Origin: Natronohydrobacter sp.
GTDB taxonomy: Bacteria; Pseudomonadota; Alphaproteobacteria; Rhodobacterales; Rhodobacteraceae
Assembly: GCA_030603695.1 (NCBI GenBank)
Contig: JAUVXF010000009.1
Location: 1 to 64,000 of the forward strand
Direction of reading: 5' to 3'
Length of the DNA: 64,000 bases
The notes under the pieces are model-generated. The model was not told the origin of the DNA, did not search any database, and worked only from the letters and a program-made list of their open reading frames with translations. Positions 1 through 64,000 of this stretch are shown piece after piece. The number at the start of each line of letters is the position of its first letter. Positions within the stretch are counted from its first letter, which is position 1. The position numbers and the translations under genes are program-made.

Positions 1-165
1 CCGCATGACGCGGAAAACCCAACCAGGGCAAATACTTCAAACACGCCGACAGACAGCGCCAACGCGCGACACAGCCTAAATGAAGGGACAGCGTTCCGGC
101 TCGGGGACTATTTCAGCGACCTGTTAAGTATCTTTCCAAAACGCTTAAGACGCAAAGGCACATAA
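1..165 (+). CDS. C-terminal end of an unidentified protein (partial)
   Basis: The frame starting at base 1 is open to a TAA at 163-165 and gives 54 residues ending in LGDYFSDLLSIFPKRLRRKGT-like basic sequence (last residues RLRRKGT). The upstream part is rich in Ser, Thr and Asn, as in a disordered linker. The gene would run in from outside the window and converge on the che operon. There is no recognisable domain, so this rests only on an open frame of plausible composition; it could be chance. Confidence 0.35.
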   Translation, partial: PHDAENPTRANTSNTPTDSANARHSLNEGTAFRLGDYFSDLLSIFPKRLRRKGT

Positions 166-257
166 GGCGGGTATTCATGGGCATATGTCTGGGCGGCCTT
201 GCCAATCGGGTATATGCTTAACCGAAAGTAGGTATCTCTTGAGAGCACGCCCTTGGC

Positions 258-1640
258 TCAATGAGTTACTTGGCTTCGGAAATATTCGTCCCCGGTTGTT
301 CCGCCGTATAAGGCCCCAGGTGACAGCACCATCGCAACATCGCCGCGCGACAACAAGGCCACGCCCGATATGCTGTTCAATCCTGTCATTACGCCCCGCA
401 GCGGGCGCGAAAGAACCAATTGTTGCCCAAGCAATTCATCGACAGGAACCGCAATGCAGGAATTTGGCAGGTTCAGGACGACATGGATACGTTCCTTCCC
501 GTCCACACCGCGTTTCCGCCTGATCCCTTGCCCCGGTTTATGCCCGGAGATGTCACAAATCGGAATCAACTCATCCGAACCAAGCCTGAGCCAGATTTGC
601 TGCCCGGCCGGATCAGAGACATGTATCAAAGCGCTTGGGTCGGGTTGTAGAATGCTGCGGATGGCATTCACAGGCAGCACATAGCGCGTGCCCTCGGCCC
701 CAACAACCATGCCGTCCAAGACGACCAGATTTATTGGCAAGAAAATATGCAGGCGAATACCGCCCTCTGGCCGCTTGATCACGCGCAAGGCCCCGCCATG
801 AGTCGCAAGCTCTTCTTCCATTGCAGTGATCTGATTATCCTCTGGCATGGTGCTGCCATCATCTTGCAAAATCGTGGAAACTTGATCCTCCAACTTGCGA
901 ATTGCCAGATGCAGCCGCCGTGGCGCCTTTGTCGGCTGGGATAGCCGAACTTTCAGAAACTGCGACGGCAGGCTGCGAAGCGTGTTCAGCATTCTGACAT
1001 CCAGCGCTTCATCCCCACCTGTGGTGGACAGCAGCGCTTCAAAGCCATTTTTGCGCGACTGGGTCGCCACTAAAGCCGATAGCGGGCGCAGGATCGTATC
1101 TGCGGGCCTTGTGCGCAAAGCCGCTGTCAGATGTTGCAATTCTGACAAATGGCCCATGATCTGCGTGCCCAACTGCGAAATCTCGCGCAGCTGGTCACTC
1201 AGCTGGCCAGCCACTTCGCGCAGGGCCTGCCGGGTTGCGCGCAGATCATGGCCATTCTGGCGCAAGATCGTGTCCATAGTCTCTGATAAATCGGCCTCGC
1301 AAAGATCACCAAGCATGTTTTGCAACATGGCTTGGCCCGCGGCCACTTCGCCCAGTTGCTCAAGCATCTCGCTCGACATCTCGGCCGAAGGGATCACCTC
1401 GGAACTGCCATCCTCGCCGGCGGCCGCACTGGTATCATCCTCTGCGCTGCTATGTTCCGGGCGCAGATGTTGCAGCAGTGCCAGTTTCTTGCCACTGGGG
1501 TCAAGTTGGGCGAATGCCGCAACCATTGCCACCTCATCCTGCTCAGAGGCGATGAGGAAATCGAATATCGTATTGTCGCCATCAAAAACGGTGACATTTG
1601 TAATCGCCTCGACAGTGCCAGAACCGATCAGTTCGAACAA
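258..1640 (-). CDS. cheA3: CheA3-type protein, C-terminal part with P5/CheW domain (split by frameshift)
   Basis: This 460-aa frame holds the long regulatory region and the CheW-like P5 domain of a CheA3-type chemotaxis protein (about residues 300-455, LPINLVVLDGMVVGAEGTRY onwards). No ATP-binding P4 domain is visible. It begins with a TTG inside the end of the upstream P1-containing frame (12-base overlap), but the reading frame stays open and protein-like further upstream (EIYLLRADINSDD...), so it looks like the second half of one broken gene. The two halves sum to about 1,087 aa, close to my recollection of R. sphaeroides CheA3 (P1, a roughly 800-residue middle and P5). It is the last gene of the che operon. 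Translation as a separate protein is possible but there is no obvious ribosome binding site. Confidence 0.7.
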   Translation of the reverse strand: MFELIGSGTVEAITNVTVFDGDNTIFDFLIASEQDEVAMVAAFAQLDPSGKKLALLQHLRPEHSSAEDDTSAAAGEDGSSEVIPSAEMSSEMLEQLGEVAAGQAMLQNMLGDLCEADLSETMDTILRQNGHDLRATRQALREVAGQLSDQLREISQLGTQIMGHLSELQHLTAALRTRPADTILRPLSALVATQSRKNGFEALLSTTGGDEALDVRMLNTLRSLPSQFLKVRLSQPTKAPRRLHLAIRKLEDQVSTILQDDGSTMPEDNQITAMEEELATHGGALRVIKRPEGGIRLHIFLPINLVVLDGMVVGAEGTRYVLPVNAIRSILQPDPSALIHVSDPAGQQIWLRLGSDELIPICDISGHKPGQGIRRKRGVDGKERIHVVLNLPNSCIAVPVDELLGQQLVLSRPLRGVMTGLNSISGVALLSRGDVAMVLSPGALYGGTTGDEYFRSQVTH

Positions 1641-3511
1641 CCCTTCCGCAAGCCTGTCATCAGAGTTGATATCGGCTCGCAGCAGATAAATTTCTTGCCT
1701 TGCTCCAACGCCAAGCCTGCCGCGCGCGTACTTTCCGGCGAGAGGACGCGGTGGAACGCATCTGGCAGTCCCAGGCGACGTTCAATCATTGCCGCAGTCA
1801 GCGTTCCCGCGCCTTTGAACCCCGCATCAGCCGTTTGCCGAAACAACTCTTCCAGACGATGGGTATCGGGGGCCTCGCCCCCGCGCACGGAATCGAAGAC
1901 CAGTTCCAGCGTATCAATAAACCCGCGTGCGATTTGCATGAGAATCGCATCGGGCTTGTCGCCACATGCGTAGCCGCGGCTGAACAAATCCAGAATCGAC
2001 ATGGCCAGATCAGAGGCCACGGTCAACTGAAAGTGCATGCAGGCATGGTGCACAAGCCTGATCAGCCGTTCCAGCGCCCGCTGGTCAGAGCGCGACTCGC
2101 TGCCGCGCCGCAGCCGTTCCAGCACGGCGTCAAGTTCATCCAAGGTTTCGAAGGCGTGATCGGCGCACCAGGTTTGAAGCAAGGTTCTGGGGCTGATCCC
2201 CTTAAACTCGGCCTGCGTGCCCAAAGCCATTTCAACACTGGCAAGCTCTTCATAAAGGCGCAATTCGCTGCGCCGGAAATCGGCGGCATCGCTGGCGGCA
2301 GGCAAGGTGCGTGCGGCAGATGTGACACGGACAAATCCCGCGGCCTCTGAGGCGTCTGTCAGCTGGCGCACTGCTTCTGTCAAGGCATGCGGATCGTTGG
2401 TGGCACCAAGGGCATAGTCTGTGCCAAAACGCGAGATCATTTCCAGCGGGATTGCAATGCGTTCAAAGAAACTTGCTTGTGAGTCTTCCTTCGTCGGGCA
2501 GGGGGCTGTAGCGACTGTGGGCGTGCCGCCCATGCTTTCGATCGCGAAAATGACAGTGCCAATCTCATCCAGCGTGGGCGCCTGGGGTAGGGTTGCGATC
2601 AACTCTTGCCAATTTTGCAACCCAAGCTGCTTTGCGGCATGGGCCAGCCCCGGCACTACACGCTTGGCCATGCCAGCATCACCCGCCGCATGCGCCTTGC
2701 GCAACTTGGTAACAGCTTCCGTTACCATTTCGTTGAAAATGGCCAGATAGGTTGCATCCTGCGCCAAGGCTGCGGTGCCGACTGTCGCAGAGGATGCACC
2801 TGCTATTCCCTCTGGCCGGGCAGGGGCAACACTTGGGCTTGGCGCAGGCGTTGCCTGAGACGGAATTGCCGTGGTATCATCGGCAGGCACTGTCTCTGGG
2901 CTATCCTCCACTCTCGCAGCCTTGGCGGACGGAGCAACCTGATTACTGCCAGACTCTGCCTCCAGTGATGTGGGGCTGTCATTTTCGGTTGCGATATCGG
3001 CAGACGGGCTGGAGAGAGCCGTCGACTGCGGCAGCGGGGTTGCAAGACTTTCCGCAGGCCCAGACATATTCTGGTCTTGCGCGATTGCTGCACCCTCTTG
3101 CGGGGCATCGCTGCACCGCGCGATTTTGTCGCGCAAACGCGCGACCAGAGCCTCGGTATCGGCAGAGCCGACATCGGCGCGGGTGCGGGCGGTTTCCTCC
3201 AGCATTTCGCGCAACCGGTCGCCAGTTTCCAGCAGCAGCGAGAGGATTTCTTCGTCCAGTTCCACCCCTTTGTCGCGCACCAACCCTATGAGATCTTCTG
3301 CCAGATGTGCGCGACTTTCAACTGTTTCCAAGCCCAGAACACGGGAATTGCCTTTGAAGGTATGAACCGCGCGAAACAGGGCCGCCACAAGCGGGGGCTG
3401 TTCAGCTGCGCTGCTTGCTTGCAACTCTAGCAATGCGGTTTCCATTGCATCCATCGCCTGAGCGCCATCATCGGCGTAAAGAACCCAGATTTCGTCCATT
3501 TCATCCGACAT
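1628..3511 (-). CDS. cheA3: CheA3-type protein, N-terminal part with P1 phosphotransfer domain
   Basis: This 627-aa frame begins with an Hpt/P1 domain; the phosphoryl-accepting histidine is His50 in AVHTFKGNSR. A Pro/Ala/Ser-rich linker (about residues 130-260) follows, then a helical region with no kinase signature. In R. sphaeroides, CheA3 lacks P3 and P4, is phosphorylated in trans by CheA4, passes phosphate to CheY6 and CheB2, and its middle region dephosphorylates CheY6. The tail of this frame (GKKFICCEPISTLMTGLRKGCSN) reads as out-of-frame sequence, while the -1 frame continues a sensible protein. The gene lies 45 bases downstream of cheY6. It is either a real disruption, a programmed shift or a sequence error. 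Confidence 0.8.
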   Translation of the reverse strand: MSDEMDEIWVLYADDGAQAMDAMETALLELQASSAAEQPPLVAALFRAVHTFKGNSRVLGLETVESRAHLAEDLIGLVRDKGVELDEEILSLLLETGDRLREMLEETARTRADVGSADTEALVARLRDKIARCSDAPQEGAAIAQDQNMSGPAESLATPLPQSTALSSPSADIATENDSPTSLEAESGSNQVAPSAKAARVEDSPETVPADDTTAIPSQATPAPSPSVAPARPEGIAGASSATVGTAALAQDATYLAIFNEMVTEAVTKLRKAHAAGDAGMAKRVVPGLAHAAKQLGLQNWQELIATLPQAPTLDEIGTVIFAIESMGGTPTVATAPCPTKEDSQASFFERIAIPLEMISRFGTDYALGATNDPHALTEAVRQLTDASEAAGFVRVTSAARTLPAASDAADFRRSELRLYEELASVEMALGTQAEFKGISPRTLLQTWCADHAFETLDELDAVLERLRRGSESRSDQRALERLIRLVHHACMHFQLTVASDLAMSILDLFSRGYACGDKPDAILMQIARGFIDTLELVFDSVRGGEAPDTHRLEELFRQTADAGFKGAGTLTAAMIERRLGLPDAFHRVLSPESTRAAGLALEQGKKFICCEPISTLMTGLRKGCSN

Positions 3512-3555
3512 CGCGGCAGTCTCCGTTCAGGGGGCGGCGTTCAGGGGGAAGCAGA

Positions 3556-3960
3556 TCACGCGGCCATCAGCGCGCGCATTGTGCTGGCAAGTTCTTCGCC
3601 CGTCTTTTCTTGCAAATCATGCGAGACAGTGCCCGATGGCTTTGCCACAACACCGTCCGCCCCCAATTCGCGCGCCTTTGCCGCATGGGGCGAGCCAGAG
3701 ACCACGACCGAGGACAGCATGCAGACTTTCGCCTGTGTTTTCAGTTTCGCGTGGCGCAGAAATTCCAGCCCGTCCATGACCGGCATTTCGATATCCAGCA
3801 AAATCAGATCAACTTCGGCGCCATCGGCCAGTTTGTCGAGCGCCTCTTGCCCATTTGCAGCCTGAGCCACCACTTTGAAATCTGGCAAGCTTTTGATAAA
3901 GCTTGCAATATACAGCCGCATCATTGCAGCATCATCAACGATCATGACATTATAGGGCAT
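3556..3960 (-). CDS. cheY6: CheY6-type single-domain response regulator
   Basis: This 134-aa receiver domain begins MPYNVMIVDDAAMMRLY, with the acidic pair in VDD, the phospho-acceptor Asp in LILLDIEMPVMDG, and the conserved Lys in VVAKPSG. The start is chosen at 3960 because AGGAG lies 7 bases upstream; a longer start at 3993 adds an unconserved leader. CheY6 binds FliM and stops or reverses the motor in Rhodobacter. The segment after the Lys (about 20 residues around VSHDLQEKTGEE) is longer than in E. coli CheY. It sits between the soluble receptor and cheA3, as in R. sphaeroides CheOp3. Confidence 0.9.
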   Translation of the reverse strand: MPYNVMIVDDAAMMRLYIASFIKSLPDFKVVAQAANGQEALDKLADGAEVDLILLDIEMPVMDGLEFLRHAKLKTQAKVCMLSSVVVSGSPHAAKARELGADGVVAKPSGTVSHDLQEKTGEELASTMRALMAA

Positions 3961-4011
3961 GTGTATTCTCCTGGGATGAGGCGCGACCGGCATTCCCGGC
4001 CGCGCAATAGG

Positions 4012-6009
4012 TCAGAAATTTGCAAATCCGCGCTCGTCCATATCAACGCCCGTGCGGGGGGCTGGCCCGGCGCTTTTGGTCGTGCCACCAGTCTGGGCTG
4101 TCCGCCCCGCCATCTCGGCGGTGAACATGGCGCGCAGATGTTCCATCATTTCGGGTGACATATCTGTCAGGCCAAAGCTTTCTGCCGAGTTTCTGCTGAC
4201 TTCGCGCAGATTGAAACGCTCGAAATCGCGGCGGATCACATCCGTGGCAGAGCGCATCTGGCTGGCGCTTGCGGCCAGTTCATCGGCCTGTTGGCTGGTG
4301 GCAAGTGCGGCTTTCGCCACTTCCCCGATCGCCGAATTGATCTGTGTGACCCCGCGCGCCTGTTCCTCGCTGGCCACGGCAATATCGCGCACCAGTGTTT
4401 GCACTTCTTGAATGTCTGTTGCGATCCGCGTGAAGGATTCCCGCGCCTCTCCAGCAATGCGCACGCCCGACTGAACGCGGGTTGCGGCATCTTCGATCAG
4501 TTCCGAAGTTTCGCGCGCGGCTTTCGCCGAACGGCCTGCCAGGTTGCGCACCTCTTGGGCCACAACGGCAAAACCGCGCCCATGCTGGCCTGCGCGCGCT
4601 GCTTCCACTGCCGCATTCAGCGCAAGCAGGTTCGTCTGGAAAGCGATTTCATCAATCACTTTGATGATTTTGGCAATGTCCTGCGACGACACGCGAATGC
4701 CATCCATCGCGGCCACCATTTCAGTGATCTTCTCGTTCCCGTCATTGGCCACTGCAACTGTGCTGCCCACCAATTTGGCCGCATTATCTGCCGATGTGGC
4801 ATTCGCCTTGACCTGAATATTTGTTTCTTCGGCCGAGGAAGAGACGTCATCCACCGAAGAAGAGGCAATCTGCGAATTCGTGGCCAGGGATTGACTGGAT
4901 TTTGACATCTGTTCCACGGTGATCGCCACCTGCGCAACCTGCTGGCTGGCCGTGCTGATTGTGCCATTGAGCGAGATGAGCGCCGTTTCCATGAGATCCA
5001 CGATCTTGCGGTAATCACCATCAAAGCCATCGCGATTGACCTCTATCGCCAGATCACCGCGATCCAGCGCGACGCAGAACCGTTCAATTTCCGCAGTGAC
5101 CTTTTTGAAAGACGAGCGGATTTTTTCCACCGTTTCATTGATAAAAGCGCGATCACCGCCGAAGGCTTCCAAAGGCGCACTGAAATTGCCATTGGCGAAT
5201 TCTGACATGCAGGTCAGCAACTTTTTCTTGATCGAGATATGCCCGGCAACCATCTCGTTCGTGTATTCGGCCACGCGCCGGGTATCGTCTGAAAACCCGT
5301 CAACTGAAATGAAATGGCTTATATTTCCCTGTGAATGGGCCGCACCCATGGCCGAAATTTCTTTGAAAAGCCGTTCCATTTCCAGTTTCTGGGTTACCAC
5401 ATCCGTGCGGTCACGCCATTCGACGAAAATGCATTGAAGCTCTCCTTTTGAATCAAAAACAGGTGTGCCGCTGAAGCTGAGATATTTGCCGCCAATTTCG
5501 ATCTGGCTGGTATGTGGTTTGCGCATCCCCTCGATAATAATGCGCGGGTGCTGCGGATTAAGGTGGAAATGATCGATGGATTTGCCAACCATCTCGCGCG
5601 CGCTGAACTGAGGCAGATCGCGGCGGAGGGCCGCTTCAATACTTTCGAACATTTTGAAAGCCGCCTCATTTACGAAACGGATTACATTCTCGCTATCTGC
5701 TATCATCAGCGGATTGGATAAAATATTCAGTGGTTCGGTCGTGCCGACCCTGTTCCAATACGGGGTGTCATATTCAGGAGGAAGGCTGGATTTGGTCATG
5801 TCATCATTCCTGGTCGGGGCTGTAGGGGTTTCGGAAATGGGGGCGGCGGTGTCACTGGCAGCGGATTCTGGATTGGCTGAATTCGGATCGGGATCAGTGG
5901 GCAGGGGCTGGGGCTGGGCAAGCCTGTCAAGTGGATCTGCCCCCAAACCGACAAGAGAGGCTTTACGCCGCGCCTTGGGCGCGGGCTTGGCGGGTGTCAG
6001 ATCGCTCAT
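4012..6009 (-). CDS. tlpT: Soluble chemoreceptor, TlpT-like, with PAS domain
   Basis: The 665-aa protein has no membrane segment. A Pro/Ala-rich N-terminus is followed by a PAS fold (about residues 115-230, from [20 protein letters not shown]), HAMP-like helices, and a methyl-accepting signalling domain with the hairpin motif [22 protein letters not shown]. It should nucleate the cytoplasmic chemosensory cluster. The start at 6009 gives an ATGA overlap with ppfA; an upstream start at 6084 is possible but lies inside ppfA. It precedes cheY6. Gene order and solubility match TlpT of R. sphaeroides. The ligand is unknown. Confidence 0.9.
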
Positions 6010-6734
6010 GCGACGCTCCTTTTTGTGCTGATGGGAGGGGTGCCCGCCAGAAGGCGGGCAAGCGTGAGATATTCGAGGGCGCAAGCGCTGTCGGGCGCAT
6101 GGGCCAGCACACTGCGCCCAAATCCTGCCGATTCAGATATCCGCACAGAATTGCTGATCGTCACAGGCAAGAGTTGGCTCTCTCCAAATCGCTCTGCCAG
6201 ACGTGCCTGAACATCGCGGTGCAGATTCAGGCGCGGCGAATGGCGACACAGCAGAAAGCGCAACCTGTCATGCGGCAAATCATATTGGGTAAACCGTTCC
6301 AGCAGCCGTGCCAGCCCGGACAAGCCCAGAAAATCTGGCTCCAGCGGGCACAGGACAAGATCAGCCCAGCGGCATAGCGCTACTGTCAGCTCAGACCAGC
6401 CAGGCGCGGTATCCACAATCATCCAGTCTGCGCCTGCGGGCATTGACAATGCTGGCGCCGGGTCGGGCAAGTCTGCGGCCGCCCGCAGCAGGGCCAGCCC
6501 GGTTTCACCCGCAACCGGCGCTGCGCGCACATCAGCGCCCGCAAGCCAGCGCGCGGCGTCATCGCCTGCGCTGGCATCGGCACAGGGCAGCATCGCGCTC
6601 AGATGCGCCTGTGGGTCAAGATCTGCCAACACCACACAGGCGGCAAGCCCCTGTTGCACCAGCGCACTTGCCAGGTTGCGCGCTGTTGTCGTCTTGCCGA
6701 CGCCGCCTTTCTGGTTTTGCACGACAATCCGCAT
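6006..6734 (-). CDS. ppfA: ParA-like ATPase, chemosensory cluster partitioning (PpfA)
   Basis: This 242-aa ParA/MinD-family ATPase has a deviant Walker [13 protein letters not shown] at residues 9-20 and a downstream DLDPQAH Walker A' motif. In R. sphaeroides the protein at this position (PpfA, formerly Slp) uses the chromosome and the N-terminus of TlpT to position and segregate the cytoplasmic chemoreceptor cluster. It overlaps cheW upstream and tlpT downstream by ATGA, so translation is probably coupled. General ParA-type plasmid partitioning is unlikely, because there is no ParB and the gene is embedded in che. Confidence 0.9.
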
Positions 6735-7258
6735 CAGCCCTCGCTTTTGTCCTGAATCAGGCGCAGATCATCCTCCGAAACCAGCACCGAAGGGTTGAGG
6801 ATCACAACCACGCTTTCTTCCATGCGGGCCAGCCCGGCGATCACTTGCCGAGAGCTGGATTTGCCAAGCTGGGCGTGCCGGTCGATCCTGTCATCGCCAA
6901 TTTCGCGGACTTCGCGCACACCATCGACAATCAACCCGATCGGCGCGTCATCCACCTCCATCACGATGATGACGGTGCGCTCGTCATAGGCGCGCTCGGC
7001 CATGTTGAAGCGCAGACGGATATCCATAAGCGGAATGACCTTTCCGCGCAGATTTATCACACCCTTCAGGTAATGGGGCAAATCGGGGATTGGCATGATG
7101 CGCTGCATCCCGACAATCTCGATGACATCGGAAATCGAAACCCCGTATTCCTCGGCCCCGATATCAAAGGTCAGATACATATTGGCCAAAGTATCGGCTT
7201 CCACCTCCAGCCCCATGGGGACGGTCTGAGTGCGGGGTTCTGTGGCGAGTTGCGTCAT
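6734..7258 (-). CDS. cheW: CheW coupling protein
   Basis: This 174-aa CheW-domain protein has the typical fold signature YLTFDIGAEEYGVSISDVIEIVG, then IPDLPHYLKGVINLRGKVIPLMDIRLRF. It links the receptor to the CheA kinases in the cytoplasmic cluster. The start at 7258 (MTQLATEP) is preferred over 7267 because it gives an ATGA overlap with cheB. Its position between cheB and ppfA corresponds to cheW4 of R. sphaeroides CheOp3. No missing signature residues are apparent. Confidence 0.95.
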   Translation of the reverse strand: MTQLATEPRTQTVPMGLEVEADTLANMYLTFDIGAEEYGVSISDVIEIVGMQRIMPIPDLPHYLKGVINLRGKVIPLMDIRLRFNMAERAYDERTVIIVMEVDDAPIGLIVDGVREVREIGDDRIDRHAQLGKSSSRQVIAGLARMEESVVVILNPSVLVSEDDLRLIQDKSEG

Positions 7259-8364
7259 AGGCTCCATCCTTCGTGTTTTCTGAAAAGCGGGTGCTCGGAC
7301 ATGGGAGGGTCAAGCAATGCGGCGGCGATGTATTTCAGGGGCAGGATCTGTTCTGCGGCGCCGATATAGGCGGCCTGTCCGGGCATGCCCCAGACCACAG
7401 AGCTTTCTTCATCCTGAGCGATTGTTCGCCCGCCGGCGCGGCGGATATCCAGCATTCCTTCGGCCCCGTCTTTGCCCATGCCTGTCAGAAGTGCGGCTGC
7501 ACAATGCGTGCCAATCTGGCGCGCGGCGCTTCGAAACAGCACATCAACCGACGGAATGGAGAAACATACAGGCGGGCCATGTTCCAATGTCACGCTCAGA
7601 TCTGGCCAGCTGCCCCGTAATAACATGTGACGGTCGCCGCCGGGGGCAATCAATGCAGTGCCAGGGCGGACAGGATCGCCATTCTGCGCCTCGCGCACGC
7701 GGATGGCACAAACGGCATCCAACCTTTTTGCGAAGGATTTGGTGAATCCTTCGGGCATATGCTGCACGATCACGATCCCCGGCGCAGTTGCTGGCAGCAT
7801 TGGCAGCAGATGCGAAAGTGCCTGCACCCCGCCTGTCGAGGCGCCGATCACGACCACATGGTGCCGGGGCCACCCGCTGCCAAAGGCTGAGGGCACTGAC
7901 GCCTGTTTCTGATCAACTGCGCCCGAATGGCCCATGATTGGTTTCGCGCCTGCCGCGGCCCGCACGCGCAAGCAGATATCGGTCATGATTTGCGGCAACC
8001 CTTCGCCAATCCCAAGTGCGGGTTTGGCGATGATATCCACTGCGCCAGCCTCCAATGCCTGCAAGGTGACATCCGCCCCCTCACGGGTTACACTAGAGAT
8101 GACCACCGTTGGCACGCACCATTTCGGCATCATGCGGCGTAGAAACGTCACACCATCGCTGCGCGGCATTTCGATATCCAGGGTGATCACATCGGGCGAA
8201 AGGCGTTGCACCATATCCAGCGCTTGATCGCCATCTGCCGCGGTGCCCACCACTTCGATCTCCGGGTCTCTGGCAAGCCCAAGTGACAAAACCTTACGGA
8301 TCATGGCGGAGTCGTCCACGATCAGAACGCGCACCCTTGCCTGTTTGGCCTGCGCCGCCATCAT
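7255..8364 (-). CDS. cheB: CheB receptor methylesterase/deamidase
   Basis: The 369-aa two-domain CheB has an N-terminal receiver with phospho-acceptor Asp63 (TLDIEMPRSDG) and a C-terminal esterase with catalytic Ser176 in IGASTGGVQAL, His202 in VQHMPEGF and the Asp-containing LLTGMGKDGAEGM motif. It removes methyl groups from receptor glutamates for adaptation when phosphorylated by CheA. It overlaps cheR by ATGA upstream and cheW downstream. Length and motifs are standard. Confidence 0.96.
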   Translation of the reverse strand: MMAAQAKQARVRVLIVDDSAMIRKVLSLGLARDPEIEVVGTAADGDQALDMVQRLSPDVITLDIEMPRSDGVTFLRRMMPKWCVPTVVISSVTREGADVTLQALEAGAVDIIAKPALGIGEGLPQIMTDICLRVRAAAGAKPIMGHSGAVDQKQASVPSAFGSGWPRHHVVVIGASTGGVQALSHLLPMLPATAPGIVIVQHMPEGFTKSFAKRLDAVCAIRVREAQNGDPVRPGTALIAPGGDRHMLLRGSWPDLSVTLEHGPPVCFSIPSVDVLFRSAARQIGTHCAAALLTGMGKDGAEGMLDIRRAGGRTIAQDEESSVVWGMPGQAAYIGAAEQILPLKYIAAALLDPPMSEHPLFRKHEGWSL

Positions 8365-9185
8365 GTCAATTTGTCCGTCTTGCGGGAGATGCCATTGCTG
8401 ATATACTGCCAGCGTGGCGACAATTCGCGCAAGTTTTCGGTAACGCTGGTGAACATCCAGCCACCGCGCTCTGTCACATCGGCAATCGCGTTCACAACCT
8501 CTGCCTGATCCGATGGCGTGAAATAATACAACACATTGCGGCAGAAAACTGCCTGAAACATATGCTGGAATGGATAGGGAGATTTCTTTAAATTCATCCG
8601 CCGGAACGTGCAGGCTGTGCGAATATCATCAGTGACACGAAACCGGTTCAGGCCGACAGGGCGCAGATAGCGCTGCACCAGGTCTGCGGGCATCTGCTCT
8701 AACCGGTCACGGGGGTAAATGCCGGCTTCGGCCCGTTCAATTACGGGGGCGCTGATATCCGTTCCCAGAATATGGGTGCGCCTCAGGGCTTCTGGCCCAA
8801 GTGCTTCTGCGATCAGGATGGCAAGGGTATACACCTCATCTCCGGTCGAGCAGGCAGCGCTCCACAGGCGGATTTCCGGCCTTGTGGCCAATGTGGGCAG
8901 AAAATCCTTTCGAAACTGATCCAAAACATCTGTTTCGCGAAAGAAATAAGTGTGATTGGTCGAGGCCGCGTGCATGATTGCCAGCTGCACTTCGCGGGAA
9001 TCGGGGCAGTGCAAGGCATTTGCCATCTCGTTCAGAGTGCGCATGCCAAGGCTTTGCTGCACCCGGCCCAGCCGTTGTTGCAGCAGGGCGCGTTTGCCCG
9101 GCGGGTAATGGATAGCGCAAGTCCGTTCCAGCCATGCGCGAATTGTTTCAAGGCTGGTGTCGTCGGCCAAGGCAGACTGTGTCAT
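8361..9185 (-). CDS. cheR: CheR receptor methyltransferase
   Basis: The 274-aa protein is an SAM-dependent methyltransferase that methylates receptor glutamates. It has the helical N-domain and the SAM-binding motif LWSAACSTGDEVYTLAI, where most CheR proteins have GCSTGEEPYS-like sequence, so one or two positions are atypical. FRRMNLKKSPYPFQHMFQAVFCRNVLYYF is the usual C-terminal signature region. The start at 9185 gives an ATGA overlap with cheA4; the upstream start at 9218 would lie inside cheA4. Confidence 0.93.
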   Translation of the reverse strand: MTQSALADDTSLETIRAWLERTCAIHYPPGKRALLQQRLGRVQQSLGMRTLNEMANALHCPDSREVQLAIMHAASTNHTYFFRETDVLDQFRKDFLPTLATRPEIRLWSAACSTGDEVYTLAILIAEALGPEALRRTHILGTDISAPVIERAEAGIYPRDRLEQMPADLVQRYLRPVGLNRFRVTDDIRTACTFRRMNLKKSPYPFQHMFQAVFCRNVLYYFTPSDQAEVVNAIADVTERGGWMFTSVTENLRELSPRWQYISNGISRKTDKLT

Positions 9186-10393
9186 GCGCTGCCCTCGCGT
9201 TGCACCAGGCGTTCGCAATCTAGCACCAGGGCAACATCGCCATTGCCCAAAAGCGCGCAGCCATAGCTGGCCCGTACCTGTGCCAGCCGCCCGGTGAGGG
9301 GTTTCATCACCACTTGTTGACGATCAAGAATTTCATCAACCGGAATCGCAAGCGGCCCGTTGGCCGTCTGGAAGACGATGATCACCTGCTGGCCGGACTG
9401 ATGCGTGCGGTTTTTGGTATCCATCCCTTCAAAAAACTCTGTCAGCCTGCAAACGGGAATGCTGCCGTTGCGCCACAGATACACCTCGGCACCGTTCTGG
9501 GCCGAAATGCCGGCCAGTTGCCGTGCATCGGGTTTCAGGATTTCTGAAACCACATCAATTGGCACAGCGAATAATTGCCCGGCCAGCCGCAAGATGATGC
9601 AATCCAAAAAGGCCAGAGAGACCGGGATATGCAGCGCCACGCGTGTGCCATTTCCTTCTTGGCTATCAACCAGAATACGCCTCCGAAGCGCTGTCATGGT
9701 GGTGTTCAAAACATCCATGCCCACCCCGCGCCCGGACAGGTTGGACACAGTTTCAGCTGTCGAGAACCCGTCTTTGAAAATCACCTTCCACAGAACAGCG
9801 GGTTCAGGTTCTTCATCCTCGGCGAAAAAGCCGCGTTCGCGTGCTTTGGCCAGAATCCTTTTGCGATTCAGCCCGCGCCCGTCATCCTCTACCGTGATCC
9901 GCACTTCGCTGCCCACTTGCGCCGCTGTCAGCCGGATCAGCCCTGTATCGGATTTCCCTGCTGCAAGCCGTTCGTCAGGCGGCTCCAACCCATGATCGGC
10001 GGCGTTTCGCAGCACATGCAGCAGCGGATCATACAGCCTGTCGGCCACCAGCTTGTCGATCTGGGTTTCGGCCCCGATGGTCTGTATATCTATTTTCTTG
10101 CCTGTCTGGCGTTCCAGTTCGCGCACCATGCGGCGTAGCCGTTTGAACACATCGTCAATCGCCACAAGCCGCATATCCGTTGCGGCATCCTGCACCTCAT
10201 GCACGATCATCATCAACCGATGCACGGCGGTTTCGAAATGCGACAGTTCCAAACCATCCAGATCGGGCGAACGCACAGTTTCCGCCACCGAGAGCGACAA
10301 CTCGGCGACCAGATCCATCAGCCGGCTGATACGCTCTGACGGGACGCGCATCAGCCCGGTTTCTGCGGCAACATCCGCGCGCGCCTGATTCAT
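9182..10393 (-). CDS. cheA4: CheA4-type kinase with P3-P4-P5 but no P1/P2
   Basis: This 403-aa CheA lacks the phosphotransfer domain. P3 dimerisation helices cover about residues 12-100, then the P4 ATPase shows the N box HVLRNAADHG (126-135), G1 DDGRGL (170-175), F box FKDGFST (206-212) and G2 GRGVGMDV (221-228), with the P5/CheW domain from about 260. In R. sphaeroides, CheA4 phosphorylates the P1 of CheA3 in trans, so the kinase is spread over two proteins. AAGGA lies 6 bases upstream of the ATG. The gene is first in the che operon, 74 bases downstream of the start expected from a sigma-54-like promoter. Confidence 0.94.
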   Translation of the reverse strand: MNQARADVAAETGLMRVPSERISRLMDLVAELSLSVAETVRSPDLDGLELSHFETAVHRLMMIVHEVQDAATDMRLVAIDDVFKRLRRMVRELERQTGKKIDIQTIGAETQIDKLVADRLYDPLLHVLRNAADHGLEPPDERLAAGKSDTGLIRLTAAQVGSEVRITVEDDGRGLNRKRILAKARERGFFAEDEEPEPAVLWKVIFKDGFSTAETVSNLSGRGVGMDVLNTTMTALRRRILVDSQEGNGTRVALHIPVSLAFLDCIILRLAGQLFAVPIDVVSEILKPDARQLAGISAQNGAEVYLWRNGSIPVCRLTEFFEGMDTKNRTHQSGQQVIIVFQTANGPLAIPVDEILDRQQVVMKPLTGRLAQVRASYGCALLGNGDVALVLDCERLVQREGSA

Positions 10394-10476
10394 GGTTTAT
10401 CCTTGGGCAAATGAAGGGCATGGAAAGCAAAAGTCATGAAGGGCCTGTTCTGTTTCACGCGATTTGTGTCTGGCTG

Positions 10477-10492
10477 TGCAAATTTCAGGCCA
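10477..10492 (-). promoter_or_regulatory. Candidate sigma-54 promoter of the che operon
   Basis: The minus strand reads TGGCCTGAAATTTGCA, with exact GG-N10-GC spacing. Transcription would start near 10466, about 73 bases before cheA4. The fit to TGGCAC-N5-TTGCA is good except for C at the fifth base. Confidence 0.7.
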
Positions 10493-10500
10493 AACCGGCG

Positions 10501-10806
10501 TTACGCGGCATCTTCGGCGGAATCGTAATTGAAAATGCACACACCTTCGAACCCATTGGATTTGAAGAGGAATGTCTTCTTCATAGTATCCAGGAAGCCG
10601 CCATGCTTTTTTTCAAATGTCTTGAGATCGTTGATATTGCTAAAAAATACATTGATAGAGACGTCCCCTTCCTTGGAGATGAGCACATTCAGCCCGACAA
10701 GGTTGCAATCAGGAATCGCGTTTCCCATTGTCTCGACAACAAAGGGGGCTGCAATTTGTGCCGCATCCAGGCTTGGGAATTTCAAATGATAGGTTTTTGA
10801 GAGCAT
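10501..10806 (-). CDS. Small protein of unknown function upstream of the che operon
   Basis: The 101-aa protein starts MLSKTYHLKFPSLDAAQ. I do not recognise it. It shows an alternating strand/helix pattern with INVFFSNINDLKTFEKKHGG, loosely like small ferredoxin-like (dimeric alpha/beta barrel) folds, and an acidic C-terminus. It is less G+C rich than its neighbours. The start at 10806 is preferred over 10833 because GGGA lies upstream and the FliA-like promoter would initiate near 10832, leaving no room for the longer form. It reads in the same direction as cheA4, 107 bases away. Confidence 0.65.
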   Translation of the reverse strand: MLSKTYHLKFPSLDAAQIAAPFVVETMGNAIPDCNLVGLNVLISKEGDVSINVFFSNINDLKTFEKKHGGFLDTMKKTFLFKSNGFEGVCIFNYDSAEDAA

Positions 10807-10838
10807 TGATGGTGTCCCATAGTTCATGAACATAGCTT

Positions 10839-10865
10839 AGAACGGCACAATGCCTGCTGATTTGA
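10839..10865 (-). promoter_or_regulatory. Candidate FliA (sigma-28) promoter
   Basis: The minus strand reads TCAA, 15 bases, then GCCGTTCT. The -10 octamer is identical to the one in front of fliC. It lies about 30 bases before the unknown small gene and could also feed the che operon. Confidence 0.55.
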
Positions 10866-10999
10866 CCCCGACAGAGGGAGAGTGTGCCAGACTAAAGTAT
10901 GGGTTTTCGACGATAGAATGCGCTGCTCAATCCTTTGCGGTTAACCCCCATCATTTTTGCTGTCGCGCTTTGTGGCGACGCGTAGAAACAGCAGCACAT

Positions 11000-11013
11000 G
11001 TCAGATAAATGAC
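11000..11013 (+). promoter_or_regulatory. Candidate FleQ-binding site (enhancer) upstream of fleT
   Basis: The sequence GTCAGATAAATGAC is an inverted repeat GTCA-N6-TGAC that resembles the Pseudomonas FleQ consensus as I recall it (GTCaNTAAAtTGAC). It is centred about 100 bases before the predicted fleT start. A partly overlapping palindrome AAATGAC-AGGG-GTCATTT occupies 11007-11024. The region between it and the promoter is AT-rich, as expected for DNA bending. Confidence 0.5.
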
Positions 11014-11081
11014 AGGGGTCATTTTTTCATAAGTATCTGATATTGATTTATAATTTTTATAGATAGTCCAGTTGCGGGGTT

Positions 11082-11097
11082 TGGCATGATTTCTGCC
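11082..11097 (+). promoter_or_regulatory. Candidate sigma-54 promoter of fleT-fliEFGHIJ
   Basis: The sequence TGGCATGATTTCTGCC has GG-N10-GC spacing. Predicted initiation near 11108 lies downstream of the ATG at 11086, which argues that fleT starts at 11134. Confidence 0.7.
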
Positions 11098-11133
11098 TTG
11101 TTTGTTGGAGCAACTGAAAAGGTATCCGCGCTG

Positions 11134-12315
11134 ATGAGCACCCTGCATTTTCATACCCCGACCGAAGCTGATCTTGCCCTCTTGCTGGATCGTCTGGCAG
11201 ATTTGATGGCCCGGCGGCGGATTGCTGTGACACGGGGGGGCACGGATTTGGCCCATGGGGCGGCGGCGCTGGTGGGCTGCGTTACCACTGCGGCGCAGGA
11301 GCAAGCCTTGGTGCAACTGGCGCGCATGTCGAAAATTCGGTCTGTTTTCATTTTGCAAATGGGGGCAGAGCGACTGGCTGTTACCCCCGAAATGGGCGGC
11401 AGCCTGACCCGCATTTCGCTGCCCCTGGCAGAGACTGAAACCAACACTCCACTTGCTGAAACCCTGCTGTCCTATGCCGCAGATGTGATTGCCCAGCCCA
11501 TCCGGCCCATGGTGGCCTGCGATCCTGCAACCGGCGGGCTGATTGACCTTGCCGCGCGCGTGGCCGCAACCGATGTTACCGTCATGATCAACGGCCCCAC
11601 GGGCAGCGGCAAAGAGGTTCTGGCACGTGCCATTCACGCGGCCAGCCCCCGCGCGCCAAAGCCCTTTATTGCGATCAATTGCGCTGCCATCCCCGAAAAC
11701 ATGCTGGAGGCCATGCTTTTTGGCCATGTGAAAGGCGCCTTCACCGGGGCCATTACGGCGGGGCAGGGCCTTATTCGCGCCGCGGATGGTGGCACCCTGC
11801 TACTGGATGAGATTTCGGAAATGCCGCTGGGGTTGCAGGCCAAATTGCTGCGCGTGTTGCAGGAACGCAAGGTCACGCCGCTTGGCGCATCCGAGGAAGT
11901 GGCGGTGGATTTGCGCGTTCTGGCCACCTCGAACCGCGATATGCGCGCCGAAGTTGCGGCGGGGCGGTTCCGCGAGGATCTGTATTATCGGCTAAACGTT
12001 TTCCCCCTATATACCCTCGCGCTGGAGGAGCGGCCCGAAGATATCGTGCCGCTGGCCATTGCGTTTCTACGCCGTCATGCGCCTGCTGGAATATTGCCGC
12101 TTTTTTCTGCCAAGGCACTGGATGTGCTGCGTTTTCATGCTTGGCCCGGCAATGTGCGCGAATTGGAAAACGTGGTGCAACGCGCGCTCGTGCTATGCGA
12201 TGGCCAGCATATTGATCTGGCCGACATCCTGTTTGATCAGCTTGCCCCCAAACCGCGCCCCGCGCCCACACCTGCGCCCACGGCGTTCAAACGCCCGCGA
12301 GCCGCAGCGATCTGA
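11134..12315 (+). CDS. fleT: FleT, sigma-54 activator without DNA-binding domain
   Basis: The 393-aa protein is an AAA+ enhancer-binding protein. A short non-receiver N-domain (about 1-120) precedes Walker A GPTGSGKE (about 154-161), the sigma-54-contacting GAFTGA loop, Walker B LLLDEISEMP and the arginine-finger region. It ends in a Pro/Ala-rich tail with no helix-turn-helix. R. sphaeroides FleT is also missing the HTH and works in a complex with FleQ. The start at 11134 (MSTLHFH) is chosen over 11086 because of the promoter position and AAAAGG upstream. It is first in the operon with fliEFGHIJ. Confidence 0.92.
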   Translation: MSTLHFHTPTEADLALLLDRLADLMARRRIAVTRGGTDLAHGAAALVGCVTTAAQEQALVQLARMSKIRSVFILQMGAERLAVTPEMGGSLTRISLPLAETETNTPLAETLLSYAADVIAQPIRPMVACDPATGGLIDLAARVAATDVTVMINGPTGSGKEVLARAIHAASPRAPKPFIAINCAAIPENMLEAMLFGHVKGAFTGAITAGQGLIRAADGGTLLLDEISEMPLGLQAKLLRVLQERKVTPLGASEEVAVDLRVLATSNRDMRAEVAAGRFREDLYYRLNVFPLYTLALEERPEDIVPLAIAFLRRHAPAGILPLFSAKALDVLRFHAWPGNVRELENVVQRALVLCDGQHIDLADILFDQLAPKPRPAPTPAPTAFKRPRAAAI

Positions 12316-12324
12316 GGCAAGTCC

Positions 12325-12624
12325 ATGAGCATCGGCCCGGTTGGAACCTCTTTCGCGCTGCCTTCGGTGCAGTCCGTCCAGCCCGCGCGCGCGGGCGAGG
12401 CAACGCAGAATTTTGGCGATCGGCTGAGTTCTGCGTTGGAGCAGGTCAATGCCGCGCAGGGGCAGGCCACCCAATCTGCCCGCGCCTGGGAAATGGGTGT
12501 GGAAACCGATCTGGCCGCCGTGATGGTGGAGCAGCAGGTCGCCTCGCTTGGGTTTCAACTTACGCTGAATGTGCGCAACAAGGCGCTGGGCGCCTATCGC
12601 GACATCATGAACATGCCAGTTTAA
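12325..12624 (+). CDS. fliE: FliE, MS-ring/rod junction protein
   Basis: The 99-aa FliE has the conserved C-terminal pattern VEQQVASLGFQLTLNVRNKALGAYRDIMNMPV. It joins the MS ring to the proximal rod and is exported early. It begins 9 bases after fleT and precedes fliF by 22 bases. Length matches the family. Confidence 0.95.
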   Translation: MSIGPVGTSFALPSVQSVQPARAGEATQNFGDRLSSALEQVNAAQGQATQSARAWEMGVETDLAAVMVEQQVASLGFQLTLNVRNKALGAYRDIMNMPV

Positions 12625-12646
12625 GTGCAGTCAAAAGGTTGATCGA

Positions 12647-14347
12647 ATGGCACTTTCGCCCACCCCTCGGCCAAATGACATGCCCGCTACCGGGCCAAAT
12701 GCCGTCATCGGGCGCATGCAGGGATTGCCCGGTCTTGTAACACGCTTTGCCGGGCAGCCCGCGCTGCGCCGTGCGCTGCCCTCTCTGGTGCTGGTTGCTG
12801 CGGCGGCTGTGGCGATGTTGGCCTGGATGGTCTGGCGCGAAGCACCGCGCAGTGCGCTGTATCCTGGCCTGCCCGAAGCAGAGAAAGCCCGCGTTGTGGA
12901 AGCGCTGTCTGGTGCAGGGTTTGATGCGCGGGTGGATCAGATGACAGGCGAAGTTTCTGTTCCCACCGCAGATTTTCACCGTGCGCGGCTGGCTTTGGCG
13001 GCTCAGGGTTTGCCGCAGGCCGTGCCCGATGGCGACCGCCCCTTGGCCGATATTCCCCTTGGCGCCAGCCGGTCTTTGGAAACGGCGCGTCTGCGCCAGA
13101 GCCTGGAGTTGGATTTGGCCCGCTCTATTACAGAGATCGGCGCTGTGCAGGCCGCGCGGGTGCATCTGGCCTTGCCCGAACGCTCTGCCTTTCTGCGCGA
13201 CAATCATTCCCCCAGCGCCTCTGTCTTTCTGACAATGGCGCAAGGCAGGGTGCTGGATTCGGGACAGGTAGAGGCGATTGTCCATCTTGTCTCTTCCTCG
13301 GTTCCGGGCATGGCGCGCGCCGATGTCAGCGTGGTGGATCAGACGGGGCGCTTGCTGTCTCGCGGGGATGAAGATGATGTTTCCCGGCTGGCAGAGCGCC
13401 ATTTGCGCCACCGGGTTGAACTGGAAACCCTGTTGCGCCGCCGTATTGAAGCGCTCCTGACCCCGATTGTCGGCTATGGCAATTTCTCTGTAGAGGTGAC
13501 GGCCGATATGGATTTCACCCGCCGCGACATTCGGGAAGAGCGGGTTGATCCAGAGGGCAACGCCCTGCGCAGCGAGCAAGTGACGGAAAGCGTGACACGC
13601 GGGCCTGCTGCGGGCGGCATTCCCGGTGCATTGACAAACACGCCCCCCCCAGAGGCAGATCTGGCAGAGATGCCCGCGACAGGGTCTGATGATCCGCCAG
13701 AACCGCGCAGCAGCTCTGTCGGCACAACGCGCAATTTCGAGGTCAGCCGCACCATCTCCAGCACTCAGCCTGAAACCGGGCAGTTGCGCCGCCTGTCCAC
13801 GGCAATCGTCCTGCGCGCCCAAGGCCCAGCCGGGGAGGACGCTATGGCCGCCCAAGCCGCCCTTGTTCAATCGCTGCAAACGCTGGTGGAAAGTGCCATC
13901 GCCCATGACGCTGCGCGCGGTGATGTGGTGACAATTGCGGTGCATCCCTTTGCGCTCCCTGCCAGCGCGGAAAGTGCGCCTGCGTCCTGGCAGTTCCCTC
14001 ATCTGTCAGAAGTGCTGCGCGCGCTGGTGGTGATTGTGGTTGTGGCTGTGGTGGGCCTTGGGATTGTGCGCCCGCTGTTGCAGCGCCAGTTGCAGGCCGT
14101 CGAAGGGCAGCCCGGTTCGTTGCCTTATGCCTCTGGCATGGTCGAGGTGGCAGAGGGCGACACATTGCAACAGGTGGAACAGAAACTGAACCAGCGCCAC
14201 CGCGATCTGGCCCAAAGCGTGGTGGGCAACAATGCCAGCCGTGCCGAAAAGCAGGCCGTTTTGCAGCATCTTGCCAAGGATGATCCCGGCCGCGTGGCCT
14301 CTGTTCTGCACCGCATGATCCGCCCTGAACTTGATAGCAGAGGGTAA
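12647..14347 (+). CDS. fliF: FliF, MS-ring protein
   Basis: The 566-aa protein has an N-terminal membrane helix (about residues 42-62, LPSLVLVAAAAVAMLAWMV), ring-building motifs including GLPEAEKARVVEALSGAGFDARVD and a large periplasmic region, a second helix near 455-475, and a cytoplasmic C-terminal stretch for FliG binding. It forms the MS ring and the housing of the export gate. It is in the fleT operon, 6 bases upstream of fliG. Confidence 0.96.
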   Translation: MALSPTPRPNDMPATGPNAVIGRMQGLPGLVTRFAGQPALRRALPSLVLVAAAAVAMLAWMVWREAPRSALYPGLPEAEKARVVEALSGAGFDARVDQMTGEVSVPTADFHRARLALAAQGLPQAVPDGDRPLADIPLGASRSLETARLRQSLELDLARSITEIGAVQAARVHLALPERSAFLRDNHSPSASVFLTMAQGRVLDSGQVEAIVHLVSSSVPGMARADVSVVDQTGRLLSRGDEDDVSRLAERHLRHRVELETLLRRRIEALLTPIVGYGNFSVEVTADMDFTRRDIREERVDPEGNALRSEQVTESVTRGPAAGGIPGALTNTPPPEADLAEMPATGSDDPPEPRSSSVGTTRNFEVSRTISSTQPETGQLRRLSTAIVLRAQGPAGEDAMAAQAALVQSLQTLVESAIAHDAARGDVVTIAVHPFALPASAESAPASWQFPHLSEVLRALVVIVVVAVVGLGIVRPLLQRQLQAVEGQPGSLPYASGMVEVAEGDTLQQVEQKLNQRHRDLAQSVVGNNASRAEKQAVLQHLAKDDPGRVASVLHRMIRPELDSRG

Positions 14348-14353
14348 GCCCGC

Positions 14354-15367
14354 ATGTCATCTCTTCCCATTCCCTTTGGCCCCGCCACGCAGGAAGCTGC
14401 GATACTGATGCTGATGTTTGGCGAGGAACTGGCCGCCGAGATCATGCGCAACCTGTCCCCGGCAGAGGTGCAGCATCTGGGCGCGGCTGTCTATTCCATC
14501 GAAGAAGTCACGGAAGAACAGGCCGACAGGGTGCTTGAAGATTTCTTGATGCGGCTGGCCGATGAAACCGGGCTTGCCCACCGATCCAGCGGGTATGTGC
14601 GCAATGTGCTGTCCGATGCCTTTGGCGCAGACCGCGCGCAATCGGTTTTGGCGCGTATAAACCCGCTCAGCCTTGAACGCCCGATAGAGCTGTTGGATTG
14701 GATGGATCCCCAATCCATCGCAGAGGTCATATCTGACGAGCATCCGCAAATCATGGCACTGGTGATTGCCTGTCTGGATGCCACGCGCGGCTCTGCGGTG
14801 CTGGGTATGCTGGACGAGGCCATCCAATCCGATATCCTGCGCCGCATAGCCACGCTGGGCGCGATCACCCCAGAGGCGCTTAGCGATCTCGAGCAGGTCT
14901 TGCAGCGCAAGTTCAAGGCGTCCAGCAGTTCCAGCGCATCGCAAATCGGGGGGGTCAGGGCGGCAGCGCGGATTATGAATTTCATGCGCACCGAGGCAGA
15001 GTTGCGCATTCTCAAAGACATTCGCAAGGATGACAAGGATCTGATGACAGCGATCCAGGATAATATGTTTGTCTTTGATAATCTTGGTAAATCTGATGAT
15101 CGTAGCCTGCAAACCCTGTTGCGCACGATAGAACCTGAATTGCTGGTTCTCGCGCTGAAAGGCGCGGATGAAGTGTTGCGCGAGAGGTTGTTGTCTTGCC
15201 TGTCGGTGCGCGCGGCGGCCGGTATCCGGGACGATATGGAGGCCCTTGGCCCGGTGCGGCTATCCGATGTGCAAGAGGCGCAAAAACGCATTGTCGCCAC
15301 CGCCCGCGAAATGGCTGATGCAGGCACGATCGTTCTGGCCGGGCGCGGCGGCGAGGAAATGGTCTGA
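14354..15367 (+). CDS. fliG: FliG, C-ring switch protein
   Basis: The 337-aa FliG contains the EHPQIMALVIACL segment of the middle domain and the C-terminal torque domain with IQDNMFVFDNLGKSDDRSLQTLLRTIEPELLVLALKGADEVLRERLLSCLS-type charged helix. FliG binds FliF, carries FliM and contacts the MotA stator. Its stop overlaps fliH (TGATG). Confidence 0.96.
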   Translation: MSSLPIPFGPATQEAAILMLMFGEELAAEIMRNLSPAEVQHLGAAVYSIEEVTEEQADRVLEDFLMRLADETGLAHRSSGYVRNVLSDAFGADRAQSVLARINPLSLERPIELLDWMDPQSIAEVISDEHPQIMALVIACLDATRGSAVLGMLDEAIQSDILRRIATLGAITPEALSDLEQVLQRKFKASSSSSASQIGGVRAAARIMNFMRTEAELRILKDIRKDDKDLMTAIQDNMFVFDNLGKSDDRSLQTLLRTIEPELLVLALKGADEVLRERLLSCLSVRAAAGIRDDMEALGPVRLSDVQEAQKRIVATAREMADAGTIVLAGRGGEEMV

Positions 15368-16086
15368 TGGGCGCAGAATTTCAGGCCATGCCTTTCGCCC
15401 GTGCCGCAGCCGGGTTTTCGCCCATGCCCGGCCTTGGCCCGGCCTTGGGAGAGGGGGGATTTGTGCTGTGCCAGCCGCATCAACTGGTGCGCGCCCCGGC
15501 CTTGCCGCCCGCACCCCAGATCGATGTGGAACCGACAGCCGAAGCGGCGCCTCCGCCGGCGCCCCCGCGTGCGGCCCCCATGTCAGAGGCCGCGCAGAGT
15601 GCCGCCCTTGCCGCCGCCCGCGCCGAAGGGCAGGCCCTTGGCCGGGCAGAGGCTGCGGCCGAACTGGAACAGGCCCGCGCGCAACTGGCAGAAGGCGCGG
15701 CAACCTTGGCCGCGATCATGGCCCAGATGGGCAATGCGCTGGATGCTGAAACAGAGGCCTTGGCCCAAAGCCTTGGGCATATGGTGCGGGCCTTGGCCGC
15801 AGAACGGGCGGGCCAACAAATCACCCAAGATCCCCCCGCTTTTGCCGCACGCATCTGCGCACTTGCGGCCCGGATTACCGAAGGGTTTGGGGATCTTGTG
15901 CTGGTGCTGAACCCTGATGATCTGGCCGCGCTGCAAGCGGCCCACGCCTTACAGGCCACCCCCCAGCTGGAGCGGTTGTTTCAGGCACAGGTGCAGGGCG
16001 ATGCGGCGCTTGCGCGCGGCGATATCCGCCTGCGCGCCCAAGGGCTGGCGCTGGAGGATCTTATCCAACCGATGGCCGCACCATGA
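15367..16086 (+). CDS. fliH: FliH, export ATPase regulator
   Basis: The 239-aa protein is Ala/Pro-rich at the N-terminus and then strongly helical (from about residue 70), with AARAEGQALGRAEAAAELEQARAQL giving small-residue-every-four heptads typical of FliH glycine/alanine repeats. It is identified largely by synteny between fliG and fliI plus this helix pattern. FliH dimers hold FliI at the export gate. It overlaps fliI by four bases. Confidence 0.88.
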   Translation: MGAEFQAMPFARAAAGFSPMPGLGPALGEGGFVLCQPHQLVRAPALPPAPQIDVEPTAEAAPPPAPPRAAPMSEAAQSAALAAARAEGQALGRAEAAAELEQARAQLAEGAATLAAIMAQMGNALDAETEALAQSLGHMVRALAAERAGQQITQDPPAFAARICALAARITEGFGDLVLVLNPDDLAALQAAHALQATPQLERLFQAQVQGDAALARGDIRLRAQGLALEDLIQPMAAP

Positions 16087-17438
16087 CTGCGCCGCGCCCC
16101 ATTCCCGCACTGATTGCGCGTCTTGCCGCCGCGCCGCGCCTGCAACCCGTCATTTCGGGCCAGGTGCTGCGCTATGACGGGCTGCATCTGGAAACCACAG
16201 GTTTTCCCGCCGAACCCGGCGCTTTGGCCCATGTGGCGGGCGCGCAGGGCCAAAGCACCTTGGCCGAGGTGGTGGGCTATAATGACGGGCGCAACAAGCT
16301 GGTTGTCACCGAACCGGGCACACCGGTTCTGGCGGGGGCGCGGGTGCATCTGCTGCCCGGCGGGCAAGAGGTTGGGGTGGGGGCGGGGCTGCTGGGCCGT
16401 GTGATAGATGCCCAGGGCGCCCCGCTGGATGCCCGACCCGCCCCCCTTGTCACCGAGACATGGCCCTTGGCCGGAAAACCCCTGAACCCCTTGTTGCGCA
16501 CGCCTGTCAACAAGCCCTTTGATTGCGGCGTGCGCATTGTGAATGCGGCGCTTACCTTGGGTGAAGGGCAGCGCATGGGGATCATCGCAGGGTCTGGCGT
16601 GGGCAAATCCGTACTGATCGAGATGATGGCCCGCAATGCCGAGGCCGATGTCGTGGTACTGGCCCTGATCGGAGAGCGCGCGCGCGAAGTGGGCCATATG
16701 GCCGCGCGCCTGATGCAGGGCGAAGCGGCGGCGCGCTGTTGCATGGTGGCTGTGCCTGCCGATCGTTCGCCCTTGCTGCGGCTGCGCGGTGTGCGCCGCG
16801 CCCTTGCCATTGCCGAATGGTTCCGCCACCGGGGCCAGCGGGTGTTGTTGATTATCGACAGTCTGACACGCGTGGGCCATGCCCAGCGCGAAATCGGCCT
16901 TGCGATGGGCGAGCAGCCCACGGCCAAGGGCTATCCGCCCTCGGTGATCGCGCTTATCCCGGCGCTGCTGGAACGCGCAGGGCCGGGCCTGCCGGGCGAA
17001 GGGACAATCACCGCCATTTGCACAGTGCTGGCCGATGGGGATGATACTGTGGCCGATCCCGTGGTGGATAGCGCGCGCGCCATTCTGGACGGGCATTTGG
17101 TGCTGTCGCGCGCGCAAGCGCAGATGGGCATTTATCCCGCGATTGATGTGACCCATTCCATCAGCCGCGTGATGCCCGATGTGACAGACCGCGCCCAACA
17201 GGCCGCCGCCCTGCGACTGAAACATCTGGTCGCGGCCTATCAGGCCAATCGTGATCTGGTCATGATGGGCGGATATGCGCCGGGGCAGGACAAGGAACTG
17301 GATGCAGCCATTCAGCTGTGGCCCGATATCCGCGCGCTGATTTCCCAAGACCCCGGCCAGCCCGTCGGGCTGGAGGCCAGCCGCGCGGCCCTGCTTCAGC
17401 TATGTGGCCCAGAGCCTGATCTGACGGAGCACCCCTGA
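16083..17438 (+). CDS. fliI: FliI, flagellar export ATPase
   Basis: The 451-aa F1-beta-like ATPase has Walker A GSGVGKS (GIIAGSGVGKSVLIEMMARN), Walker B VLLIIDSLTRVGHAQREIGLAMGE and the LSRAQAQMGIYPAIDVTHSISRVM signature. It energises type III export of flagellar parts together with FliH and FliJ. It overlaps fliH and fliJ at either end, which implies coupled translation. Confidence 0.97.
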   Translation: MTAPRPIPALIARLAAAPRLQPVISGQVLRYDGLHLETTGFPAEPGALAHVAGAQGQSTLAEVVGYNDGRNKLVVTEPGTPVLAGARVHLLPGGQEVGVGAGLLGRVIDAQGAPLDARPAPLVTETWPLAGKPLNPLLRTPVNKPFDCGVRIVNAALTLGEGQRMGIIAGSGVGKSVLIEMMARNAEADVVVLALIGERAREVGHMAARLMQGEAAARCCMVAVPADRSPLLRLRGVRRALAIAEWFRHRGQRVLLIIDSLTRVGHAQREIGLAMGEQPTAKGYPPSVIALIPALLERAGPGLPGEGTITAICTVLADGDDTVADPVVDSARAILDGHLVLSRAQAQMGIYPAIDVTHSISRVMPDVTDRAQQAAALRLKHLVAAYQANRDLVMMGGYAPGQDKELDAAIQLWPDIRALISQDPGQPVGLEASRAALLQLCGPEPDLTEHP

Positions 17439-17860
17439 TGCCGCGAAGCCGTCTATTTTTACTACAGGCCCGGCGTGCCTCTGTTCGGGTAGCAACACTG
17501 GCCCAAAGCCTGAACGAAAAGCAAGATGAAGCCCGCCAAAGCCGGGCGATGGAAGCGCGGCTGGCAGATTTGATGGGCAGCCTTGGCACTGGCCAAGCCG
17601 CAGGGCAGGGGCCGGTAAGCGTGGCGCATCTGCGCAATATGGCACAGCTTGCATCCCGGCTGGGCGCAGAGCAAGACCGCCAGATCGCTGTTGCCGAGCA
17701 GGCAGAGGCGAAATCTGCGGCCCTGCGCAGCGCCATTCAGGCGCAGTTGCGCCAGCAACGCAGCGCCGAAGACGCCGCCAGAGATGCCCGCCGCGCCGAA
17801 GCATTGGAACAGGCACAGCGCCAAGATGCCGCCCGCCCACCATGGCGCAAACCGTCCTAA
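17438..17860 (+). CDS. fliJ: FliJ, export chaperone-escort protein
   Basis: The 140-aa protein is predicted to be almost entirely coiled coil, rich in Arg, Gln and Ala. Position directly after fliI with a TGATG overlap, and length, support FliJ, the stalk that links FliI to FlhA. Sequence identity in this family is low, so the call is mainly positional. It closes the fleT operon. Confidence 0.85.
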   Translation: MPRSRLFLLQARRASVRVATLAQSLNEKQDEARQSRAMEARLADLMGSLGTGQAAGQGPVSVAHLRNMAQLASRLGAEQDRQIAVAEQAEAKSAALRSAIQAQLRQQRSAEDAARDARRAEALEQAQRQDAARPPWRKPS

Positions 17861-17868
17861 GCAGCATT

Positions 17869-17884
17869 CGGCATTGTTTTTGCA
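17869..17884 (+). promoter_or_regulatory. Candidate sigma-54 promoter of fliK
   Basis: CGGCATTGTTTTTGCA has exact GG-N10-GC spacing. It lies just after the fliJ stop and would initiate near 17895, 28 bases before the fliK ATG. Confidence 0.7.
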
Positions 17885-17922
17885 AGTAGGCGTTCACAGA
17901 CAGAACCAAAGGGGCCTTACAG

Positions 17923-19401
17923 ATGGAAATTTTGGGCAATCTGGCCGGGATGACTGGCAAAGCTGCCGGGCAGGGCGGATTTTCGGACACCGGTTTGCCC
18001 GCCGCGCCGGGGGCATTCTTGCGCCAATTGCAAGGCGCGCTGGAGGAGGCAGAGTTTCGGGCCGAACTGCCTTTGGCACTTCCACGCGGCACGGCCGATT
18101 GTATATTGCCCTGTGACATGGCTTTGGTTGCGCAACAGGTGCAAAGCTTGATTGCCGCCACGCCGCAACCCGCCGTCGCGCCAGAGATGCCCGCAACAGC
18201 CGAAATGCCCGCCCTGATGCCGGGCGCGGCAGTCCTGCTGCCCAATCCTGCTGTGGATGTGGTGGCATCTGATCCGGGGCAAGTGGCAGAGGTGCTTTCG
18301 CCCAAGGTCATGCCGTTTGCTGCGGGGCCAGAGGAGGGGATGGCTGTGCCCATTGCAGCAGATACCACTTTGGCCACCGAGCCAGAGCATGTTCTTGTGC
18401 CAAAGCCAGAGCTTGTTGCGCAACCATCGGCTATGGTGGTGGCCGATACTGGCAATGAAAGCCTGGCCGCAAAGGCTGAATCTGAAGGCGTGGATGCTGT
18501 GGCGACTGCCAAACCTTCTGCGAGCGCGGAGGCGCAGGCAGAGCTTGCCGCACCTGCCCCGGCTGCACCCGCACCGGCTGCATCTGCACCGCAAGCCCCA
18601 TCATCCGCCGCTGAACTGGCCAAGCATGCATCTCTGGTTGGCCCGCAGCCCCCTGCGCCAAAATCTATGTCACCTGCTGTGCCCTTATCCGGCGCCCCGG
18701 GCACCGCCTTGATAAACGCCCCGGCCTTTGCAGGGCTGCGCTCCGCAGTGGCCGAAGCGCCCGGCCCCCGTGTTTTGGCACCTCGCGCAAAGCTTGCGGG
18801 GGAAACCCCTGCATTGCCGTTGCAGCCGGCCCCCGCCAATGGGGGTCTCAGCCCGCTGTCCCCCGCACCTCTGGTGCTGGAGCCGCCCAAGACCCAAGCA
18901 CCCGTTGGCGAAGGCGCATTTGGCACCCCTGCACCCCTGGCCGCTGCCGCGACACCCCCAAACGCTGCCCCCCCGCAAATTCTGCCCCCACCCCAGATGG
19001 CCACGGTTCCCATGCAGCAGCCAGACTGGCCAGAAGGTCTGGTCGCTGGCCCTATTTCGGCGCTGCTGGATGCCGCTGGCGGCGATATGGTGCTGGATAT
19101 CACACCAGAGGATTTGGGCCGTATGACAATTTCCCTGTCAGTGCAGGGAGATATGGCAACTGTGCGCATTTTGACGGAAACGCCGGAGGCCGCGCGCCTG
19201 TTGCTGGAGGCAGAGCGCCAACTTGCCAATGAACTGGCCCGATTTGGCATGTCACTTGCAGGACATGAGGCAAGTGCCGACCGGCATGGGCATGGGCCGC
19301 AAGGTAGGGCGGGCAGGGGGGCCGGTTCTGTCGGGGCCGATTTGCCTGATGCCGCCAGTCCTGTGCCCCTCAATGCGCGGCTGGTTAACCTGATTGCGTG
19401 A
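17923..19401 (+). CDS. fliK: FliK, hook-length control protein
   Basis: The 492-aa protein has a long low-complexity Ala/Pro-rich middle (about residues 120-360), expected for the molecular-ruler part, and a conserved C-terminal domain around LDITPEDLGRMTISLSVQGDMATVRILTETPEAARLL that switches export specificity through FlhB. It is the first gene of a probable fliKLMN operon. Confidence 0.9.
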   Translation: MEILGNLAGMTGKAAGQGGFSDTGLPAAPGAFLRQLQGALEEAEFRAELPLALPRGTADCILPCDMALVAQQVQSLIAATPQPAVAPEMPATAEMPALMPGAAVLLPNPAVDVVASDPGQVAEVLSPKVMPFAAGPEEGMAVPIAADTTLATEPEHVLVPKPELVAQPSAMVVADTGNESLAAKAESEGVDAVATAKPSASAEAQAELAAPAPAAPAPAASAPQAPSSAAELAKHASLVGPQPPAPKSMSPAVPLSGAPGTALINAPAFAGLRSAVAEAPGPRVLAPRAKLAGETPALPLQPAPANGGLSPLSPAPLVLEPPKTQAPVGEGAFGTPAPLAAAATPPNAAPPQILPPPQMATVPMQQPDWPEGLVAGPISALLDAAGGDMVLDITPEDLGRMTISLSVQGDMATVRILTETPEAARLLLEAERQLANELARFGMSLAGHEASADRHGHGPQGRAGRGAGSVGADLPDAASPVPLNARLVNLIA

Positions 19402-19411
19402 AAGGCGTTCC

Positions 19412-20002
19412 ATGCCCCCCAAAGCTGCCCCAACTTCCGAAGCCCTTGACGAACCCACGCCCAAAAAGCGCAGGCGCGGCAAATTGGCCCTGTTTCTTGG
19501 TGTGCCCTTGGGCGCTGCGCTATTTGGCGCAATGGGTTTTGGGGCTGGCTGGTTTGTTTATTCCAACGCGAATTCCCCCATGTCCCAAGCCCTGCGCATG
19601 ATTGACCGAAACACCGAAAACACGGCCCCAGAGGGGCGCGGGGGCTTGCTGGATGCGTTCCGATCCTCGCCGGACGATCAGCCGCCGCAAACAACCTATT
19701 TCACCTTTGATGAACCGCTGACAACCAATCCGCTTGGGTCGCGCCGCTTTGTTCAAGTGGCGATTACACTTTCCACCCAGCAAGCCCCGGTGATCATGGA
19801 TCATATCCGCCGTCACCAAGCGGCTTTGCGGTCTGATATGCTGACAGCGCTGAATGGGTTTACCGAAGACGAAATGACAGGTCGTGAAGGGCGCGAAGCT
19901 TTGGCCGCGACTTTGCGGGATCTGGTGAATGAACGGTTGGAACAACTGGAAGGGGCGGGCGGCATAGACGGCGTGTTCTTTCCGTCTTTCGTATTGCAAT
20001 AG
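19412..20002 (+). CDS. fliL: FliL, stator-associated membrane protein
   Basis: The 196-aa protein has a basic N-terminus (PKKRRRGK), one membrane helix at about residues 28-50 and a periplasmic domain with the FliL pattern FVQVAITLSTQQAPVIMDHIRRHQAALRSDMLTAL and ending in FFPSFVLQ. FliL rings support stator function. The start at 19412 follows AAAGG; longer frames would overlap fliK. Confidence 0.93.
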   Translation: MPPKAAPTSEALDEPTPKKRRRGKLALFLGVPLGAALFGAMGFGAGWFVYSNANSPMSQALRMIDRNTENTAPEGRGGLLDAFRSSPDDQPPQTTYFTFDEPLTTNPLGSRRFVQVAITLSTQQAPVIMDHIRRHQAALRSDMLTALNGFTEDEMTGREGREALAATLRDLVNERLEQLEGAGGIDGVFFPSFVLQ

Positions 20003-20009
20003 GCGCGCC

Positions 20010-21020
20010 ATGGCAAAACAGCGCAAACTTTCCTCTACCGAAGTTGCCGCTCTTGTTGGCGGGCTGATTGATGAACAGGTCAAGCCGGACAAAAGCGAGG
20101 CCGAATTTGTCAATGGCCAGCCTGTGCGCCCATTCTCTTTTTCGGCCGCGCAGAATTCCGGCATTGGCGAATATCACGGGCTGCGCATTGTACACGAACG
20201 GTTCTGCCGCGTGGCGCGCGCGGCCTTTCTGCCAATGCTGCGCTTTCAGCCGCGCTTGTCCAGCTTTCTGCCAGAATTGATGAGTTTTGAGGATTACCGC
20301 AACGGCCAGGAAAATTTCCTGTCGCTCACGATCAGCGCTTCGGATGAATTGCGCGGAAACCAGATGATTGTTATCCCGCCGGGGTTTATCGCCCTTCTGA
20401 CGAATGCCTATTATGGCGGTGGCGTGGCCGGGCCAAAGCTGCGGCGCAGTGAGTTCACGGCCACCGAACACCGGGTGATCGAATTGATCACCGATCGGCT
20501 GAACGCGGCGCTGCAACTGGCCTGGCGTGATCTGATGCAAGTCAGTTTCAGCGCGCTTAGCCGGGATGAGAATATGCAATTCGTGGCATTTGCCGAGAAT
20601 GAGGAAAAGGTTGTTTCCTGCTCTTTCATGGTCGAAATTCCGGGGTTTGAGGCTCAAACCTTCGACATTCTCTACCCGCTCCAGATTTTCCGGCCCATTG
20701 CCAGCCTGCTGCGCTCTCGGATGCAGTCTGATCAGCTGACCGAAGATCGCAGTTGGCGTGCGAAGCTGGAAGCGGCGGTTCTGAACATTCCGTTAACTGT
20801 TTCGGCGCAACTGTGCCAACCGCAAGTGTCTATCGCGCGGTTGATGCGCTTGGAAAAGGGCGATGTGCTGCCCATTCTCCTTGGGTCTTCTGTGGAGGTG
20901 CTGGTGGAAGATGTGCCCATGTATCTGGCGCAACCCGGCGAACAGGGTGGGCATTCCGCCGTTGCAATCTTGCGCCCGATGAGTGGCGCTGCGCCCAAGA
21001 AAGGACAACCCCATGACTGA
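20010..21020 (+). CDS. fliM: FliM, C-ring switch protein that binds CheY-P
   Basis: The 336-aa FliM has the middle CheC-like domain and C-terminal SpoA domain. Its N-terminal sequence MAKQRKLSSTEVAALVGGLID differs from the canonical LSQxEIDALL CheY-binding peptide but keeps the spacing (LSSTEVAALVGGLI). Its CheY6-type partner is encoded at 3556. It overlaps fliN by eight bases. Confidence 0.94.
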   Translation: MAKQRKLSSTEVAALVGGLIDEQVKPDKSEAEFVNGQPVRPFSFSAAQNSGIGEYHGLRIVHERFCRVARAAFLPMLRFQPRLSSFLPELMSFEDYRNGQENFLSLTISASDELRGNQMIVIPPGFIALLTNAYYGGGVAGPKLRRSEFTATEHRVIELITDRLNAALQLAWRDLMQVSFSALSRDENMQFVAFAENEEKVVSCSFMVEIPGFEAQTFDILYPLQIFRPIASLLRSRMQSDQLTEDRSWRAKLEAAVLNIPLTVSAQLCQPQVSIARLMRLEKGDVLPILLGSSVEVLVEDVPMYLAQPGEQGGHSAVAILRPMSGAAPKKGQPHD

Positions 21021-21297
21021 TGATGCCAAGCGCGCTGCGCCCGAACATCTGCGCCTTCTGGAAAATATCGATGTCTCGTTGACAGTAGAGGTTGGGCGCA
21101 CACAGCTGACAATCCGCGATCTTCTGCGCCTTTCCGAAGGCTCTGTCATTGAACTGAACCGCCTTGCAGGCGACCCGCTGGATGTGCTTGTCAATGGCAC
21201 ACCCATCGCCAAGGGCGAGGTTGTGATGGTGGGCGACCGGTTTGGCATTCGCTTTGGCCAGATCATCACGCCAGAGGAACGCGCCGATGTAGTTTAG
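21013..21297 (+). CDS. fliN: FliN, C-ring protein
   Basis: The 94-aa SpoA-domain protein has LLENIDVSLTVEVGRTQLTIRDLLRLSEGSVIELNRLAGDPLDVLVNGTPIAKGEVVMVGDRFGIRF-type FliN features. It forms the base of the C ring and docks FliH. The start at 21013 (MTDDAK) is chosen because the longer frame lies in fliM. Length is at the short end of FliN. Confidence 0.96.
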   Translation: MTDDAKRAAPEHLRLLENIDVSLTVEVGRTQLTIRDLLRLSEGSVIELNRLAGDPLDVLVNGTPIAKGEVVMVGDRFGIRFGQIITPEERADVV

Positions 21298-21306
21298 CGC
21301 CTTTGG

Positions 21307-21322
21307 TGGCACGATCTTTGCA
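21307..21322 (+). promoter_or_regulatory. Candidate sigma-54 promoter of fliO
   Basis: TGGCACGATCTTTGCA is a near-perfect -24/-12 element. It would initiate near 21333, 40 bases before fliO. Confidence 0.8.
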
Positions 21323-21372
21323 GCTTCTTGGTTACTGGGGCGGGTTTGCGCCCTGCCTGACCGGGGAACCCC

Positions 21373-21654
21373 ATGGAGATGCTGCGATTTGACCAAGGGC
21401 TGACACTTGCGCTGTTCATGCTGGCGCTGGGGGGGCTATGGCTGTTTGTGCATCGGCACAAACGGGGCCTTTCGGCCCGGCTGCACCGCGACAGGCGTTT
21501 ACAGCTTGGCGATTGCCTGAATTTGGGCGGGCAGGGCCGGATTGCGCTGATTTCCGTCGATGGGCGGGAATATCTGCTTGTCACCGGGAAAAACGGCACG
21601 CCTGCGCTGCACCCGCTGGCCACCACTGCCCCCAATGATGCAGGCCAGCCATGA
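21373..21654 (+). CDS. fliO: FliO, export-gate assembly factor
   Basis: The 93-aa protein has one N-terminal membrane helix (about 10-28, LTLALFMLALGGLWLFV) and a small cytoplasmic domain with RIALISVDGREYLLVTGKNG, the FliO/FlhO-type strand pattern. FliO assists FliP ring formation. It overlaps fliP by four bases. Confidence 0.9.
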   Translation: MEMLRFDQGLTLALFMLALGGLWLFVHRHKRGLSARLHRDRRLQLGDCLNLGGQGRIALISVDGREYLLVTGKNGTPALHPLATTAPNDAGQP

Positions 21655-22388
21655 TGCGGCTGGCTGTCTTTGCGCTTATCCTGCTGCCTGTGCCGGTATG
21701 GGCGCAGGGTGTCCCCGCGCTGACAATGACGCAAAGCGATGGCGGCGGCACAAGTTGGTCACTCTCGCTGCAAATTCTGGCGCTGATGACAGCGCTTACG
21801 ATCCTGCCCTCACTGCTTTTGGGGATGACGGCCTTTACCCGGATCATCATCGTGCTGTCCATTCTGCGGCAAGCGCTGGGCACGCAGCAAACCCCGCCTA
21901 ATCAGGTTTTGATCGCGCTGGCGCTGTTTCTGACCTTCTTCGTGATGCAGCCTGTTTTTGTGCAGCTGCATGATCAGGCCCTGGCCCCTGTCTTGGACGG
22001 GACAATGCCCCAATCCGAGGCGCTTGCAGCAGCAGCAGAGATCATGAAGCTGTTCATGGTGGCCCATACCCGCAACACGGATCTGATGATGTTTGCGGAA
22101 ATGGCCGGGCTGGGGCCGTTTGCCAGCCCGCAGGATGTGCCGTTTCATGTGCTTTTGCCTGCGTTCCTGACATCGGAATTGAAGACTGCCTTCCAGATCG
22201 GGTTTTTGCTGTTTCTGCCTTTTCTGGTCATTGATATCGTCATCGCCTCTATCTTGATGGCGCTGGGGATGATGATGGTCTCGCCTGTGATGGTGGCGCT
22301 GCCCTTCAAGCTGTTGCTTTTTGTGCTGGTCGATGGCTGGGCGCTGACGGTCGGTTCGCTTGCGGCGGGTTACGGGTTGGGGGGCTAG
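21651..22388 (+). CDS. fliP: FliP, export-gate protein
   Basis: The 245-aa protein has a signal-peptide-like N-terminus (MMRLAVFALILLPVPVWAQG), then the hydrophobic FliP core with LTALTILPSLLLGMTAFTRIIIVLSILRQALGTQQTPPNQVLIALALFLTFF-type sequence and FQIGFLLFLPFLVIDIVIASILMALGM. It forms the core of the export gate with FliQ and FliR. Confidence 0.97.
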   Translation: MMRLAVFALILLPVPVWAQGVPALTMTQSDGGGTSWSLSLQILALMTALTILPSLLLGMTAFTRIIIVLSILRQALGTQQTPPNQVLIALALFLTFFVMQPVFVQLHDQALAPVLDGTMPQSEALAAAAEIMKLFMVAHTRNTDLMMFAEMAGLGPFASPQDVPFHVLLPAFLTSELKTAFQIGFLLFLPFLVIDIVIASILMALGMMMVSPVMVALPFKLLLFVLVDGWALTVGSLAAGYGLGG

Positions 22389-22391
22389 GCG

Positions 22392-22658
22392 ATGGAATAT
22401 ACCGATGCGACAGACCAGTTGCAGCTTGCCTATTACACCATTCTGAAAGTGGCAGGCCCGGTGTTGGGCGTTGCACTGGCGGTGGGCTTGGTGATCGGCA
22501 TCTTGCAGGCGGCGACCTCTATCAACGAAAACACGCTCAGCTTTGTGCCAAAGCTGGCGATTGTCTTTGTCACAATGGCGCTTGGTTCCAGCCTGATGCT
22601 GGGGGTTTTGTCGGATTACTTCCTGTATGTGTTTGATCAGGTTCAGGGTATTCGCTGA
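22392..22658 (+). CDS. fliQ: FliQ, export-gate protein
   Basis: The 88-aa protein has two membrane helices and the FliQ signature GLVIGILQAATSINENTLSFVPK. It lies three bases after fliP and two before fliR. Length and order match the family exactly. Confidence 0.96.
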   Translation: MEYTDATDQLQLAYYTILKVAGPVLGVALAVGLVIGILQAATSINENTLSFVPKLAIVFVTMALGSSLMLGVLSDYFLYVFDQVQGIR

Positions 22659-22660
22659 CC

Positions 22661-23461
22661 ATGGAGGGGGCTGCGTTCACCCTTCCGGGCCTTGATATCG
22701 CGCGCTTTGCCGATCTGGCGGCGGCGCAATTGTTTGCCATGTTGCGGGTTGGCGCGTTTCTGGTGGCCGCGCCTATTTTCAGTGGCCGGTTTGTCCCTTT
22801 GCCAGTGCGGATTGTGGCGGCGGTGTGCCTGTCGCTGGCCGTGCCGGCCCAATATCAGATGCCGGATGCGGATAGTCTGGCCGCGCTGTCTGTTATCCCC
22901 ATGGTGCTGGCAGAAATTGCGCTGGGGGTGACGGCGGGGCTGGTGCTGACAATCTTGTTTGGTGCGGCCAGCCTTGCGGGCGATCATGTTGCCAACTCTG
23001 CCGGGCTGGGCTTTGCCATTCAGGTTGATCCCGCTGCCACAGGCCAATCGCCTGTTTTGGCGCAGTTTTTCAGCCTGTCGCTGATGATGGTGTTTCTGGG
23101 CATGGACGGGCATTTGCTCGCACTGCGGATTGTGCTGGACAGTTACGCCGCCTTTCCGCCGGGGGCCGAGATAGATATCGCCCGGCTGGCGCTGGCGGGG
23201 ATCATGGCGGGCGCATCCATGTTCGCGCTGGCGGCCTCTCTCATGCTGCCGGTGGTGGCGGGGCTATTGGTGCTGAACCTGTCTGTCGGGGTGCTGACGC
23301 GCTCCGCCCCGCAGCTGAACCTGTTTTCGGTGGGGTTTCCCATCACCATTCTGATGATGTTCGTGCTGCTATGGCTTGGCACGCCCAACCTGCTCGTGGC
23401 CTTTTCCGGGCTGGTGGATCAGGCCTTGGGCGATATGCAAGACGCGCTCAGCAACCCGTAA
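22661..23461 (+). CDS. fliR: FliR, export-gate protein
   Basis: The 266-aa integral membrane protein has about six hydrophobic segments, including LFAMLRVGAFLVAAPIFSGRFVPLPVRIV near the N-terminus and NLSVGVLTRSAPQLNLFSVGFPI, which is the FliR signature region. It completes the FliPQR gate and precedes flhB by 12 bases. Confidence 0.96.
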   Translation: MEGAAFTLPGLDIARFADLAAAQLFAMLRVGAFLVAAPIFSGRFVPLPVRIVAAVCLSLAVPAQYQMPDADSLAALSVIPMVLAEIALGVTAGLVLTILFGAASLAGDHVANSAGLGFAIQVDPAATGQSPVLAQFFSLSLMMVFLGMDGHLLALRIVLDSYAAFPPGAEIDIARLALAGIMAGASMFALAASLMLPVVAGLLVLNLSVGVLTRSAPQLNLFSVGFPITILMMFVLLWLGTPNLLVAFSGLVDQALGDMQDALSNP

Positions 23462-23473
23462 GGAGGGAGCGAC

Positions 23474-24616
23474 ATGGCCGGGCAAGACGATTCTGCCGAA
23501 CGCACGGAAGAACCGACACAGCGCAAGCTGGAAGAGGCCCGGCGCGAGGGGCAGGTGCTTACCTCCAAAGAGACGCTGGTCTTTGCGGCCATCGCGGCAG
23601 CCACAGTCCTGCTGCTGGCCTTGCCCGTGATGGGCACGGCCATTCTGGCACGCTGGCAAACCTATCTGCTGGCGCCTGCCACATTGGGCGAAGATGTCTT
23701 GCTTCAGGCCGTGCATCGGGGCGGGCGTGATGTGCTGCTGGTCATGGCCATTGTGGGTGTGCCCATCATGGTGCTGATGATCGGAACGCAAATCGCAATT
23801 GGCGGGCTGAACTGGACAGTCAAGGGCTTTGCCTTCAAGCCCGAAAAGATAGAGCCGTTCAAGGGCCTGAAGCGGATGGTTTCCATGCCCGCGCTGGTGG
23901 AACTGGGCAAGGCGGTGGGCAAGGTGGGATTGCTTGGCGCGGTTGTTCTGGCCGGTGTGTATGCCGGGCTGCAACAGTTGAAAATTTTGGGCCTGATCCC
24001 GCTCACAGAGGCGCTGCACCTGTTGTTTCGGCTGACATTGGGCATCTTTGGCGGGCTTACCTTGGTTCTTGCGGTGATCGCCTTTGCCGATCTGATGTGG
24101 TCAAGCTATGAGCACCGCGAGAAATTGCGCATGACACTTAGCGAAGTGAAGCGTGAATCGCGCGAAGATAACGGCTCTCCTGAAGTGAAGGGCCGCATGC
24201 GCCGCTTGCAGATGGAGGCCAGCCAGCGCAGCGCGCGCGAGCGTGGCGCGCTGGACAGCGTGCCACAGGCCACGGCTGTCATTGTAAACCCCACACATTT
24301 CGCGGTTGCGCTGCGCTATCTGCCCGACAGCGATGAGGTTCCAGTCATTTTGGCCACCGGGCGCGATGCGCTGGCGTTGCAGGTGATCGCGCGGGCAGAG
24401 CAGGCCGCCATTCCTGTGCTGCGCCTGCCGCCTTTGGCGCGCGCCTTGTATTTTACGGGCGATATTGGCCAGCCCATTCATGAGGGGTTGTTCGGCGCGG
24501 TTGCGGCGGTTCTGGCCCATATCTGGCGGCTGGAACGTGGCCTGCAAGAGGATTTGCCCCAGATAGATCTGCCGGCACAGATGCGCTTTGATGCGAATGG
24601 CCATCCGGGCGGCTAA
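23474..24616 (+). CDS. flhB: FlhB, export substrate-specificity switch
   Basis: The 380-aa protein has four membrane segments in the first 210 residues and a cytoplasmic domain with the autocleavage motif NPTH in VIVNPTHFAVALRY. The N-terminus DDSAERTEEPTQRKLEEARREGQ is typical of FlhB. It cooperates with FliK to switch from hook to filament export. GGAGG precedes the start by 6 bases. Confidence 0.97.
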   Translation: MAGQDDSAERTEEPTQRKLEEARREGQVLTSKETLVFAAIAAATVLLLALPVMGTAILARWQTYLLAPATLGEDVLLQAVHRGGRDVLLVMAIVGVPIMVLMIGTQIAIGGLNWTVKGFAFKPEKIEPFKGLKRMVSMPALVELGKAVGKVGLLGAVVLAGVYAGLQQLKILGLIPLTEALHLLFRLTLGIFGGLTLVLAVIAFADLMWSSYEHREKLRMTLSEVKRESREDNGSPEVKGRMRRLQMEASQRSARERGALDSVPQATAVIVNPTHFAVALRYLPDSDEVPVILATGRDALALQVIARAEQAAIPVLRLPPLARALYFTGDIGQPIHEGLFGAVAAVLAHIWRLERGLQEDLPQIDLPAQMRFDANGHPGG

Positions 24617-24643
24617 GGCATTTGCGGCAAATGTGGCGCAGTC

Positions 24644-24659
24644 TGGCACGCGCCTTGCA
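24644..24659 (+). promoter_or_regulatory. Candidate sigma-54 promoter of the MotF-like operon
   Basis: TGGCACGCGCCTTGCA is a near-consensus -24/-12 element with GG-N10-GC spacing, starting 28 bases after flhB ends. Initiation near 24670 leaves 35 bases of leader. Confidence 0.8.
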
Positions 24660-24704
24660 TCCTTGGTGCTGCAAGACACAGGCGCAGACACGAAAGGACA
24701 GCCC

Positions 24705-24947
24705 ATGGCGCGCAATCCGACTGAATGCCAGCACTGCCAACAGGCCCGGCGGTTGGCAAGTTTCCTCTTTGCGGGCTTCGCGCTGGCGCTGTTGCTTTCA
24801 GCCTCTGACCCGTCGCAAGATCCGCTGCGACAGGGCGCGCTGTTATTTTGCGCCATGATGGCGGCCATGGCGTTGCTGCGCTATCCCATCGCGCGGGCAT
24901 TGCAGGCTTTGGCCCGCTCGGTAGCTGGCAAAGGTGCGCGGCCATGA
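24705..24947 (+). CDS. Small CxxC membrane protein, unknown function
   Basis: The 80-aa protein has a short cytoplasmic N-terminus with a CQHC pair (residues 8-11) and two hydrophobic segments (about 17-32 and 45-60). I do not recognise the family. AAAGGA lies 6 bases upstream of the ATG at 24705, and longer frames would start upstream of the promoter. It overlaps the MotF-like gene by ATGA. Being first behind a strong sigma-54 promoter makes a flagellar role likely. The CxxC could bind metal or be redox-active, but nothing proves it. Confidence 0.75.
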   Translation: MARNPTECQHCQQARRLASFLFAGFALALLLSASDPSQDPLRQGALLFCAMMAAMALLRYPIARALQALARSVAGKGARP

Positions 24948-25642
24948 CCGAAATTTCAGAAACGCGGCTGCAAGAGATTGCCAAACAGGCGCTGGATGCG
25001 GCCCAACTGGCGACAGAGGCCGCACAAGAGGCCGAAGCGGCGATTGGCGCGCGCAATGACGCGGCAGCCGCCTTGGGCAAGGTTGCGCAACAAACCCGCT
25101 TGCTGGCTATGGGTGCTGCCGGGGCGTCTGCGCTGGTGCTTATGCTGGGGGGGGTGTTCTGGATGCGCAGCTCTGCCCATCTGCGCGAAGTTACAGATGT
25201 GCAGGCCACTGCCACAGCCGGGTTCATCGAAAATCTGATGCAGATGAACGCGGCCCTGGACGAAATGCAAACCATCATACTGGATGTGCAGGCGCAGGCC
25301 GAACACCGCGAGGAGGCGTTCAACACTGTGATTGCAAGGCTGGATCAGCGCATGGAAGAGATCGTGATCGAAGCGGCCACACGCGCAGAGACTTCGGAAA
25401 CACAGGCCACACAATTTCCAGATTTTCTGGTCGCACTGGCGGAAGTGGAACTGAACCTGTCGCGCCAGATCGTGGATCTGGCCCGTTCCACGCCGCAAAC
25501 CACGCTATTGCCACTGGCTGCGCCACTGCCCCAGGCGACAGCCCAGCCCCAGGTTGCGCCACCTGCGCCGGCGCGGGCAACGGCACGCCCCGCCCCGCGC
25601 CCGGCTGCGGCCGCCCAGCCCAACCCTTTCCGATATCCCTGA
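24944..25642 (+). CDS. motF: MotF-like bitopic membrane protein
   Basis: The 232-aa protein has an N-terminal Ala-rich coiled coil (about 5-45), a single membrane helix (about 53-73, LLAMGAAGASALVLMLGGVFW), a periplasmic coiled coil (about 95-175) and a Pro/Ala-rich tail. Topology and location after flhB match MotF of R. sphaeroides Fla1, a protein reported to be needed for motor rotation; this link is from memory and not from an alignment. The start at 24944 is set by the ATGA overlap. Confidence 0.7.
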   Translation: MTEISETRLQEIAKQALDAAQLATEAAQEAEAAIGARNDAAAALGKVAQQTRLLAMGAAGASALVLMLGGVFWMRSSAHLREVTDVQATATAGFIENLMQMNAALDEMQTIILDVQAQAEHREEAFNTVIARLDQRMEEIVIEAATRAETSETQATQFPDFLVALAEVELNLSRQIVDLARSTPQTTLLPLAAPLPQATAQPQVAPPAPARATARPAPRPAAAAQPNPFRYP

Positions 25643-25666
25643 CCCAAGACAAAGTTCGAGGATGCC

Positions 25667-26362
25667 ATGACCGAGCCACCCGCCACAGAACAGGTGCTTG
25701 TGCTTGCGCGGTGTCGCGCGGGGGATGCGGGGCAAGCACTCGGCCTGAAACCGGGTGATATTCTGATTGGCTTGGATGGTGCGCCTTGGCGCGGCAGCGC
25801 GGTCAGGCTTCAGGCTCATATCTTGCGCGCGGGCAAAGAATGCGCGCTGTGCTTTCAGCGTGGCGAAGCTGTGTTCACGGTGCTAAGCGCGCGGGCCGAT
25901 CTGGGCCAATGGCGCCAGATTGCCCCGCCAGAGGGGCTTGGGCCGGTTCCCGCGCGTGGTATTGGGCTGTGCAATTGGGAAATCATGGCCGACAGGCGCG
26001 GCAATCATGATTTATTTGCCACTGCACCTGGGATGCTTGCGCTTGTCGCCCCGCCAATCTGGCTGGCGCAGGCACGGCTTTGGCCGGGGCTTGCCCTTTT
26101 TGCGGCCGCTTCTGCCTTGTGTTTTCCGGTTGGGTGGCCGCTGGTAGCCTGTATCTGGCTGGTGGCGGGGCTGCATCTGTGGCGTGATGGTGCCGCGCAT
26201 CAACGCATTGCGCTTCAGATGCAGGGGTTTCGCCGTGCCGCAATCATTGCCGCCCATTCCGAGGCAGAAGCAGCGACGACATGGCAGGCCATGTGCCCGG
26301 ATGCAAAGTTTCGCTTCGCGCCGCAGGGGCAGGGGCGCGCATCGGCCTCAGAGTTGGGATGA
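25667..26362 (+). CDS. PDZ-like membrane protein of unknown function
   Basis: The 231-aa protein has an N-terminal PDZ-like segment, with GQALGLKPGDILIGLDGAPWRG (about 22-43) resembling the carboxylate-binding loop context of PDZ domains, and then a hydrophobic hairpin at about 120-170. No protease residues are visible. It ends 15 bases inside the convergent rpoN2 3' end. It is probably the third gene of the sigma-54-driven operon with the MotF-like gene. The function is unknown. Confidence 0.7.
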   Translation: MTEPPATEQVLVLARCRAGDAGQALGLKPGDILIGLDGAPWRGSAVRLQAHILRAGKECALCFQRGEAVFTVLSARADLGQWRQIAPPEGLGPVPARGIGLCNWEIMADRRGNHDLFATAPGMLALVAPPIWLAQARLWPGLALFAAASALCFPVGWPLVACIWLVAGLHLWRDGAAHQRIALQMQGFRRAAIIAAHSEAEAATTWQAMCPDAKFRFAPQGQGRASASELG

Positions 26363-27670
26363 GATAACCGCCTGTCTGCGACGCAAGGCAGATGTCGGGA
26401 TGCGCAATTGTTCGCGGTATTTGGCAACAGTGCGCCGTGCTACGGCAATACCCTCTGCATCCAGCAGGCGCACCAAGGCTTCATCACTGAGCGGGCGCCC
26501 TGCGGTTTCGGCTTGGATCAGTTTGCGGATACGTTCGCGCACAGCTTCCGCAGAACCGCTATTGCCATCATGCGCGGGCAGCGCCGCAGAGAAAAAGCGC
26601 TTGAGCGCAAAACACCCGTACGGCGTTGCAATGGTGACTGCATTTGTCACGCGGCTGACCGTGCTTTCATGGATGCCCACAGCCTCTGCGATGTCTTTCA
26701 GGATCATCGGGCGCAGATGGCCCGGCCCGCTTTCGAAAAAGGCGCGCTGGCTGCGCAGGATTTCTTCGCCAATTTTCAGAACAGTCTGGTTGCGATAGTG
26801 CACCGCGCGCGACAGCCAGCGCGCCACCGACAACCGCTCGGCCAGATATTCCGCGCCGGGTTTGGTGTGGCGCGCGGGGCGATCCGTATCGCGCACCAGC
26901 ACCGCGGGCAGAGTGGAATTGTTCAATTCCAGCCGCCAGCCGCCCTCTGGCAGGCGGTTGACCAAAAGATCGGGCGCACGCAGGGGCATGGGGGCTTGAT
27001 CAAACCCCGCGCCCGGTTTGGGGTTCAATCCGCGCAAATCGCGCAGTGTCTGGCGCAGCGCGTCCATATCCGTGCGGCAAATGCGGCAAAGCCCTGCCAG
27101 ATCGGCCGCCGCCAGCATGGGCAGATTGTCCAGAACTGCTGCAAAAACCGGGGTTAACAGGCCCTGTTTTGCCGCTTGCAAGCGCAGGCATTCTGCCAGA
27201 TCGCGTGCAAACAGCCCTGCCGGTTCCAGCTTTTGCAGCTTCGCCAGCATGTGCTGTGCCCTGTCCAGAGGCACGCCCGCCCGCATAGCGATGTCTTCCA
27301 ATGGGGCATCCAGCCAGCCAGAGGGCGCCAATGCTTCCAAAAACACCTCTGCCAGCAAGATATCTTGCGCATTCAGCCCAAGGGCGGCGATCTGGGCCGT
27401 GACATGGCCATAAAGCGATGGCCCGGCATCATCGGCCAGCGCGCCAATGCGATCCCAGTCTTGCGCCGTGCCAGAGGCGCTGGGCAAGCGCGGCAGTGTC
27501 GCGTCTGACCGGTGTTTAAGGGCGACAAAGGGGTTTTCATCCGCCTGGCTTTCGATGAAAGCCTGCAATTCAGCATTGCTCATCTGAAGAAATGTGATGG
27601 CCTGTTGCAGCTGCTGGTTAACAACAAGAGATTGGCGCTGGCTGGCGAGAATCGATGGGGTGAAATGCAT
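26348..27670 (-). CDS. rpoN: RpoN2, sigma-54 factor dedicated to flagellar genes
   Basis: The 440-aa sigma-54 has the Gln/Leu-rich activator-interacting N-terminus (SILASQRQSLVVNQQLQQAITFLQMS), a core-binding region, the HTH around IHESTVSRVTNAV and the RpoN box ARRTVAKYRE at residues 411-420. The start at 27670 is supported by AGGAGG 6 bases upstream; a longer frame to 27790 has none. In R. sphaeroides, a separate RpoN2 serves flagella while RpoN1 serves nitrogen fixation. The many sigma-54 sites in this window fit that. Confidence 0.94.
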   Translation of the reverse strand: MHFTPSILASQRQSLVVNQQLQQAITFLQMSNAELQAFIESQADENPFVALKHRSDATLPRLPSASGTAQDWDRIGALADDAGPSLYGHVTAQIAALGLNAQDILLAEVFLEALAPSGWLDAPLEDIAMRAGVPLDRAQHMLAKLQKLEPAGLFARDLAECLRLQAAKQGLLTPVFAAVLDNLPMLAAADLAGLCRICRTDMDALRQTLRDLRGLNPKPGAGFDQAPMPLRAPDLLVNRLPEGGWRLELNNSTLPAVLVRDTDRPARHTKPGAEYLAERLSVARWLSRAVHYRNQTVLKIGEEILRSQRAFFESGPGHLRPMILKDIAEAVGIHESTVSRVTNAVTIATPYGCFALKRFFSAALPAHDGNSGSAEAVRERIRKLIQAETAGRPLSDEALVRLLDAEGIAVARRTVAKYREQLRIPTSALRRRQAVISSQL

Positions 27671-27801
27671 GTCGTACCTCCTGTGCGCATCCATTTTTGC
27701 AATATTGGCACAAAAGGCAAAAAATCTGTTTGACAGGGCTAAAATGACGGGTTTCCGACATTCGCCGCTAGATAATTTTATGAGATTCATGGAGTTAAGC
27801 T

Positions 27802-27828
27802 GCCCTCGGCAAACTTGTTGCCGAGGGC
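27802..27828 (-). terminator. Hairpin after fliC
   Basis: A perfect 11-bp inverted repeat, GCCCTCGGCAA and TTGCCGAGGGC with a 5-base loop, sits 25 bases after the fliC stop. There is no long T run on either side, so termination strength is uncertain. Confidence 0.65.
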
Positions 27829-27852
27829 GGGGAAGGCGGTGTCAGAAAACCG

Positions 27853-29331
27853 TTAGCCGCGGAGCAGACTCATCACGTTCTGCTTGGAGGCATTGGCCTG
27901 CGCAAGCATGGCTGTTGCCGCCTGGCTAAGGATCTGGCCGCGCGCCAGGTTGGTAGATTCGGCGGCGAAATCAGCATCCATGACCTGAGAGCGCGCAGCT
28001 TCTACGGAAGTAGAGATGTTTGTCAGGTTGGAGATGGTCGAGTCCAGACGGTTGGAAACCGCACCCAGATCAGAACGCGCCTGGCTGACTTTCGACAGCG
28101 CCATGTCAATGATGTTGATCGCGCGCGCAGAGCCTTCGGCTGTGGAGAGATTGATCTCTGAAAGGGCTTCAAGAGATGAGGAGGAGTTGGACGCCGAGAA
28201 AAATGCCTCATCCGTTGTGATGGCCGAGCTGTGAACCGAGAAATTCTTGGTGGACGACAATGTAACCTGGCCCGTAACCGTTGCCACGGCTGCGGTATTG
28301 TCAATTGTGGTGGTGGAGGTGAAACCGGCAGGTGCGGCGCTTCCATCTGCATTGCGCGCGGCAACATCAAGGGTCAGCGTGGCGCCAGCGCCATCATCCG
28401 AGGCGAAGTTCGAAATACGGATATTGGCACCGGTATTGTCTGTCAGCGTAATGCTGGCATTGGTATCGCCCATGCGCGCGGTAACGCCCGTTTCTGTTGT
28501 CTTGGCGTTGATCGCATCGCGCAAGCTGCGCATGTCACTGGCGCTGGAGATAGAGACTTGGCCAATATCTGTGCCATTGATGCTGAAGGACAATTGCCCC
28601 GCGCCACTCAGCCCAGAGATGCTTGCTACGGATCGCGCATCGGCTGAAACCCCTGTTTCGGCTGTTTTTGCGTTGATAGATGAGGCCAGTTGCTGCGCCG
28701 TCATCCCTGCTGTTTGCGTAACCCGTTCAGAACCGGCATGGCCAGAGATCACGATATTTGTGCCCGCAGCGATAGCGGAGGTTGCCGTATCCGCCACATT
28801 CACGGCGGTGCGCATTGTAAAGGCACCGACATCGGTGGCGCGGGTGCTTTCCACGCTGACGCTGACTGTCTGATTGGCATCCGCCCCGATCTGGAACTGC
28901 TTGTTGGAGAAGCTGCCATCCATCACTTTCATACCGTTGAAGGTGGTGGTTTCCGAAACCCGGTTGATCTCTGCGATCAACTGGCGGCTTTCGGCCACAA
29001 TGCTGCCGCGGTCAGAGGATGTGTTGGTATCGTTGGCCGATTGCACGGCCAGCTCGCGCAGGCGCTGCATCATGTTAGATACTTCGACATGGGCCGATTC
29101 CGTGGTGTCAATCAGGTTTTTGCCATCGGTGGCATTGCGCACGGCCTGATTGAGGCCCATAATCTGCGCAGTCATCTTTTCCCCAATCGCCATGCCTGCG
29201 GCATCATCCTTGGCAGCATTGATGCGCAGGCCGGTGGACAGACGGGTCATTGCAGTGTTCAACTGGTCGTTTACACGGGTCATATTGGCCTGAGCCGACA
29301 GAGCGCCGATATTGGTATTGATGCTGGTCAT
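27853..29331 (-). CDS. fliC: FliC flagellin
   Basis: The 492-aa flagellin has conserved N-terminal (MTSINTNIGALSAQANM ... LSTGLRINAAKDDAAG) and C-terminal (AAESTNLARGQILSQAATAMLAQANASKQNVMSLLRG-type) coiled-coil domains. Its variable centre (about 180-385) contains two flagellin_IN-like segments with INAKTAETGV and INAKTTETGV. The start at 29331 follows AAGGAG by 7 bases. No methylase or glycosylase gene is adjacent. Confidence 0.96.
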   Translation of the reverse strand: MTSINTNIGALSAQANMTRVNDQLNTAMTRLSTGLRINAAKDDAAGMAIGEKMTAQIMGLNQAVRNATDGKNLIDTTESAHVEVSNMMQRLRELAVQSANDTNTSSDRGSIVAESRQLIAEINRVSETTTFNGMKVMDGSFSNKQFQIGADANQTVSVSVESTRATDVGAFTMRTAVNVADTATSAIAAGTNIVISGHAGSERVTQTAGMTAQQLASSINAKTAETGVSADARSVASISGLSGAGQLSFSINGTDIGQVSISSASDMRSLRDAINAKTTETGVTARMGDTNASITLTDNTGANIRISNFASDDGAGATLTLDVAARNADGSAAPAGFTSTTTIDNTAAVATVTGQVTLSSTKNFSVHSSAITTDEAFFSASNSSSSLEALSEINLSTAEGSARAINIIDMALSKVSQARSDLGAVSNRLDSTISNLTNISTSVEAARSQVMDADFAAESTNLARGQILSQAATAMLAQANASKQNVMSLLRG

Positions 29332-29378
29332 TTGAAAACTCCTTCTGGAAGACCTGCGCCTTGCAGCGCCTGACAATC

Positions 29379-29404
29379 AGAACGGCAGCCTCAGAAAAAG
29401 TTTA
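29379..29404 (-). promoter_or_regulatory. Candidate FliA (sigma-28) promoter of fliC
   Basis: The minus strand reads TAAA, 14 bases, then GCCGTTCT (or CTAA with 15 bases). Compared with the enteric GCCGATAA the -10 is GCCGTTCT. Initiation would be about 40 bases before fliC. Confidence 0.65.
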
Positions 29405-29418
29405 GCACCCCATTTGAC

Positions 29419-29434
29419 TGGCATGTGTTTTGCA
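29419..29434 (+). promoter_or_regulatory. Candidate sigma-54 promoter of motA
   Basis: TGGCATGTGTTTTGCA has GG-N10-GC spacing. It diverges from the fliC sigma-28 site with their cores only about 15 bases apart. Initiation near 29445 is 27 bases before motA. Confidence 0.75.
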
Positions 29435-29471
29435 CTCTGGAGGGTGTCATGGCACCATTGTAGAGGGCAAA

Positions 29472-30236
29472 ATGGATCTTGCGACCATAATCGGATATGT
29501 CGGCGCGATTGGAATGGTTGTCGGTGCGATGATCGTGGCCGGGGGGGTGGGGCCATTTCTGGATATCCCGTCTATCCTGATCGTGTTCGGGGGCACGGCC
29601 TTTGCCGCGCTATCGACAACGTCCCTTGCGGTATTCATGGGCAGCTTCAAGGCTATCAAGCTGATATTGAAGCCATCTCCATTAAAAACGGACGAACTGG
29701 TTCCGCGCATGGTGGAATTGGCAGCATTGGCCCGCAAGGACGGGATGATGGCGCTGGAAGGCCAGGACGTGCCCGACAAGTTTCTGGAGCGCGGCCTGCA
29801 AATGCTGGTCGATGGGGCTGATGAAGGCAGGCTGGTCAAGCAGCTTAAACAAGATCTGAAAGCAATGAAGGCCCGACATTACGCCGCACAACGTGTGATC
29901 AAGGCGTGGGTCGATATTGGCCCGGCTTTTGGAATGATCGGCACCCTGATCGGCCTGGTGTTGATGCTCAAGAACATGACAGATGTCAGCTCTATCGGGC
30001 CAGCAATGGCGATTGCGTTGCTAACCACATTGTATGGGGCTTTTCTGGCCAATGTGTTGTTTGGCCCCGCCCTGACAAAGCTGGAACAGCGCAGCGAGGC
30101 CGAGGTGGCCTATCGTTTGCTGGTCATCGAGGGGTTGCGCGGCATTGTGCGCGGCGAAAGCCCGCGCAGCGTGGAAGACCAGCTTGCAGCCGCGCTTGAT
30201 CCGGTTGCGCTGGAAAAGCTGCGCGCCGCAGCATAG
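29472..30236 (+). CDS. motA: MotA/PomA-type stator subunit
   Basis: The 254-aa protein has four membrane helices and the conserved MotA region WVDIGPAFGMIGTLIGLVLMLKNM ... IGPAMAIALLTTLYGAFLANVLFGP. Length and N-terminus (MDLATIIGYVGAIGMV) are closer to the PomA class than to enteric MotA (about 295 aa). The start at 29472 is chosen after AGAGGG; the longer frame to 29430 overlaps the promoter. It pairs with motB 17 bases downstream. Confidence 0.94.
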   Translation: MDLATIIGYVGAIGMVVGAMIVAGGVGPFLDIPSILIVFGGTAFAALSTTSLAVFMGSFKAIKLILKPSPLKTDELVPRMVELAALARKDGMMALEGQDVPDKFLERGLQMLVDGADEGRLVKQLKQDLKAMKARHYAAQRVIKAWVDIGPAFGMIGTLIGLVLMLKNMTDVSSIGPAMAIALLTTLYGAFLANVLFGPALTKLEQRSEAEVAYRLLVIEGLRGIVRGESPRSVEDQLAAALDPVALEKLRAAA

Positions 30237-30253
30237 GCCGGAAAGGGTAACGC

Positions 30254-31399
30254 ATGGCCACCAAGCCCAAGCCGCGCAAAACTGTTCCCGCCTTCGTGGA
30301 AGATGATGAGGAAGAGCCGGAATGCCCACGCTGCCCCCCCGTGGGGGTTCCCGCATGGATGGCAACCTTTGCGGATATGGCAACGCTGTTGATGGCGTTT
30401 TTTGTGCTCATCATAGCATTCGCGAATTTTGATGAGGTGTCATTCAAAAAGATGACGGGCGCCCTGCGCGAGCATTTCGGGACGAAAATTCTGGATATCT
30501 TGCCGCATCCGCAAAGCTCTACCATGGTGAAAATGGAATTTCGCCCTGCTACAAACCCGCCGTCACCTGCGGATTCGCCCGATCCGCAACAAAATGCCGG
30601 GCCAGAGGCGGAATTGCTGGAGCAGCTGACCGAAATTCTGGCCGAAGCCATGGCGCAAGGTGAAATGACCTTGTCCAACTCTGATGGGTTGGTTTCCTTG
30701 CGCCTGCCTGATGGCGCAGGCGTGGCCGCGATGGCAGAGGCGCTGTCGCAGGCACTGGAGAATTTTGCAGCAGTCGCACCGGCCGAAGAAACCGCCCCCG
30801 CAGAGTCTGCGACCGATACATCCTTGCAAGGCGAGCCTTCACAAGCCGAGATGGAAGAAATTGCTGAGATGGTGGAAAATGATATGGCTGCCGATTTGGC
30901 CCCGGCCGATGGGCCAGGCCGCGAGGCCCTGACGCGCGCTGCCATCGCGGATGCGCGCCTGGGTGTGGCGCTGCGAGAGATTGTGGCCGAAGGGTTGGTG
31001 GATGTGCAGCAGCGCGAGGATAAGGTCATCGTGACGGTGGGGGCGGGCGGTGCGTTTCGTTCTGGCTCTGCCGATCTGACATCAGAGGCTATGGAGATCA
31101 TGGCGCGCATTGCCCAGACCGGGGTTGGCAGCGATGCGCAAATCACGGTCACTGGCCATACGGATTCCGTGCCTCTGACAGGGGGGCCATTCACCGATAA
31201 CTGGGGTTTGGCGGCTGCGCGGGCGTCTTCGGTGGTGCGTGAATTGGGGGCCAGCGGGTTGGTTGATCCCGCCAATCTGTCTGCGGTCAGCCGCGGCGAA
31301 GCCGAACCTGTTGCCCCGAATGAGACCGAAGAGGGGCGCGCGGCCAACCGGCGGATCGAGATTGTATTCGAATATGGCAGACGTGACGAAGGCCGCTAA
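30254..31399 (+). CDS. motB: MotB/PomB-type stator subunit
   Basis: The 381-aa protein has an N-terminal cytoplasmic Cys pair (C24-P-R-C27) followed by PPVGVPAWMATFADMATLLMAFFVL, as in PomB, with the ion-carrying Asp at about 41. A long acidic linker leads to an OmpA-type peptidoglycan-binding domain (GHTDSVPLTGG ... LAAARASSVVREL ... AANRRIEIVFEYG). It anchors the stator to the wall. The acidic/Ala linker (about 110-230) is long for the family. Confidence 0.93.
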   Translation: MATKPKPRKTVPAFVEDDEEEPECPRCPPVGVPAWMATFADMATLLMAFFVLIIAFANFDEVSFKKMTGALREHFGTKILDILPHPQSSTMVKMEFRPATNPPSPADSPDPQQNAGPEAELLEQLTEILAEAMAQGEMTLSNSDGLVSLRLPDGAGVAAMAEALSQALENFAAVAPAEETAPAESATDTSLQGEPSQAEMEEIAEMVENDMAADLAPADGPGREALTRAAIADARLGVALREIVAEGLVDVQQREDKVIVTVGAGGAFRSGSADLTSEAMEIMARIAQTGVGSDAQITVTGHTDSVPLTGGPFTDNWGLAAARASSVVRELGASGLVDPANLSAVSRGEAEPVAPNETEEGRAANRRIEIVFEYGRRDEGR

Positions 31400-31443
31400 C
31401 ATTTGGCGCGCTTGCGTCGTTACATGCCCTGAAGGAGGCTGCC

Positions 31444-33075
31444 ATGACATCTGATATCCTGAGCAGTTTGAACAAAGGGGGATCCGGGCTGAACCTGCGC
31501 GAATTGTCGCGCACTTTGGCAACGGCGGAAACCGCACCGCAAATCACCCGGCTACAGCGCGGGCAAGAGGTGGACAATCTGCGCCTGTCCGGCCTGGCGC
31601 AAGTGCGCGCGCAGCTTGATGCGCTGGGCGGCGCCTTGGTGCGCGCGGCCGGCAACCCGGTGTTAACGGTTGAGACAAGCACCCCCGCACTTGCACCGCG
31701 CGTGACAGATAGCAGCGCTTTGACCACCAGCAGCGCGTTGATTGATGTGGCCAATCTGGCGCGGCCCCAAGTTTTGGAATTCACCGGGTTCTCAAGCAGG
31801 ATGCAAAGCTTTGCCGCGGGCCAGATCACGGTTGATTTCGGCGCTTGGGCAACGAATGATTTCACCGCCAATACCAGCCGCGCCCCGATTTCGCTGAATA
31901 TCGTTGCAGGGACCACGTTGCAGGATCTTGCCGATAGGCTGAATGGTTTGCCGGGCGTGACTGCCCAGATTCTGGATAAGGGCGATGGGACATTCTCGCT
32001 TGGTCTGCTGTCGGAAACCGGGGCGCGAAATGCCTTGCGGCTGACGGCGCAAGATACAGGTGGTGGCGGTGATTCCCTGACAGTGTTTGACACCACGGCC
32101 ACAAACACCGCACGGCAGGTTCAGGGGGCAGATGATGCCCGGCTGTGGGTCAATGGGATCGCACTTACCCGCGAAAGCAACACTCTGACAGATGTGCTGC
32201 CGGGGGTAGAGGTTTCGCTTCTGTCCGTAACAACGGGCACCTTGAAGGTGGATCGTAGTGAAACCGCGGCCCGCCAGAATGTGCAAGCACTGATCGGCGG
32301 GCTTAATGATACATTGGCGTTGCTGCGTGATCTGACACGCGCAGGCGTGGGCGGCACCGGGGCGGGTGAGTTGGCCAGCGACCGCAATCTGCAAGCGCTG
32401 GAAGCCGGTTTGCGCCGCCTGATATCAGAGCCGCTGCGCGGCTTTGCAGAGCGTCCGATTTCGCTTGCGGATCTGGGTATGGCGACAGAACGCAATGGCA
32501 GCCTGCGCTTTGATCCCCCAGCCTTTGATCGCAGTTTTGCCGCGCGCGCCAGTGATTTCGACGCGCTTTTTTCCAACAAGCTGCAAGCGCTTTCTGGCCG
32601 TGCCACAGTTGCGGGAACTCCGTCTCAGGCCCTGGCCGGGGGCGATTATTCATTCCGCGTTAACGGGGCCGGGGTGGCAACACTGGACGGATTTCGCATG
32701 TCTTCTTTCACGTTGGAAGATGGGCGCGTTCGCCACACGGCTCTAGATGGGCCATTACGCGGTGTCTCGGTAACTGCCCCTGCGGATCTAACCAGTGATA
32801 CACTCCAATTTGGGCGCAGCTTTGCGGAATCTCTTGCCATTCTGCTGGATAACGCGGTGTCCAGTAACGGGCTTATCGGGCGGCGCGAAACCGAGATTGA
32901 TCGTCAGAACAGCCAGCGGAGCGAGCGGATCGAGATGCTTGAAAGCCGCGCGGCCCTGATTGAAAAGCGCTATCTATCGCGCTTTGCCGCGATGGAGCAG
33001 GTTGTCTCGCAGATGAACTCTACCTCTAGCTACTTAAGCAATCTTGTCGATATGTGGTCGCGGCCACAGCGTTAG
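31444..33075 (+). CDS. fliD: FliD, filament cap protein
   Basis: The 543-aa protein has a FliD_N-like start (LSRTLATAETAPQITRLQRGQEVDNLRLSGLAQVRAQLDAL) and a FliD_C-like end (EIDRQNSQRSERIEMLESRAALIEKRYLSRFAAMEQVVSQMNSTSSYLSNLV). It caps the growing filament. AAGGAGG sits 5-6 bases upstream. It has no own sigma-54 site that I can see and may be co-transcribed with motAB. No fliS follows; 33076-33337 holds nothing convincing. Confidence 0.92.
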   Translation: MTSDILSSLNKGGSGLNLRELSRTLATAETAPQITRLQRGQEVDNLRLSGLAQVRAQLDALGGALVRAAGNPVLTVETSTPALAPRVTDSSALTTSSALIDVANLARPQVLEFTGFSSRMQSFAAGQITVDFGAWATNDFTANTSRAPISLNIVAGTTLQDLADRLNGLPGVTAQILDKGDGTFSLGLLSETGARNALRLTAQDTGGGGDSLTVFDTTATNTARQVQGADDARLWVNGIALTRESNTLTDVLPGVEVSLLSVTTGTLKVDRSETAARQNVQALIGGLNDTLALLRDLTRAGVGGTGAGELASDRNLQALEAGLRRLISEPLRGFAERPISLADLGMATERNGSLRFDPPAFDRSFAARASDFDALFSNKLQALSGRATVAGTPSQALAGGDYSFRVNGAGVATLDGFRMSSFTLEDGRVRHTALDGPLRGVSVTAPADLTSDTLQFGRSFAESLAILLDNAVSSNGLIGRRETEIDRQNSQRSERIEMLESRAALIEKRYLSRFAAMEQVVSQMNSTSSYLSNLVDMWSRPQR

Positions 33076-33337
33076 GCCCAGCTGTGAAACCATGCCGATT
33101 ATGAAAGCCCCAAGCCGTATCGCAAGGCAGGGTTCTTCCCATTTTGGGACTGCGGCAAAGAGGTTGGGCCGGGGTGCACCAAGTCCGCATGTGCCGCAAA
33201 GGCTCTGGCAGCTACTTTGGGCGTGATGGTTGTGGCCAGTGCTTCCACGCGTGCCTATCTCGCATCACGTCGCCTTTCGGGATGTGTCGCATGCCAGATC
33301 GGGCGCAAGCATGACCATGACGCAAGCTGAAATAGCT

Positions 33338-34444
33338 TCAGCGCGTCAGGCCGTATTTGCGCATTTTCTCTATCAAAGTCGTGCGACGCAGGCCAAGCGC
33401 ATCGGCGGTGCGGCTAATGCAATTCTGCTGCGCTTCCATGGCAGCTGTGATCATCACCACCTCTATGTCGCGCAAATACATGCGCAAATCTATGCGGCCT
33501 GCGCCTTGGGCAAAAACCTCTGAAAACCGGGCAGGGGTATCATGCGCGGGGTCTTGCGGCAGTGGGGCATCTGGCCAAACTGTCTGTTGGGCTTTGGGCA
33601 TGGCGAAGTGCAACAGGTTTTCTGCCACTTCGCGCGCGCCCACTTTCCTGCCCGGAAACAGTAAGCAGGCGCGCTGCACCAGGGTGCGCAATTCGCGCAC
33701 ATTGCCCGGCCAGGGATGCGCGGCCAAGGCGCGCAGCGCCGCGGCATCGAAAACAGGCTGTGCCTGTGCAAGCTGGCCTTGCAGTTCCATTCCGATCAAA
33801 TGCTCCAGCAAGAGTGGAAGATCACCCATCCTTTCGGACAGGGCAGGAACGCGCAGCGGGAAAACCGAAAGCCGGAAATAAAGATCCTCGCGGAACGTGC
33901 CAGCCGCAACCATGGCAGCAAGATCACGATGCGTGGCCGCCACCAGCCGAAAATCCAGCTGCACCGGGGATTTGCTGCCCAAGCGGCGCAGGCTGCGCGT
34001 TTCCAGAACCCGCAGCAATTTGGCCTGCAAGGCAAGTGGCAGATCGCCAATCTCGTCCAGAAACAGCGTTCCGCCTTGCGCCTGTTCAATCAGCCCTTCG
34101 CGGGCCTTGTCGGCACCGGTATAGGCACCACGCTCTGTGCCAAAAAACTCTCCCTCCAGCAGGTCTGCCGGGATTGCCGCGCAATTGACCGCCACCATCG
34201 CGCCTTGGCGCCCTGACAGGCTGTGCAAGGCCTGCGCCACCAATTCCTTGCCCGCGCCGCTTGGCCCGCAGACCAGCACCGGGGCGGCAGACGGGGCAAG
34301 CAAGGCAATCATCTGCCGCATGGCGTGCATGACCGGCGCCTGTCCGGGGATCAGATGTTCTGCCCGGCGCAGCAACCAGGCCGGGTCTGGCTTGGGCATA
34401 TCACGTTCGGGCGTCAGGGGGTGGGGGATAAAATGCGCAACCAT
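33338..34444 (-). CDS. fleQ: FleQ, flagellar master activator without receiver domain
   Basis: The 368-aa enhancer-binding protein has an AAA+ domain from about residue 30, Walker A GPSGAGKE (60-67), a GAYTGA loop in place of GAFTGA, Walker B LFLDEIGDLP, and a C-terminal Fis-type helix-turn-helix (CISRTADALGLRRTTLIEKMRKYGLT). There is no N-terminal receiver. In R. sphaeroides FleQ supplies DNA binding for the FleQ/FleT pair. The start at 34444 follows GAAGG; 34453 has no room for one. Confidence 0.92.
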   Translation of the reverse strand: MVAHFIPHPLTPERDMPKPDPAWLLRRAEHLIPGQAPVMHAMRQMIALLAPSAAPVLVCGPSGAGKELVAQALHSLSGRQGAMVAVNCAAIPADLLEGEFFGTERGAYTGADKAREGLIEQAQGGTLFLDEIGDLPLALQAKLLRVLETRSLRRLGSKSPVQLDFRLVAATHRDLAAMVAAGTFREDLYFRLSVFPLRVPALSERMGDLPLLLEHLIGMELQGQLAQAQPVFDAAALRALAAHPWPGNVRELRTLVQRACLLFPGRKVGAREVAENLLHFAMPKAQQTVWPDAPLPQDPAHDTPARFSEVFAQGAGRIDLRMYLRDIEVVMITAAMEAQQNCISRTADALGLRRTTLIEKMRKYGLTR

Positions 34445-34475
34445 GAAACACATCCTTCAAAACACACTGTCAGTT

Positions 34476-34497
34476 TTGTGAATTTCCCTGTTCACAA
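34476..34497. promoter_or_regulatory. 22-bp palindrome in front of fleQ (candidate operator)
   Basis: TTGTGAA and TTCACAA flank 8 bases as a perfect inverted repeat, 32-53 bases upstream of the fleQ ATG. The half-sites are two helical turns apart. It is not a CRP/FNR site (the TGTGA/TCACA spacing is 10, not 6). Confidence 0.5.
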
Positions 34498-34580
34498 CAA
34501 GGTGACTGACGGATGAGCGACTGTGCTATCGGCCAGAACTTGCCCAAAAGTCTGAAAATCACAAACTTTCGTATGGGGGC

Positions 34581-34607
34581 TAAACCTGCGCTCCGAAATG
34601 CCGTTTC
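34581..34607 (+). promoter_or_regulatory. Candidate FliA (sigma-28) promoter
   Basis: TAAA, 15 bases, GCCGTTTC, the best spaced of the three FliA-like sites. It would initiate near 34614, about 29 bases before the NHLP-like gene. Confidence 0.65.
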
Positions 34608-34642
34608 TTCATTCAGATAGAAACGCCCCCGACGGAATTTTC

Positions 34643-35047
34643 ATGTCGCATCAGACCAATCTTGCGCTTGTGCCTGTGGCACAGACTTTGCCAGCCCGGT
34701 TTATTCCGCCCAAACCGGGGCGGTCAGACCCGCTGCGCGACCCTTATGCGCTGGCAGACAAGGCAACGCGGCTGAATACCAGCGCCGAAGTGGAACGATA
34801 CCTGCCCGATATTCTGGGCAGGGCACTAGCGCGATGTTGGATTGATCCAGAGTTTCGCGCCCGTTTCTGTGCCGATGCGCGCGCCACTCTCGCCGCCCAT
34901 CGGATAGAACTTCCTGCCTCTATTGGGGTGGATGTGGTGACGGAGGGGCAAACACGCCCCATGGTTGTCGTGTCAGAACGGCTGCCCCGCAGCACGCAAT
35001 CGCGCCGGCTGCTATATTTGCAACTGGTTATGGTTGCGGGAAAATGA
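34643..35047 (+). CDS. NHLP/nitrile-hydratase-alpha-like small protein
   Basis: The 134-aa protein starts MSHQTNLALVPV. Residues 57-114 (ILGRALARCWIDPEFRARFCADARATLAAHRIELPASIGVDVVTEG...) resemble the nitrile-hydratase-alpha-like leader fold seen in NHLP peptides and in nitrile hydratase (W-x-D-P-x-F-R-x-x-x-x-x-D-x-x-A-x-L). The metal-binding CxxCSC motif is absent, and no RiPP-modifying gene is nearby. The start at 34643 lies downstream of the FliA-like promoter; 34598 lies within it. It overlaps the next gene by ATGA. Function unknown. Confidence 0.7.
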   Translation: MSHQTNLALVPVAQTLPARFIPPKPGRSDPLRDPYALADKATRLNTSAEVERYLPDILGRALARCWIDPEFRARFCADARATLAAHRIELPASIGVDVVTEGQTRPMVVVSERLPRSTQSRRLLYLQLVMVAGK

Positions 35048-35685
35048 GGGCGCTTTGGGTTGGTGTTGCGCTGCTTGCAGTTTGCGCCGCCCATGCAGAC
35101 CCTTTGGATACAGCGCTGGAAGATGTCGCACAGGGGCGTCATGCCGCTGCTGCAGTCACGTTTCATGCCTTGGCCGATGCGGGGGATTCAATCGCCGCCC
35201 ATAATCTTGCCGTGCTCTTTGCCTTGGGCAAAGGCGTGCCACAAAGCCACGCAGAGGCAAGTTATTGGGCACTAATCGCCTTTTTGGCAGGGTTGGAACG
35301 GGCTGCAACTTTGTCTGACGCTTTGTTGGCGGAATTGTCAGAGATGGAACGCAGCATATTGGCCGCCCGGTTGGAAGCGCGGCTAATCCCACAGGCAGAG
35401 GCCGGCGAGGGCGAGGCGATGCTGGCGCTGGCCGTGGTTTTGGCACTATTGCGCCCAGTGCCCGATATTTTGGCGGCCCATGCGTGGCAAAGCATCGCTG
35501 CTGCCATTGATACACCCGGTGCCGCATATGCGCGTGACCAGACGCGCCGAATGCTTCCCGCAGATGCGCGACCCATCGCCGAGGCACAGGCCAAGGCCGC
35601 CTTTGTCGCATGGTGTGCCGGGCGCCCAGAGGATGCGCCCGCGCCGTGCATGCTTGTCACGGCGCTTGGCCCCACTGCGCCGTAA
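35044..35685 (+). CDS. Exported Sel1-repeat protein
   Basis: The 213-aa protein has a signal peptide (MRALWVGVALLAVCAAHADP) and at least one clear Sel1-like repeat (about 25-85, ALADAGDSIAAHNLAVLFALGKGVPQSHAEASYWALIAFLAG), then further helical pairs. Sel1 proteins are periplasmic or extracellular scaffolds. It is translationally coupled to the NHLP-like gene and probably part of the FliA regulon. Similar periplasmic repeat proteins stabilise motors in other bacteria, but a link here is inference. Confidence 0.75.
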   Translation: MRALWVGVALLAVCAAHADPLDTALEDVAQGRHAAAAVTFHALADAGDSIAAHNLAVLFALGKGVPQSHAEASYWALIAFLAGLERAATLSDALLAELSEMERSILAARLEARLIPQAEAGEGEAMLALAVVLALLRPVPDILAAHAWQSIAAAIDTPGAAYARDQTRRMLPADARPIAEAQAKAAFVAWCAGRPEDAPAPCMLVTALGPTAP

Positions 35686-35693
35686 CTGCAATA

Positions 35694-37949
35694 TCAGATC
35701 AGATCGTGCAAAGCTGCCTTCAGGCTTTGTGATGTGAAGGGCTTTGCAAGGCATCTGTCGAAGCCCGCGGCCAGATAATCGCGCACCTGATCGGGCATTG
35801 CATTTGCCGTTACCGCGATGGCTGGTACAGGCTGTCGCCCGGCGGCGGCCTCTGTCTTGCGGATTTCGCGGATCAATTCTGTTCCAGAAATGTTGGGCAT
35901 GTTGATATCCAGCAAGACCAGATCGAATGCGCGCAGCGCATTCGCCTGCAAGGCCGCCTGGGCATCGGGGCACAACGTAACCTGCGCATTCAGATTGCGC
36001 AGCATCAAATCCAGCAAGCGGCGATTGGTTGCGCTGTCATCGGTTACAAGCACTGCGCGGCCCGCCAGATCGACATCTTCGGGGATGCGCGCCTTTGTAT
36101 TCGTCTGGGGCAGGGGCAACCACAGGCGCACCGTCGTTCCAATGCCAGCATGAGAGGTGAGCGTCAGGCTGCCCCGCATCGATTCTGTGATCCATTTTGC
36201 AATACTCAGCCCTGTTCCACAGCCACCAAAGCGCCGTGAAACCCGGTCATCCAGCTGCGCGAAAGGTTCAAACGCAATTTCCATCTGGTCTGGCGGGATA
36301 CCAATTCCCGTATCTGATATTTGGATGAGGATATGATCAGGGGCGGTGGCATCCATTTCGGCGCATATTGTACCGGCTTCGGTAAATTTCACTGCATTTG
36401 AAAGCAGATGGCGTAAAATCTGTCCCAATCGTGCGCTATCGCCAAGGCGCATCTGTGCCTGTGTGCTTTGGCTGATGATCTGCATATCCAAGCCTTTTTC
36501 CAAGGCAAGTGCCTGATGGGCATGTGTGATTTTTTGCCAAACCGCAGGAAGGTCAAACTCTGTGCTGTGGAGTTTCAGCGGCCCTTCCTCCAGCCATGAC
36601 ATATCCAGCACATCTCCCAGCAGATCGCTCAGATCATGCGCGGCTTTGGTAATCAGCGCCAGATGCTCGCATTGCTGGGGGCTTGCGCCATTTTGGGCCA
36701 GCAAATCCGCCATGCCCAAGATGGCTGTCAGGGGGGTGCGCATTTCATGGCTCATGGTTGCAAGAAAGGTGGATTTTGCGCGGCTGGCCCGTTGTGCGGC
36801 GTCTCTGGCCGCTGCCAAGGTGCTGACATCGCTGGCATATCCGCGATAGCCAGCGAAATTTCCACTGTCGTCGTGAAAAAGCGCCATCGAAATTTGCATA
36901 ATTCGCTGGCGGCCATCCGGCAGGATGATTTTGCGTAAATTGTTCAGAAAAGGCTGACGCACGGGCAGCAGGGTTTCGCTGATCGTCGCTTTGGATTGCT
37001 TTGTTTCATCCAGCGAGATGTTCAGATTATCCACATGCAAGCCGACAATCGACTCAGGTTTCAGTCCAAGATCCTCGATCATGCCGCCAGACATATAGGA
37101 CAGGCATAGGTTGTGATCGATCTCAAAGAACCAGGCGCGGCTCATCTTCGCGATGGCGGCAAGCCGCCCTTCAAGGCGGCTGAGATCTGCGCGCATCAGC
37201 ACCATATCACTGATATTCTGGTGGCTAATCACCACAAATTGCGCATCACGCCCCGCCCCCGGCACAGGCTGAAGGCTGACTTCGTCCCAAAAGGGCAACC
37301 CGTTTTCAGGCGTGATCTGGACAATAAACCGCCCCGGCGCACGGTTTTGCAACGCCGCTTCCAGTTGTATGCGTTCTTCCGTAAGTTTTGCGGCCCTGCC
37401 CAAAAAGGCGTTTTGGCTTTCTTGCGCTGGATTTGGGCACATGCCAAGCAAGGTTTGCAGGGCTTTACTGGCATATAACAAAAAGGGCTGGGGGCTGTTT
37501 ACATCTACCACCGCAATCGCAGCATCAGAATTTGAAATCAGGGTTTCCAGCAAATTGCCGCGGTCTTTGGCCGTTTTCTTGGCCCAGTGCAGCGCCAGAA
37601 GATTGCGTACACGCAGGCGCAATTCGTCCAGATTTACGGGTTTTTCCAGAAAATCGGTGGCTCCGGCGCGGATGGCATTCAACCGCGTTTCGGTATCGTC
37701 TTCGCCTGTAACAACGATAATTGGCAAATGTTGTGTGCGGGTGTCAGCACGCAACTGTCTGACAGCTTCTGTGCCTGTCATGTCTGGCAAGTGATGATCG
37801 AAAATTGCCAGATCGGCATTCTCCAGGCAGGCGGCTATCCCGTCTTCGCCGGTTGCAAAGCCGACAACGTCATAGGCCTCGAAATGACGCAGGGTCATCA
37901 CCAGGATTTCCCGGATCATCGCATGGTCTTCGACAATAACAATCCGCAT
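35694..37949 (-). CDS. Soluble hybrid sensor kinase: REC-PAS-PAS-HK-REC
   Basis: The 751-aa protein begins with a receiver (phospho-acceptor Asp51, IFDHHLPDMTG), then two PAS-like regions (about 135-250 and 265-385), a HisKA domain with His401 in ATMSHEMRTPLTA, a HATPase with HLLSNAVKFTEAG and DTGIGIPPDQ, and a C-terminal receiver (LVLLDINMPNISG). No membrane segment is visible. It lies convergent to the Sel1 gene and downstream of the flgPTAM operon in the same direction. Its partner and signal are unknown; no phosphotransfer protein is adjacent. Confidence 0.85.
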   Translation of the reverse strand: MRIVIVEDHAMIREILVMTLRHFEAYDVVGFATGEDGIAACLENADLAIFDHHLPDMTGTEAVRQLRADTRTQHLPIIVVTGEDDTETRLNAIRAGATDFLEKPVNLDELRLRVRNLLALHWAKKTAKDRGNLLETLISNSDAAIAVVDVNSPQPFLLYASKALQTLLGMCPNPAQESQNAFLGRAAKLTEERIQLEAALQNRAPGRFIVQITPENGLPFWDEVSLQPVPGAGRDAQFVVISHQNISDMVLMRADLSRLEGRLAAIAKMSRAWFFEIDHNLCLSYMSGGMIEDLGLKPESIVGLHVDNLNISLDETKQSKATISETLLPVRQPFLNNLRKIILPDGRQRIMQISMALFHDDSGNFAGYRGYASDVSTLAAARDAAQRASRAKSTFLATMSHEMRTPLTAILGMADLLAQNGASPQQCEHLALITKAAHDLSDLLGDVLDMSWLEEGPLKLHSTEFDLPAVWQKITHAHQALALEKGLDMQIISQSTQAQMRLGDSARLGQILRHLLSNAVKFTEAGTICAEMDATAPDHILIQISDTGIGIPPDQMEIAFEPFAQLDDRVSRRFGGCGTGLSIAKWITESMRGSLTLTSHAGIGTTVRLWLPLPQTNTKARIPEDVDLAGRAVLVTDDSATNRRLLDLMLRNLNAQVTLCPDAQAALQANALRAFDLVLLDINMPNISGTELIREIRKTEAAAGRQPVPAIAVTANAMPDQVRDYLAAGFDRCLAKPFTSQSLKAALHDLI

Positions 37950-38057
37950 AGGCCCTGCCTGCGATGTCTTTCATGCGCCGAATGTGGCAGCAAAAACTTT
38001 ATATAAACTGAACGAATATGTAATTTCGCCCGATCTTGGGGCGATATCGAAGGCAAA

Positions 38058-38084
38058 ATGCGCCTCACCGAAGGTGAAGCGCAT
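38058..38084 (-). terminator. Hairpin after the flgPTAM operon
   Basis: ATGCGC-C-TCACC and GGTGA-A-GCGCAT pair with one mismatch around a 3-base loop. On the minus strand it is followed by ATTTTGCC. It lies 50 bases after the last gene of the operon. Confidence 0.5.
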
Positions 38085-38133
38085 GTGCCGAAGATGGGTT
38101 AATGCTATGTGAAGTTGGACGTATTGGCCCCGT

Positions 38134-38538
38134 CTAATGTGTGCGAAAGGCGGCCAGGGTGCGGATCGTGTCATGTGTCAGGCCAGTTTCCTGGCTGATC
38201 TGTGACAGCGGCATGTTATCTTGGACAAGTTGCATGGCCTGTTCGATCATCTTTTCGCCTGCAAGCCATTCCAGATCGGATTGGATTGTTTCCATGTTCT
38301 GCGCGATTTCCTGCGCCTCGGCCCTGTGCTGGGCGGCCTGAGCATCGATCATGGCTTTGATATGTAGTAAATGGCTGGTCAAAATCTGCTCCAGGCCCTT
38401 GAGAATGGCGTTGCCATTTGCCTCTGCCTGGCGCTGCGCGGCGCGCCAGCTCAGCAACACCCCGAAGCCAAAGCCCAGCATGGCCAAAGCCATGATTGTC
38501 ACCAGCACAGGAACAAGAAATGGAATTGGGGCGGTCAT
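38134..38538 (-). CDS. Membrane-anchored coiled-coil protein with HTH-like end
   Basis: The 134-aa protein has an N-terminal membrane helix (about 8-30, VPVLVTIMALAMLGFGFGVLL), a coiled coil (about 35-95) and a C-terminal helix-turn-helix-like segment (MIEQAMQLVQDNMPLSQISQETGLTHDTIRTLAAFR). The layout resembles DUF2802-type proteins that accompany flagellar or che genes in Gammaproteobacteria, but I am not sure it belongs to that family. It starts 10 bases after flgM. It is not FlgN, because of the membrane helix. Confidence 0.75.
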   Translation of the reverse strand: MTAPIPFLVPVLVTIMALAMLGFGFGVLLSWRAAQRQAEANGNAILKGLEQILTSHLLHIKAMIDAQAAQHRAEAQEIAQNMETIQSDLEWLAGEKMIEQAMQLVQDNMPLSQISQETGLTHDTIRTLAAFRTH

Positions 38539-38548
38539 CTTATGCCTT

Positions 38549-38851
38549 TCATTCAGCGATGAGCGAGACTTGGGACGAGAGCGCCTCTGCGATCTTGCCG
38601 GGGTCGAGCGGATAGCGCCCAGCGGCGATTTCCGAACTCAGATGTGCGACCAACGCCTCGTTCACGGGCGGCCCTTTGGTCATTTCCGCAGGCAAGCTGC
38701 GCGCGGCCGAGGATAAAAGGACATCTTCGGCTCCAGCCACCGGAGAGGGCGGCTCAACACTCCCCCCGGAAGTTGCCTTGCCGCTGCGTGACAGATCCGT
38801 TTCCGAAATGCTGCGGAATTGAGAGATATTCGAGGTGATGCTATTGACCAT
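38549..38851 (-). CDS. flgM: FlgM, anti-sigma-28 factor
   Basis: The 100-aa protein has a disordered Ser/Pro-rich first half and the FlgM-type C-terminal helices NEALVAHLSSEIAAGRYPLDPGKIAEALSS. FlgM holds FliA inactive until it is exported through the finished hook. GGAGG lies 5 bases upstream of the ATG at 38851. It lies directly after flgA, as in many flagellar clusters. No flgN accompanies it. Confidence 0.88.
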   Translation of the reverse strand: MVNSITSNISQFRSISETDLSRSGKATSGGSVEPPSPVAGAEDVLLSSAARSLPAEMTKGPPVNEALVAHLSSEIAAGRYPLDPGKIAEALSSQVSLIAE

Positions 38852-38865
38852 GACAGCCTCCGATT

Positions 38866-39597
38866 TCACCTGTTAACGGCAGGATGGGGAACAATGTTAG
38901 GGCGGGCCTGTAACCGACCCACGGCGATGATGTCTGCAACAACGCTGCGCGTGGAATTCCAGGGCTGCACACGGATACGATCGCCAATCCGGCCGCTTTC
39001 CAGTGCACGGGCAGAAATCCCGATCTCGATCCCACCCGCAGCAAGCTGAAGCGCAACCTCTGCCCCTTCCTCTATGTCGAAATCAGGCTCCAGATGGCGA
39101 TCCAGCAAGGGTTGATCGGGCATAAGCGAGACGCGCAGCCTGCGCCCCTGTGCCTGTGTGGTTTCATGCAGTGCACCGGGGCGCGGCAGGGCCTGCACAA
39201 GGCGAAGATCTTCGGGCACAATCCGTTCGCCGCGCAAAACAGGGCGGGCAAGCACAAGGGTTGGCACCAGTCCCGCACCGGGTGCCACCGGCACTTGCAA
39301 TACGCCGCGATCGGTTGTGGCGCTGGTGGCCGCATCGCTGCGCAGGACGCGCCGCCAGAATTGGGGCGCCTTGCAGCGCAATTCGATCTGCGACCAACTG
39401 CCATTTATCGCGGCAATATCGGGCCTGTGCGCACAGGCGGGAAATGCGCGGATCGGGGCGCGAACCTGCACATTCGCCACGCCCTCTGCCGCAAGTTTTT
39501 CTGCCACCAGCGCCACAATATGCGCGCCTTGCAGCGGTTCTGCCTGCGCAGTCTGGGCAGAAAGGGCCAAGGCAAGCGCGATATGCAATCTCCCCAT
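38866..39597 (-). CDS. flgA: FlgA, P-ring assembly chaperone
   Basis: The 243-aa protein has a signal peptide (MGRLHIALALALSAQTAQA) and the C-terminal SAF-like domain with VLARPVLRGERIVPEDLRL, then VALQLAAGGIEIGISARALESGRIGDRIRVQPWNSTRSVVADIIAVG, typical of FlgA. It acts in the periplasm on FlgI. The start overlaps the flgT stop (TGATG). Confidence 0.94.
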   Translation of the reverse strand: MGRLHIALALALSAQTAQAEPLQGAHIVALVAEKLAAEGVANVQVRAPIRAFPACAHRPDIAAINGSWSQIELRCKAPQFWRRVLRSDAATSATTDRGVLQVPVAPGAGLVPTLVLARPVLRGERIVPEDLRLVQALPRPGALHETTQAQGRRLRVSLMPDQPLLDRHLEPDFDIEEGAEVALQLAAGGIEIGISARALESGRIGDRIRVQPWNSTRSVVADIIAVGRLQARPNIVPHPAVNR

Positions 39598-40712
39598 CAG
39601 CCCAACCCCTGAGAGATATCCATAAAGCGCACGGGGCGGCCTGAAAAACTGGCCAGCGGCTGCGTAGGATCCAGCGGTGAAAGCCGGGCGGCGCGGTCTG
39701 TCAGTTGGGTGATTTCCAGCATGTCGGTTGTATGGTCGCGGTCGGTGGTGAAGGCAAGCGCACCCCGGCTTAGCCCCTGCGCGCGCCCGGCGGGCACGCT
39801 AAGGCCAGACCCATCATGCACGATGATGGCGCGCACGGGCTGGCAGCCGGCCTGGTGCAGCAGCGCTGTCAGGGCAGGCACAGCGCCGCGCCCCAGATCA
39901 TGCGCCAACTGGTCGCGGCTATGCTGCGCAACTGTGGCAAAGGCGCCAAAGGGCGAGGGGCCGGGCAGGCGAATAGTCGCACCGTGTTCTTGCGCCATCT
40001 GTTCGCCTGCGGGGCCAATCAGGCGCAGGTCAAGACGCAAGCGCAATATCTGGCCCTCTGGTGCAATGACCAGCTGCATATACAGCCCGTGCCCCCCGTC
40101 TGGCAGCCGCCCGGCACCGCGCGTCAGCCTGTGCCAATCGGTATTGTCGCGCGACGGGTTTGGCCCAGGGGCTGCGGCAGCAAGCCGGGCTTGGGATACC
40201 GCGCGATGCTCGCTGGCCTGACGGATCATCTCTGCCCCGATCTGGCGTGCTAAGGCGTCTGCCCATGCGGGCGCTTGTGGCGAGACGCGGATTTCGGGCG
40301 GATAAACCGTCAGCAACAGGGCCCGCCTGTCGGAGCATTGCCCCGGCGCGGGCGCACCCACTTGCGCCCGAATGCGCACCTGCCACTGGTTGCCCGTCTG
40401 CTGTTGCGAGAGCATCTGAAACCCCAGCACCCGGCCAACGGGTCGAACGATCAAGACATCAGATGTCATGCGCGACAGGGACATTGCAGAATGGCCCTGC
40501 ACCACAGCCCCGCCCGCAAATGCAGCCGAAAGCAGCGCATCGGCCAGCGCGCGGCGGCGCGCGGCATCATGATCGGCCGCCGAATGGATCAGGGCAGCAC
40601 CCGTTACCTCTATCCATTGCGCGCTGGAAAGGGCTGGCATGGGCACTGTTGCCACGGTGCTGGCCAGCGCAAAGGCCCCCAGCCCAAAGCTGCGCCGGGT
40701 TAGCCCCGTCAT
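39597..40712 (-). CDS. flgT: FlgT-like H-ring/motor protein
   Basis: The 371-aa exported protein has a twin-arginine-like signal (TRRSFGLGAFALASTV) and a FlgT_N-type start QWIEVTGAALIHSAADHDAARRRALADALLSAAFAGGA. FlgT forms the H ring in Vibrio, and an FlgT is needed for rotation in R. sphaeroides. It overlaps flgP upstream (ATGA) and flgA downstream. Confidence 0.85.
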   Translation of the reverse strand: MTGLTRRSFGLGAFALASTVATVPMPALSSAQWIEVTGAALIHSAADHDAARRRALADALLSAAFAGGAVVQGHSAMSLSRMTSDVLIVRPVGRVLGFQMLSQQQTGNQWQVRIRAQVGAPAPGQCSDRRALLLTVYPPEIRVSPQAPAWADALARQIGAEMIRQASEHRAVSQARLAAAAPGPNPSRDNTDWHRLTRGAGRLPDGGHGLYMQLVIAPEGQILRLRLDLRLIGPAGEQMAQEHGATIRLPGPSPFGAFATVAQHSRDQLAHDLGRGAVPALTALLHQAGCQPVRAIIVHDGSGLSVPAGRAQGLSRGALAFTTDRDHTTDMLEITQLTDRAARLSPLDPTQPLASFSGRPVRFMDISQGLG

Positions 40713-41269
40713 GGCCGCTCCCCAAGCGCGCGCAGCACATAGGCGACAGTGTCAGTGTCCAACTCCAGTGTCACGACATAGCCATCCTCGCCGCGCGGCT
40801 CTATCGCGGTGGTGCGCGCGCCGCGCAACGTGCCTTGCACCTGTGCGGCCACAGTGTCATCGCGCAGCACGGCATCGCGCAACAGGCTGTCGGATCGCAG
40901 GCGCAGCCCGTGCACCTGTTCTGTCAGATCGCGCAAAGCTTCCATTCGGGCTGCACGCATGGCCAAAAGCCGGCGCTGGTTCAGGGTTTGGCCCGGCTGC
41001 GCGGCCACTTGCGCAAACCCGCGCCCGATCAGGGGCGCAGGGCGCAGCGCATTGGCTGTTACGTCCACCGTCGGCTCTATCCCGTCCAGCATATCCTTGA
41101 GCTGCGCAAGCTGCACCGTCTGGGCAGAGGCATCGGGGGGCAGCGAATCCGTTGCCCTTGGCCCCTGAGCGCCGCAAGCCGCAAGGGCAGCGACCACAGG
41201 CAGAAAATATGCGGCCCGCGAGACAGGCGGGTTTGATCGGGCAAAGAGTGGGCGTGAAGCGGGGCGCAT
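40709..41269 (-). CDS. flgP: FlgP-like outer-membrane lipoprotein
   Basis: The 186-aa lipoprotein has lipobox LAAC (Cys32) and an LPP20/FlgP-type domain with GFAQVAAQPGQTLNQRRLLAMRAARMEALRDLTEQVHGLRL. FlgP forms outer-membrane or basal-disc structures around the motor in Vibrio and Campylobacter. The start at 41269 is chosen because upstream Mets lie before the sigma-54 promoter. It is first in the flgPTAM operon. Confidence 0.87.
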   Translation of the reverse strand: MRPASRPLFARSNPPVSRAAYFLPVVAALAACGAQGPRATDSLPPDASAQTVQLAQLKDMLDGIEPTVDVTANALRPAPLIGRGFAQVAAQPGQTLNQRRLLAMRAARMEALRDLTEQVHGLRLRSDSLLRDAVLRDDTVAAQVQGTLRGARTTAIEPRGEDGYVVTLELDTDTVAYVLRALGERP

Positions 41270-41311
41270 GATGATGACCTCGGCAATGGGACAACGGGTT
41301 GGCCTAGCCTG

Positions 41312-41327
41312 TGCAAGTGCCGTGCCA
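41312..41327 (-). promoter_or_regulatory. Candidate sigma-54 promoter of flgPTAM
   Basis: The minus strand reads TGGCACGGCACTTGCA, a near-perfect -24/-12 element. It would start transcription near 41301, about 32 bases before flgP. Confidence 0.8.
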
Positions 41328-41347
41328 GAGCGGAGTTGCGCGCGTAG

Positions 41348-41359
41348 CCGCATATGCGG
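41348..41359. promoter_or_regulatory. Palindrome midway between two divergent sigma-54 promoters
   Basis: CCGCATATGCGG is a perfect 12-bp palindrome, 28 bases from the flgP -24 element and 24 from the flhA -24 element. It could be a shared binding site. Spacing is close for a normal enhancer. Confidence 0.35.
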
Positions 41360-41375
41360 TGGCCTGAACCGGCTC

Positions 41376-41391
41376 TGGCACAGAATTTGCA
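41376..41391 (+). promoter_or_regulatory. Candidate sigma-54 promoter of flhA
   Basis: TGGCACAGAATTTGCA is a near-perfect -24/-12 element. Initiation near 41402 leaves about 87 bases of leader before flhA at 41489. Confidence 0.8.
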
Positions 41392-41488
41392 GGAGACGGG
41401 CAGAGAATCTGCCAACAGGTGCCCGCATGCCCGATCTTGCCGCACAGCCCAAGCTAGCTTTGCCCACCGTATGTGGGGGGCATTGCGC

Positions 41489-43627
41489 ATGATTGCCGCA
41501 GGCCGGGGGCAGGGCATGGGGCTGACAATCGGCGCTGTGGCGCTGCCTGCGGGAATTCTGGTCATCATGGCGATGATGATCATCCCATTGCCTGCCGCGC
41601 TGTTGGACGTGTTTTTTGTGTCCAATATCCTGTTGTCGCTATTGGTGCTTATGGTGGCCATTCACGCGCAAAGGCCGCTTGATTTCTCCAGCTTCCCGTC
41701 AATCCTGCTGATTGCCACAACTTTGCGGCTGGCGCTGAATGTGGCCTCTACCCGCGTGGTGCTGGCCGATGGGCATACAGGGCCGGGTGCTGCGGGCGAG
41801 GTGATCGAGGCATTTGCCGATTTTGTCATCGGTGGCAATTTCTTTGTGGGGATTTTGGTTTTCGCCATATTGGTGATCATCAATATGGTGGTGATCGCCA
41901 AAGGTGCGGGACGCGTGTCAGAGGTTTCGGCCCGCTTCACGCTGGATGCCATGCCGGGCAAACAGATGGCCATAGATGCCGATCTGAACGCGGGGCTTTT
42001 GACATCGGAAGAAGCCAAGGCCCGCCGCGCTGAAGTGGGCGCAGAGGCCGATTTTTACGGCGCGATGGATGGTGCTTCAAAATTCGTGAAGGGCGATGCG
42101 ATTGCAGGGCTGATCATTCTGGCCATCAACCTTCTGGGCGGTATTGTGGTTGGCATGGTGCAGCATGGGCTTAGCTTTGCTGTAGCTGGCGATACCTATG
42201 TGCGCCTGTCTGTGGGCGATGGGCTGGTGGCGCAGGTTCCGGGGCTGCTGCTGTCATTGGCGGCAGCTATCATCGTGACGCGCAGTTCCAGCGCCACCAC
42301 CATGAGCGGGCAAATCGGCAAGCAGATGAACCTTGCCCAAGCTTGGGGGCCTGCCGCTTTTGTGCTGCTGATGATCGGGCTTGTGCCCGGCATGCCAAAC
42401 CTGATTTTCCTGATCAGTGCCAGTCTGGCCGGGGCCGCCGCATATTTCGCCTATAAGGAAACCCGCGCAGAGGAAAGCCGCACGGCTGCGCCCACTGGCG
42501 GCCCGCAGGGCGCAAAGCCTGTATCCGGGCGTCCCGATACACCAGAGGCCCAGCCCATCACCCCAGAGGATGTGACCGATATTGCCCCGATCTCCTTACA
42601 GATCGGTTATGGCCTGATCGCCCTTGCCAGCCCAGAAAGCGGTGGGGCGCTGGTTTCTCGGATCACGGCGATGCGGCGGGAATTGTCCCGCTCTCTTGGA
42701 GTTGTGGTTCCCGGTATCCGTATTCGCGATGATCTGACATTGCCGCCAAATGCTTACCGCTTGCGTATTGGCCAAACAATCGTGGCCGAAGACAGCGCCT
42801 ATGCCGACCGCCAATTGGCCATCCCCGGCCATAACACCCGGCGCAAACTGTCGGGGATAGAGGTGAAAGACCCCTCTTTCGGGCTGGATGCAATCTGGAT
42901 TCACCCCCATCAGCGCGCAGAGGCCGAGGCGGATGATTATACCATTGTTGATCCAGAGGCCGTCATTGCCACCCATATCGGGCAGGTTTTGCAGCGCCAC
43001 GCCGGCGATCTGGTCGGGCCGGACGATGTGCAAGCGCTGCTGGATGCGCTGGCCAAGGCTGCGCCAACGCTGGTGCAAACTGTCATCCCCAAACTGGTGC
43101 CGCTGCATGTGCTTACAGCTGTAATCCGGCAGCTTCTGAACGATAAACTGCCAGTTTCGGATATGCGGCGCATTCTGGAAGGGCTTGCGCAATTCGCAGG
43201 CTCGTCCATGAGCATCGCAGCACAGGCAGAGGCCCTGCGCCCCGCGCTGGTGCCTTTGCTCTTGCAGCAAATCTCGCCACTTGCGTCCAACTTGCCGGTT
43301 GTCACCCTTTCGCCCGCGCTGGAGCAATTGTTGCTGCGCACCCGGCGCGAAGGGGACGAGGGGCTGATGCTGGATCCCGGTTTTGCGCAGCGCTTGTTGC
43401 AAGAGATTGGCGCCGCGCAGGATGCCGCACAAGCCCAGGGGCAAATGCTGGTGATCGTCGTCTCTGGCGTGCTGCGGCGCAGTTTTGCCGCTTTCCTGCG
43501 GCCGCATTTGGCAGATGCGCTGGTGCTTGGGCTAAGTGATCTGCCCGAAACGCGCCGGATCGAAATTGCCCGCAGCATTGATTTGCCAGAAGCGCTGCCT
43601 GGCCCCGGCACGCGGAAAGGGGTGTAA
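41489..43627 (+). CDS. flhA: FlhA, export-gate protein
   Basis: The 712-aa protein has about eight membrane helices in its first 330 residues with the FlhA/LcrD signature (SIL LIATTLRLALNVASTRVVL, then AKGAGRVSEVSARFTLDAMPGKQMAIDADLNAGL) and a large cytoplasmic domain that docks FliJ and filament chaperones. The start at 41489 has GGGGG 10 bases upstream; 41471 is possible but has no ribosome binding site. FlhA is the first gene of flhA-flhF-like-fliA. Confidence 0.96.
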   Translation: MIAAGRGQGMGLTIGAVALPAGILVIMAMMIIPLPAALLDVFFVSNILLSLLVLMVAIHAQRPLDFSSFPSILLIATTLRLALNVASTRVVLADGHTGPGAAGEVIEAFADFVIGGNFFVGILVFAILVIINMVVIAKGAGRVSEVSARFTLDAMPGKQMAIDADLNAGLLTSEEAKARRAEVGAEADFYGAMDGASKFVKGDAIAGLIILAINLLGGIVVGMVQHGLSFAVAGDTYVRLSVGDGLVAQVPGLLLSLAAAIIVTRSSSATTMSGQIGKQMNLAQAWGPAAFVLLMIGLVPGMPNLIFLISASLAGAAAYFAYKETRAEESRTAAPTGGPQGAKPVSGRPDTPEAQPITPEDVTDIAPISLQIGYGLIALASPESGGALVSRITAMRRELSRSLGVVVPGIRIRDDLTLPPNAYRLRIGQTIVAEDSAYADRQLAIPGHNTRRKLSGIEVKDPSFGLDAIWIHPHQRAEAEADDYTIVDPEAVIATHIGQVLQRHAGDLVGPDDVQALLDALAKAAPTLVQTVIPKLVPLHVLTAVIRQLLNDKLPVSDMRRILEGLAQFAGSSMSIAAQAEALRPALVPLLLQQISPLASNLPVVTLSPALEQLLLRTRREGDEGLMLDPGFAQRLLQEIGAAQDAAQAQGQMLVIVVSGVLRRSFAAFLRPHLADALVLGLSDLPETRRIEIARSIDLPEALPGPGTRKGV

Positions 43628-43630
43628 CCC

Positions 43631-44437
43631 ATGACTGTTATCCGCATTCGTGCCGCCGATGCCGCTTCGGCCCTCAATGAGGTCGCACGCCGCTTTGGGC
43701 CGGATGCGCTGATCTTGTCCACCACACAGCAGGCCGGATTTGTCGAAGTCACGCTGGCCGAAGGGGGAGAGATGCCAGCGAATGCGCCCCCCGCGGCACA
43801 GCCCTCAAAGCCGCAGCGCCTGCCCGATTTGCCACCTCGCCTGGTCTTGCTTGGCCCGCCGGGGGCCGGTGTTACACGGCTGGCGGCGCGGCTGGCTGCA
43901 CTGCATCTGCGCCGCCAGCCCGATACCCCTTGTCAGCTTTTCGCCCCGCGCCCCGATATGCTGGCCCCGCCCTCGGCCCTTGCGGCGCAGGCGCGGCTTT
44001 TGGGGCTGGAAGTGGCCATGCCCCTTTGGCCTGATCCGCGCGCCGGGCAGGGTTTGCCACTGGGCACAGTGCCGCAAATCATTGATTTGTCTGGGCTTGG
44101 CCCGCTTGGGCGCGATTGCGCTGGCCCGCTTTTGCAGCAGGCTGGCGCAGAATGCTGGCTGGTGCTGCCCACCGGGCTGCATGTGCAGGCGCAAGACAGG
44201 ATCGTGCCGCCGTTCAAGCCCATAGCGCAGGCGCTGGTGCTCACCCGTGCCGATATCTGCCCCCTCACATTGGAAGACCGCGCCTTGCCGCAGCGATTTG
44301 GCCTGCCGATTGCACTGCTCTCTCAGGGCGGTGGCCTGTTGGATGCCCTGTGCACCCCGCCCCAGGCCGCCAGTCCAGATCTGGCCCGCGCCCCTGAACA
44401 GAAGGAAGTAAAGCATGTTGCCGCGCGCCTATTCTGA
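43631..44437 (+). CDS. FlhF-like protein with degenerate P-loop
   Basis: The 268-aa protein starts like the B domain of FlhF (MTVIRIRAADAASALNEVARRFGPDALILST) and lies in the FlhF position between flhA and fliA. The SRP-type GTPase domain is shortened and its P-loop is GPPGAGVT (75-82), with Val in place of the catalytic Lys, so GTP binding is doubtful. No G4 (TKxD) motif stands out. Canonical FlhF is 380-480 aa and sets flagellar position and number. It overlaps fliA by 23 bases. Confidence 0.8.
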   Translation: MTVIRIRAADAASALNEVARRFGPDALILSTTQQAGFVEVTLAEGGEMPANAPPAAQPSKPQRLPDLPPRLVLLGPPGAGVTRLAARLAALHLRRQPDTPCQLFAPRPDMLAPPSALAAQARLLGLEVAMPLWPDPRAGQGLPLGTVPQIIDLSGLGPLGRDCAGPLLQQAGAECWLVLPTGLHVQAQDRIVPPFKPIAQALVLTRADICPLTLEDRALPQRFGLPIALLSQGGGLLDALCTPPQAASPDLARAPEQKEVKHVAARLF

Positions 44438-45134
44438 AAGCGCCCCGTGCCCGGACAAGCTGGTAACGGCGCATTATGATCTTGCCCGCAAGATCGCCTG
44501 GCACATCCATGGGCGCGTGGGGCGCCGCGTGGAAATAGAGGATCTGTTGCAAGTGGCCTATCTGGGCCTGCTTGATGCCGCGCGGCGCTACAAGGTGCGC
44601 CCCGACACCCCATTTTCTGCCTATGCGGGCATTCGCATTCGTGGCGCGTTGATGGATCATTTGCGCGGCCTGGCCGGGATGGCGCGCGGTGCATTGCAGA
44701 TGCAAACCCGGCTGCGCAATGCCGAACAGCGTCTGGAACAAGCCTTGATGCGCAAACCGACAGAGGCAGAGGTCGCGGGCGAATTGCAACTCTCGCTTGA
44801 CGAGCTGACCCGATGGCGCGGCGAGATCGAGAGTGGATCGGTCGCTTCGATTGATGATATCTACTCGGATCATTCAATTCTGTTCCGCGATCATAGCCCG
44901 GATATTGAAGAGAAGCTGACCCTTTCTGCCAGAAAAACAATGCTGAAAGATGCGATTGCCGAACTCCCCGAACGCGAGGCACTGGTTTTGCAGCTATACT
45001 ATGTCGAGGAACTGAACGTCTATGAGGTGGCTGCGGTGCTGGGCGTTACAACGGGCCGGGTTTCCCAGATTAAAAAAGCGGCGATGGAACGGCTGCGCAA
45101 GCTGATGGAGGCTGCGGAAAACACCCGCCGCTAA
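44415..45134 (+). CDS. fliA: FliA, sigma-28 factor
   Basis: The 239-aa sigma factor has region 2 (DLLQVAYLGLLDAARRYKVRPDTPFSAYAGIRIRGALMDHLR) and region 4 (LPEREALVLQLYYVEELNVYEVAAVLGVTTGRVSQIKKAAMERLRK). It transcribes late genes from TAAA/GCCG-type promoters. GAAGGAAG lies upstream of the ATG inside the FlhF-like gene. Its anti-sigma FlgM is encoded at 38549. Confidence 0.96.
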   Translation: MLPRAYSESAPCPDKLVTAHYDLARKIAWHIHGRVGRRVEIEDLLQVAYLGLLDAARRYKVRPDTPFSAYAGIRIRGALMDHLRGLAGMARGALQMQTRLRNAEQRLEQALMRKPTEAEVAGELQLSLDELTRWRGEIESGSVASIDDIYSDHSILFRDHSPDIEEKLTLSARKTMLKDAIAELPEREALVLQLYYVEELNVYEVAAVLGVTTGRVSQIKKAAMERLRKLMEAAENTRR

Positions 45135-46307
45135 GGGGGTTTGGCATGGTTGCCATGGCCGGGTTTTCTTCATGCCCTCTGGATATCGGGGTCGCTTGTG
45201 CTGGGTCTGGCCCGAACGGGCAGTCGCCGCCTGCGGAAGCGGTGCCCAGCGGCGCGCTCGTATCTTGTGCTGAATCGGGCTTCGGAATTGCGGCTGCGTT
45301 TGCACTGGCGGGTAACAGCGTGCCACAGGCCCCGTACCTGTGATTTTCCGATCAATATCAGCCAGACCATACCTGTGCTGACTGGCTGCACGAACCCGTT
45401 CCGTCCGGTCTTGGCGCGCGATGCTTGTGACAAGGCCGAAGCTGCCCAAGCTTATTGGCGCGCTTATTTTCAAATCTCGCGCCTCTGCCAGCCTGGCGCA
45501 CGCATCGTGGTTTGGTTACAGCGCGTCCCTGCGTGCCAGCAATGCCGCCACAGGGGCATTCTGGCGCGGCCCCATGTGGCGCGGCTTTGGTGGCACTAGG
45601 CGCGACTGGGCATGTGCGTGGGCGGTGCGGCTGTCGTGCGGCCGCGAAATCGCCACGGTCGGGTTGTGCACCCAACTCCATACGGCGCGGGCTTTGGTAG
45701 CACCAAGCGCGACTGGGCATGTGCATGGGCGGCGCGGCTGTCATGCGACCGCGAAATCGCCACGGTCGGGTTGTACACGCAGTTCCATGCGGCGCGGGCT
45801 TTGGTGGCACCAAGCGCGACTGGGCATGTGCATGGGCGGTGCGGCTGTCGTGCGGCCGCGAAATCGCCACAGTCGGGTTGTGCACGCGGCCCCATGTGGG
45901 GCGGCTTTGGTGGCAACACGCGCGACTGGGCATGTGCATGGGCGGTGCGGTTGTCGTGCGGCCGCGAAGCGACGATAGATCCATCCAGGCGCTTAGCCAC
46001 AGGGCTGGGGTTTTTCTTCTGGCGCAACAGCGCCCAAGCCGCTGTCTGATCTTGACCACAGGCCGTCATGCTGCAACGGCTGCACAAAGTGGCGGCCAGA
46101 AAGGTGCTGCCGTTGCAGCGATCAGGTATGAGCGGATGTCCCTCTGTGATGCCCAGCTGGCAAGAGCGGCGTCCATCGTTTGCGGCAGTTTTTACCGCAT
46201 GCGCGAGATCACATGTGCAGTTTGCAAGACATGGACTTTCCGGTCTCTGCGGGATGGTTCACATGTTGTCTTGCAATACACGAAACATTTTGTTTTTGCC
46301 AATGCAA
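45135..46307. other. Non-coding stretch after fliA
   Basis: No convincing gene lies between fliA and the 412-aa gene. Open frames here (for example 45146-45343 and 46068-46550) have no recognisable domain, no ribosome binding site and change frame across the repeats. I see no tRNA or rRNA signature. The centre is a tandem repeat; 46000-46307 shows nothing I can name. Confidence 0.6.
45565..45970. repeat. Tandem repeat, about 107-bp unit, nearly four copies
   Basis: Copies of GCGCGACTGGGCATGTG begin at 45600, 45707, 45814 and 45920, so the period is 107, 107 and 106 bases. A partial unit precedes the first copy (from about 45565) and another follows the last to about 45970. Each unit has a GTGCGGCCGCGAAATCGCCAC-like core, and copies differ at a few bases. 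The period is not a multiple of three, so it is not a coding repeat. Confidence 0.9.
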
Positions 46308-47546
46308 TTACTGCGCTGCTATTGTCATATAGGGGGTGATCTGGGCCGCATGGGCCATCCGCTTTGCCCAGTCCCGCGCTGCTGTATCGGCCGAGATATG
46401 GCCTTGCGCCTGCAAGGCAAGCGCTGCGGCGATTGCGCGTTCCTTCAGCGGGATTGTGCTGCTTACGTCCAGTCTTTGCCAAGTCTGGTCATCAAGGCGC
46501 ATTTCAACCCCCGCTTCGTCAAGCCGCAGCCATATTATTTTCCCCATTAACTCAAAAGCTTCGGCCACTTCTTCTGTCGGTAGGTCGCGCCGTCGGATAA
46601 GATGCATCCCCACATATTCTGCCAGAAGATTCAGATCGGATTGGATGATTTCCGCGGCAACTGCCGTCCAGCCATCGGCGCTGGTATTTGTAAGCCAGCG
46701 CCACTCTGGGGTGGTTGGCTGCCGATACAGCATGCGCTGCCCGCAACTGGCGTCGGCAATCAGGAAGTCGCGTTCCATCACTCGCAATTTTGCAAATGGG
46801 AGCACATCTCCCGCAGGCGGGGTTTGCGGTTCTGGCGGCTGGATTGCGGAAGATACAGGAAGTTCCATCGGTGCGCCCCCTTCACCCCAGCCCCCAAGCC
46901 CGGAGGATTGCAGCAGGTTGCGCCCTGCTTCTGTAACGGTGAAGACAGCAGAGGGGGCTTTGGGGGCCGGACTGTCCACAAGGCCCGCAATTTGCATGGC
47001 GATGATTTGGCCGCGACTGGGGGTTTGCCCCGCCAAAATGCGCAACAGCCCCAGCAGCGCCGGAGAAGCCGCGGAATTATCCAGATCGACGAGTTGCTCT
47101 ATCAGTGTCAGCATTTGCGCAGCAAGCATTTGCGGGGTATCCCGCAGCGCCACAAGTTGGCCGCGCACCACTCTTGCGACCGCATTCAAACTGCTTCGCC
47201 GTGCTTTGGACGCCCAGCTACCGGGTACCCCTTCAAGCACAAGGCGCGCAACAGGCCCTGACGTATCGGCCAAGATGTCAAGATGCAGATCAACAAGATC
47301 TGTCACATAGCCATCATGCGCGGTGCACATTGTAAGCGTGAAATCAGCCAGCGCCAGTTCACTGCCCGCAGGATGCGCGCCAAGGCCGGTGGGAATAACC
47401 TGTGCTATCCCCCCGTCCAACGCGCGCCAGTTTTCGCAGATCGGCGCAAGCACAAGTCGCACAGAATGGGCATCGCTAAGTTGAGCAGAGGCCACACAGG
47501 CATCCTGCACAGTTTCTACCAGAACGGATAGGATGTCGTTTGCCAT
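46308..47546 (-). CDS. Unknown 412-aa protein
   Basis: I do not recognise this protein. It has no signal peptide or membrane helix. The first half contains LVLAPICENWRALDGGIAQVIPTGLGAHPAGSELALADFTLTM (hydrophobic strand-helix), a Pro/Gly-rich linker near 220-245, and a C-terminal helical region with WRWLTNTSADGWTAVAAEIIQSDLNLLAEYVGMHLI. AAAGGGAACC precedes the ATG. It is divergent from sltF, and a weak sigma-54-like site lies 26 bases upstream. The reading frame uses the same codon style as neighbours. Confidence 0.7.
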   Translation of the reverse strand: MANDILSVLVETVQDACVASAQLSDAHSVRLVLAPICENWRALDGGIAQVIPTGLGAHPAGSELALADFTLTMCTAHDGYVTDLVDLHLDILADTSGPVARLVLEGVPGSWASKARRSSLNAVARVVRGQLVALRDTPQMLAAQMLTLIEQLVDLDNSAASPALLGLLRILAGQTPSRGQIIAMQIAGLVDSPAPKAPSAVFTVTEAGRNLLQSSGLGGWGEGGAPMELPVSSAIQPPEPQTPPAGDVLPFAKLRVMERDFLIADASCGQRMLYRQPTTPEWRWLTNTSADGWTAVAAEIIQSDLNLLAEYVGMHLIRRRDLPTEEVAEAFELMGKIIWLRLDEAGVEMRLDDQTWQRLDVSSTIPLKERAIAAALALQAQGHISADTAARDWAKRMAHAAQITPYMTIAAQ

Positions 47547-47571
47547 GGTTCCCTTTCACATGCCAGAACTG

Positions 47572-47587
47572 GGCCAGCCGATTGCCA
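47572..47587 (-). promoter_or_regulatory. Weak sigma-54-like element before the 412-aa gene
   Basis: The minus strand reads TGGCAATCGGCTGGCC. The GG-N10-GC spacing is right but the -12 part is TGGC, not TTGC. Confidence 0.3.
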
Positions 47588-47731
47588 GTTCGCAAAGTTT
47601 TGCGCGTTGCAGCAGCCGAAAACGGCGCGATACCCGAAATCTTGACGCAAAGATCCCCCATCGCACAAGCACGCAGAGGGATGGGGTGCTGGACTAATTT
47701 TTGTGGATTACAGCCAAAAGGCTGGGTGAAC

Positions 47732-47747
47732 TGGCACAGCGCTTGCT
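47732..47747 (+). promoter_or_regulatory. Candidate sigma-54 promoter of sltF
   Basis: TGGCACAGCGCTTGCT is a near-perfect -24/-12 element. Its predicted start (about 47757-47759) coincides with the ATG at 47759. Confidence 0.8.
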
Positions 47748-47758
47748 GAACTGACCGC

Positions 47759-48418
47759 ATGAAAACAGTTTTTGCCTCTCTCTTTGGCCTTTTCGCATGC
47801 CTTTCACTGGCCAAGGCCGATATCCCGGATTGCGAAGCCTTGGCCGAACGCGCCGCCCAAATGGAGGGCGTGCCTGCTGGGATATTAAGTGCGATCGCGC
47901 GGGTCGAATCCGGCCAAACCGTTCAGGGCGCATTTCGCGCTTGGCCATGGACGCTGAATCAGGCCGGGCAAGGCCAATATCTTGCCAGCAAGCACGAAGC
48001 CCTGGCCATTCTGGATAGCGCGCTGTCTGCCGGCCGGCGCAATATCGATGTGGGCTGTATGCAGATCAACTGGCATTGGCACGGGGCGCAATTTGCCACG
48101 CTTTCGCAGATGATCGACCCCGTGGAAAATACCCGCTACGCCGCGCGCTATCTGCGCGATTTGCACCAAAATCTTGGGGATTGGGAATTGGCGATAATGC
48201 GCTATCACTCTGCCGATCATGATCGCGGCCAGGCTTATGCGCAACGCGTGCGCCGCCAGATGCGCGGTGCGATCCAGGCCGACAGCCCCGCCCCCGCCCA
48301 GCCCCGCCGAACCCGCGAGGCCAGGCATCTGGACGGATTGCTGGCCCATCCCGGCACAGCATTGGTTGCCTTGGAGAATGCAAGCCCGCTGATGGGCCGG
48401 AAAATACACAGCAGATGA
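47759..48418 (+). CDS. sltF: SltF, flagellar lytic transglycosylase
   Basis: The 219-aa exported protein has a signal peptide (MKTVFASLFGLFACLSLAKA) and an SLT family-1 domain with catalytic Glu50 in ILSAIARVESGQ and the conserved GCMQINWHWHG. It cuts peptidoglycan so the rod can pass. In R. sphaeroides SltF supplies the activity that FlgJ lacks, and the FlgJ in this window is also only 93 aa. The C-terminal tail after about 165 is Pro/Arg-rich. Confidence 0.9.
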   Translation: MKTVFASLFGLFACLSLAKADIPDCEALAERAAQMEGVPAGILSAIARVESGQTVQGAFRAWPWTLNQAGQGQYLASKHEALAILDSALSAGRRNIDVGCMQINWHWHGAQFATLSQMIDPVENTRYAARYLRDLHQNLGDWELAIMRYHSADHDRGQAYAQRVRRQMRGAIQADSPAPAQPRRTREARHLDGLLAHPGTALVALENASPLMGRKIHSR

Positions 48419-48569
48419 CACCCATGGCACAGAGCAGACACCCTTGAACCGCGCAGGGGATGACAAAACCGCAGCGCATTAAATCGTAGTTAACGATCCT
48501 GTGCCAAATCTTGGGCGGGTATGCCGGTTTTCAGCTTTGTTTCAGCATGCCTTTGCGAAAGGACAAACA

Positions 48570-49073
48570 ATGTTCCTAAAATTGAAACTTCTTCTGGTGC
48601 TGCTAATGCCTTTCAGCCCTGCTTTGGCTGTGTCCCTTCCCGCGCCAGAGGGCGAAGTGATCTTGCGCATTCATGGCGCAATCAGCCAGACCAACAAACC
48701 GGGCATTGCGGCTTTTGACATGGCGATGCTGGATGCCTTGGAGCAGCGCCAAACCATTACAGAAACCCCGTGGTATGAGGGGCCGCAAGAATTTACTGGC
48801 CCCACACTTGCGGCGCTGCTGGCGCATGTGGGCGCCACGGGGCAAGCCCTGCGCATTGTCGCGATCAATGACTATGCCGCCACAATGCCGGTGTCTGATA
48901 CGCAAGCCAGCCCTGTCATTCTGGCGTCGCGCCATGAGGGCCGGGAATTCTCCCTGCGCGAGAAAGGGCCGCTTTTTGTGATCTATCCTTTCAGCGAAAT
49001 GCCACATTTGAAGAATGAAGTCATTTTCTCGCGCTCTGTCTGGCAGGTGATGAGCATAGAGGTTCTGCCTTGA
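48570..49073 (+). CDS. Exported oxidoreductase molybdopterin-binding-fold protein
   Basis: The 167-aa protein has a signal peptide (MFLKLKLLLVLLMPFSPALA) and a small sulphite-oxidase-like fold (TPWYEGPQEFTGPTLAALLAHVGATGQALRIVAINDYAATMPVSD). The cofactor-ligating Cys of true sulphite oxidases is not visible. The start at 48570 follows GAAAGGA; 48501 is an upstream artefact. It overlaps the sensor kinase gene by four bases (TTGA), suggesting it is a periplasmic partner of that kinase. That pairing is inference. Confidence 0.78.
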   Translation: MFLKLKLLLVLLMPFSPALAVSLPAPEGEVILRIHGAISQTNKPGIAAFDMAMLDALEQRQTITETPWYEGPQEFTGPTLAALLAHVGATGQALRIVAINDYAATMPVSDTQASPVILASRHEGREFSLREKGPLFVIYPFSEMPHLKNEVIFSRSVWQVMSIEVLP

Positions 49074-51259
49074 ATGCTACCCGGCACTTTGGCCATGGCT
49101 CTGCCCGGCGCAACCGGATTGGGGTGTTTGTGCTCAGTCTGGTTGCTGCGGCAGCCATGCTGGGTGCTGCCTTGCAATTTGCCCGTTTGCTCAATGTCGG
49201 CCGCGAGATGGATGAGGTGGTGCGGGAAGATGCCATGTGGGCGGTTTTTCAGGCAGACCGGCATTTGCGCGATTTCCAAACGCAATTGCGCATCATCGCG
49301 CTGGGGGGGGGTGGGCCAGATCAGCATGCCGTTTTTCTGCGCAGCTATGATATCCTGTACAGCAGGGTCATTTTGTTGGAACGCGGCACGTTTCATCTTA
49401 ACCTTGGCCAAGGGGGCGCGCTGACAGACAAGGCGCGCAGCCTGACGGAATTTGTCACCGGGTTGGAAAATTGGGTCGATACCCTTGACCCAGACGCGCC
49501 AGACTACTTGAGCCAAATTCAAGTGTTGTTGGCACAAATCGCCCCATACCCCCGATTGACAAACACCATGTTGCTGGATGCGAATGCAGGCATGAATGCC
49601 GTGCGAAGAGCGGAACGTGACTTGCGCGCGGCCGTGCAGGATCAGTTCGCGGGCAAGATGGTTGTGCTTGTCTCTGCATTTATGGGCATTTTCTGCCTCT
49701 TGATTCTACAGTTGCGCCACTTGTCGCGTGCCGGGCGCCGCATGGCCGTTCTGGAAAAGCGCAGCCGCCAAAGCGCGCTGCGCGCCCGCGCGGCCAGCCG
49801 TGCAAAATCCGCGTTTCTGGCGACAATGAGCCACGAAATGCGCACGCCGTTGAATGGTATGATCGGCGCGCTGGATTACATGGCGCTGGACGTTTCCGCG
49901 GCGCCGCACCAGGCGCGGCTGGAAGTGGTTCGGGCTGCGGCGCAGCATCTGGGTTGTGTTATAGAAGGTATTTTGGAGTTTTCGCGCTTGGAGAAGGGCC
50001 CGCCGGATTTGCGTCTGGAACCCGTCGACATGGCGCTTTTGGGGAAATCGCTCTGGCTTGCGCACCGCACGCAGGCCGAAGCTTCGGGGCTGCTTATGCA
50101 GGTGGAAATGCCCGATATCGCAGTGATGGCGGATGCAGCGCTTTTGCGCCAGGTGATCACCAGATTGCTGGATAATGCGCTGAAATTCACCAATGGTGGC
50201 ACGATTACCTTGCGCGCCCAACTGCCCGATCCGGCCCGGCTGCGCATAGAGGTGCAGGATGAGGGGATCGGCATTTCGCCCCGCTTGCAGGCGCGACTGT
50301 TTCGGGCGTTTGAGCAGGGTGATCAATCTTTCAGCCGCAGCTTTGGCGGTTCTGGCCTGGGACTTGCCATTTGCCACCGTTTGGTCGCAGCGATGGGCGG
50401 CACTATTGGGGCAACCAGCCAAGAAGGGAAAGGAAGCCTGTTTTGGTTTGAAATTCCTGTGCGGCCAGCCCCCAAGGCGCAAGGGCAACCGCTGCCGCCA
50501 GCCCTGCCGCACCCTCTGCATATTTTGATCGCCGAGGATAATCCGATCAATCGCGACGTGCTTGCCGCGCATCTCAGCCAGATGGGCCATCGCTGTGCAC
50601 TGGCCTGCGATGGAAGAGAGGCCGTGGAGAGTGTCACGCGTGACTGTCCTGATCTGGTGTTTATGGATATGCAAATGCCGGGGATGGATGGGCTGGAGGC
50701 CACGCGCCAGATCCGGGCAGCAGGGTATGAAATTCCCATAATTGCTGTGACGGCAAACAGTTTTGCCCGCGATCGCGCCAATTGTGCGCGTGCCGGGATG
50801 AATGGTTTCATTTCCAAACCAATCACACGGGGGTCGCTGACACGTGCCCTCGCCAATCTGCCCAACAGCGTTTTTGCGCAGCTTGCCACGGTGCAAAGCG
50901 CATCTTTGGCGCGGACGGAAGAGGTGCAGGTGCCGTCTGGCCAACTGGCTGATCTGGTCTCTGCGTTGGGTGTAGAGATGGTTCTTGGCCTGATTGAAAA
51001 GTTTGAGGATGAAATAAATACTTTGCAGCAAGATTTGGCTGCAAGCTGTGCTGCGTCCAATCAGCGCGCGCAAGACCATCTTTTGCATACGTTCAAAGGG
51101 GCCGCCCTGACTTTGGGAATGGTGAAATCAGGTAATCTTGCGCAAGCCAAACGCGCAGAACTGCCGCTTAGCGGTGCCGATGCCGAAAGGCTGGTGTCCT
51201 GTGCCCGCGCGGATGTTGCCGAGTTGCGCCAAAGCTTGACAGCCTGTGTTCACGCCTGA
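49070..51259 (+). CDS. Membrane hybrid sensor kinase: HK-REC-Hpt
   Basis: The 729-aa kinase has membrane helices at about 17-38 and 196-214 around a helical periplasmic sensor, His255 in ATMSHEMRTPLNG, HATPase motifs LLDNALKFTNGG and DEGIGI, a receiver with FMDMQMPGMDG and a C-terminal Hpt with LLHTFKGAALTLG. It starts at TTG (49070) inside the stop of the molybdopterin-fold gene. It could relay phosphate to a free receiver such as the LuxR-type regulator at 54031. Confidence 0.87.
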   Translation: MNATRHFGHGSARRNRIGVFVLSLVAAAAMLGAALQFARLLNVGREMDEVVREDAMWAVFQADRHLRDFQTQLRIIALGGGGPDQHAVFLRSYDILYSRVILLERGTFHLNLGQGGALTDKARSLTEFVTGLENWVDTLDPDAPDYLSQIQVLLAQIAPYPRLTNTMLLDANAGMNAVRRAERDLRAAVQDQFAGKMVVLVSAFMGIFCLLILQLRHLSRAGRRMAVLEKRSRQSALRARAASRAKSAFLATMSHEMRTPLNGMIGALDYMALDVSAAPHQARLEVVRAAAQHLGCVIEGILEFSRLEKGPPDLRLEPVDMALLGKSLWLAHRTQAEASGLLMQVEMPDIAVMADAALLRQVITRLLDNALKFTNGGTITLRAQLPDPARLRIEVQDEGIGISPRLQARLFRAFEQGDQSFSRSFGGSGLGLAICHRLVAAMGGTIGATSQEGKGSLFWFEIPVRPAPKAQGQPLPPALPHPLHILIAEDNPINRDVLAAHLSQMGHRCALACDGREAVESVTRDCPDLVFMDMQMPGMDGLEATRQIRAAGYEIPIIAVTANSFARDRANCARAGMNGFISKPITRGSLTRALANLPNSVFAQLATVQSASLARTEEVQVPSGQLADLVSALGVEMVLGLIEKFEDEINTLQQDLAASCAASNQRAQDHLLHTFKGAALTLGMVKSGNLAQAKRAELPLSGADAERLVSCARADVAELRQSLTACVHA

Positions 51260-51301
51260 TGCCCGTTCAAAATGCGGGTCAGTATCCGTTTGTTAAGCAT
51301 G

Positions 51302-51317
51302 TGGCACCTATTTTGCA
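51302..51317 (+). promoter_or_regulatory. Candidate sigma-54 promoter of the PAS kinase
   Basis: TGGCACCTATTTTGCA is a near-perfect -24/-12 element, 43 bases after the previous gene. It would initiate near 51328. Confidence 0.8.
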
Positions 51318-51424
51318 GGGCTATAGGGCAGGCGAGTTGCCAAAGGCAGGGCGCATGCCGTTGGTGAATGAAACATCTGGTTCGCAGCGATTTTTGCAAA
51401 ATAAATAGTTTAGGGTTTAAAGAG

Positions 51425-53824
51425 ATGCTGCCAAAGCCCAATAAAAACACGCTAGGTGGCAAAACCCGATCCGGGGACAGCGCTTTGGCATATTGCTGTG
51501 CACAGCATATGGCGCCACACAGGCAGGACACCGCTTTGATCGCGCCCACCCCGCCTGATGCAGAGCTTTGGCTGGAATTGGACGGCCATATGACGATCAC
51601 GGCATGTCATTTCCACCCGCCTTTGACGCAGGAAACTGCGCAAAAAGGGGGGGCGGGCAGCAGTATCATCCATGCCCTGAATGCAGAATTTTCCCGCATC
51701 GCCCCGCAAATTCGGGCGGGATTGCGTTGGGGGGTGCCGGTGCATGGCCAGATCATGTCAATTACGGTCGCCGCAACGGAACGGCGATATCTGGCCATAA
51801 TCCTGAATGGTGAGGGGGGCACAAGCGGTGCAAACCCTGGCTATCGGGCAAAGTTGAAGGAAATTGCACGTGCCGAGTTTCATCTTGCAGCGCAGGACGA
51901 TGCCTGCGCGCCACTGCCGGATCTGGCCTCGCATCCGGGGTTTCGCCCGGAAGCGAGGCCAGATGCCTGGGCTGTGTTTGATCACAAACAGCAACTGGTG
52001 ATCTGCAATGCTGCTTTCCGGGGGGTGTATCCCGATCTTGCCGATATCTTGGTTCCGGGCCAACCCCTTGTGAATATTTTGCATTGTGCTTTGCAAAGGC
52101 GGAAGTCACCCGGCAGCGATCGCGCCCGTAAGATATGGATTGCGCGCAAGATGGATCAGTTTTCCATGCGGCACCCACAAACCAAGCTGCGCAAATTCCA
52201 CAGCCGCTGGTATCGCGAAGCGCACTACCCGATGTGCGATGGCAGGTATGCTATCATCCTTTCTGATGTTTCGGAGTGGAAAAAAGCAGAGGCGCACAGG
52301 TTGGCTGTCCGCGCCTGCGCACTCGATACCTCTGTTGATGGGGTGTTTCTTGTTTCCACCGATGGGAAGTTGGAATATGCCAACCCCTGCGCAATCGGTA
52401 TTTTTCAGGGCGAAACTGAAGATACCCTTTTGGGCCGGGATTGGTGTGATGTGCTCTTGCCCTGCCATCCCGATCCCGCGCGTGAGGGGGTGCGCGAAAG
52501 ACTTGCGCAGGCCGGTTTCTGGCGAGGGCAATCCTTTTTCACGACCAAAACCAAAGAGACCATCGAAATTGAAAGCACTGTTACCCAAAATACCGATGGC
52601 ACGATGCTTTGCATCTTTCGTGATATCACGGCACAGCGCCTGAACGAGATCGAACGCGAGCGTTTGCGCGAGCAACTGACGCTTGCACGGCGGCGAGAGG
52701 AGATTGCGCAAATTGCCGCGGGGCTGGCGCATGATTTCAACAACATTCTTGCCGGCATTGCCGCCGCAGCCAATATTATTTCAGAGGCAGATGAATTGGT
52801 GACTGCCCAACCGCTGGCGCTGCGCATTTCGGATGCCTGCGATCAGGCGGGTGGTTTGCTGCGCCGCATGCTTTCTTTGGGGAAAAGTGATACACCTTAT
52901 GAAGTGCTGGATCTGCGTCGCCCCCTGCGCGATGCAGAATCGCTGTTGCGTCCCAGCCTCTGCGCACCTGTCACCTTGTGTGTTGATCTGCCCCCAACCC
53001 CGCTTGTAACATATGCCGACAGCACAGCGATTGTGCAGATGGTTCTTAATCTGGTGATCAATGCACGCGATGCCATTCTTGCCCAATCCGAAATCCGCGC
53101 CAAGGCCGGGATCAGGGTTGCGCTAAGCAAAGCCACAGCAGAGGATCTTGCCCAAAGCTTTGATATCGGGACAGTTGATCAGCGGTTAAGCTATGCGCGG
53201 ATTACGGTTGCCGATGACGGGCCAGGGCTGAGCGATGAGATACGCGCCAGAATGTTTACGCCCTATTTCTCGACCAAGGGCGCAGAGGGAACGGGGCTTG
53301 GCCTGGCGATTGTTGTCAACGTTATCCAAAAACAGGGCGGCGCGCTGGCGCTTCTTTCGTGGCCCGATGGCGGCACGCAGTTTACAATCCTTTGGCCGCT
53401 AGAGGGGGCGGGCGAGGATTTGACAGCCCTGGCAGCGGGCCTTTGGGCCGGAGAGGCTGCGCTTGTCCTAAGCGATGACCCGGATCTGGCGCATGATCTG
53501 GCTGAGGCGTTGCAAGGGGCAGGGGCGTTTGTGCAGCGCTGTAACTCTTGGGATGAAGTTTGCGCCTATGCCCAAGAACCTGACATGTGGGATTGCGTGG
53601 TTTTGGATAGGCCCCCTGTCGCGCAGTGCGGCGCGCAGGCGCGCTTGCCGGAAACGCTGCCAGTGCTGATTGTTGGCAATGGCGGCGCGGGTGCTGCGCA
53701 AACAGGCTGTCTGTCACAGCAGGTTGCCTATTGCACTGGCCCGTCTGATCGCCCCGATTTTCTGGCAGAGCTGTTGGATATCAAGCACAAGCTGGCCATG
53801 GCGGTGATGATGGCCGAAGGGTAA
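51425..53824 (+). CDS. Soluble PAS sensor kinase with degenerate C-terminal receiver
   Basis: The 799-aa protein has PAS-like regions (about 175-285 and 295-405), a CckA-like HisKA with His436 in AAGLAHDFNNILAGI, a HATPase (MVLNLVINARDAIL ... DDGPGLSDE ... GTGLGLAIV), and a receiver-like tail that keeps CVVLD but loses other receiver signatures. A longer start at 51368 adds 19 residues; the start at 51425 is a guess based on AGGG upstream. A good sigma-54 promoter puts it in the flagellar regulon. No membrane helix is visible. Confidence 0.82.
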   Translation: MLPKPNKNTLGGKTRSGDSALAYCCAQHMAPHRQDTALIAPTPPDAELWLELDGHMTITACHFHPPLTQETAQKGGAGSSIIHALNAEFSRIAPQIRAGLRWGVPVHGQIMSITVAATERRYLAIILNGEGGTSGANPGYRAKLKEIARAEFHLAAQDDACAPLPDLASHPGFRPEARPDAWAVFDHKQQLVICNAAFRGVYPDLADILVPGQPLVNILHCALQRRKSPGSDRARKIWIARKMDQFSMRHPQTKLRKFHSRWYREAHYPMCDGRYAIILSDVSEWKKAEAHRLAVRACALDTSVDGVFLVSTDGKLEYANPCAIGIFQGETEDTLLGRDWCDVLLPCHPDPAREGVRERLAQAGFWRGQSFFTTKTKETIEIESTVTQNTDGTMLCIFRDITAQRLNEIERERLREQLTLARRREEIAQIAAGLAHDFNNILAGIAAAANIISEADELVTAQPLALRISDACDQAGGLLRRMLSLGKSDTPYEVLDLRRPLRDAESLLRPSLCAPVTLCVDLPPTPLVTYADSTAIVQMVLNLVINARDAILAQSEIRAKAGIRVALSKATAEDLAQSFDIGTVDQRLSYARITVADDGPGLSDEIRARMFTPYFSTKGAEGTGLGLAIVVNVIQKQGGALALLSWPDGGTQFTILWPLEGAGEDLTALAAGLWAGEAALVLSDDPDLAHDLAEALQGAGAFVQRCNSWDEVCAYAQEPDMWDCVVLDRPPVAQCGAQARLPETLPVLIVGNGGAGAAQTGCLSQQVAYCTGPSDRPDFLAELLDIKHKLAMAVMMAEG

Positions 53825-53872
53825 GGCGCAAGACCTGCCCAGCACAAAACCAAACCGATGGGCAAGCGCCTT
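53823..53872. terminator. Stem structure between convergent kinase and regulator genes
   Basis: AAGGCGC pairs with GCGCCTT and, inside, TGCCCA with TGGGCA. There is no T run, so it may be a weak bidirectional terminator. Confidence 0.35.
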
Positions 53873-54030
53873 GAGCGAGAAAAAGCATTCATCGGCCACG
53901 GGTGACGGCGTTACATCTTGAAAGCTCAACCGATTGCGGGCTGTGGTGATGCGCTACTCTGCTTGGCGCAAACTGGTTTTAGGCGTGCAGGCCCTCTTGC
54001 AAGAAAACCTTTCCGCGCGGCCCCTTGCTG

Positions 54031-54693
54031 TCAGACAACACCCAGTTCTTTCGCCAGGATCACGGCGCGCGTGCGGTTATTTGCCCCCAATTTTCGGCAA
54101 ATGCCAGTGACATGCATTTTAACCGTGGCCTCTGCCATTGTCAGGTCATTGGCGATTTCCTTGTTGGATTTGCCCTCTGACAATTGCAGCAGCACAGCCA
54201 TTTCCTTATCGCTCAGATTGCCCTGCCGGTTGGCAGAGGCCGGGGCGGATTGTTGCTGGATCAGTTCCAGCGGCAAATAGCGCTCGCCCGAATTCATGAA
54301 GCGGATCGCGTTTGCGAGAGAGCGCAGGGGGCTTTTTTTCAGCACGATCCCGGCGGCGCCAGCCGTCATTATTTCTTGCATCATCCGCGGTGTGGTTGCC
54401 CCTGTCAGGATCGAAACGGGCTTGCCTTCATTCAGCCGGATAATGCGTTTCAGCCCGGCAATACCGTTCATGCCGGGCATGTTCATATCCAAAAGCACCA
54501 CATCAAACCCGCCCTCGGATTGCAGAATATGCGCAGCATCCTCCAGCGACTCTGCAACATGAATATCCATATCGGCAGTTTCGGTCAGAAATAGCCGGAT
54601 CATATCAGTGATCATCCGATGATCATCGGCCAATAAAACCCTAATCTGTTCACTGCGGATCGAGGCTATTTTTGTCACAACTTGGTCTCTCAT
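54031..54693 (-). CDS. LuxR/NarL-family response regulator
   Basis: The 220-aa regulator has a receiver (acidic ADD at 22-24, phospho-acceptor Asp69 in VVLLDMNMPGMNG, Lys in VLKKS) and a C-terminal LuxR helix-turn-helix (LSDKEMAVLLQLSEGKSNKEIANDLTMAEATVKMHVTGICRKLGANNRTRAV). It is convergent to the PAS kinase, which is a possible partner. Its targets are unknown; no binding site was sought. About 193 bases upstream are non-coding and AT-rich. Confidence 0.92.
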   Translation of the reverse strand: MRDQVVTKIASIRSEQIRVLLADDHRMITDMIRLFLTETADMDIHVAESLEDAAHILQSEGGFDVVLLDMNMPGMNGIAGLKRIIRLNEGKPVSILTGATTPRMMQEIMTAGAAGIVLKKSPLRSLANAIRFMNSGERYLPLELIQQQSAPASANRQGNLSDKEMAVLLQLSEGKSNKEIANDLTMAEATVKMHVTGICRKLGANNRTRAVILAKELGVV

Positions 54694-54886
54694 TCTGGGA
54701 TGCCTATCTTTGAGATTCGGCAGATATTCTGCATATGTTCCAGCAATAACGGTCAGATGTTAAAAAACGGTATCAACGAATTATGGCGAGTCCGAGGCTA
54801 AGGTCTGGCAATGGCCATCTTTTGAGCATGTTTTGCTCAAAATTGACGGCGTGATGGCAGGTTTCAGTAAAGAGCGTGGCGTCGGT

Positions 54887-55279
54887 TCATTCGGGGGGGC
54901 GCGAATCGTCCGTGGCAGAGGGTGCTCCCCCAAATGCCGAAAGCAGGCTTGCGGCATCATCAAGCGAGATTGCCCCAAAGTTGACTTTTTTCTTCGCCTT
55001 CATGGGTTTTGGCGGGGGCGGCGGCTCTGGCTGTGCGGGAAGTTCGGCTATGACAGGGTCTGGCTCTGGCTCTGGCGGTGGTGGCGGTGGGCTGGCACGC
55101 GGTGCAACGGGTGCGCGCGCCAGATCGGCATGCAACAGGGCAATGCGCAAGGCCAGTGCGCCGCGCCCCACAATTTCGCCAGTGCCACATAGGTCGCGCA
55201 AGGTTTCTGTTTCAGCAGCAGACAATGTGGCTGTGCGGCGTTTCAAGCTGTCGACCCAGCTTTTGGGGCGTTTGGGCAT
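54887..55279 (-). CDS. Proline-rich unknown protein divergent from flgB
   Basis: The 130-aa protein has a basic N-terminal helix (MPKRPKSWVDSLKRRTATLSAAE), a Pro/Glu-rich stretch (about residues 63-90, repeats of PEPEPDP type) and a C-terminal amphipathic segment (KVNFGAISLDDAASLLSAFGG). There is no signal peptide or membrane helix. I do not recognise it. The start at 55279 follows AAAAGGAG, and the upstream frame would cross its own promoter. Shared control with flgB suggests a basal-body or export role. Confidence 0.75.
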   Translation of the reverse strand: MPKRPKSWVDSLKRRTATLSAAETETLRDLCGTGEIVGRGALALRIALLHADLARAPVAPRASPPPPPPEPEPDPVIAELPAQPEPPPPPKPMKAKKKVNFGAISLDDAASLLSAFGGAPSATDDSRPPE

Positions 55280-55322
55280 TTCTGCACTCCTTTTCAGCGT
55301 TCGGCAGGGTTTGAACAGGCAT

Positions 55323-55338
55323 TGGCATTGTTCTTGCA
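55323..55338 (+). promoter_or_regulatory. Candidate sigma-54 promoter of flgB operon
   Basis: TGGCATTGTTCTTGCA has GG-N10-GC spacing. Its -12 GC (55336-55337) is also the -12 GC of a promoter on the other strand. Confidence 0.75.
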
Positions 55339-55350
55339 ATTCCTGGGCCA
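55335..55350 (-). promoter_or_regulatory. Candidate divergent sigma-54 promoter sharing the -12 element
   Basis: The minus strand reads TGGCCCAGGAATTGCA, exact GG-N10-GC. It shares the palindromic TTGCAA with the flgB promoter and would start about 45 bases before the Pro-rich gene. Confidence 0.7.
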
Positions 55351-55389
55351 GAACCTGCCACATAATGATCCCAGCTTTGGGGGCCACAG

Positions 55390-55779
55390 ATGACAACGCT
55401 GCTGCGAAACCACCTTGCCACGCATGCCGAGGCGCTGAAAATCAGTGAACGGCGCGGGGCGATCATTGCCTCGAACATCGCCAATGCGGCAACGCCCGGT
55501 TACAAGGCGCGCGATATAGATTTTCGCGTCGAACTCGCACAGCGGGTTCATGGGGGCGGGGCGCTGGCGGTAACAGACCCGCGCCATATCGCCCATCCCG
55601 GCGCGCTTATGTCAGGGCCGGGATTTCGCGTTCCCACCACGGCCGCGCTGGATGGCAATACTGTAGAAACATCGGTGGAGCAGGTGCAGTTTGCCGAAAA
55701 CGCCCTGCGCCAACAAGCCAGCCTTACTTTTCTGAACCGCCGTATCAGCGGGCTGCGTTCCGCCATCCGAGGAGAGTGA
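55390..55779 (+). CDS. flgB: FlgB, proximal rod protein
   Basis: The 129-aa FlgB has the rod signature IIASNIANAATPGYKARDIDF and a C-terminal helix typical of rod proteins. It is first of the flgBCDEFGHIJKL series. Only a weak ribosome binding site (GGGGG) precedes it. Confidence 0.94.
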   Translation: MTTLLRNHLATHAEALKISERRGAIIASNIANAATPGYKARDIDFRVELAQRVHGGGALAVTDPRHIAHPGALMSGPGFRVPTTAALDGNTVETSVEQVQFAENALRQQASLTFLNRRISGLRSAIRGE

Positions 55780-55780
55780 C

Positions 55781-56191
55781 ATGACCGAAATCCGCAATGT
55801 GTTTGATTTGGGGGGCCGCGCGCTATCGGCACAGATGCAACGTGTGAATGCCGCCGCGTCCAACCTTGCAAATGCAGGCACAGTCTCTGGCAGTGCCGAG
55901 ACCGCGTTTCGCCCGTTGCGCCCTGTATTTTCTGTGGATGAAATGTATCCCGGCTCTGGTCTTGCCGCGCCGCGTGCCGATCGCATTGTGGCGCTGGATC
56001 GTGATCCTGCGCGCATGTTTCGCCCCGACCATCCCCATGCCGACCCTGATGGCTTTGTTTATGAAGCGCCCGTGCAGGTGGAAGAAGAAATGGTCGAGAT
56101 GCTGGAGGCAAGCCGCAGCTACCAAAACACGCTGGAAGCCATGTCGACCCTGCGGGTGCTGATGACCCGAACCTTGTCCATGGGAGAATGA
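55781..56191 (+). CDS. flgC: FlgC, proximal rod protein
   Basis: The 136-aa protein has the rod motif MNAAASNLANAGTV-like sequence near the start (RVNAAASNLANAGTVSG) and a C-terminal VEEEMVEMLEASRSYQNTLEAMSTLRVLMTRTLSMG helix, both FlgC features. It overlaps flgD. Confidence 0.94.
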   Translation: MTEIRNVFDLGGRALSAQMQRVNAAASNLANAGTVSGSAETAFRPLRPVFSVDEMYPGSGLAAPRADRIVALDRDPARMFRPDHPHADPDGFVYEAPVQVEEEMVEMLEASRSYQNTLEAMSTLRVLMTRTLSMGE

Positions 56192-56868
56192 GGATGATCC
56201 AATCCGCAACCAATTTTGATCCGGCCACTGCGCCTGCCCCTGCGCGTGCCCCCGCCGCGTCTGCCACATCCAATCTGGGCCAGAAAGATTTTCTGACATT
56301 GCTTACCACGCAATTGCGCAACCAAGACCCCCTGAACCCGATGCAGAACAGCGAATTTCTGGGCCAGATGGCGCAGTTTTCAACTGTTTCGGGAATAGAA
56401 CGGATGAATGATAACTTGCTGGCGCTGGGTGCGGGGTTTCGGGACATGCGCCTTGGCATGGCATCGGAACTTGTGGGCCAATCCGTGCTTGTGCCCGGCG
56501 CTTTGGCGCGCCCCGACAACACTGGCGCCTATCGGGGGGCAGTCAATCTGGCGGCCGCGGCAGAGAATGTGGAAATCAGTTTTTCTGATAATCTTACCGG
56601 CGCTTTGCTGCATCGCCAGATTCTGGGCCGCCACCCTGCCGGGCAGGTGGAATTCGCTTGGGAAAATGCCCCCGCTGATTTGGTGAGCGCGCGCCATGCG
56701 CTACGCATTTCCGCCAGCGTAACCACAGATGGTGTAACAGAGCCTGTGGCCAGCCTGGTATATGCACGCGTCCTTTCGGCCACTTTGGGCCAATCTGCCG
56801 ATGATATCACCTTCGAGGTTGAGGGATTTGGCAAGCTCAACAGTCTTGAAATTGAAACGATCCGCTGA
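56188..56868 (+). CDS. flgD: FlgD, hook cap protein
   Basis: The 226-aa protein has the FlgD N-terminal signature LGQKDFLTLLTTQLRNQDPLNPMQNSEFLGQMAQFSTVSGIERMN and a C-terminal FlgD-Ig-like region. It caps the growing hook. A start at 56194 is also possible; 56188 gives an ATGA overlap with flgC. Confidence 0.94.
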   Translation: MRMIQSATNFDPATAPAPARAPAASATSNLGQKDFLTLLTTQLRNQDPLNPMQNSEFLGQMAQFSTVSGIERMNDNLLALGAGFRDMRLGMASELVGQSVLVPGALARPDNTGAYRGAVNLAAAAENVEISFSDNLTGALLHRQILGRHPAGQVEFAWENAPADLVSARHALRISASVTTDGVTEPVASLVYARVLSATLGQSADDITFEVEGFGKLNSLEIETIR

Positions 56869-56889
56869 TCTGCAAGCAAGGAGATTTCC

Positions 56890-58161
56890 ATGTCCATGAA
56901 TACCGCCCTGTCCGGGCTTTCCGCCGCTCAGAAAGATATCGCTGTCACATCGCATAATATCGCGAATGTGGGCACAACGGGCTTTCGGGGGTCGCGCACG
57001 GAATTTGCCGATATCTTTACCCAATCACCCTTTTCCGTAGCGCGCACCACGGCAGGGTCAGGAACCCAGATTTCCCGCGTGGCTCAGAATTTCTCGCAAG
57101 GCAGTGTGGTTGGCACCGGAAACCGGCTGGATATGGCGATAGAGGGGCCGGGTTTCTTTGCCTTGCGCTCTCAAAGCACCACACCGGGCGTCGCGAATGA
57201 AACACTTTATTCGCGCGCGGGGTCTTTTGACATGTCGGCAAGCGGCTTTCTGGTGAACGGTGCCAATCAGCAATTATTGGGTTGGCCTGCGGCAAATAAC
57301 GGGCAGGTTTTGTCCGAAGCGCTGTCAACTGCGCAGCCCATGCGCGTGCCGCTGACTGTGGGTAATCCGGTTGCAACATCGCAATTGCGGCTGGATTTGG
57401 TCTTGCCCACAGATGCGGCAATGTCAGGCGCGCAAGATGCCGTGCCTCCGACGGCGGCCTTTGATCCTGCCAATCCGACAACATGGGCACATCGCACCTC
57501 TGTTCCTGTCTTCGATGATCAGGGCCGAGCGGTAGAAGCGGAATTGTATCTTGTGCGCATGGCCTCACCCTCTGCCACCGATCCGAATACAGAATTTGCG
57601 GCCTTTGTCATGCGTGATGGCCAGATGATGTCAGCGACTGGCCCCAATACCATCACATTTGGGTCTGATGGGCGTATTGTTCCGCCTGCCACCGCGCTAC
57701 AGTTTAGCGATGGTGATGCTGATCTGGCTTTCAACTTTGATGGTTCCAGATTGCAGAACCGGCCCTTTTCGGTGGCCGCCGTGCAGCACAACGGCCTGAC
57801 TGTCAATCAATTGACAACGCTGGATATAGATTCCGAAGGCACAGTCTGGGCAACCTATGGCGCAGATGGGCGCTTGGCGATTGGCAAATTGCTGCTGGTG
57901 AATTTCCCCAACCAGGCCGCCTTGCGCCCGATGGGCGCGGCGTCTTTCGGGGCGACGCCTGATGCCGGCGCGCCCTTTGCTGGCTCTCCGGGGGGGACTG
58001 GGTTTGGGCGGTTGCGCTCTGGGGCGCTGGAAATGGCCAATGTTGATCTGACCGATCAACTGGTCGCACTGATTACCGCGCAGCGCAACTACCAGGCCAA
58101 TGCAAAGGCGATGGAAACATCGTCCCAGATGATGCAGACCATTATGAACCTGCGCAGCTAA
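56890..58161 (+). CDS. flgE: FlgE, hook protein
   Basis: The 423-aa protein has the N-terminal ALSGLSAAQKDIAVTSHNIANVGTTGFRGSRTEFADIF and C-terminal ANVDLTDQLVALITAQRNYQANAKAMETSSQMMQTIMNLR rod/hook signatures. It polymerises into the hook. AAGGAG precedes the start. Confidence 0.96.
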   Translation: MSMNTALSGLSAAQKDIAVTSHNIANVGTTGFRGSRTEFADIFTQSPFSVARTTAGSGTQISRVAQNFSQGSVVGTGNRLDMAIEGPGFFALRSQSTTPGVANETLYSRAGSFDMSASGFLVNGANQQLLGWPAANNGQVLSEALSTAQPMRVPLTVGNPVATSQLRLDLVLPTDAAMSGAQDAVPPTAAFDPANPTTWAHRTSVPVFDDQGRAVEAELYLVRMASPSATDPNTEFAAFVMRDGQMMSATGPNTITFGSDGRIVPPATALQFSDGDADLAFNFDGSRLQNRPFSVAAVQHNGLTVNQLTTLDIDSEGTVWATYGADGRLAIGKLLLVNFPNQAALRPMGAASFGATPDAGAPFAGSPGGTGFGRLRSGALEMANVDLTDQLVALITAQRNYQANAKAMETSSQMMQTIMNLRS

Positions 58162-58171
58162 GGGGGGCTGA

Positions 58172-58939
58172 ATGGATAGGCTGGCCTATACAGCGCTGAA
58201 TTCGCTTGCGAATTTGCGTGATGACAGGATCGTTTCTGCGCAGAACCTTGCGAATATGTCTGTCCCTGGGTTTCGGCGTGATCTGCCCAATTCTGGTGCG
58301 GCACGGTTTCTGGAAGTGCTGGGCGCGCAAACGTCGCGGGCCTTTCAGCTGGAACATGGGGTGCATGGTTTTTCGCGCAGCCCCGGCCCGTTGGAGCAGA
58401 CGGGCGACCCGATGGATATTGCCATCGCCGATAGAGGGTTTTTTCTGATCGAACCCGCGTCCGGGGGCGAGATGGCTCTTTCACGCCGTGGTGATCTGCA
58501 AGTTGGCGCGGATGGCCGCTTGCGCAATGGCGCGGGCGATCTGATGCTTAGCGCAGATATGGCGCCCATCATCGTGCCGCCCTTTCGTGAAATGGTTGTG
58601 GATGATCTGGGCCAGGTGCTGATTGCGCCGATTGATGGCGCAGCGGGCGCGTTGGTGCCAGTGGCCATGCTGGGCACGGTTGATCCTGCCGATGATCTGG
58701 CGCTGCGAAAATCCGAAGATGGCCATATTCGCCGCCTGGATGGCGAAGCGCTGCCGCCCCCAGACCAGCAAGCCCGCGTGGTGCAGGGCATGCGCGAGGG
58801 CAGCAATGTGAATGCGACAGCGGAATTGATTGCCTCTATCGAATTGCAGCGCCGGTTCGAATTGAACCTGCGCATGGTGCAAACCGCGCGCGAGATAGAT
58901 GAAGCCGGCGCCGCATTATTGCGCCCCCCTTCGGGCTGA
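58172..58939 (+). CDS. flgF: FlgF, proximal rod protein
   Basis: The 255-aa protein starts MDRLAYTALNSLANLRDDRIVSAQNLANMSVPGFRRDL and ends in the rod/hook C-terminal helix (ASIELQRRFELNLRMVQTAREIDEAGAALLRPPSG). Identified by these and by its place between flgE and flgG. Confidence 0.94.
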   Translation: MDRLAYTALNSLANLRDDRIVSAQNLANMSVPGFRRDLPNSGAARFLEVLGAQTSRAFQLEHGVHGFSRSPGPLEQTGDPMDIAIADRGFFLIEPASGGEMALSRRGDLQVGADGRLRNGAGDLMLSADMAPIIVPPFREMVVDDLGQVLIAPIDGAAGALVPVAMLGTVDPADDLALRKSEDGHIRRLDGEALPPPDQQARVVQGMREGSNVNATAELIASIELQRRFELNLRMVQTAREIDEAGAALLRPPSG

Positions 58940-58941
58940 TC

Positions 58942-58957
58942 CGGCACGGGGCTTGCA
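58942..58957 (+). promoter_or_regulatory. Candidate internal sigma-54 promoter before flgG
   Basis: CGGCACGGGGCTTGCA has GG-N10-GC spacing. It lies right after the flgF stop and would initiate near 58968, so flgGHIJKL could be transcribed on its own. Confidence 0.7.
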
Positions 58958-58994
58958 AGACAGGGGTAAGAACAGGCCGTGAAAGGACAAACCC

Positions 58995-59783
58995 ATGTCA
59001 ACGAATGCAATGCATGTTGCCCGCACCGGGCTGGATGCGCAACAAACCCGGATGCAGGTGATCGCCAACAATCTGGCGAATGTGAATACCACCGGGTTTA
59101 AGCGCGACCGTGCCAGTTTTGAAACGCTGCTGTATCAGACATACCGGCCCGCAGGGGCGCAAACCGCCGATCAGACGGCACTGACCAGCCCTTTGGCCGT
59201 AGGAACCGGGGTGCGCATTGTCGCGACTGAGAAAATTCATACCCAGGGCACGCTGAATACCACATCGAATGTGCTTGATCTGGCGATCAACGGGCAGGGG
59301 TTTTTCCAAATCCAGATGCCTGATGGCCGTGTCGGGTATTCGCGCGACGGAGCTTTGTCGCGCAATGCCGAAGGCACGCTGACAACTGTCAGCGGCTATG
59401 TGCTGGAACCCCAGATCAACATCCCCCCCGATGCGCTGGCCATCAACATCTCTGGTGATGGGATTGTCAGTGTCACCCTGCCCGGAGAGGTAGAGGCGCA
59501 AGAGGTGGGGCAGATCCAGCTTGCAAGCTTTGCCAACCCGCGTGGTCTGGCCCCGATTGGTGAAAATATGCTGCTCCAGACCCCGGCATCTGGCGAGGCC
59601 GTCATTGGTGCGCCCATGGCGGATGGCATGGGCAAGCTGGTGCAGGGCGCGCTTGAAGGTTCCAACGTCAATGTGGTGCAGGAACTGGTCGATATGATCG
59701 AGACCCAGCGCGCCTATGAGATCAATTCGCGCTCAATCTCCGGTTCGGACGAGATGTTGAAATATTTGGCCAACAGATTGTGA
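58995..59783 (+). CDS. flgG: FlgG, distal rod protein
   Basis: The 262-aa FlgG has ARTGLDAQQTRMQVIANNLANVNTTGFKRDRASFETLLYQTYRPAG at the N-terminus and VVQELVDMIETQRAYEINSRSISGSDEMLKYLANRL at the C-terminus. GAAAGGA precedes the start. It forms the distal rod through the P and L rings. Confidence 0.97.
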   Translation: MSTNAMHVARTGLDAQQTRMQVIANNLANVNTTGFKRDRASFETLLYQTYRPAGAQTADQTALTSPLAVGTGVRIVATEKIHTQGTLNTTSNVLDLAINGQGFFQIQMPDGRVGYSRDGALSRNAEGTLTTVSGYVLEPQINIPPDALAINISGDGIVSVTLPGEVEAQEVGQIQLASFANPRGLAPIGENMLLQTPASGEAVIGAPMADGMGKLVQGALEGSNVNVVQELVDMIETQRAYEINSRSISGSDEMLKYLANRL

Positions 59784-59789
59784 GGTAAG

Positions 59790-60437
59790 ATGATGCGCCC
59801 TTTGATCCTGCTTTTCCCTCTGGCTGCGTGCTCTACCTATCTCGAAGACAAGGCCGGGATGGATTATGCGCCGCTTTATCATGAAACTATGCCTGTGGCC
59901 GCGCGGGCCACGGGTGGGATTTTCCATGACGAGGCGCGCGGCCTGTTTGTGAATGACCGCCGCGCCCGCGCTGTAGGCGATGTGCTGACGGTGCAATTTG
60001 TGGAACAGTTCCAGGCCAGCAAATCCCAATCCGCCAGTTCTGGCCGCAATTCCAGTTTCGAGATCGAATTGCCCTCGATTCTGCCGGGAGGATTGGCCTC
60101 TGGGGATTTTGGCAGTTCCACACGTCAAAGCTTTTCTGGCCGGGGTTCTGCCTCTCAATCCAATTCGCTGACAGGTCGGTTGAGCGTGTCTGTTGCGCGC
60201 GTTTTGCCAAATGGGCATCTGGAGGTGGTGGGGCAAAAGCGCCTGACGCTGAACAATGGCGCGGAATATGTGCGCCTGCGCGGCGTGGTGCGCCCCGAAG
60301 ATATCGGGCCGGATAATGTGGTCACATCCGACAGGCTGGCGCATGCCGATATCCGCTATATGGGGGCTGGCGACGTGGCCGATACCGGGCGGCAGGGCTG
60401 GTTGTCGCGCGCGCTGACTGTGGTCAATCCGCTATGA
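59790..60437 (+). CDS. flgH: FlgH, L-ring lipoprotein
   Basis: The 215-aa protein has lipobox LAAC (Cys14) and the L-ring features ([32 protein letters not shown]) ending with [41 protein letters not shown]. It forms the outer-membrane ring and overlaps flgI by four bases. Confidence 0.96.
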
Positions 60438-61552
60438 TCGGGCGTGTGGTTTTGCTGGCCTGCTTGTGCATTATTCCCGGTATCGCGCTGGCGGACAGGC
60501 TGAAGGATCTGGCTTCGGTTTATGGTGTGCGGATCAATCAGCTGGTGGGGTATGGCATTGTGGTGGGCCTGTCTGGCAGCGGCGATGGCAATAGCGGGCT
60601 GACGCTGCAATCGCTGGAATCGCTGATCTCGCGGCTTGGGTTGCAGGTGGATGCGCGCGACCTGAACGCGCGCAATGCGGCGGCGGTGATGGTAACAGCC
60701 GATCTGGGGCCTTTCATGAAAGAGGGGCAGTCGCTGGATGTCACTGTCTCTACCGTGGGAAGTGCGAAATCCTTGCAGGGCGGCACATTGCTCATGACAC
60801 CTCTTCTGGGCGCAGATGGAGAGATTTATGCCATCGCGCAGGGCAATCTTGTGGTTGGGGGTTTGGGGGTTGGTGGCAATGACGGGTCTTTCCTGACAGT
60901 GAATATTCCCACTGTCGGGCGTATTCCCGGCGGCGCAACCGTAGAGCGTGTGGTTGATACCCCCTTGATGGATGGCGATTATGTGCTGATCAACCTGCAC
61001 CGCGCCGATTTTTCCACAGCCGCGGCGGCAGAGGCCGCCATAAACGCCACTTTCGGTGCAGGCACAGCCATGGCGATTGATGGGTCAACCATCCGGGTGC
61101 AAGCGCCTGCAAATGCGGGCGCGCGTGTCAGTTTTCTGGGGATGCTGGAGAATATCGCCCTCACCCCAGACACGCCGCCTGCGCGGGTAGTTGTCAATTC
61201 GCGCACGGGCACTGTTGTGATTGGTGGCAATGTGCGGGTCACGCCTGCGGCGGTGACGCATGGCTCTCTTACCGTGCGCGTCAGCGAGGATTTCAATGTC
61301 AATCAGGCCGCGACCGTGGTTGCGGGGGACAATGGCGCGGTGGTTGTGCCGGGAGAGGCTGTTGTCACTCCAGACACCCAGATCGATATCACGCAGGAAC
61401 CTGCGCGCGCCTTTGTCTTTGATCCCGGTGTGTCGCTGTCTTCGCTGGTGGATGCGATAAACGCAGTCGGGGCCAGCCCGTCCGATTTGGTGGCCATTCT
61501 GGAAGCGCTGCGTCAGGCCGGGGCCTTGCGTGCCGAATTGATGATTATCTAG
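60434..61552 (+). CDS. flgI: FlgI, P-ring protein
   Basis: The 372-aa protein has a signal peptide ([20 protein letters not shown]) and the FlgI start [33 protein letters not shown]. It assembles around the rod in the periplasm with help from FlgA. Confidence 0.97.
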
Positions 61553-61561
61553 GAGCTGGTC

Positions 61562-61843
61562 ATGGATATTTCCCCTCTTGCATCGGTGCCGCTGCCGATA
61601 TCGCCCAGTGCCAGCCCCCCAGCCAATCTGCGCGCGGCGGCAGATGGGTTTGAATCGCTCTTTCTGGCGGAAGTGTTGAAAGGGGGGCGGGCCAGCTTGC
61701 CGGGCGATGATCTGACAGGATCTCAGGGCGTAACCATGGCCCAGGATATGCTGGACAGGCATCTGGCGCAGCATGCGGCGGGGCAGGCGGGGCTGGGGGT
61801 GGCAGCGGCCATCTTGCGCCAGTTCGGCCCAAAAGCGGAGTAA
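61562..61843 (+). CDS. flgJ: FlgJ, rod-capping protein without muramidase domain
   Basis: The 93-aa protein matches only the N-terminal rod-cap half (ADGFESLFLAEVLKGGRASLPGDDLTGSQGVTMAQDMLDRHLAQHAAGQAGLGVAAAILRQ). Enteric FlgJ is about 310 aa with a C-terminal muramidase, which is missing here. SltF supplies the lytic activity instead. Confidence 0.92.
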   Translation: MDISPLASVPLPISPSASPPANLRAAADGFESLFLAEVLKGGRASLPGDDLTGSQGVTMAQDMLDRHLAQHAAGQAGLGVAAAILRQFGPKAE

Positions 61844-61846
61844 GCC

Positions 61847-63721
61847 ATGAGCGACATGATGAACATTGCCCGCAGCGGGGTTTTGGCCAACCGTGCGGCC
61901 CTATCTGTGATCGCAGAGAATGTGGCTAATGTGAATACCGAAGGCTATCGGCGCCGCTCTGTTTCCACGGTCACTGCTGCGGGCGGGCAGACGACTCCGC
62001 AAACTCTGCCAACAAGCGGGCAGGGGGTTAGTGTTACCGAAATTCGCCGTGCCTTTGATCATCTTTTGGCCGAACGTGGCCGCGCGGCGGCCAGTGCGCA
62101 GGCGGCAACTCTGGCGCACCAGGGTGTGGCCGAACGGATAGAGACCCAGCTTATCCCTGGTGAAACCCGCCTAGATGGCACAATGCGCGCGTTTTTTGAC
62201 AGTCTCGCGAAACTTGCAGCCAGCCCCGCGGATTTGACCTCTCGCACCCAGGCGTTGCGCGGGGCGCAGGCGCTGGCAGATGGCATTGCAGAAGCCGCAG
62301 ATGGCTTTTTCCAATTGCGCAGAGATACTGTTTCACAAGCCAGTTTATCAGCCTCGCGCGCGCAAGACTTGCTGTTGGATCTGCATCAGGTTGGCCAACA
62401 GCTTGGGCAATTGGGCCCACGCCAGACAGATGGGCATCACCCTTTGGCCGACAGGCGCGATGCCCTTCTGGCTGATTTGGCGCGCGAAATTCCGATATCC
62501 GTTTTTCTTGCAGAGGATGGCCGCCCGGACATCCGCCTTGGGTCAGAAGCTGGCCCGCTTTTGTTGGATCACACAGGCCCCGCGCGCCTCAGCATCACCG
62601 CCCCGGATCAGGTGACGCTCCAGATTACCGGCCCTGATGGCAGCCAGCGTGAAACGCGCATGATTACCGGCGGGCGCCTTGGCGGGTTGGCCATGGGCAT
62701 TGGCGCCATAGACATGGCTCGTCATGAATTTGACCAAATGGCGCGCAATCTGGCCGAAGGGCTGAACCAGCTGCATCGCACCGGTGTGGATAGCGATGGG
62801 CAACCGGGGCAGGATCTGTTCCGCATTGATGGCTGGACAGCGGCCCCGGCAACGACGAATGCTGGACAAGTGCTGGCGAAAATCCGCTTGGGCGATGCGC
62901 AGGTCGTGCAGGGGCCTGTAGAGATTGTGTTCAATGCAAGCCTTGCCGCGTGGCAGGCGCATGACACCAATGGCATATTGCTGGCCAGTGGGCAGGACAG
63001 GTTGCTGTTGCCGGGCCTGACTGTTGATATTGCGGGGCAGGCCAGAGATGGTGACAGGATTACCCTGTTGCCCGTCACAGGCCGCGCGCTGGATTTGCGC
63101 CTTGCCATGTCTGACCCGCGCTTGCTGGCGGCCTCGGCAGAAACCACAGTCGCCCCGGCCCCAGGTATCTCTACCAGCGCCCGGTTGGAACTTGGCCGCC
63201 CCGCAGGCGGCACCGCCCCCCCGCCCCTGGATTTCGTGGTTACGGATGCGGCCTTGGGCGAAGTGGCGCTGCAATCCGTGCCGGATGGCGCGGTTCTTGC
63301 AACAGCAACACTAAGCGCGGATGGGCGGGTAAATATGATGGGGCTGGATTTGCAAGTGGTTGGGGCAGCACGGACAGGCGACAGATTCAGCCTGCGCCCG
63401 ACAGGCCCGGCCTCTGGCAATGGCGATGTGGCGCAGGCCATGGCTGCGCAAAGGCGGGGCGAAGGTGGGGCGCTGGGCATGCTGGATCAACTGGCGCGGG
63501 TGCAGGGCGACCTTGGAACGCGCACCGCCGCCGCGCAGCGCGCCCAAGCCACGGCTCAGGCCCGTTTGGACAGCGCCGAACGAGACGAAGCCGCGCTTGG
63601 CGGCGTCAATCTGGATGTCGAGGCTGCGCGGATGGCGCAGTTGCAGCAATCCTATCAGGCCTCGGCGCAAGCGCTATCAATCGCGCGCAGCCTTTTTGAG
63701 ACGCTTTTGCGCATGATTTGA
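61847..63721 (+). CDS. flgK: FlgK, hook-filament junction protein 1
   Basis: The 624-aa HAP1 has NIARSGVLANRAALSVIAENVANVNTEGYRRRSV at the N-terminus and GGVNLDVEAARMAQLQQSYQASAQALSIARSLFETLLRMI at the C-terminus. It lies 3 bases after flgJ. Confidence 0.95.
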   Translation: MSDMMNIARSGVLANRAALSVIAENVANVNTEGYRRRSVSTVTAAGGQTTPQTLPTSGQGVSVTEIRRAFDHLLAERGRAAASAQAATLAHQGVAERIETQLIPGETRLDGTMRAFFDSLAKLAASPADLTSRTQALRGAQALADGIAEAADGFFQLRRDTVSQASLSASRAQDLLLDLHQVGQQLGQLGPRQTDGHHPLADRRDALLADLAREIPISVFLAEDGRPDIRLGSEAGPLLLDHTGPARLSITAPDQVTLQITGPDGSQRETRMITGGRLGGLAMGIGAIDMARHEFDQMARNLAEGLNQLHRTGVDSDGQPGQDLFRIDGWTAAPATTNAGQVLAKIRLGDAQVVQGPVEIVFNASLAAWQAHDTNGILLASGQDRLLLPGLTVDIAGQARDGDRITLLPVTGRALDLRLAMSDPRLLAASAETTVAPAPGISTSARLELGRPAGGTAPPPLDFVVTDAALGEVALQSVPDGAVLATATLSADGRVNMMGLDLQVVGAARTGDRFSLRPTGPASGNGDVAQAMAAQRRGEGGALGMLDQLARVQGDLGTRTAAAQRAQATAQARLDSAERDEAALGGVNLDVEAARMAQLQQSYQASAQALSIARSLFETLLRMI

Positions 63722-63732
63722 CGGAGTGAGTG

Positions 63733-64000
63733 ATGATAACAGACGCTCTTTTTACGCAGCAAGCTATTCATGGCTTTGGCCGTCAAGACCGCGAAATCGC
63801 AGATTTGCAGGAACAGCTTTCCTCTGGTCTGCGCGATCCCCGCGTTTCGGCCGATCCGGCGCGCGCCATGGAACTGGCTGCATTGCGCGATCTGCAATCG
63901 GATCTAGCCACGCAAACCGTGATCGGTCGCGCCGCCGCGGATCGTCTGGCCCTTGCCGATGCCACCCTGAACGAGGTGAGCGATGGTGTGCGCGAATTAT
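63733..64000 (+). CDS. flgL: FlgL, hook-filament junction protein 3 (partial)
   Basis: The frame starts ATG at 63733 with GGAG 6 bases before, and is open to the window end (89 residues). It reads MITDALFTQQAIHGFG and DLQEQLSSGLRDPRVSADPARAMELAALR, a flagellin-like N-terminus as in FlgL. The rest lies outside the window. Confidence 0.85.
   Translation, partial: MITDALFTQQAIHGFGRQDREIADLQEQLSSGLRDPRVSADPARAMELAALRDLQSDLATQTVIGRAAADRLALADATLNEVSDGVREL

Follow-up and report, generated by a model that had tools for sequence, protein, structure and literature searches.

The 28 bases located between flgB and a divergent Pro-rich gene in Natronohydrobacter sp. (TGGCATTGTTCTTGCAATTCCTGGGCCA; positions 55323-55350 of the window, i.e. 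of the whole 64 000 nt stretch analysed here) probably constitute a sigma-54 promoter that works in both directions from a single common -12 element, at which two outputs driven by RpoN and its activators would compete for each initiation event. The first-pass annotation had proposed that two opposed sigma-54 elements, both with exact GG-N10-GC spacing, use the same GC by virtue of a TTGCAA palindrome. Reading of the sequence and pattern matching confirmed this geometry: GG is found at 55324-55325 on the plus strand and at 55349-55348 on the minus strand, and the GC at 55336-55337 is common to both (Table 1). On each strand the GG-N10-GC motif lies in a TGG/TTGC context, fits TGGCN7TTGCA with 0 mismatches and scores 10/12 against TGGCACG-N4-TTGCA, the sigma-54 consensus used for scoring. 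The start codons (flgB ATG at 55390; minus-strand ATG at 55279) are compatible with promoters at this place and, given the predicted starts at ~55349 (+) and ~55324 (-), the two transcripts would diverge without overlap.

Table 1. Features of the flagellar region discussed in the text (positions in the window)
Feature	Position	Strand	Basis or remark
Sigma-54 element toward flgB, TGGCATTGTTCTTGCA	55323..55338	+	GG-N10-GC (-24 GG / -12 GC)
Sigma-54 element toward divergent Pro-rich gene, TGGCCCAGGAATTGCA	55335..55350	-	GG-N10-GC
GC, -12 for both directions	55336..55337		sequence comparison
TTGCAA palindrome, shared -12 readable both ways	55334..55339		frequency in shared versus other regions (see text)
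Predicted transcription start toward flgB	~55349	+	from spacing, C of GC taken as -12
Predicted transcription start toward Pro-rich gene	~55324	-	from spacing, C of GC taken as -12
flgB, proximal rod protein	55390..55779	+	PF00460 (E 2e-7); FlgB relatives
flgC, flgD, flgE, flgF, flgG, flgH, flgI	after flgB, up to 61552	+	Pfam families and order
Divergent gene, 130 aa, Pro/Glu-rich, short N-terminal part likely helical	54887..55279	-	syntenic ORF in relatives
LuxR-type response regulator behind divergent gene	54031..54693	-	PF00072, PF00196
flhA-side pair, minus promoter	41327-41312	-	12/12; same cluster
flhA-side pair, plus promoter	41376-41391	+	11/12; same cluster
rpoN, sole sigma-54 gene found in genome	26348..27790	-	
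Sigma-54 activator, FleT-like, followed by fliE	11086..12315	+	no HTH family found
FliE	12325-12624		PF02049; directly after FleT-like gene
Sigma-54 activator, FleQ-like	33338..34453	-	HTH_8

Conservation of the arrangement was analysed upstream of flgB in relatives. FlgB searches matched 41 of 60 close genomes at E 0.001 (mostly weakly), 23 of 394 genomes of the family at 1e-15 and 4 of 37 genomes of the genus at 1e-15; from the named genomes the best 80 of 578 loci were used. The resulting sample, which is non-random and whose members are related by descent, consists of 109 loci (these 80 and 29 others) and corresponds to 95 distinct promoter regions, 14 loci repeating the promoter region of another. 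A plus sigma-54 element (10-12/12) precedes flgB in 109/109 loci. CC is present 10 bases past the plus GC in 78 of the 95 regions, and CCA in 72, whereas CCA 9 or 11 bases past it was found in none (0/95); at 24 shifted registers in the shared regions, CC occurred 97 times out of 1800 (5.4%). The regions were classified as shared (75), separated (11; the minus element has its own GC) or lost (9; no minus element). The bare GG-N10-GC rule finds a partner in 92/109 loci or 78/95 regions; three loci (L005, L040 and L119, the last being arguable) were moved to the lost class on the ground that the partner looks accidental, and three with AGG in place of TGG (L102, L110 and L125) were kept as shared. 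Retention of the overlap in related genomes had been named beforehand as a check, and it held, in exact register, for 75/95 distinct regions. Among the matches listed, shared regions include Rhodobacterales, SAR116 and records labelled Rhodobiaceae, Rhodospirillaceae and Rickettsiales; the same shared -12 is seen at locus L042 and, outside the 109 loci, in the promoter of an Octadecabacter plasmid (TGGCACTCAACTTGCAAATATCAGACCA), where the gene in the homologous place is annotated 'hypothetical protein'. TTGCAA is present in 74/75 shared regions versus 2/20 other flgB regions (Fisher P = 3e-16, kinship ignored). Since the arrangement has been kept by many related alphaproteobacteria, the overlap probably has a function and did not arise as a mere coincidence.

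The separated and lost states are informative as to the nature of the minus element. In the 11 separated regions (L033, L058, L062, L063, L074, L078, L080, L084, L101, L107 and L117) the plus element retains its own GC, and the minus element, displaced rightward by 12 to 46 nt, has a complete GG-N10-GC of its own (9 or 10/12). None of these regions (0/11) has CCA at N10 of the plus promoter; hence flgB does without CCA there, and the minus element behaves like a promoter-type unit with its own -12. Eight of the 9 lost regions still have a divergent ORF, so that the divergent gene either can dispense with the minus element or is expressed otherwise. On the FlgB tree (126 columns, 95 rows, many weak forks and no outgroup root), the shared, separated and lost states require 10, 3 and 7 changes, respectively; label shuffling gave values as low as these in 0/500, 0/500 and 16/500 cases. 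We read the split state as derived from the shared one by insertion. At offsets of 34-46 nt (the largest being 46 nt in L062, L080 and L117, and 45 nt in L101 and L107) the promoters point toward one another, and the 5' ends of the predicted transcripts would overlap, by ~22 nt at an offset of 46.

A reading that keeps both promoters is that their sharing reflects compact packing only, with firing too rare for occupancy of one direction to limit the other. It agrees with the bidirectional promoter proposed above on the nature of the element and differs on the effect of sharing; we consider it a real possibility, albeit the less probable of the two. Basal activity was too low for competition at the five Escherichia coli sigma-70 bidirectional promoters tested, according to PMC12825309, and lineages in which sharing was split (11/95) or lost (9/95) do exist, both of which are in line with packing. 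On the other hand, sharing persists over most of the FlgB tree, even though some lineages have roomier intergenic regions, and a neighbouring divergent sigma-54 pair, beside flhA, is not so packed. This pair consists of opposed promoters in the same cluster as flgB, but these are fully separate, in 7/7 genomes, with 65-100 bp between the GCs; a partner in register was found at 3/14 of its sites. A second shared -12 that we considered at 41300-41327 was rejected, as it depends on a weak extra plus match at 41300 that is not conserved.

The flgB direction might also be the sole promoter, CCA near +1 being an initial transcribed sequence or an operator (e.g. for a FleQ-like activator) needed by flgB. 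CCA does lie at about the predicted flgB start, and FleQ-type activators of gammaproteobacteria can bind downstream of promoters, which was counted in favour of an operator. However, CCA at N10 was dropped from the flgB promoter in 11/11 separated regions, and the block that moved away keeps TGG-N10-GC as a minus-strand unit. The register, moreover, is exact to one base and the divergent ORF starts at a near-constant distance: an ORF of at least 100 aa, or one running off the contig end, begins 20-60 nt from the plus GC in 93/95 regions (with ATG in 90), and in the 71 shared regions where the script that picked the starts chose an ATG, the distance has a median of 36 nt and quartiles of 33-39. 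We therefore disfavour the operator or initiator and regard it as improbable.

The frequency of such sequences was estimated in the genome and at other promoters. TGGN8TTGCAAN8CCA occurs at 2 exact places in the 2.95-Mb genome, 55323-55350 and C3:7402. The single element TGGCN7TTGCA has 16 exact occurrences in the window and 107 in the whole genome; allowing up to 1 mismatch, there are 70 in the window versus 48.6 (SD 7.4) in shuffled sequences, none of 100 shuffles reaching 70. Rhizobial dctA promoters (21 of 30 loci, L161-L181) contain TTGCAA in 20/21 cases and a partner GG in 4/21. The palindrome being this common in a unidirectional sigma-54 promoter, it proves little alone, and we dropped it as sufficient proof of sharing. 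In the second control set, flgB-like loci presumably of the other flagellar type (L006-L030; these are weaker FlgB matches, some possibly other rod genes, and served as a control only), 1/25 has a sigma-54 site scoring at least 10, and that one (L019) also has GG in register. The strict 28-mer was found in 8/398 genomes of the phylum, including that of the window; in the seven others only some copies are intergenic by a rough ORF check. Judged by these control promoters and the phylum scan, which are largely without the pattern, sharing is special to this flgB place and no general by-product of sigma-54 sites. A fortuitous overlap, arising from the abundance of sigma-54-like sequence in this genome, as the 107 occurrences might suggest, is extremely improbable given the CCA register (72/95 regions against 0 at adjacent registers) and the three control promoter sets, and on this comparison the pattern in the window is not fortuitous. 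One dctA promoter, in a genome of the same class (L153 1501-1528, G713), has a full opposite-strand partner and lies between dctA and a dctB-like sensor kinase gene; as a partner GG is present in 4/21 relatives, the genome of L153 included, this further candidate for a shared -12 was rejected as probably due to chance.

What the two directions would express is as follows. The genes after flgB match rod, hook-cap, hook, L-ring and P-ring families. On the other side, the minus-strand ORF runs without interruption across the promoter if begun at a TTG at 55396; the ATG at 55279 matches the start position in relatives and is preceded by GGAGTG, which resembles a ribosome-binding site. Domain searches with the divergent protein gave neither a Pfam family at E below 0.1 nor any NCBIfam family. 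Its counterparts in relatives evolve fast and have an N-terminal helical part and an acidic or Pro-rich linker; many carry a small beta domain with weak similarity to DUF7302/DUF7210, which is not visible in the protein of the window. Among divergent ORFs, the first 62 residues of the latter matched those of L002 (E 1.5e-24), L055 (3.9e-6) and L003 (2.3e-4), within its own genus, and profile comparison connects the group to which it belongs remotely with the wider family. The gene for a LuxR-type regulator lies directly behind the divergent gene in each of the 4 genomes of the genus that carry this flgB, as well as at L128; the minus-direction transcript possibly includes it.

The genome also contains the factors that a sigma-54 promoter needs, i.e. 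rpoN and enhancer-binding activators. By domains and gene order, the window has the composition of a Fla1-type cluster, with rpoN, a FleQ-like activator with an HTH domain and a FleT-like one without HTH beside fliE. Further sigma-54 activators are encoded elsewhere in the genome, outside the window, so that the FleQ/FleT-type proteins are candidates for action at the flgB promoter. With the conserved overlap, the separable minus element and the presence of rpoN and activators, the interpretation given in the first-pass annotation is supported; occupancy of only one direction at a time would follow from the geometry, and may set the balance between the two outputs.

In the mechanism that we propose, each direction would have its own -24 GG, and the single -12 GC within TTGCAA would serve both. 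The flagellar RpoN holoenzyme would bind as a closed complex in either orientation. Sigma-54 closed complexes are stable and melting starts at -12; because both orientations use this same step, the geometry suggests that only one complex would be bound, and one orientation occupied, at a time. Activators, presumably of the FleQ/FleT type, would then open the complex that happens to be bound, which would yield the flgB rod/hook transcript in one orientation and, in the other, that of the Pro/Glu-rich gene (possibly together with the LuxR-type regulator in this genus). Both outputs would thus be switched on together by RpoN and its activators, yet compete for each initiation. The plus element is nearer to consensus, with a mean score of 10.5/12 versus 9.5/12 for the minus element, which suggests a bias of direction toward flgB; the less canonical minus -24 was also counted against a two-way promoter. 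Two-way transcription, exclusivity, competition, this bias and the identity of the activators are what we infer from geometry, conserved register, retention of both elements upon separation, the divergent ORF and the gene content.

The study of bidirectional promoters in bacteria is recent, and the work compared here concerns sigma-70. In the promoters described by Warman, Wade, Grainger and co-workers, a symmetrical -10 is shared by both strands and the divergent starts are closely spaced. Two polymerases are sterically barred from binding at once, and one direction can be repressed when the other is strongly activated (PMC12825309). The flgB element resembles them in that an inherently symmetrical single core element, TTGCAA with GG at N10 on each side, is readable on both strands. 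It would differ from them in using sigma-54, in sharing the -12 and in needing an ATP-driven activator; the distance between its predicted starts is ~25 nt (versus the common 18, 10 and 23), and it is kept at a single orthologous site in numerous genera. The sigma-54 -12 and the 25-nt distance place it outside the sigma-70 class, as a variant, and we read it as a conserved sigma-54 counterpart of the known sigma-70 promoters. By analogy with the latter, competition between the two outputs would be expected under conditions in which the flagellar activators act.

Related systems are known from Cereibacter (C.) sphaeroides. Its Fla1 set uses RpoN2, FleQ and FleQ/FleT, FleT being devoid of a DNA-binding domain (PMC7277832 and PMC11999139), and is named fla3-type in PMC11974857; like the cluster in the window, it is sigma-54-dependent, with FleQ-like and FleT-like activators. 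The accessible text of these three papers makes no mention of a shared -12 or of a minus-strand transcript at flgB. Divergent flagellar promoters also occur in the second flagellar set of C. sphaeroides, a member of the same bacterial order; these are reported to be controlled by CtrA (PMC6180460), as opposed to the predicted sigma-54 control at the flgB of the window, and the flgB-like control loci presumably of the other flagellar type mostly have no strong sigma-54 element. The titles and abstracts covered yielded no description of a -12 shared by divergent sigma-54 promoters, although C. sphaeroides promoter papers of 2000, 2006 and 2009 may mention the overlap; the accessible portion of PMC4591121 has nothing on a shared -12. 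Start-site data for C. sphaeroides are available under GEO GSE150944.

A conserved sigma-54 case would offer a system in which the orientation of polymerase could be separated from activator-driven opening. The locus also draws attention to a protein family without a name, whose genes are next to flgB, while the shared, split and lost lineages form a ready-made evolutionary series. We tentatively suggest, as a speculation that may well prove wrong, that a reversible sigma-54 promoter sets a ratio in flagellar assembly, each closed complex, bound in one orientation or the other, serving to express the rod/hook operon or else a Pro/Glu-rich, disordered protein of the flagellum (plus the LuxR-type regulator in this genus); such a promoter would be ancestral to the flagellar type of Rhodobacterales, SAR116 and other alphaproteobacteria, and the splitting lineages would have changed the coupling.

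Two further features of the window were noted. A sigma-54 element (11/12) at 51302-51317 immediately precedes the gene for a PAS histidine kinase (51368-53824), which is located close to the flagellar genes. At 45629-45654 and 45843-45868, 214 nt apart, 26 bases are identical, which suggests a local duplication.
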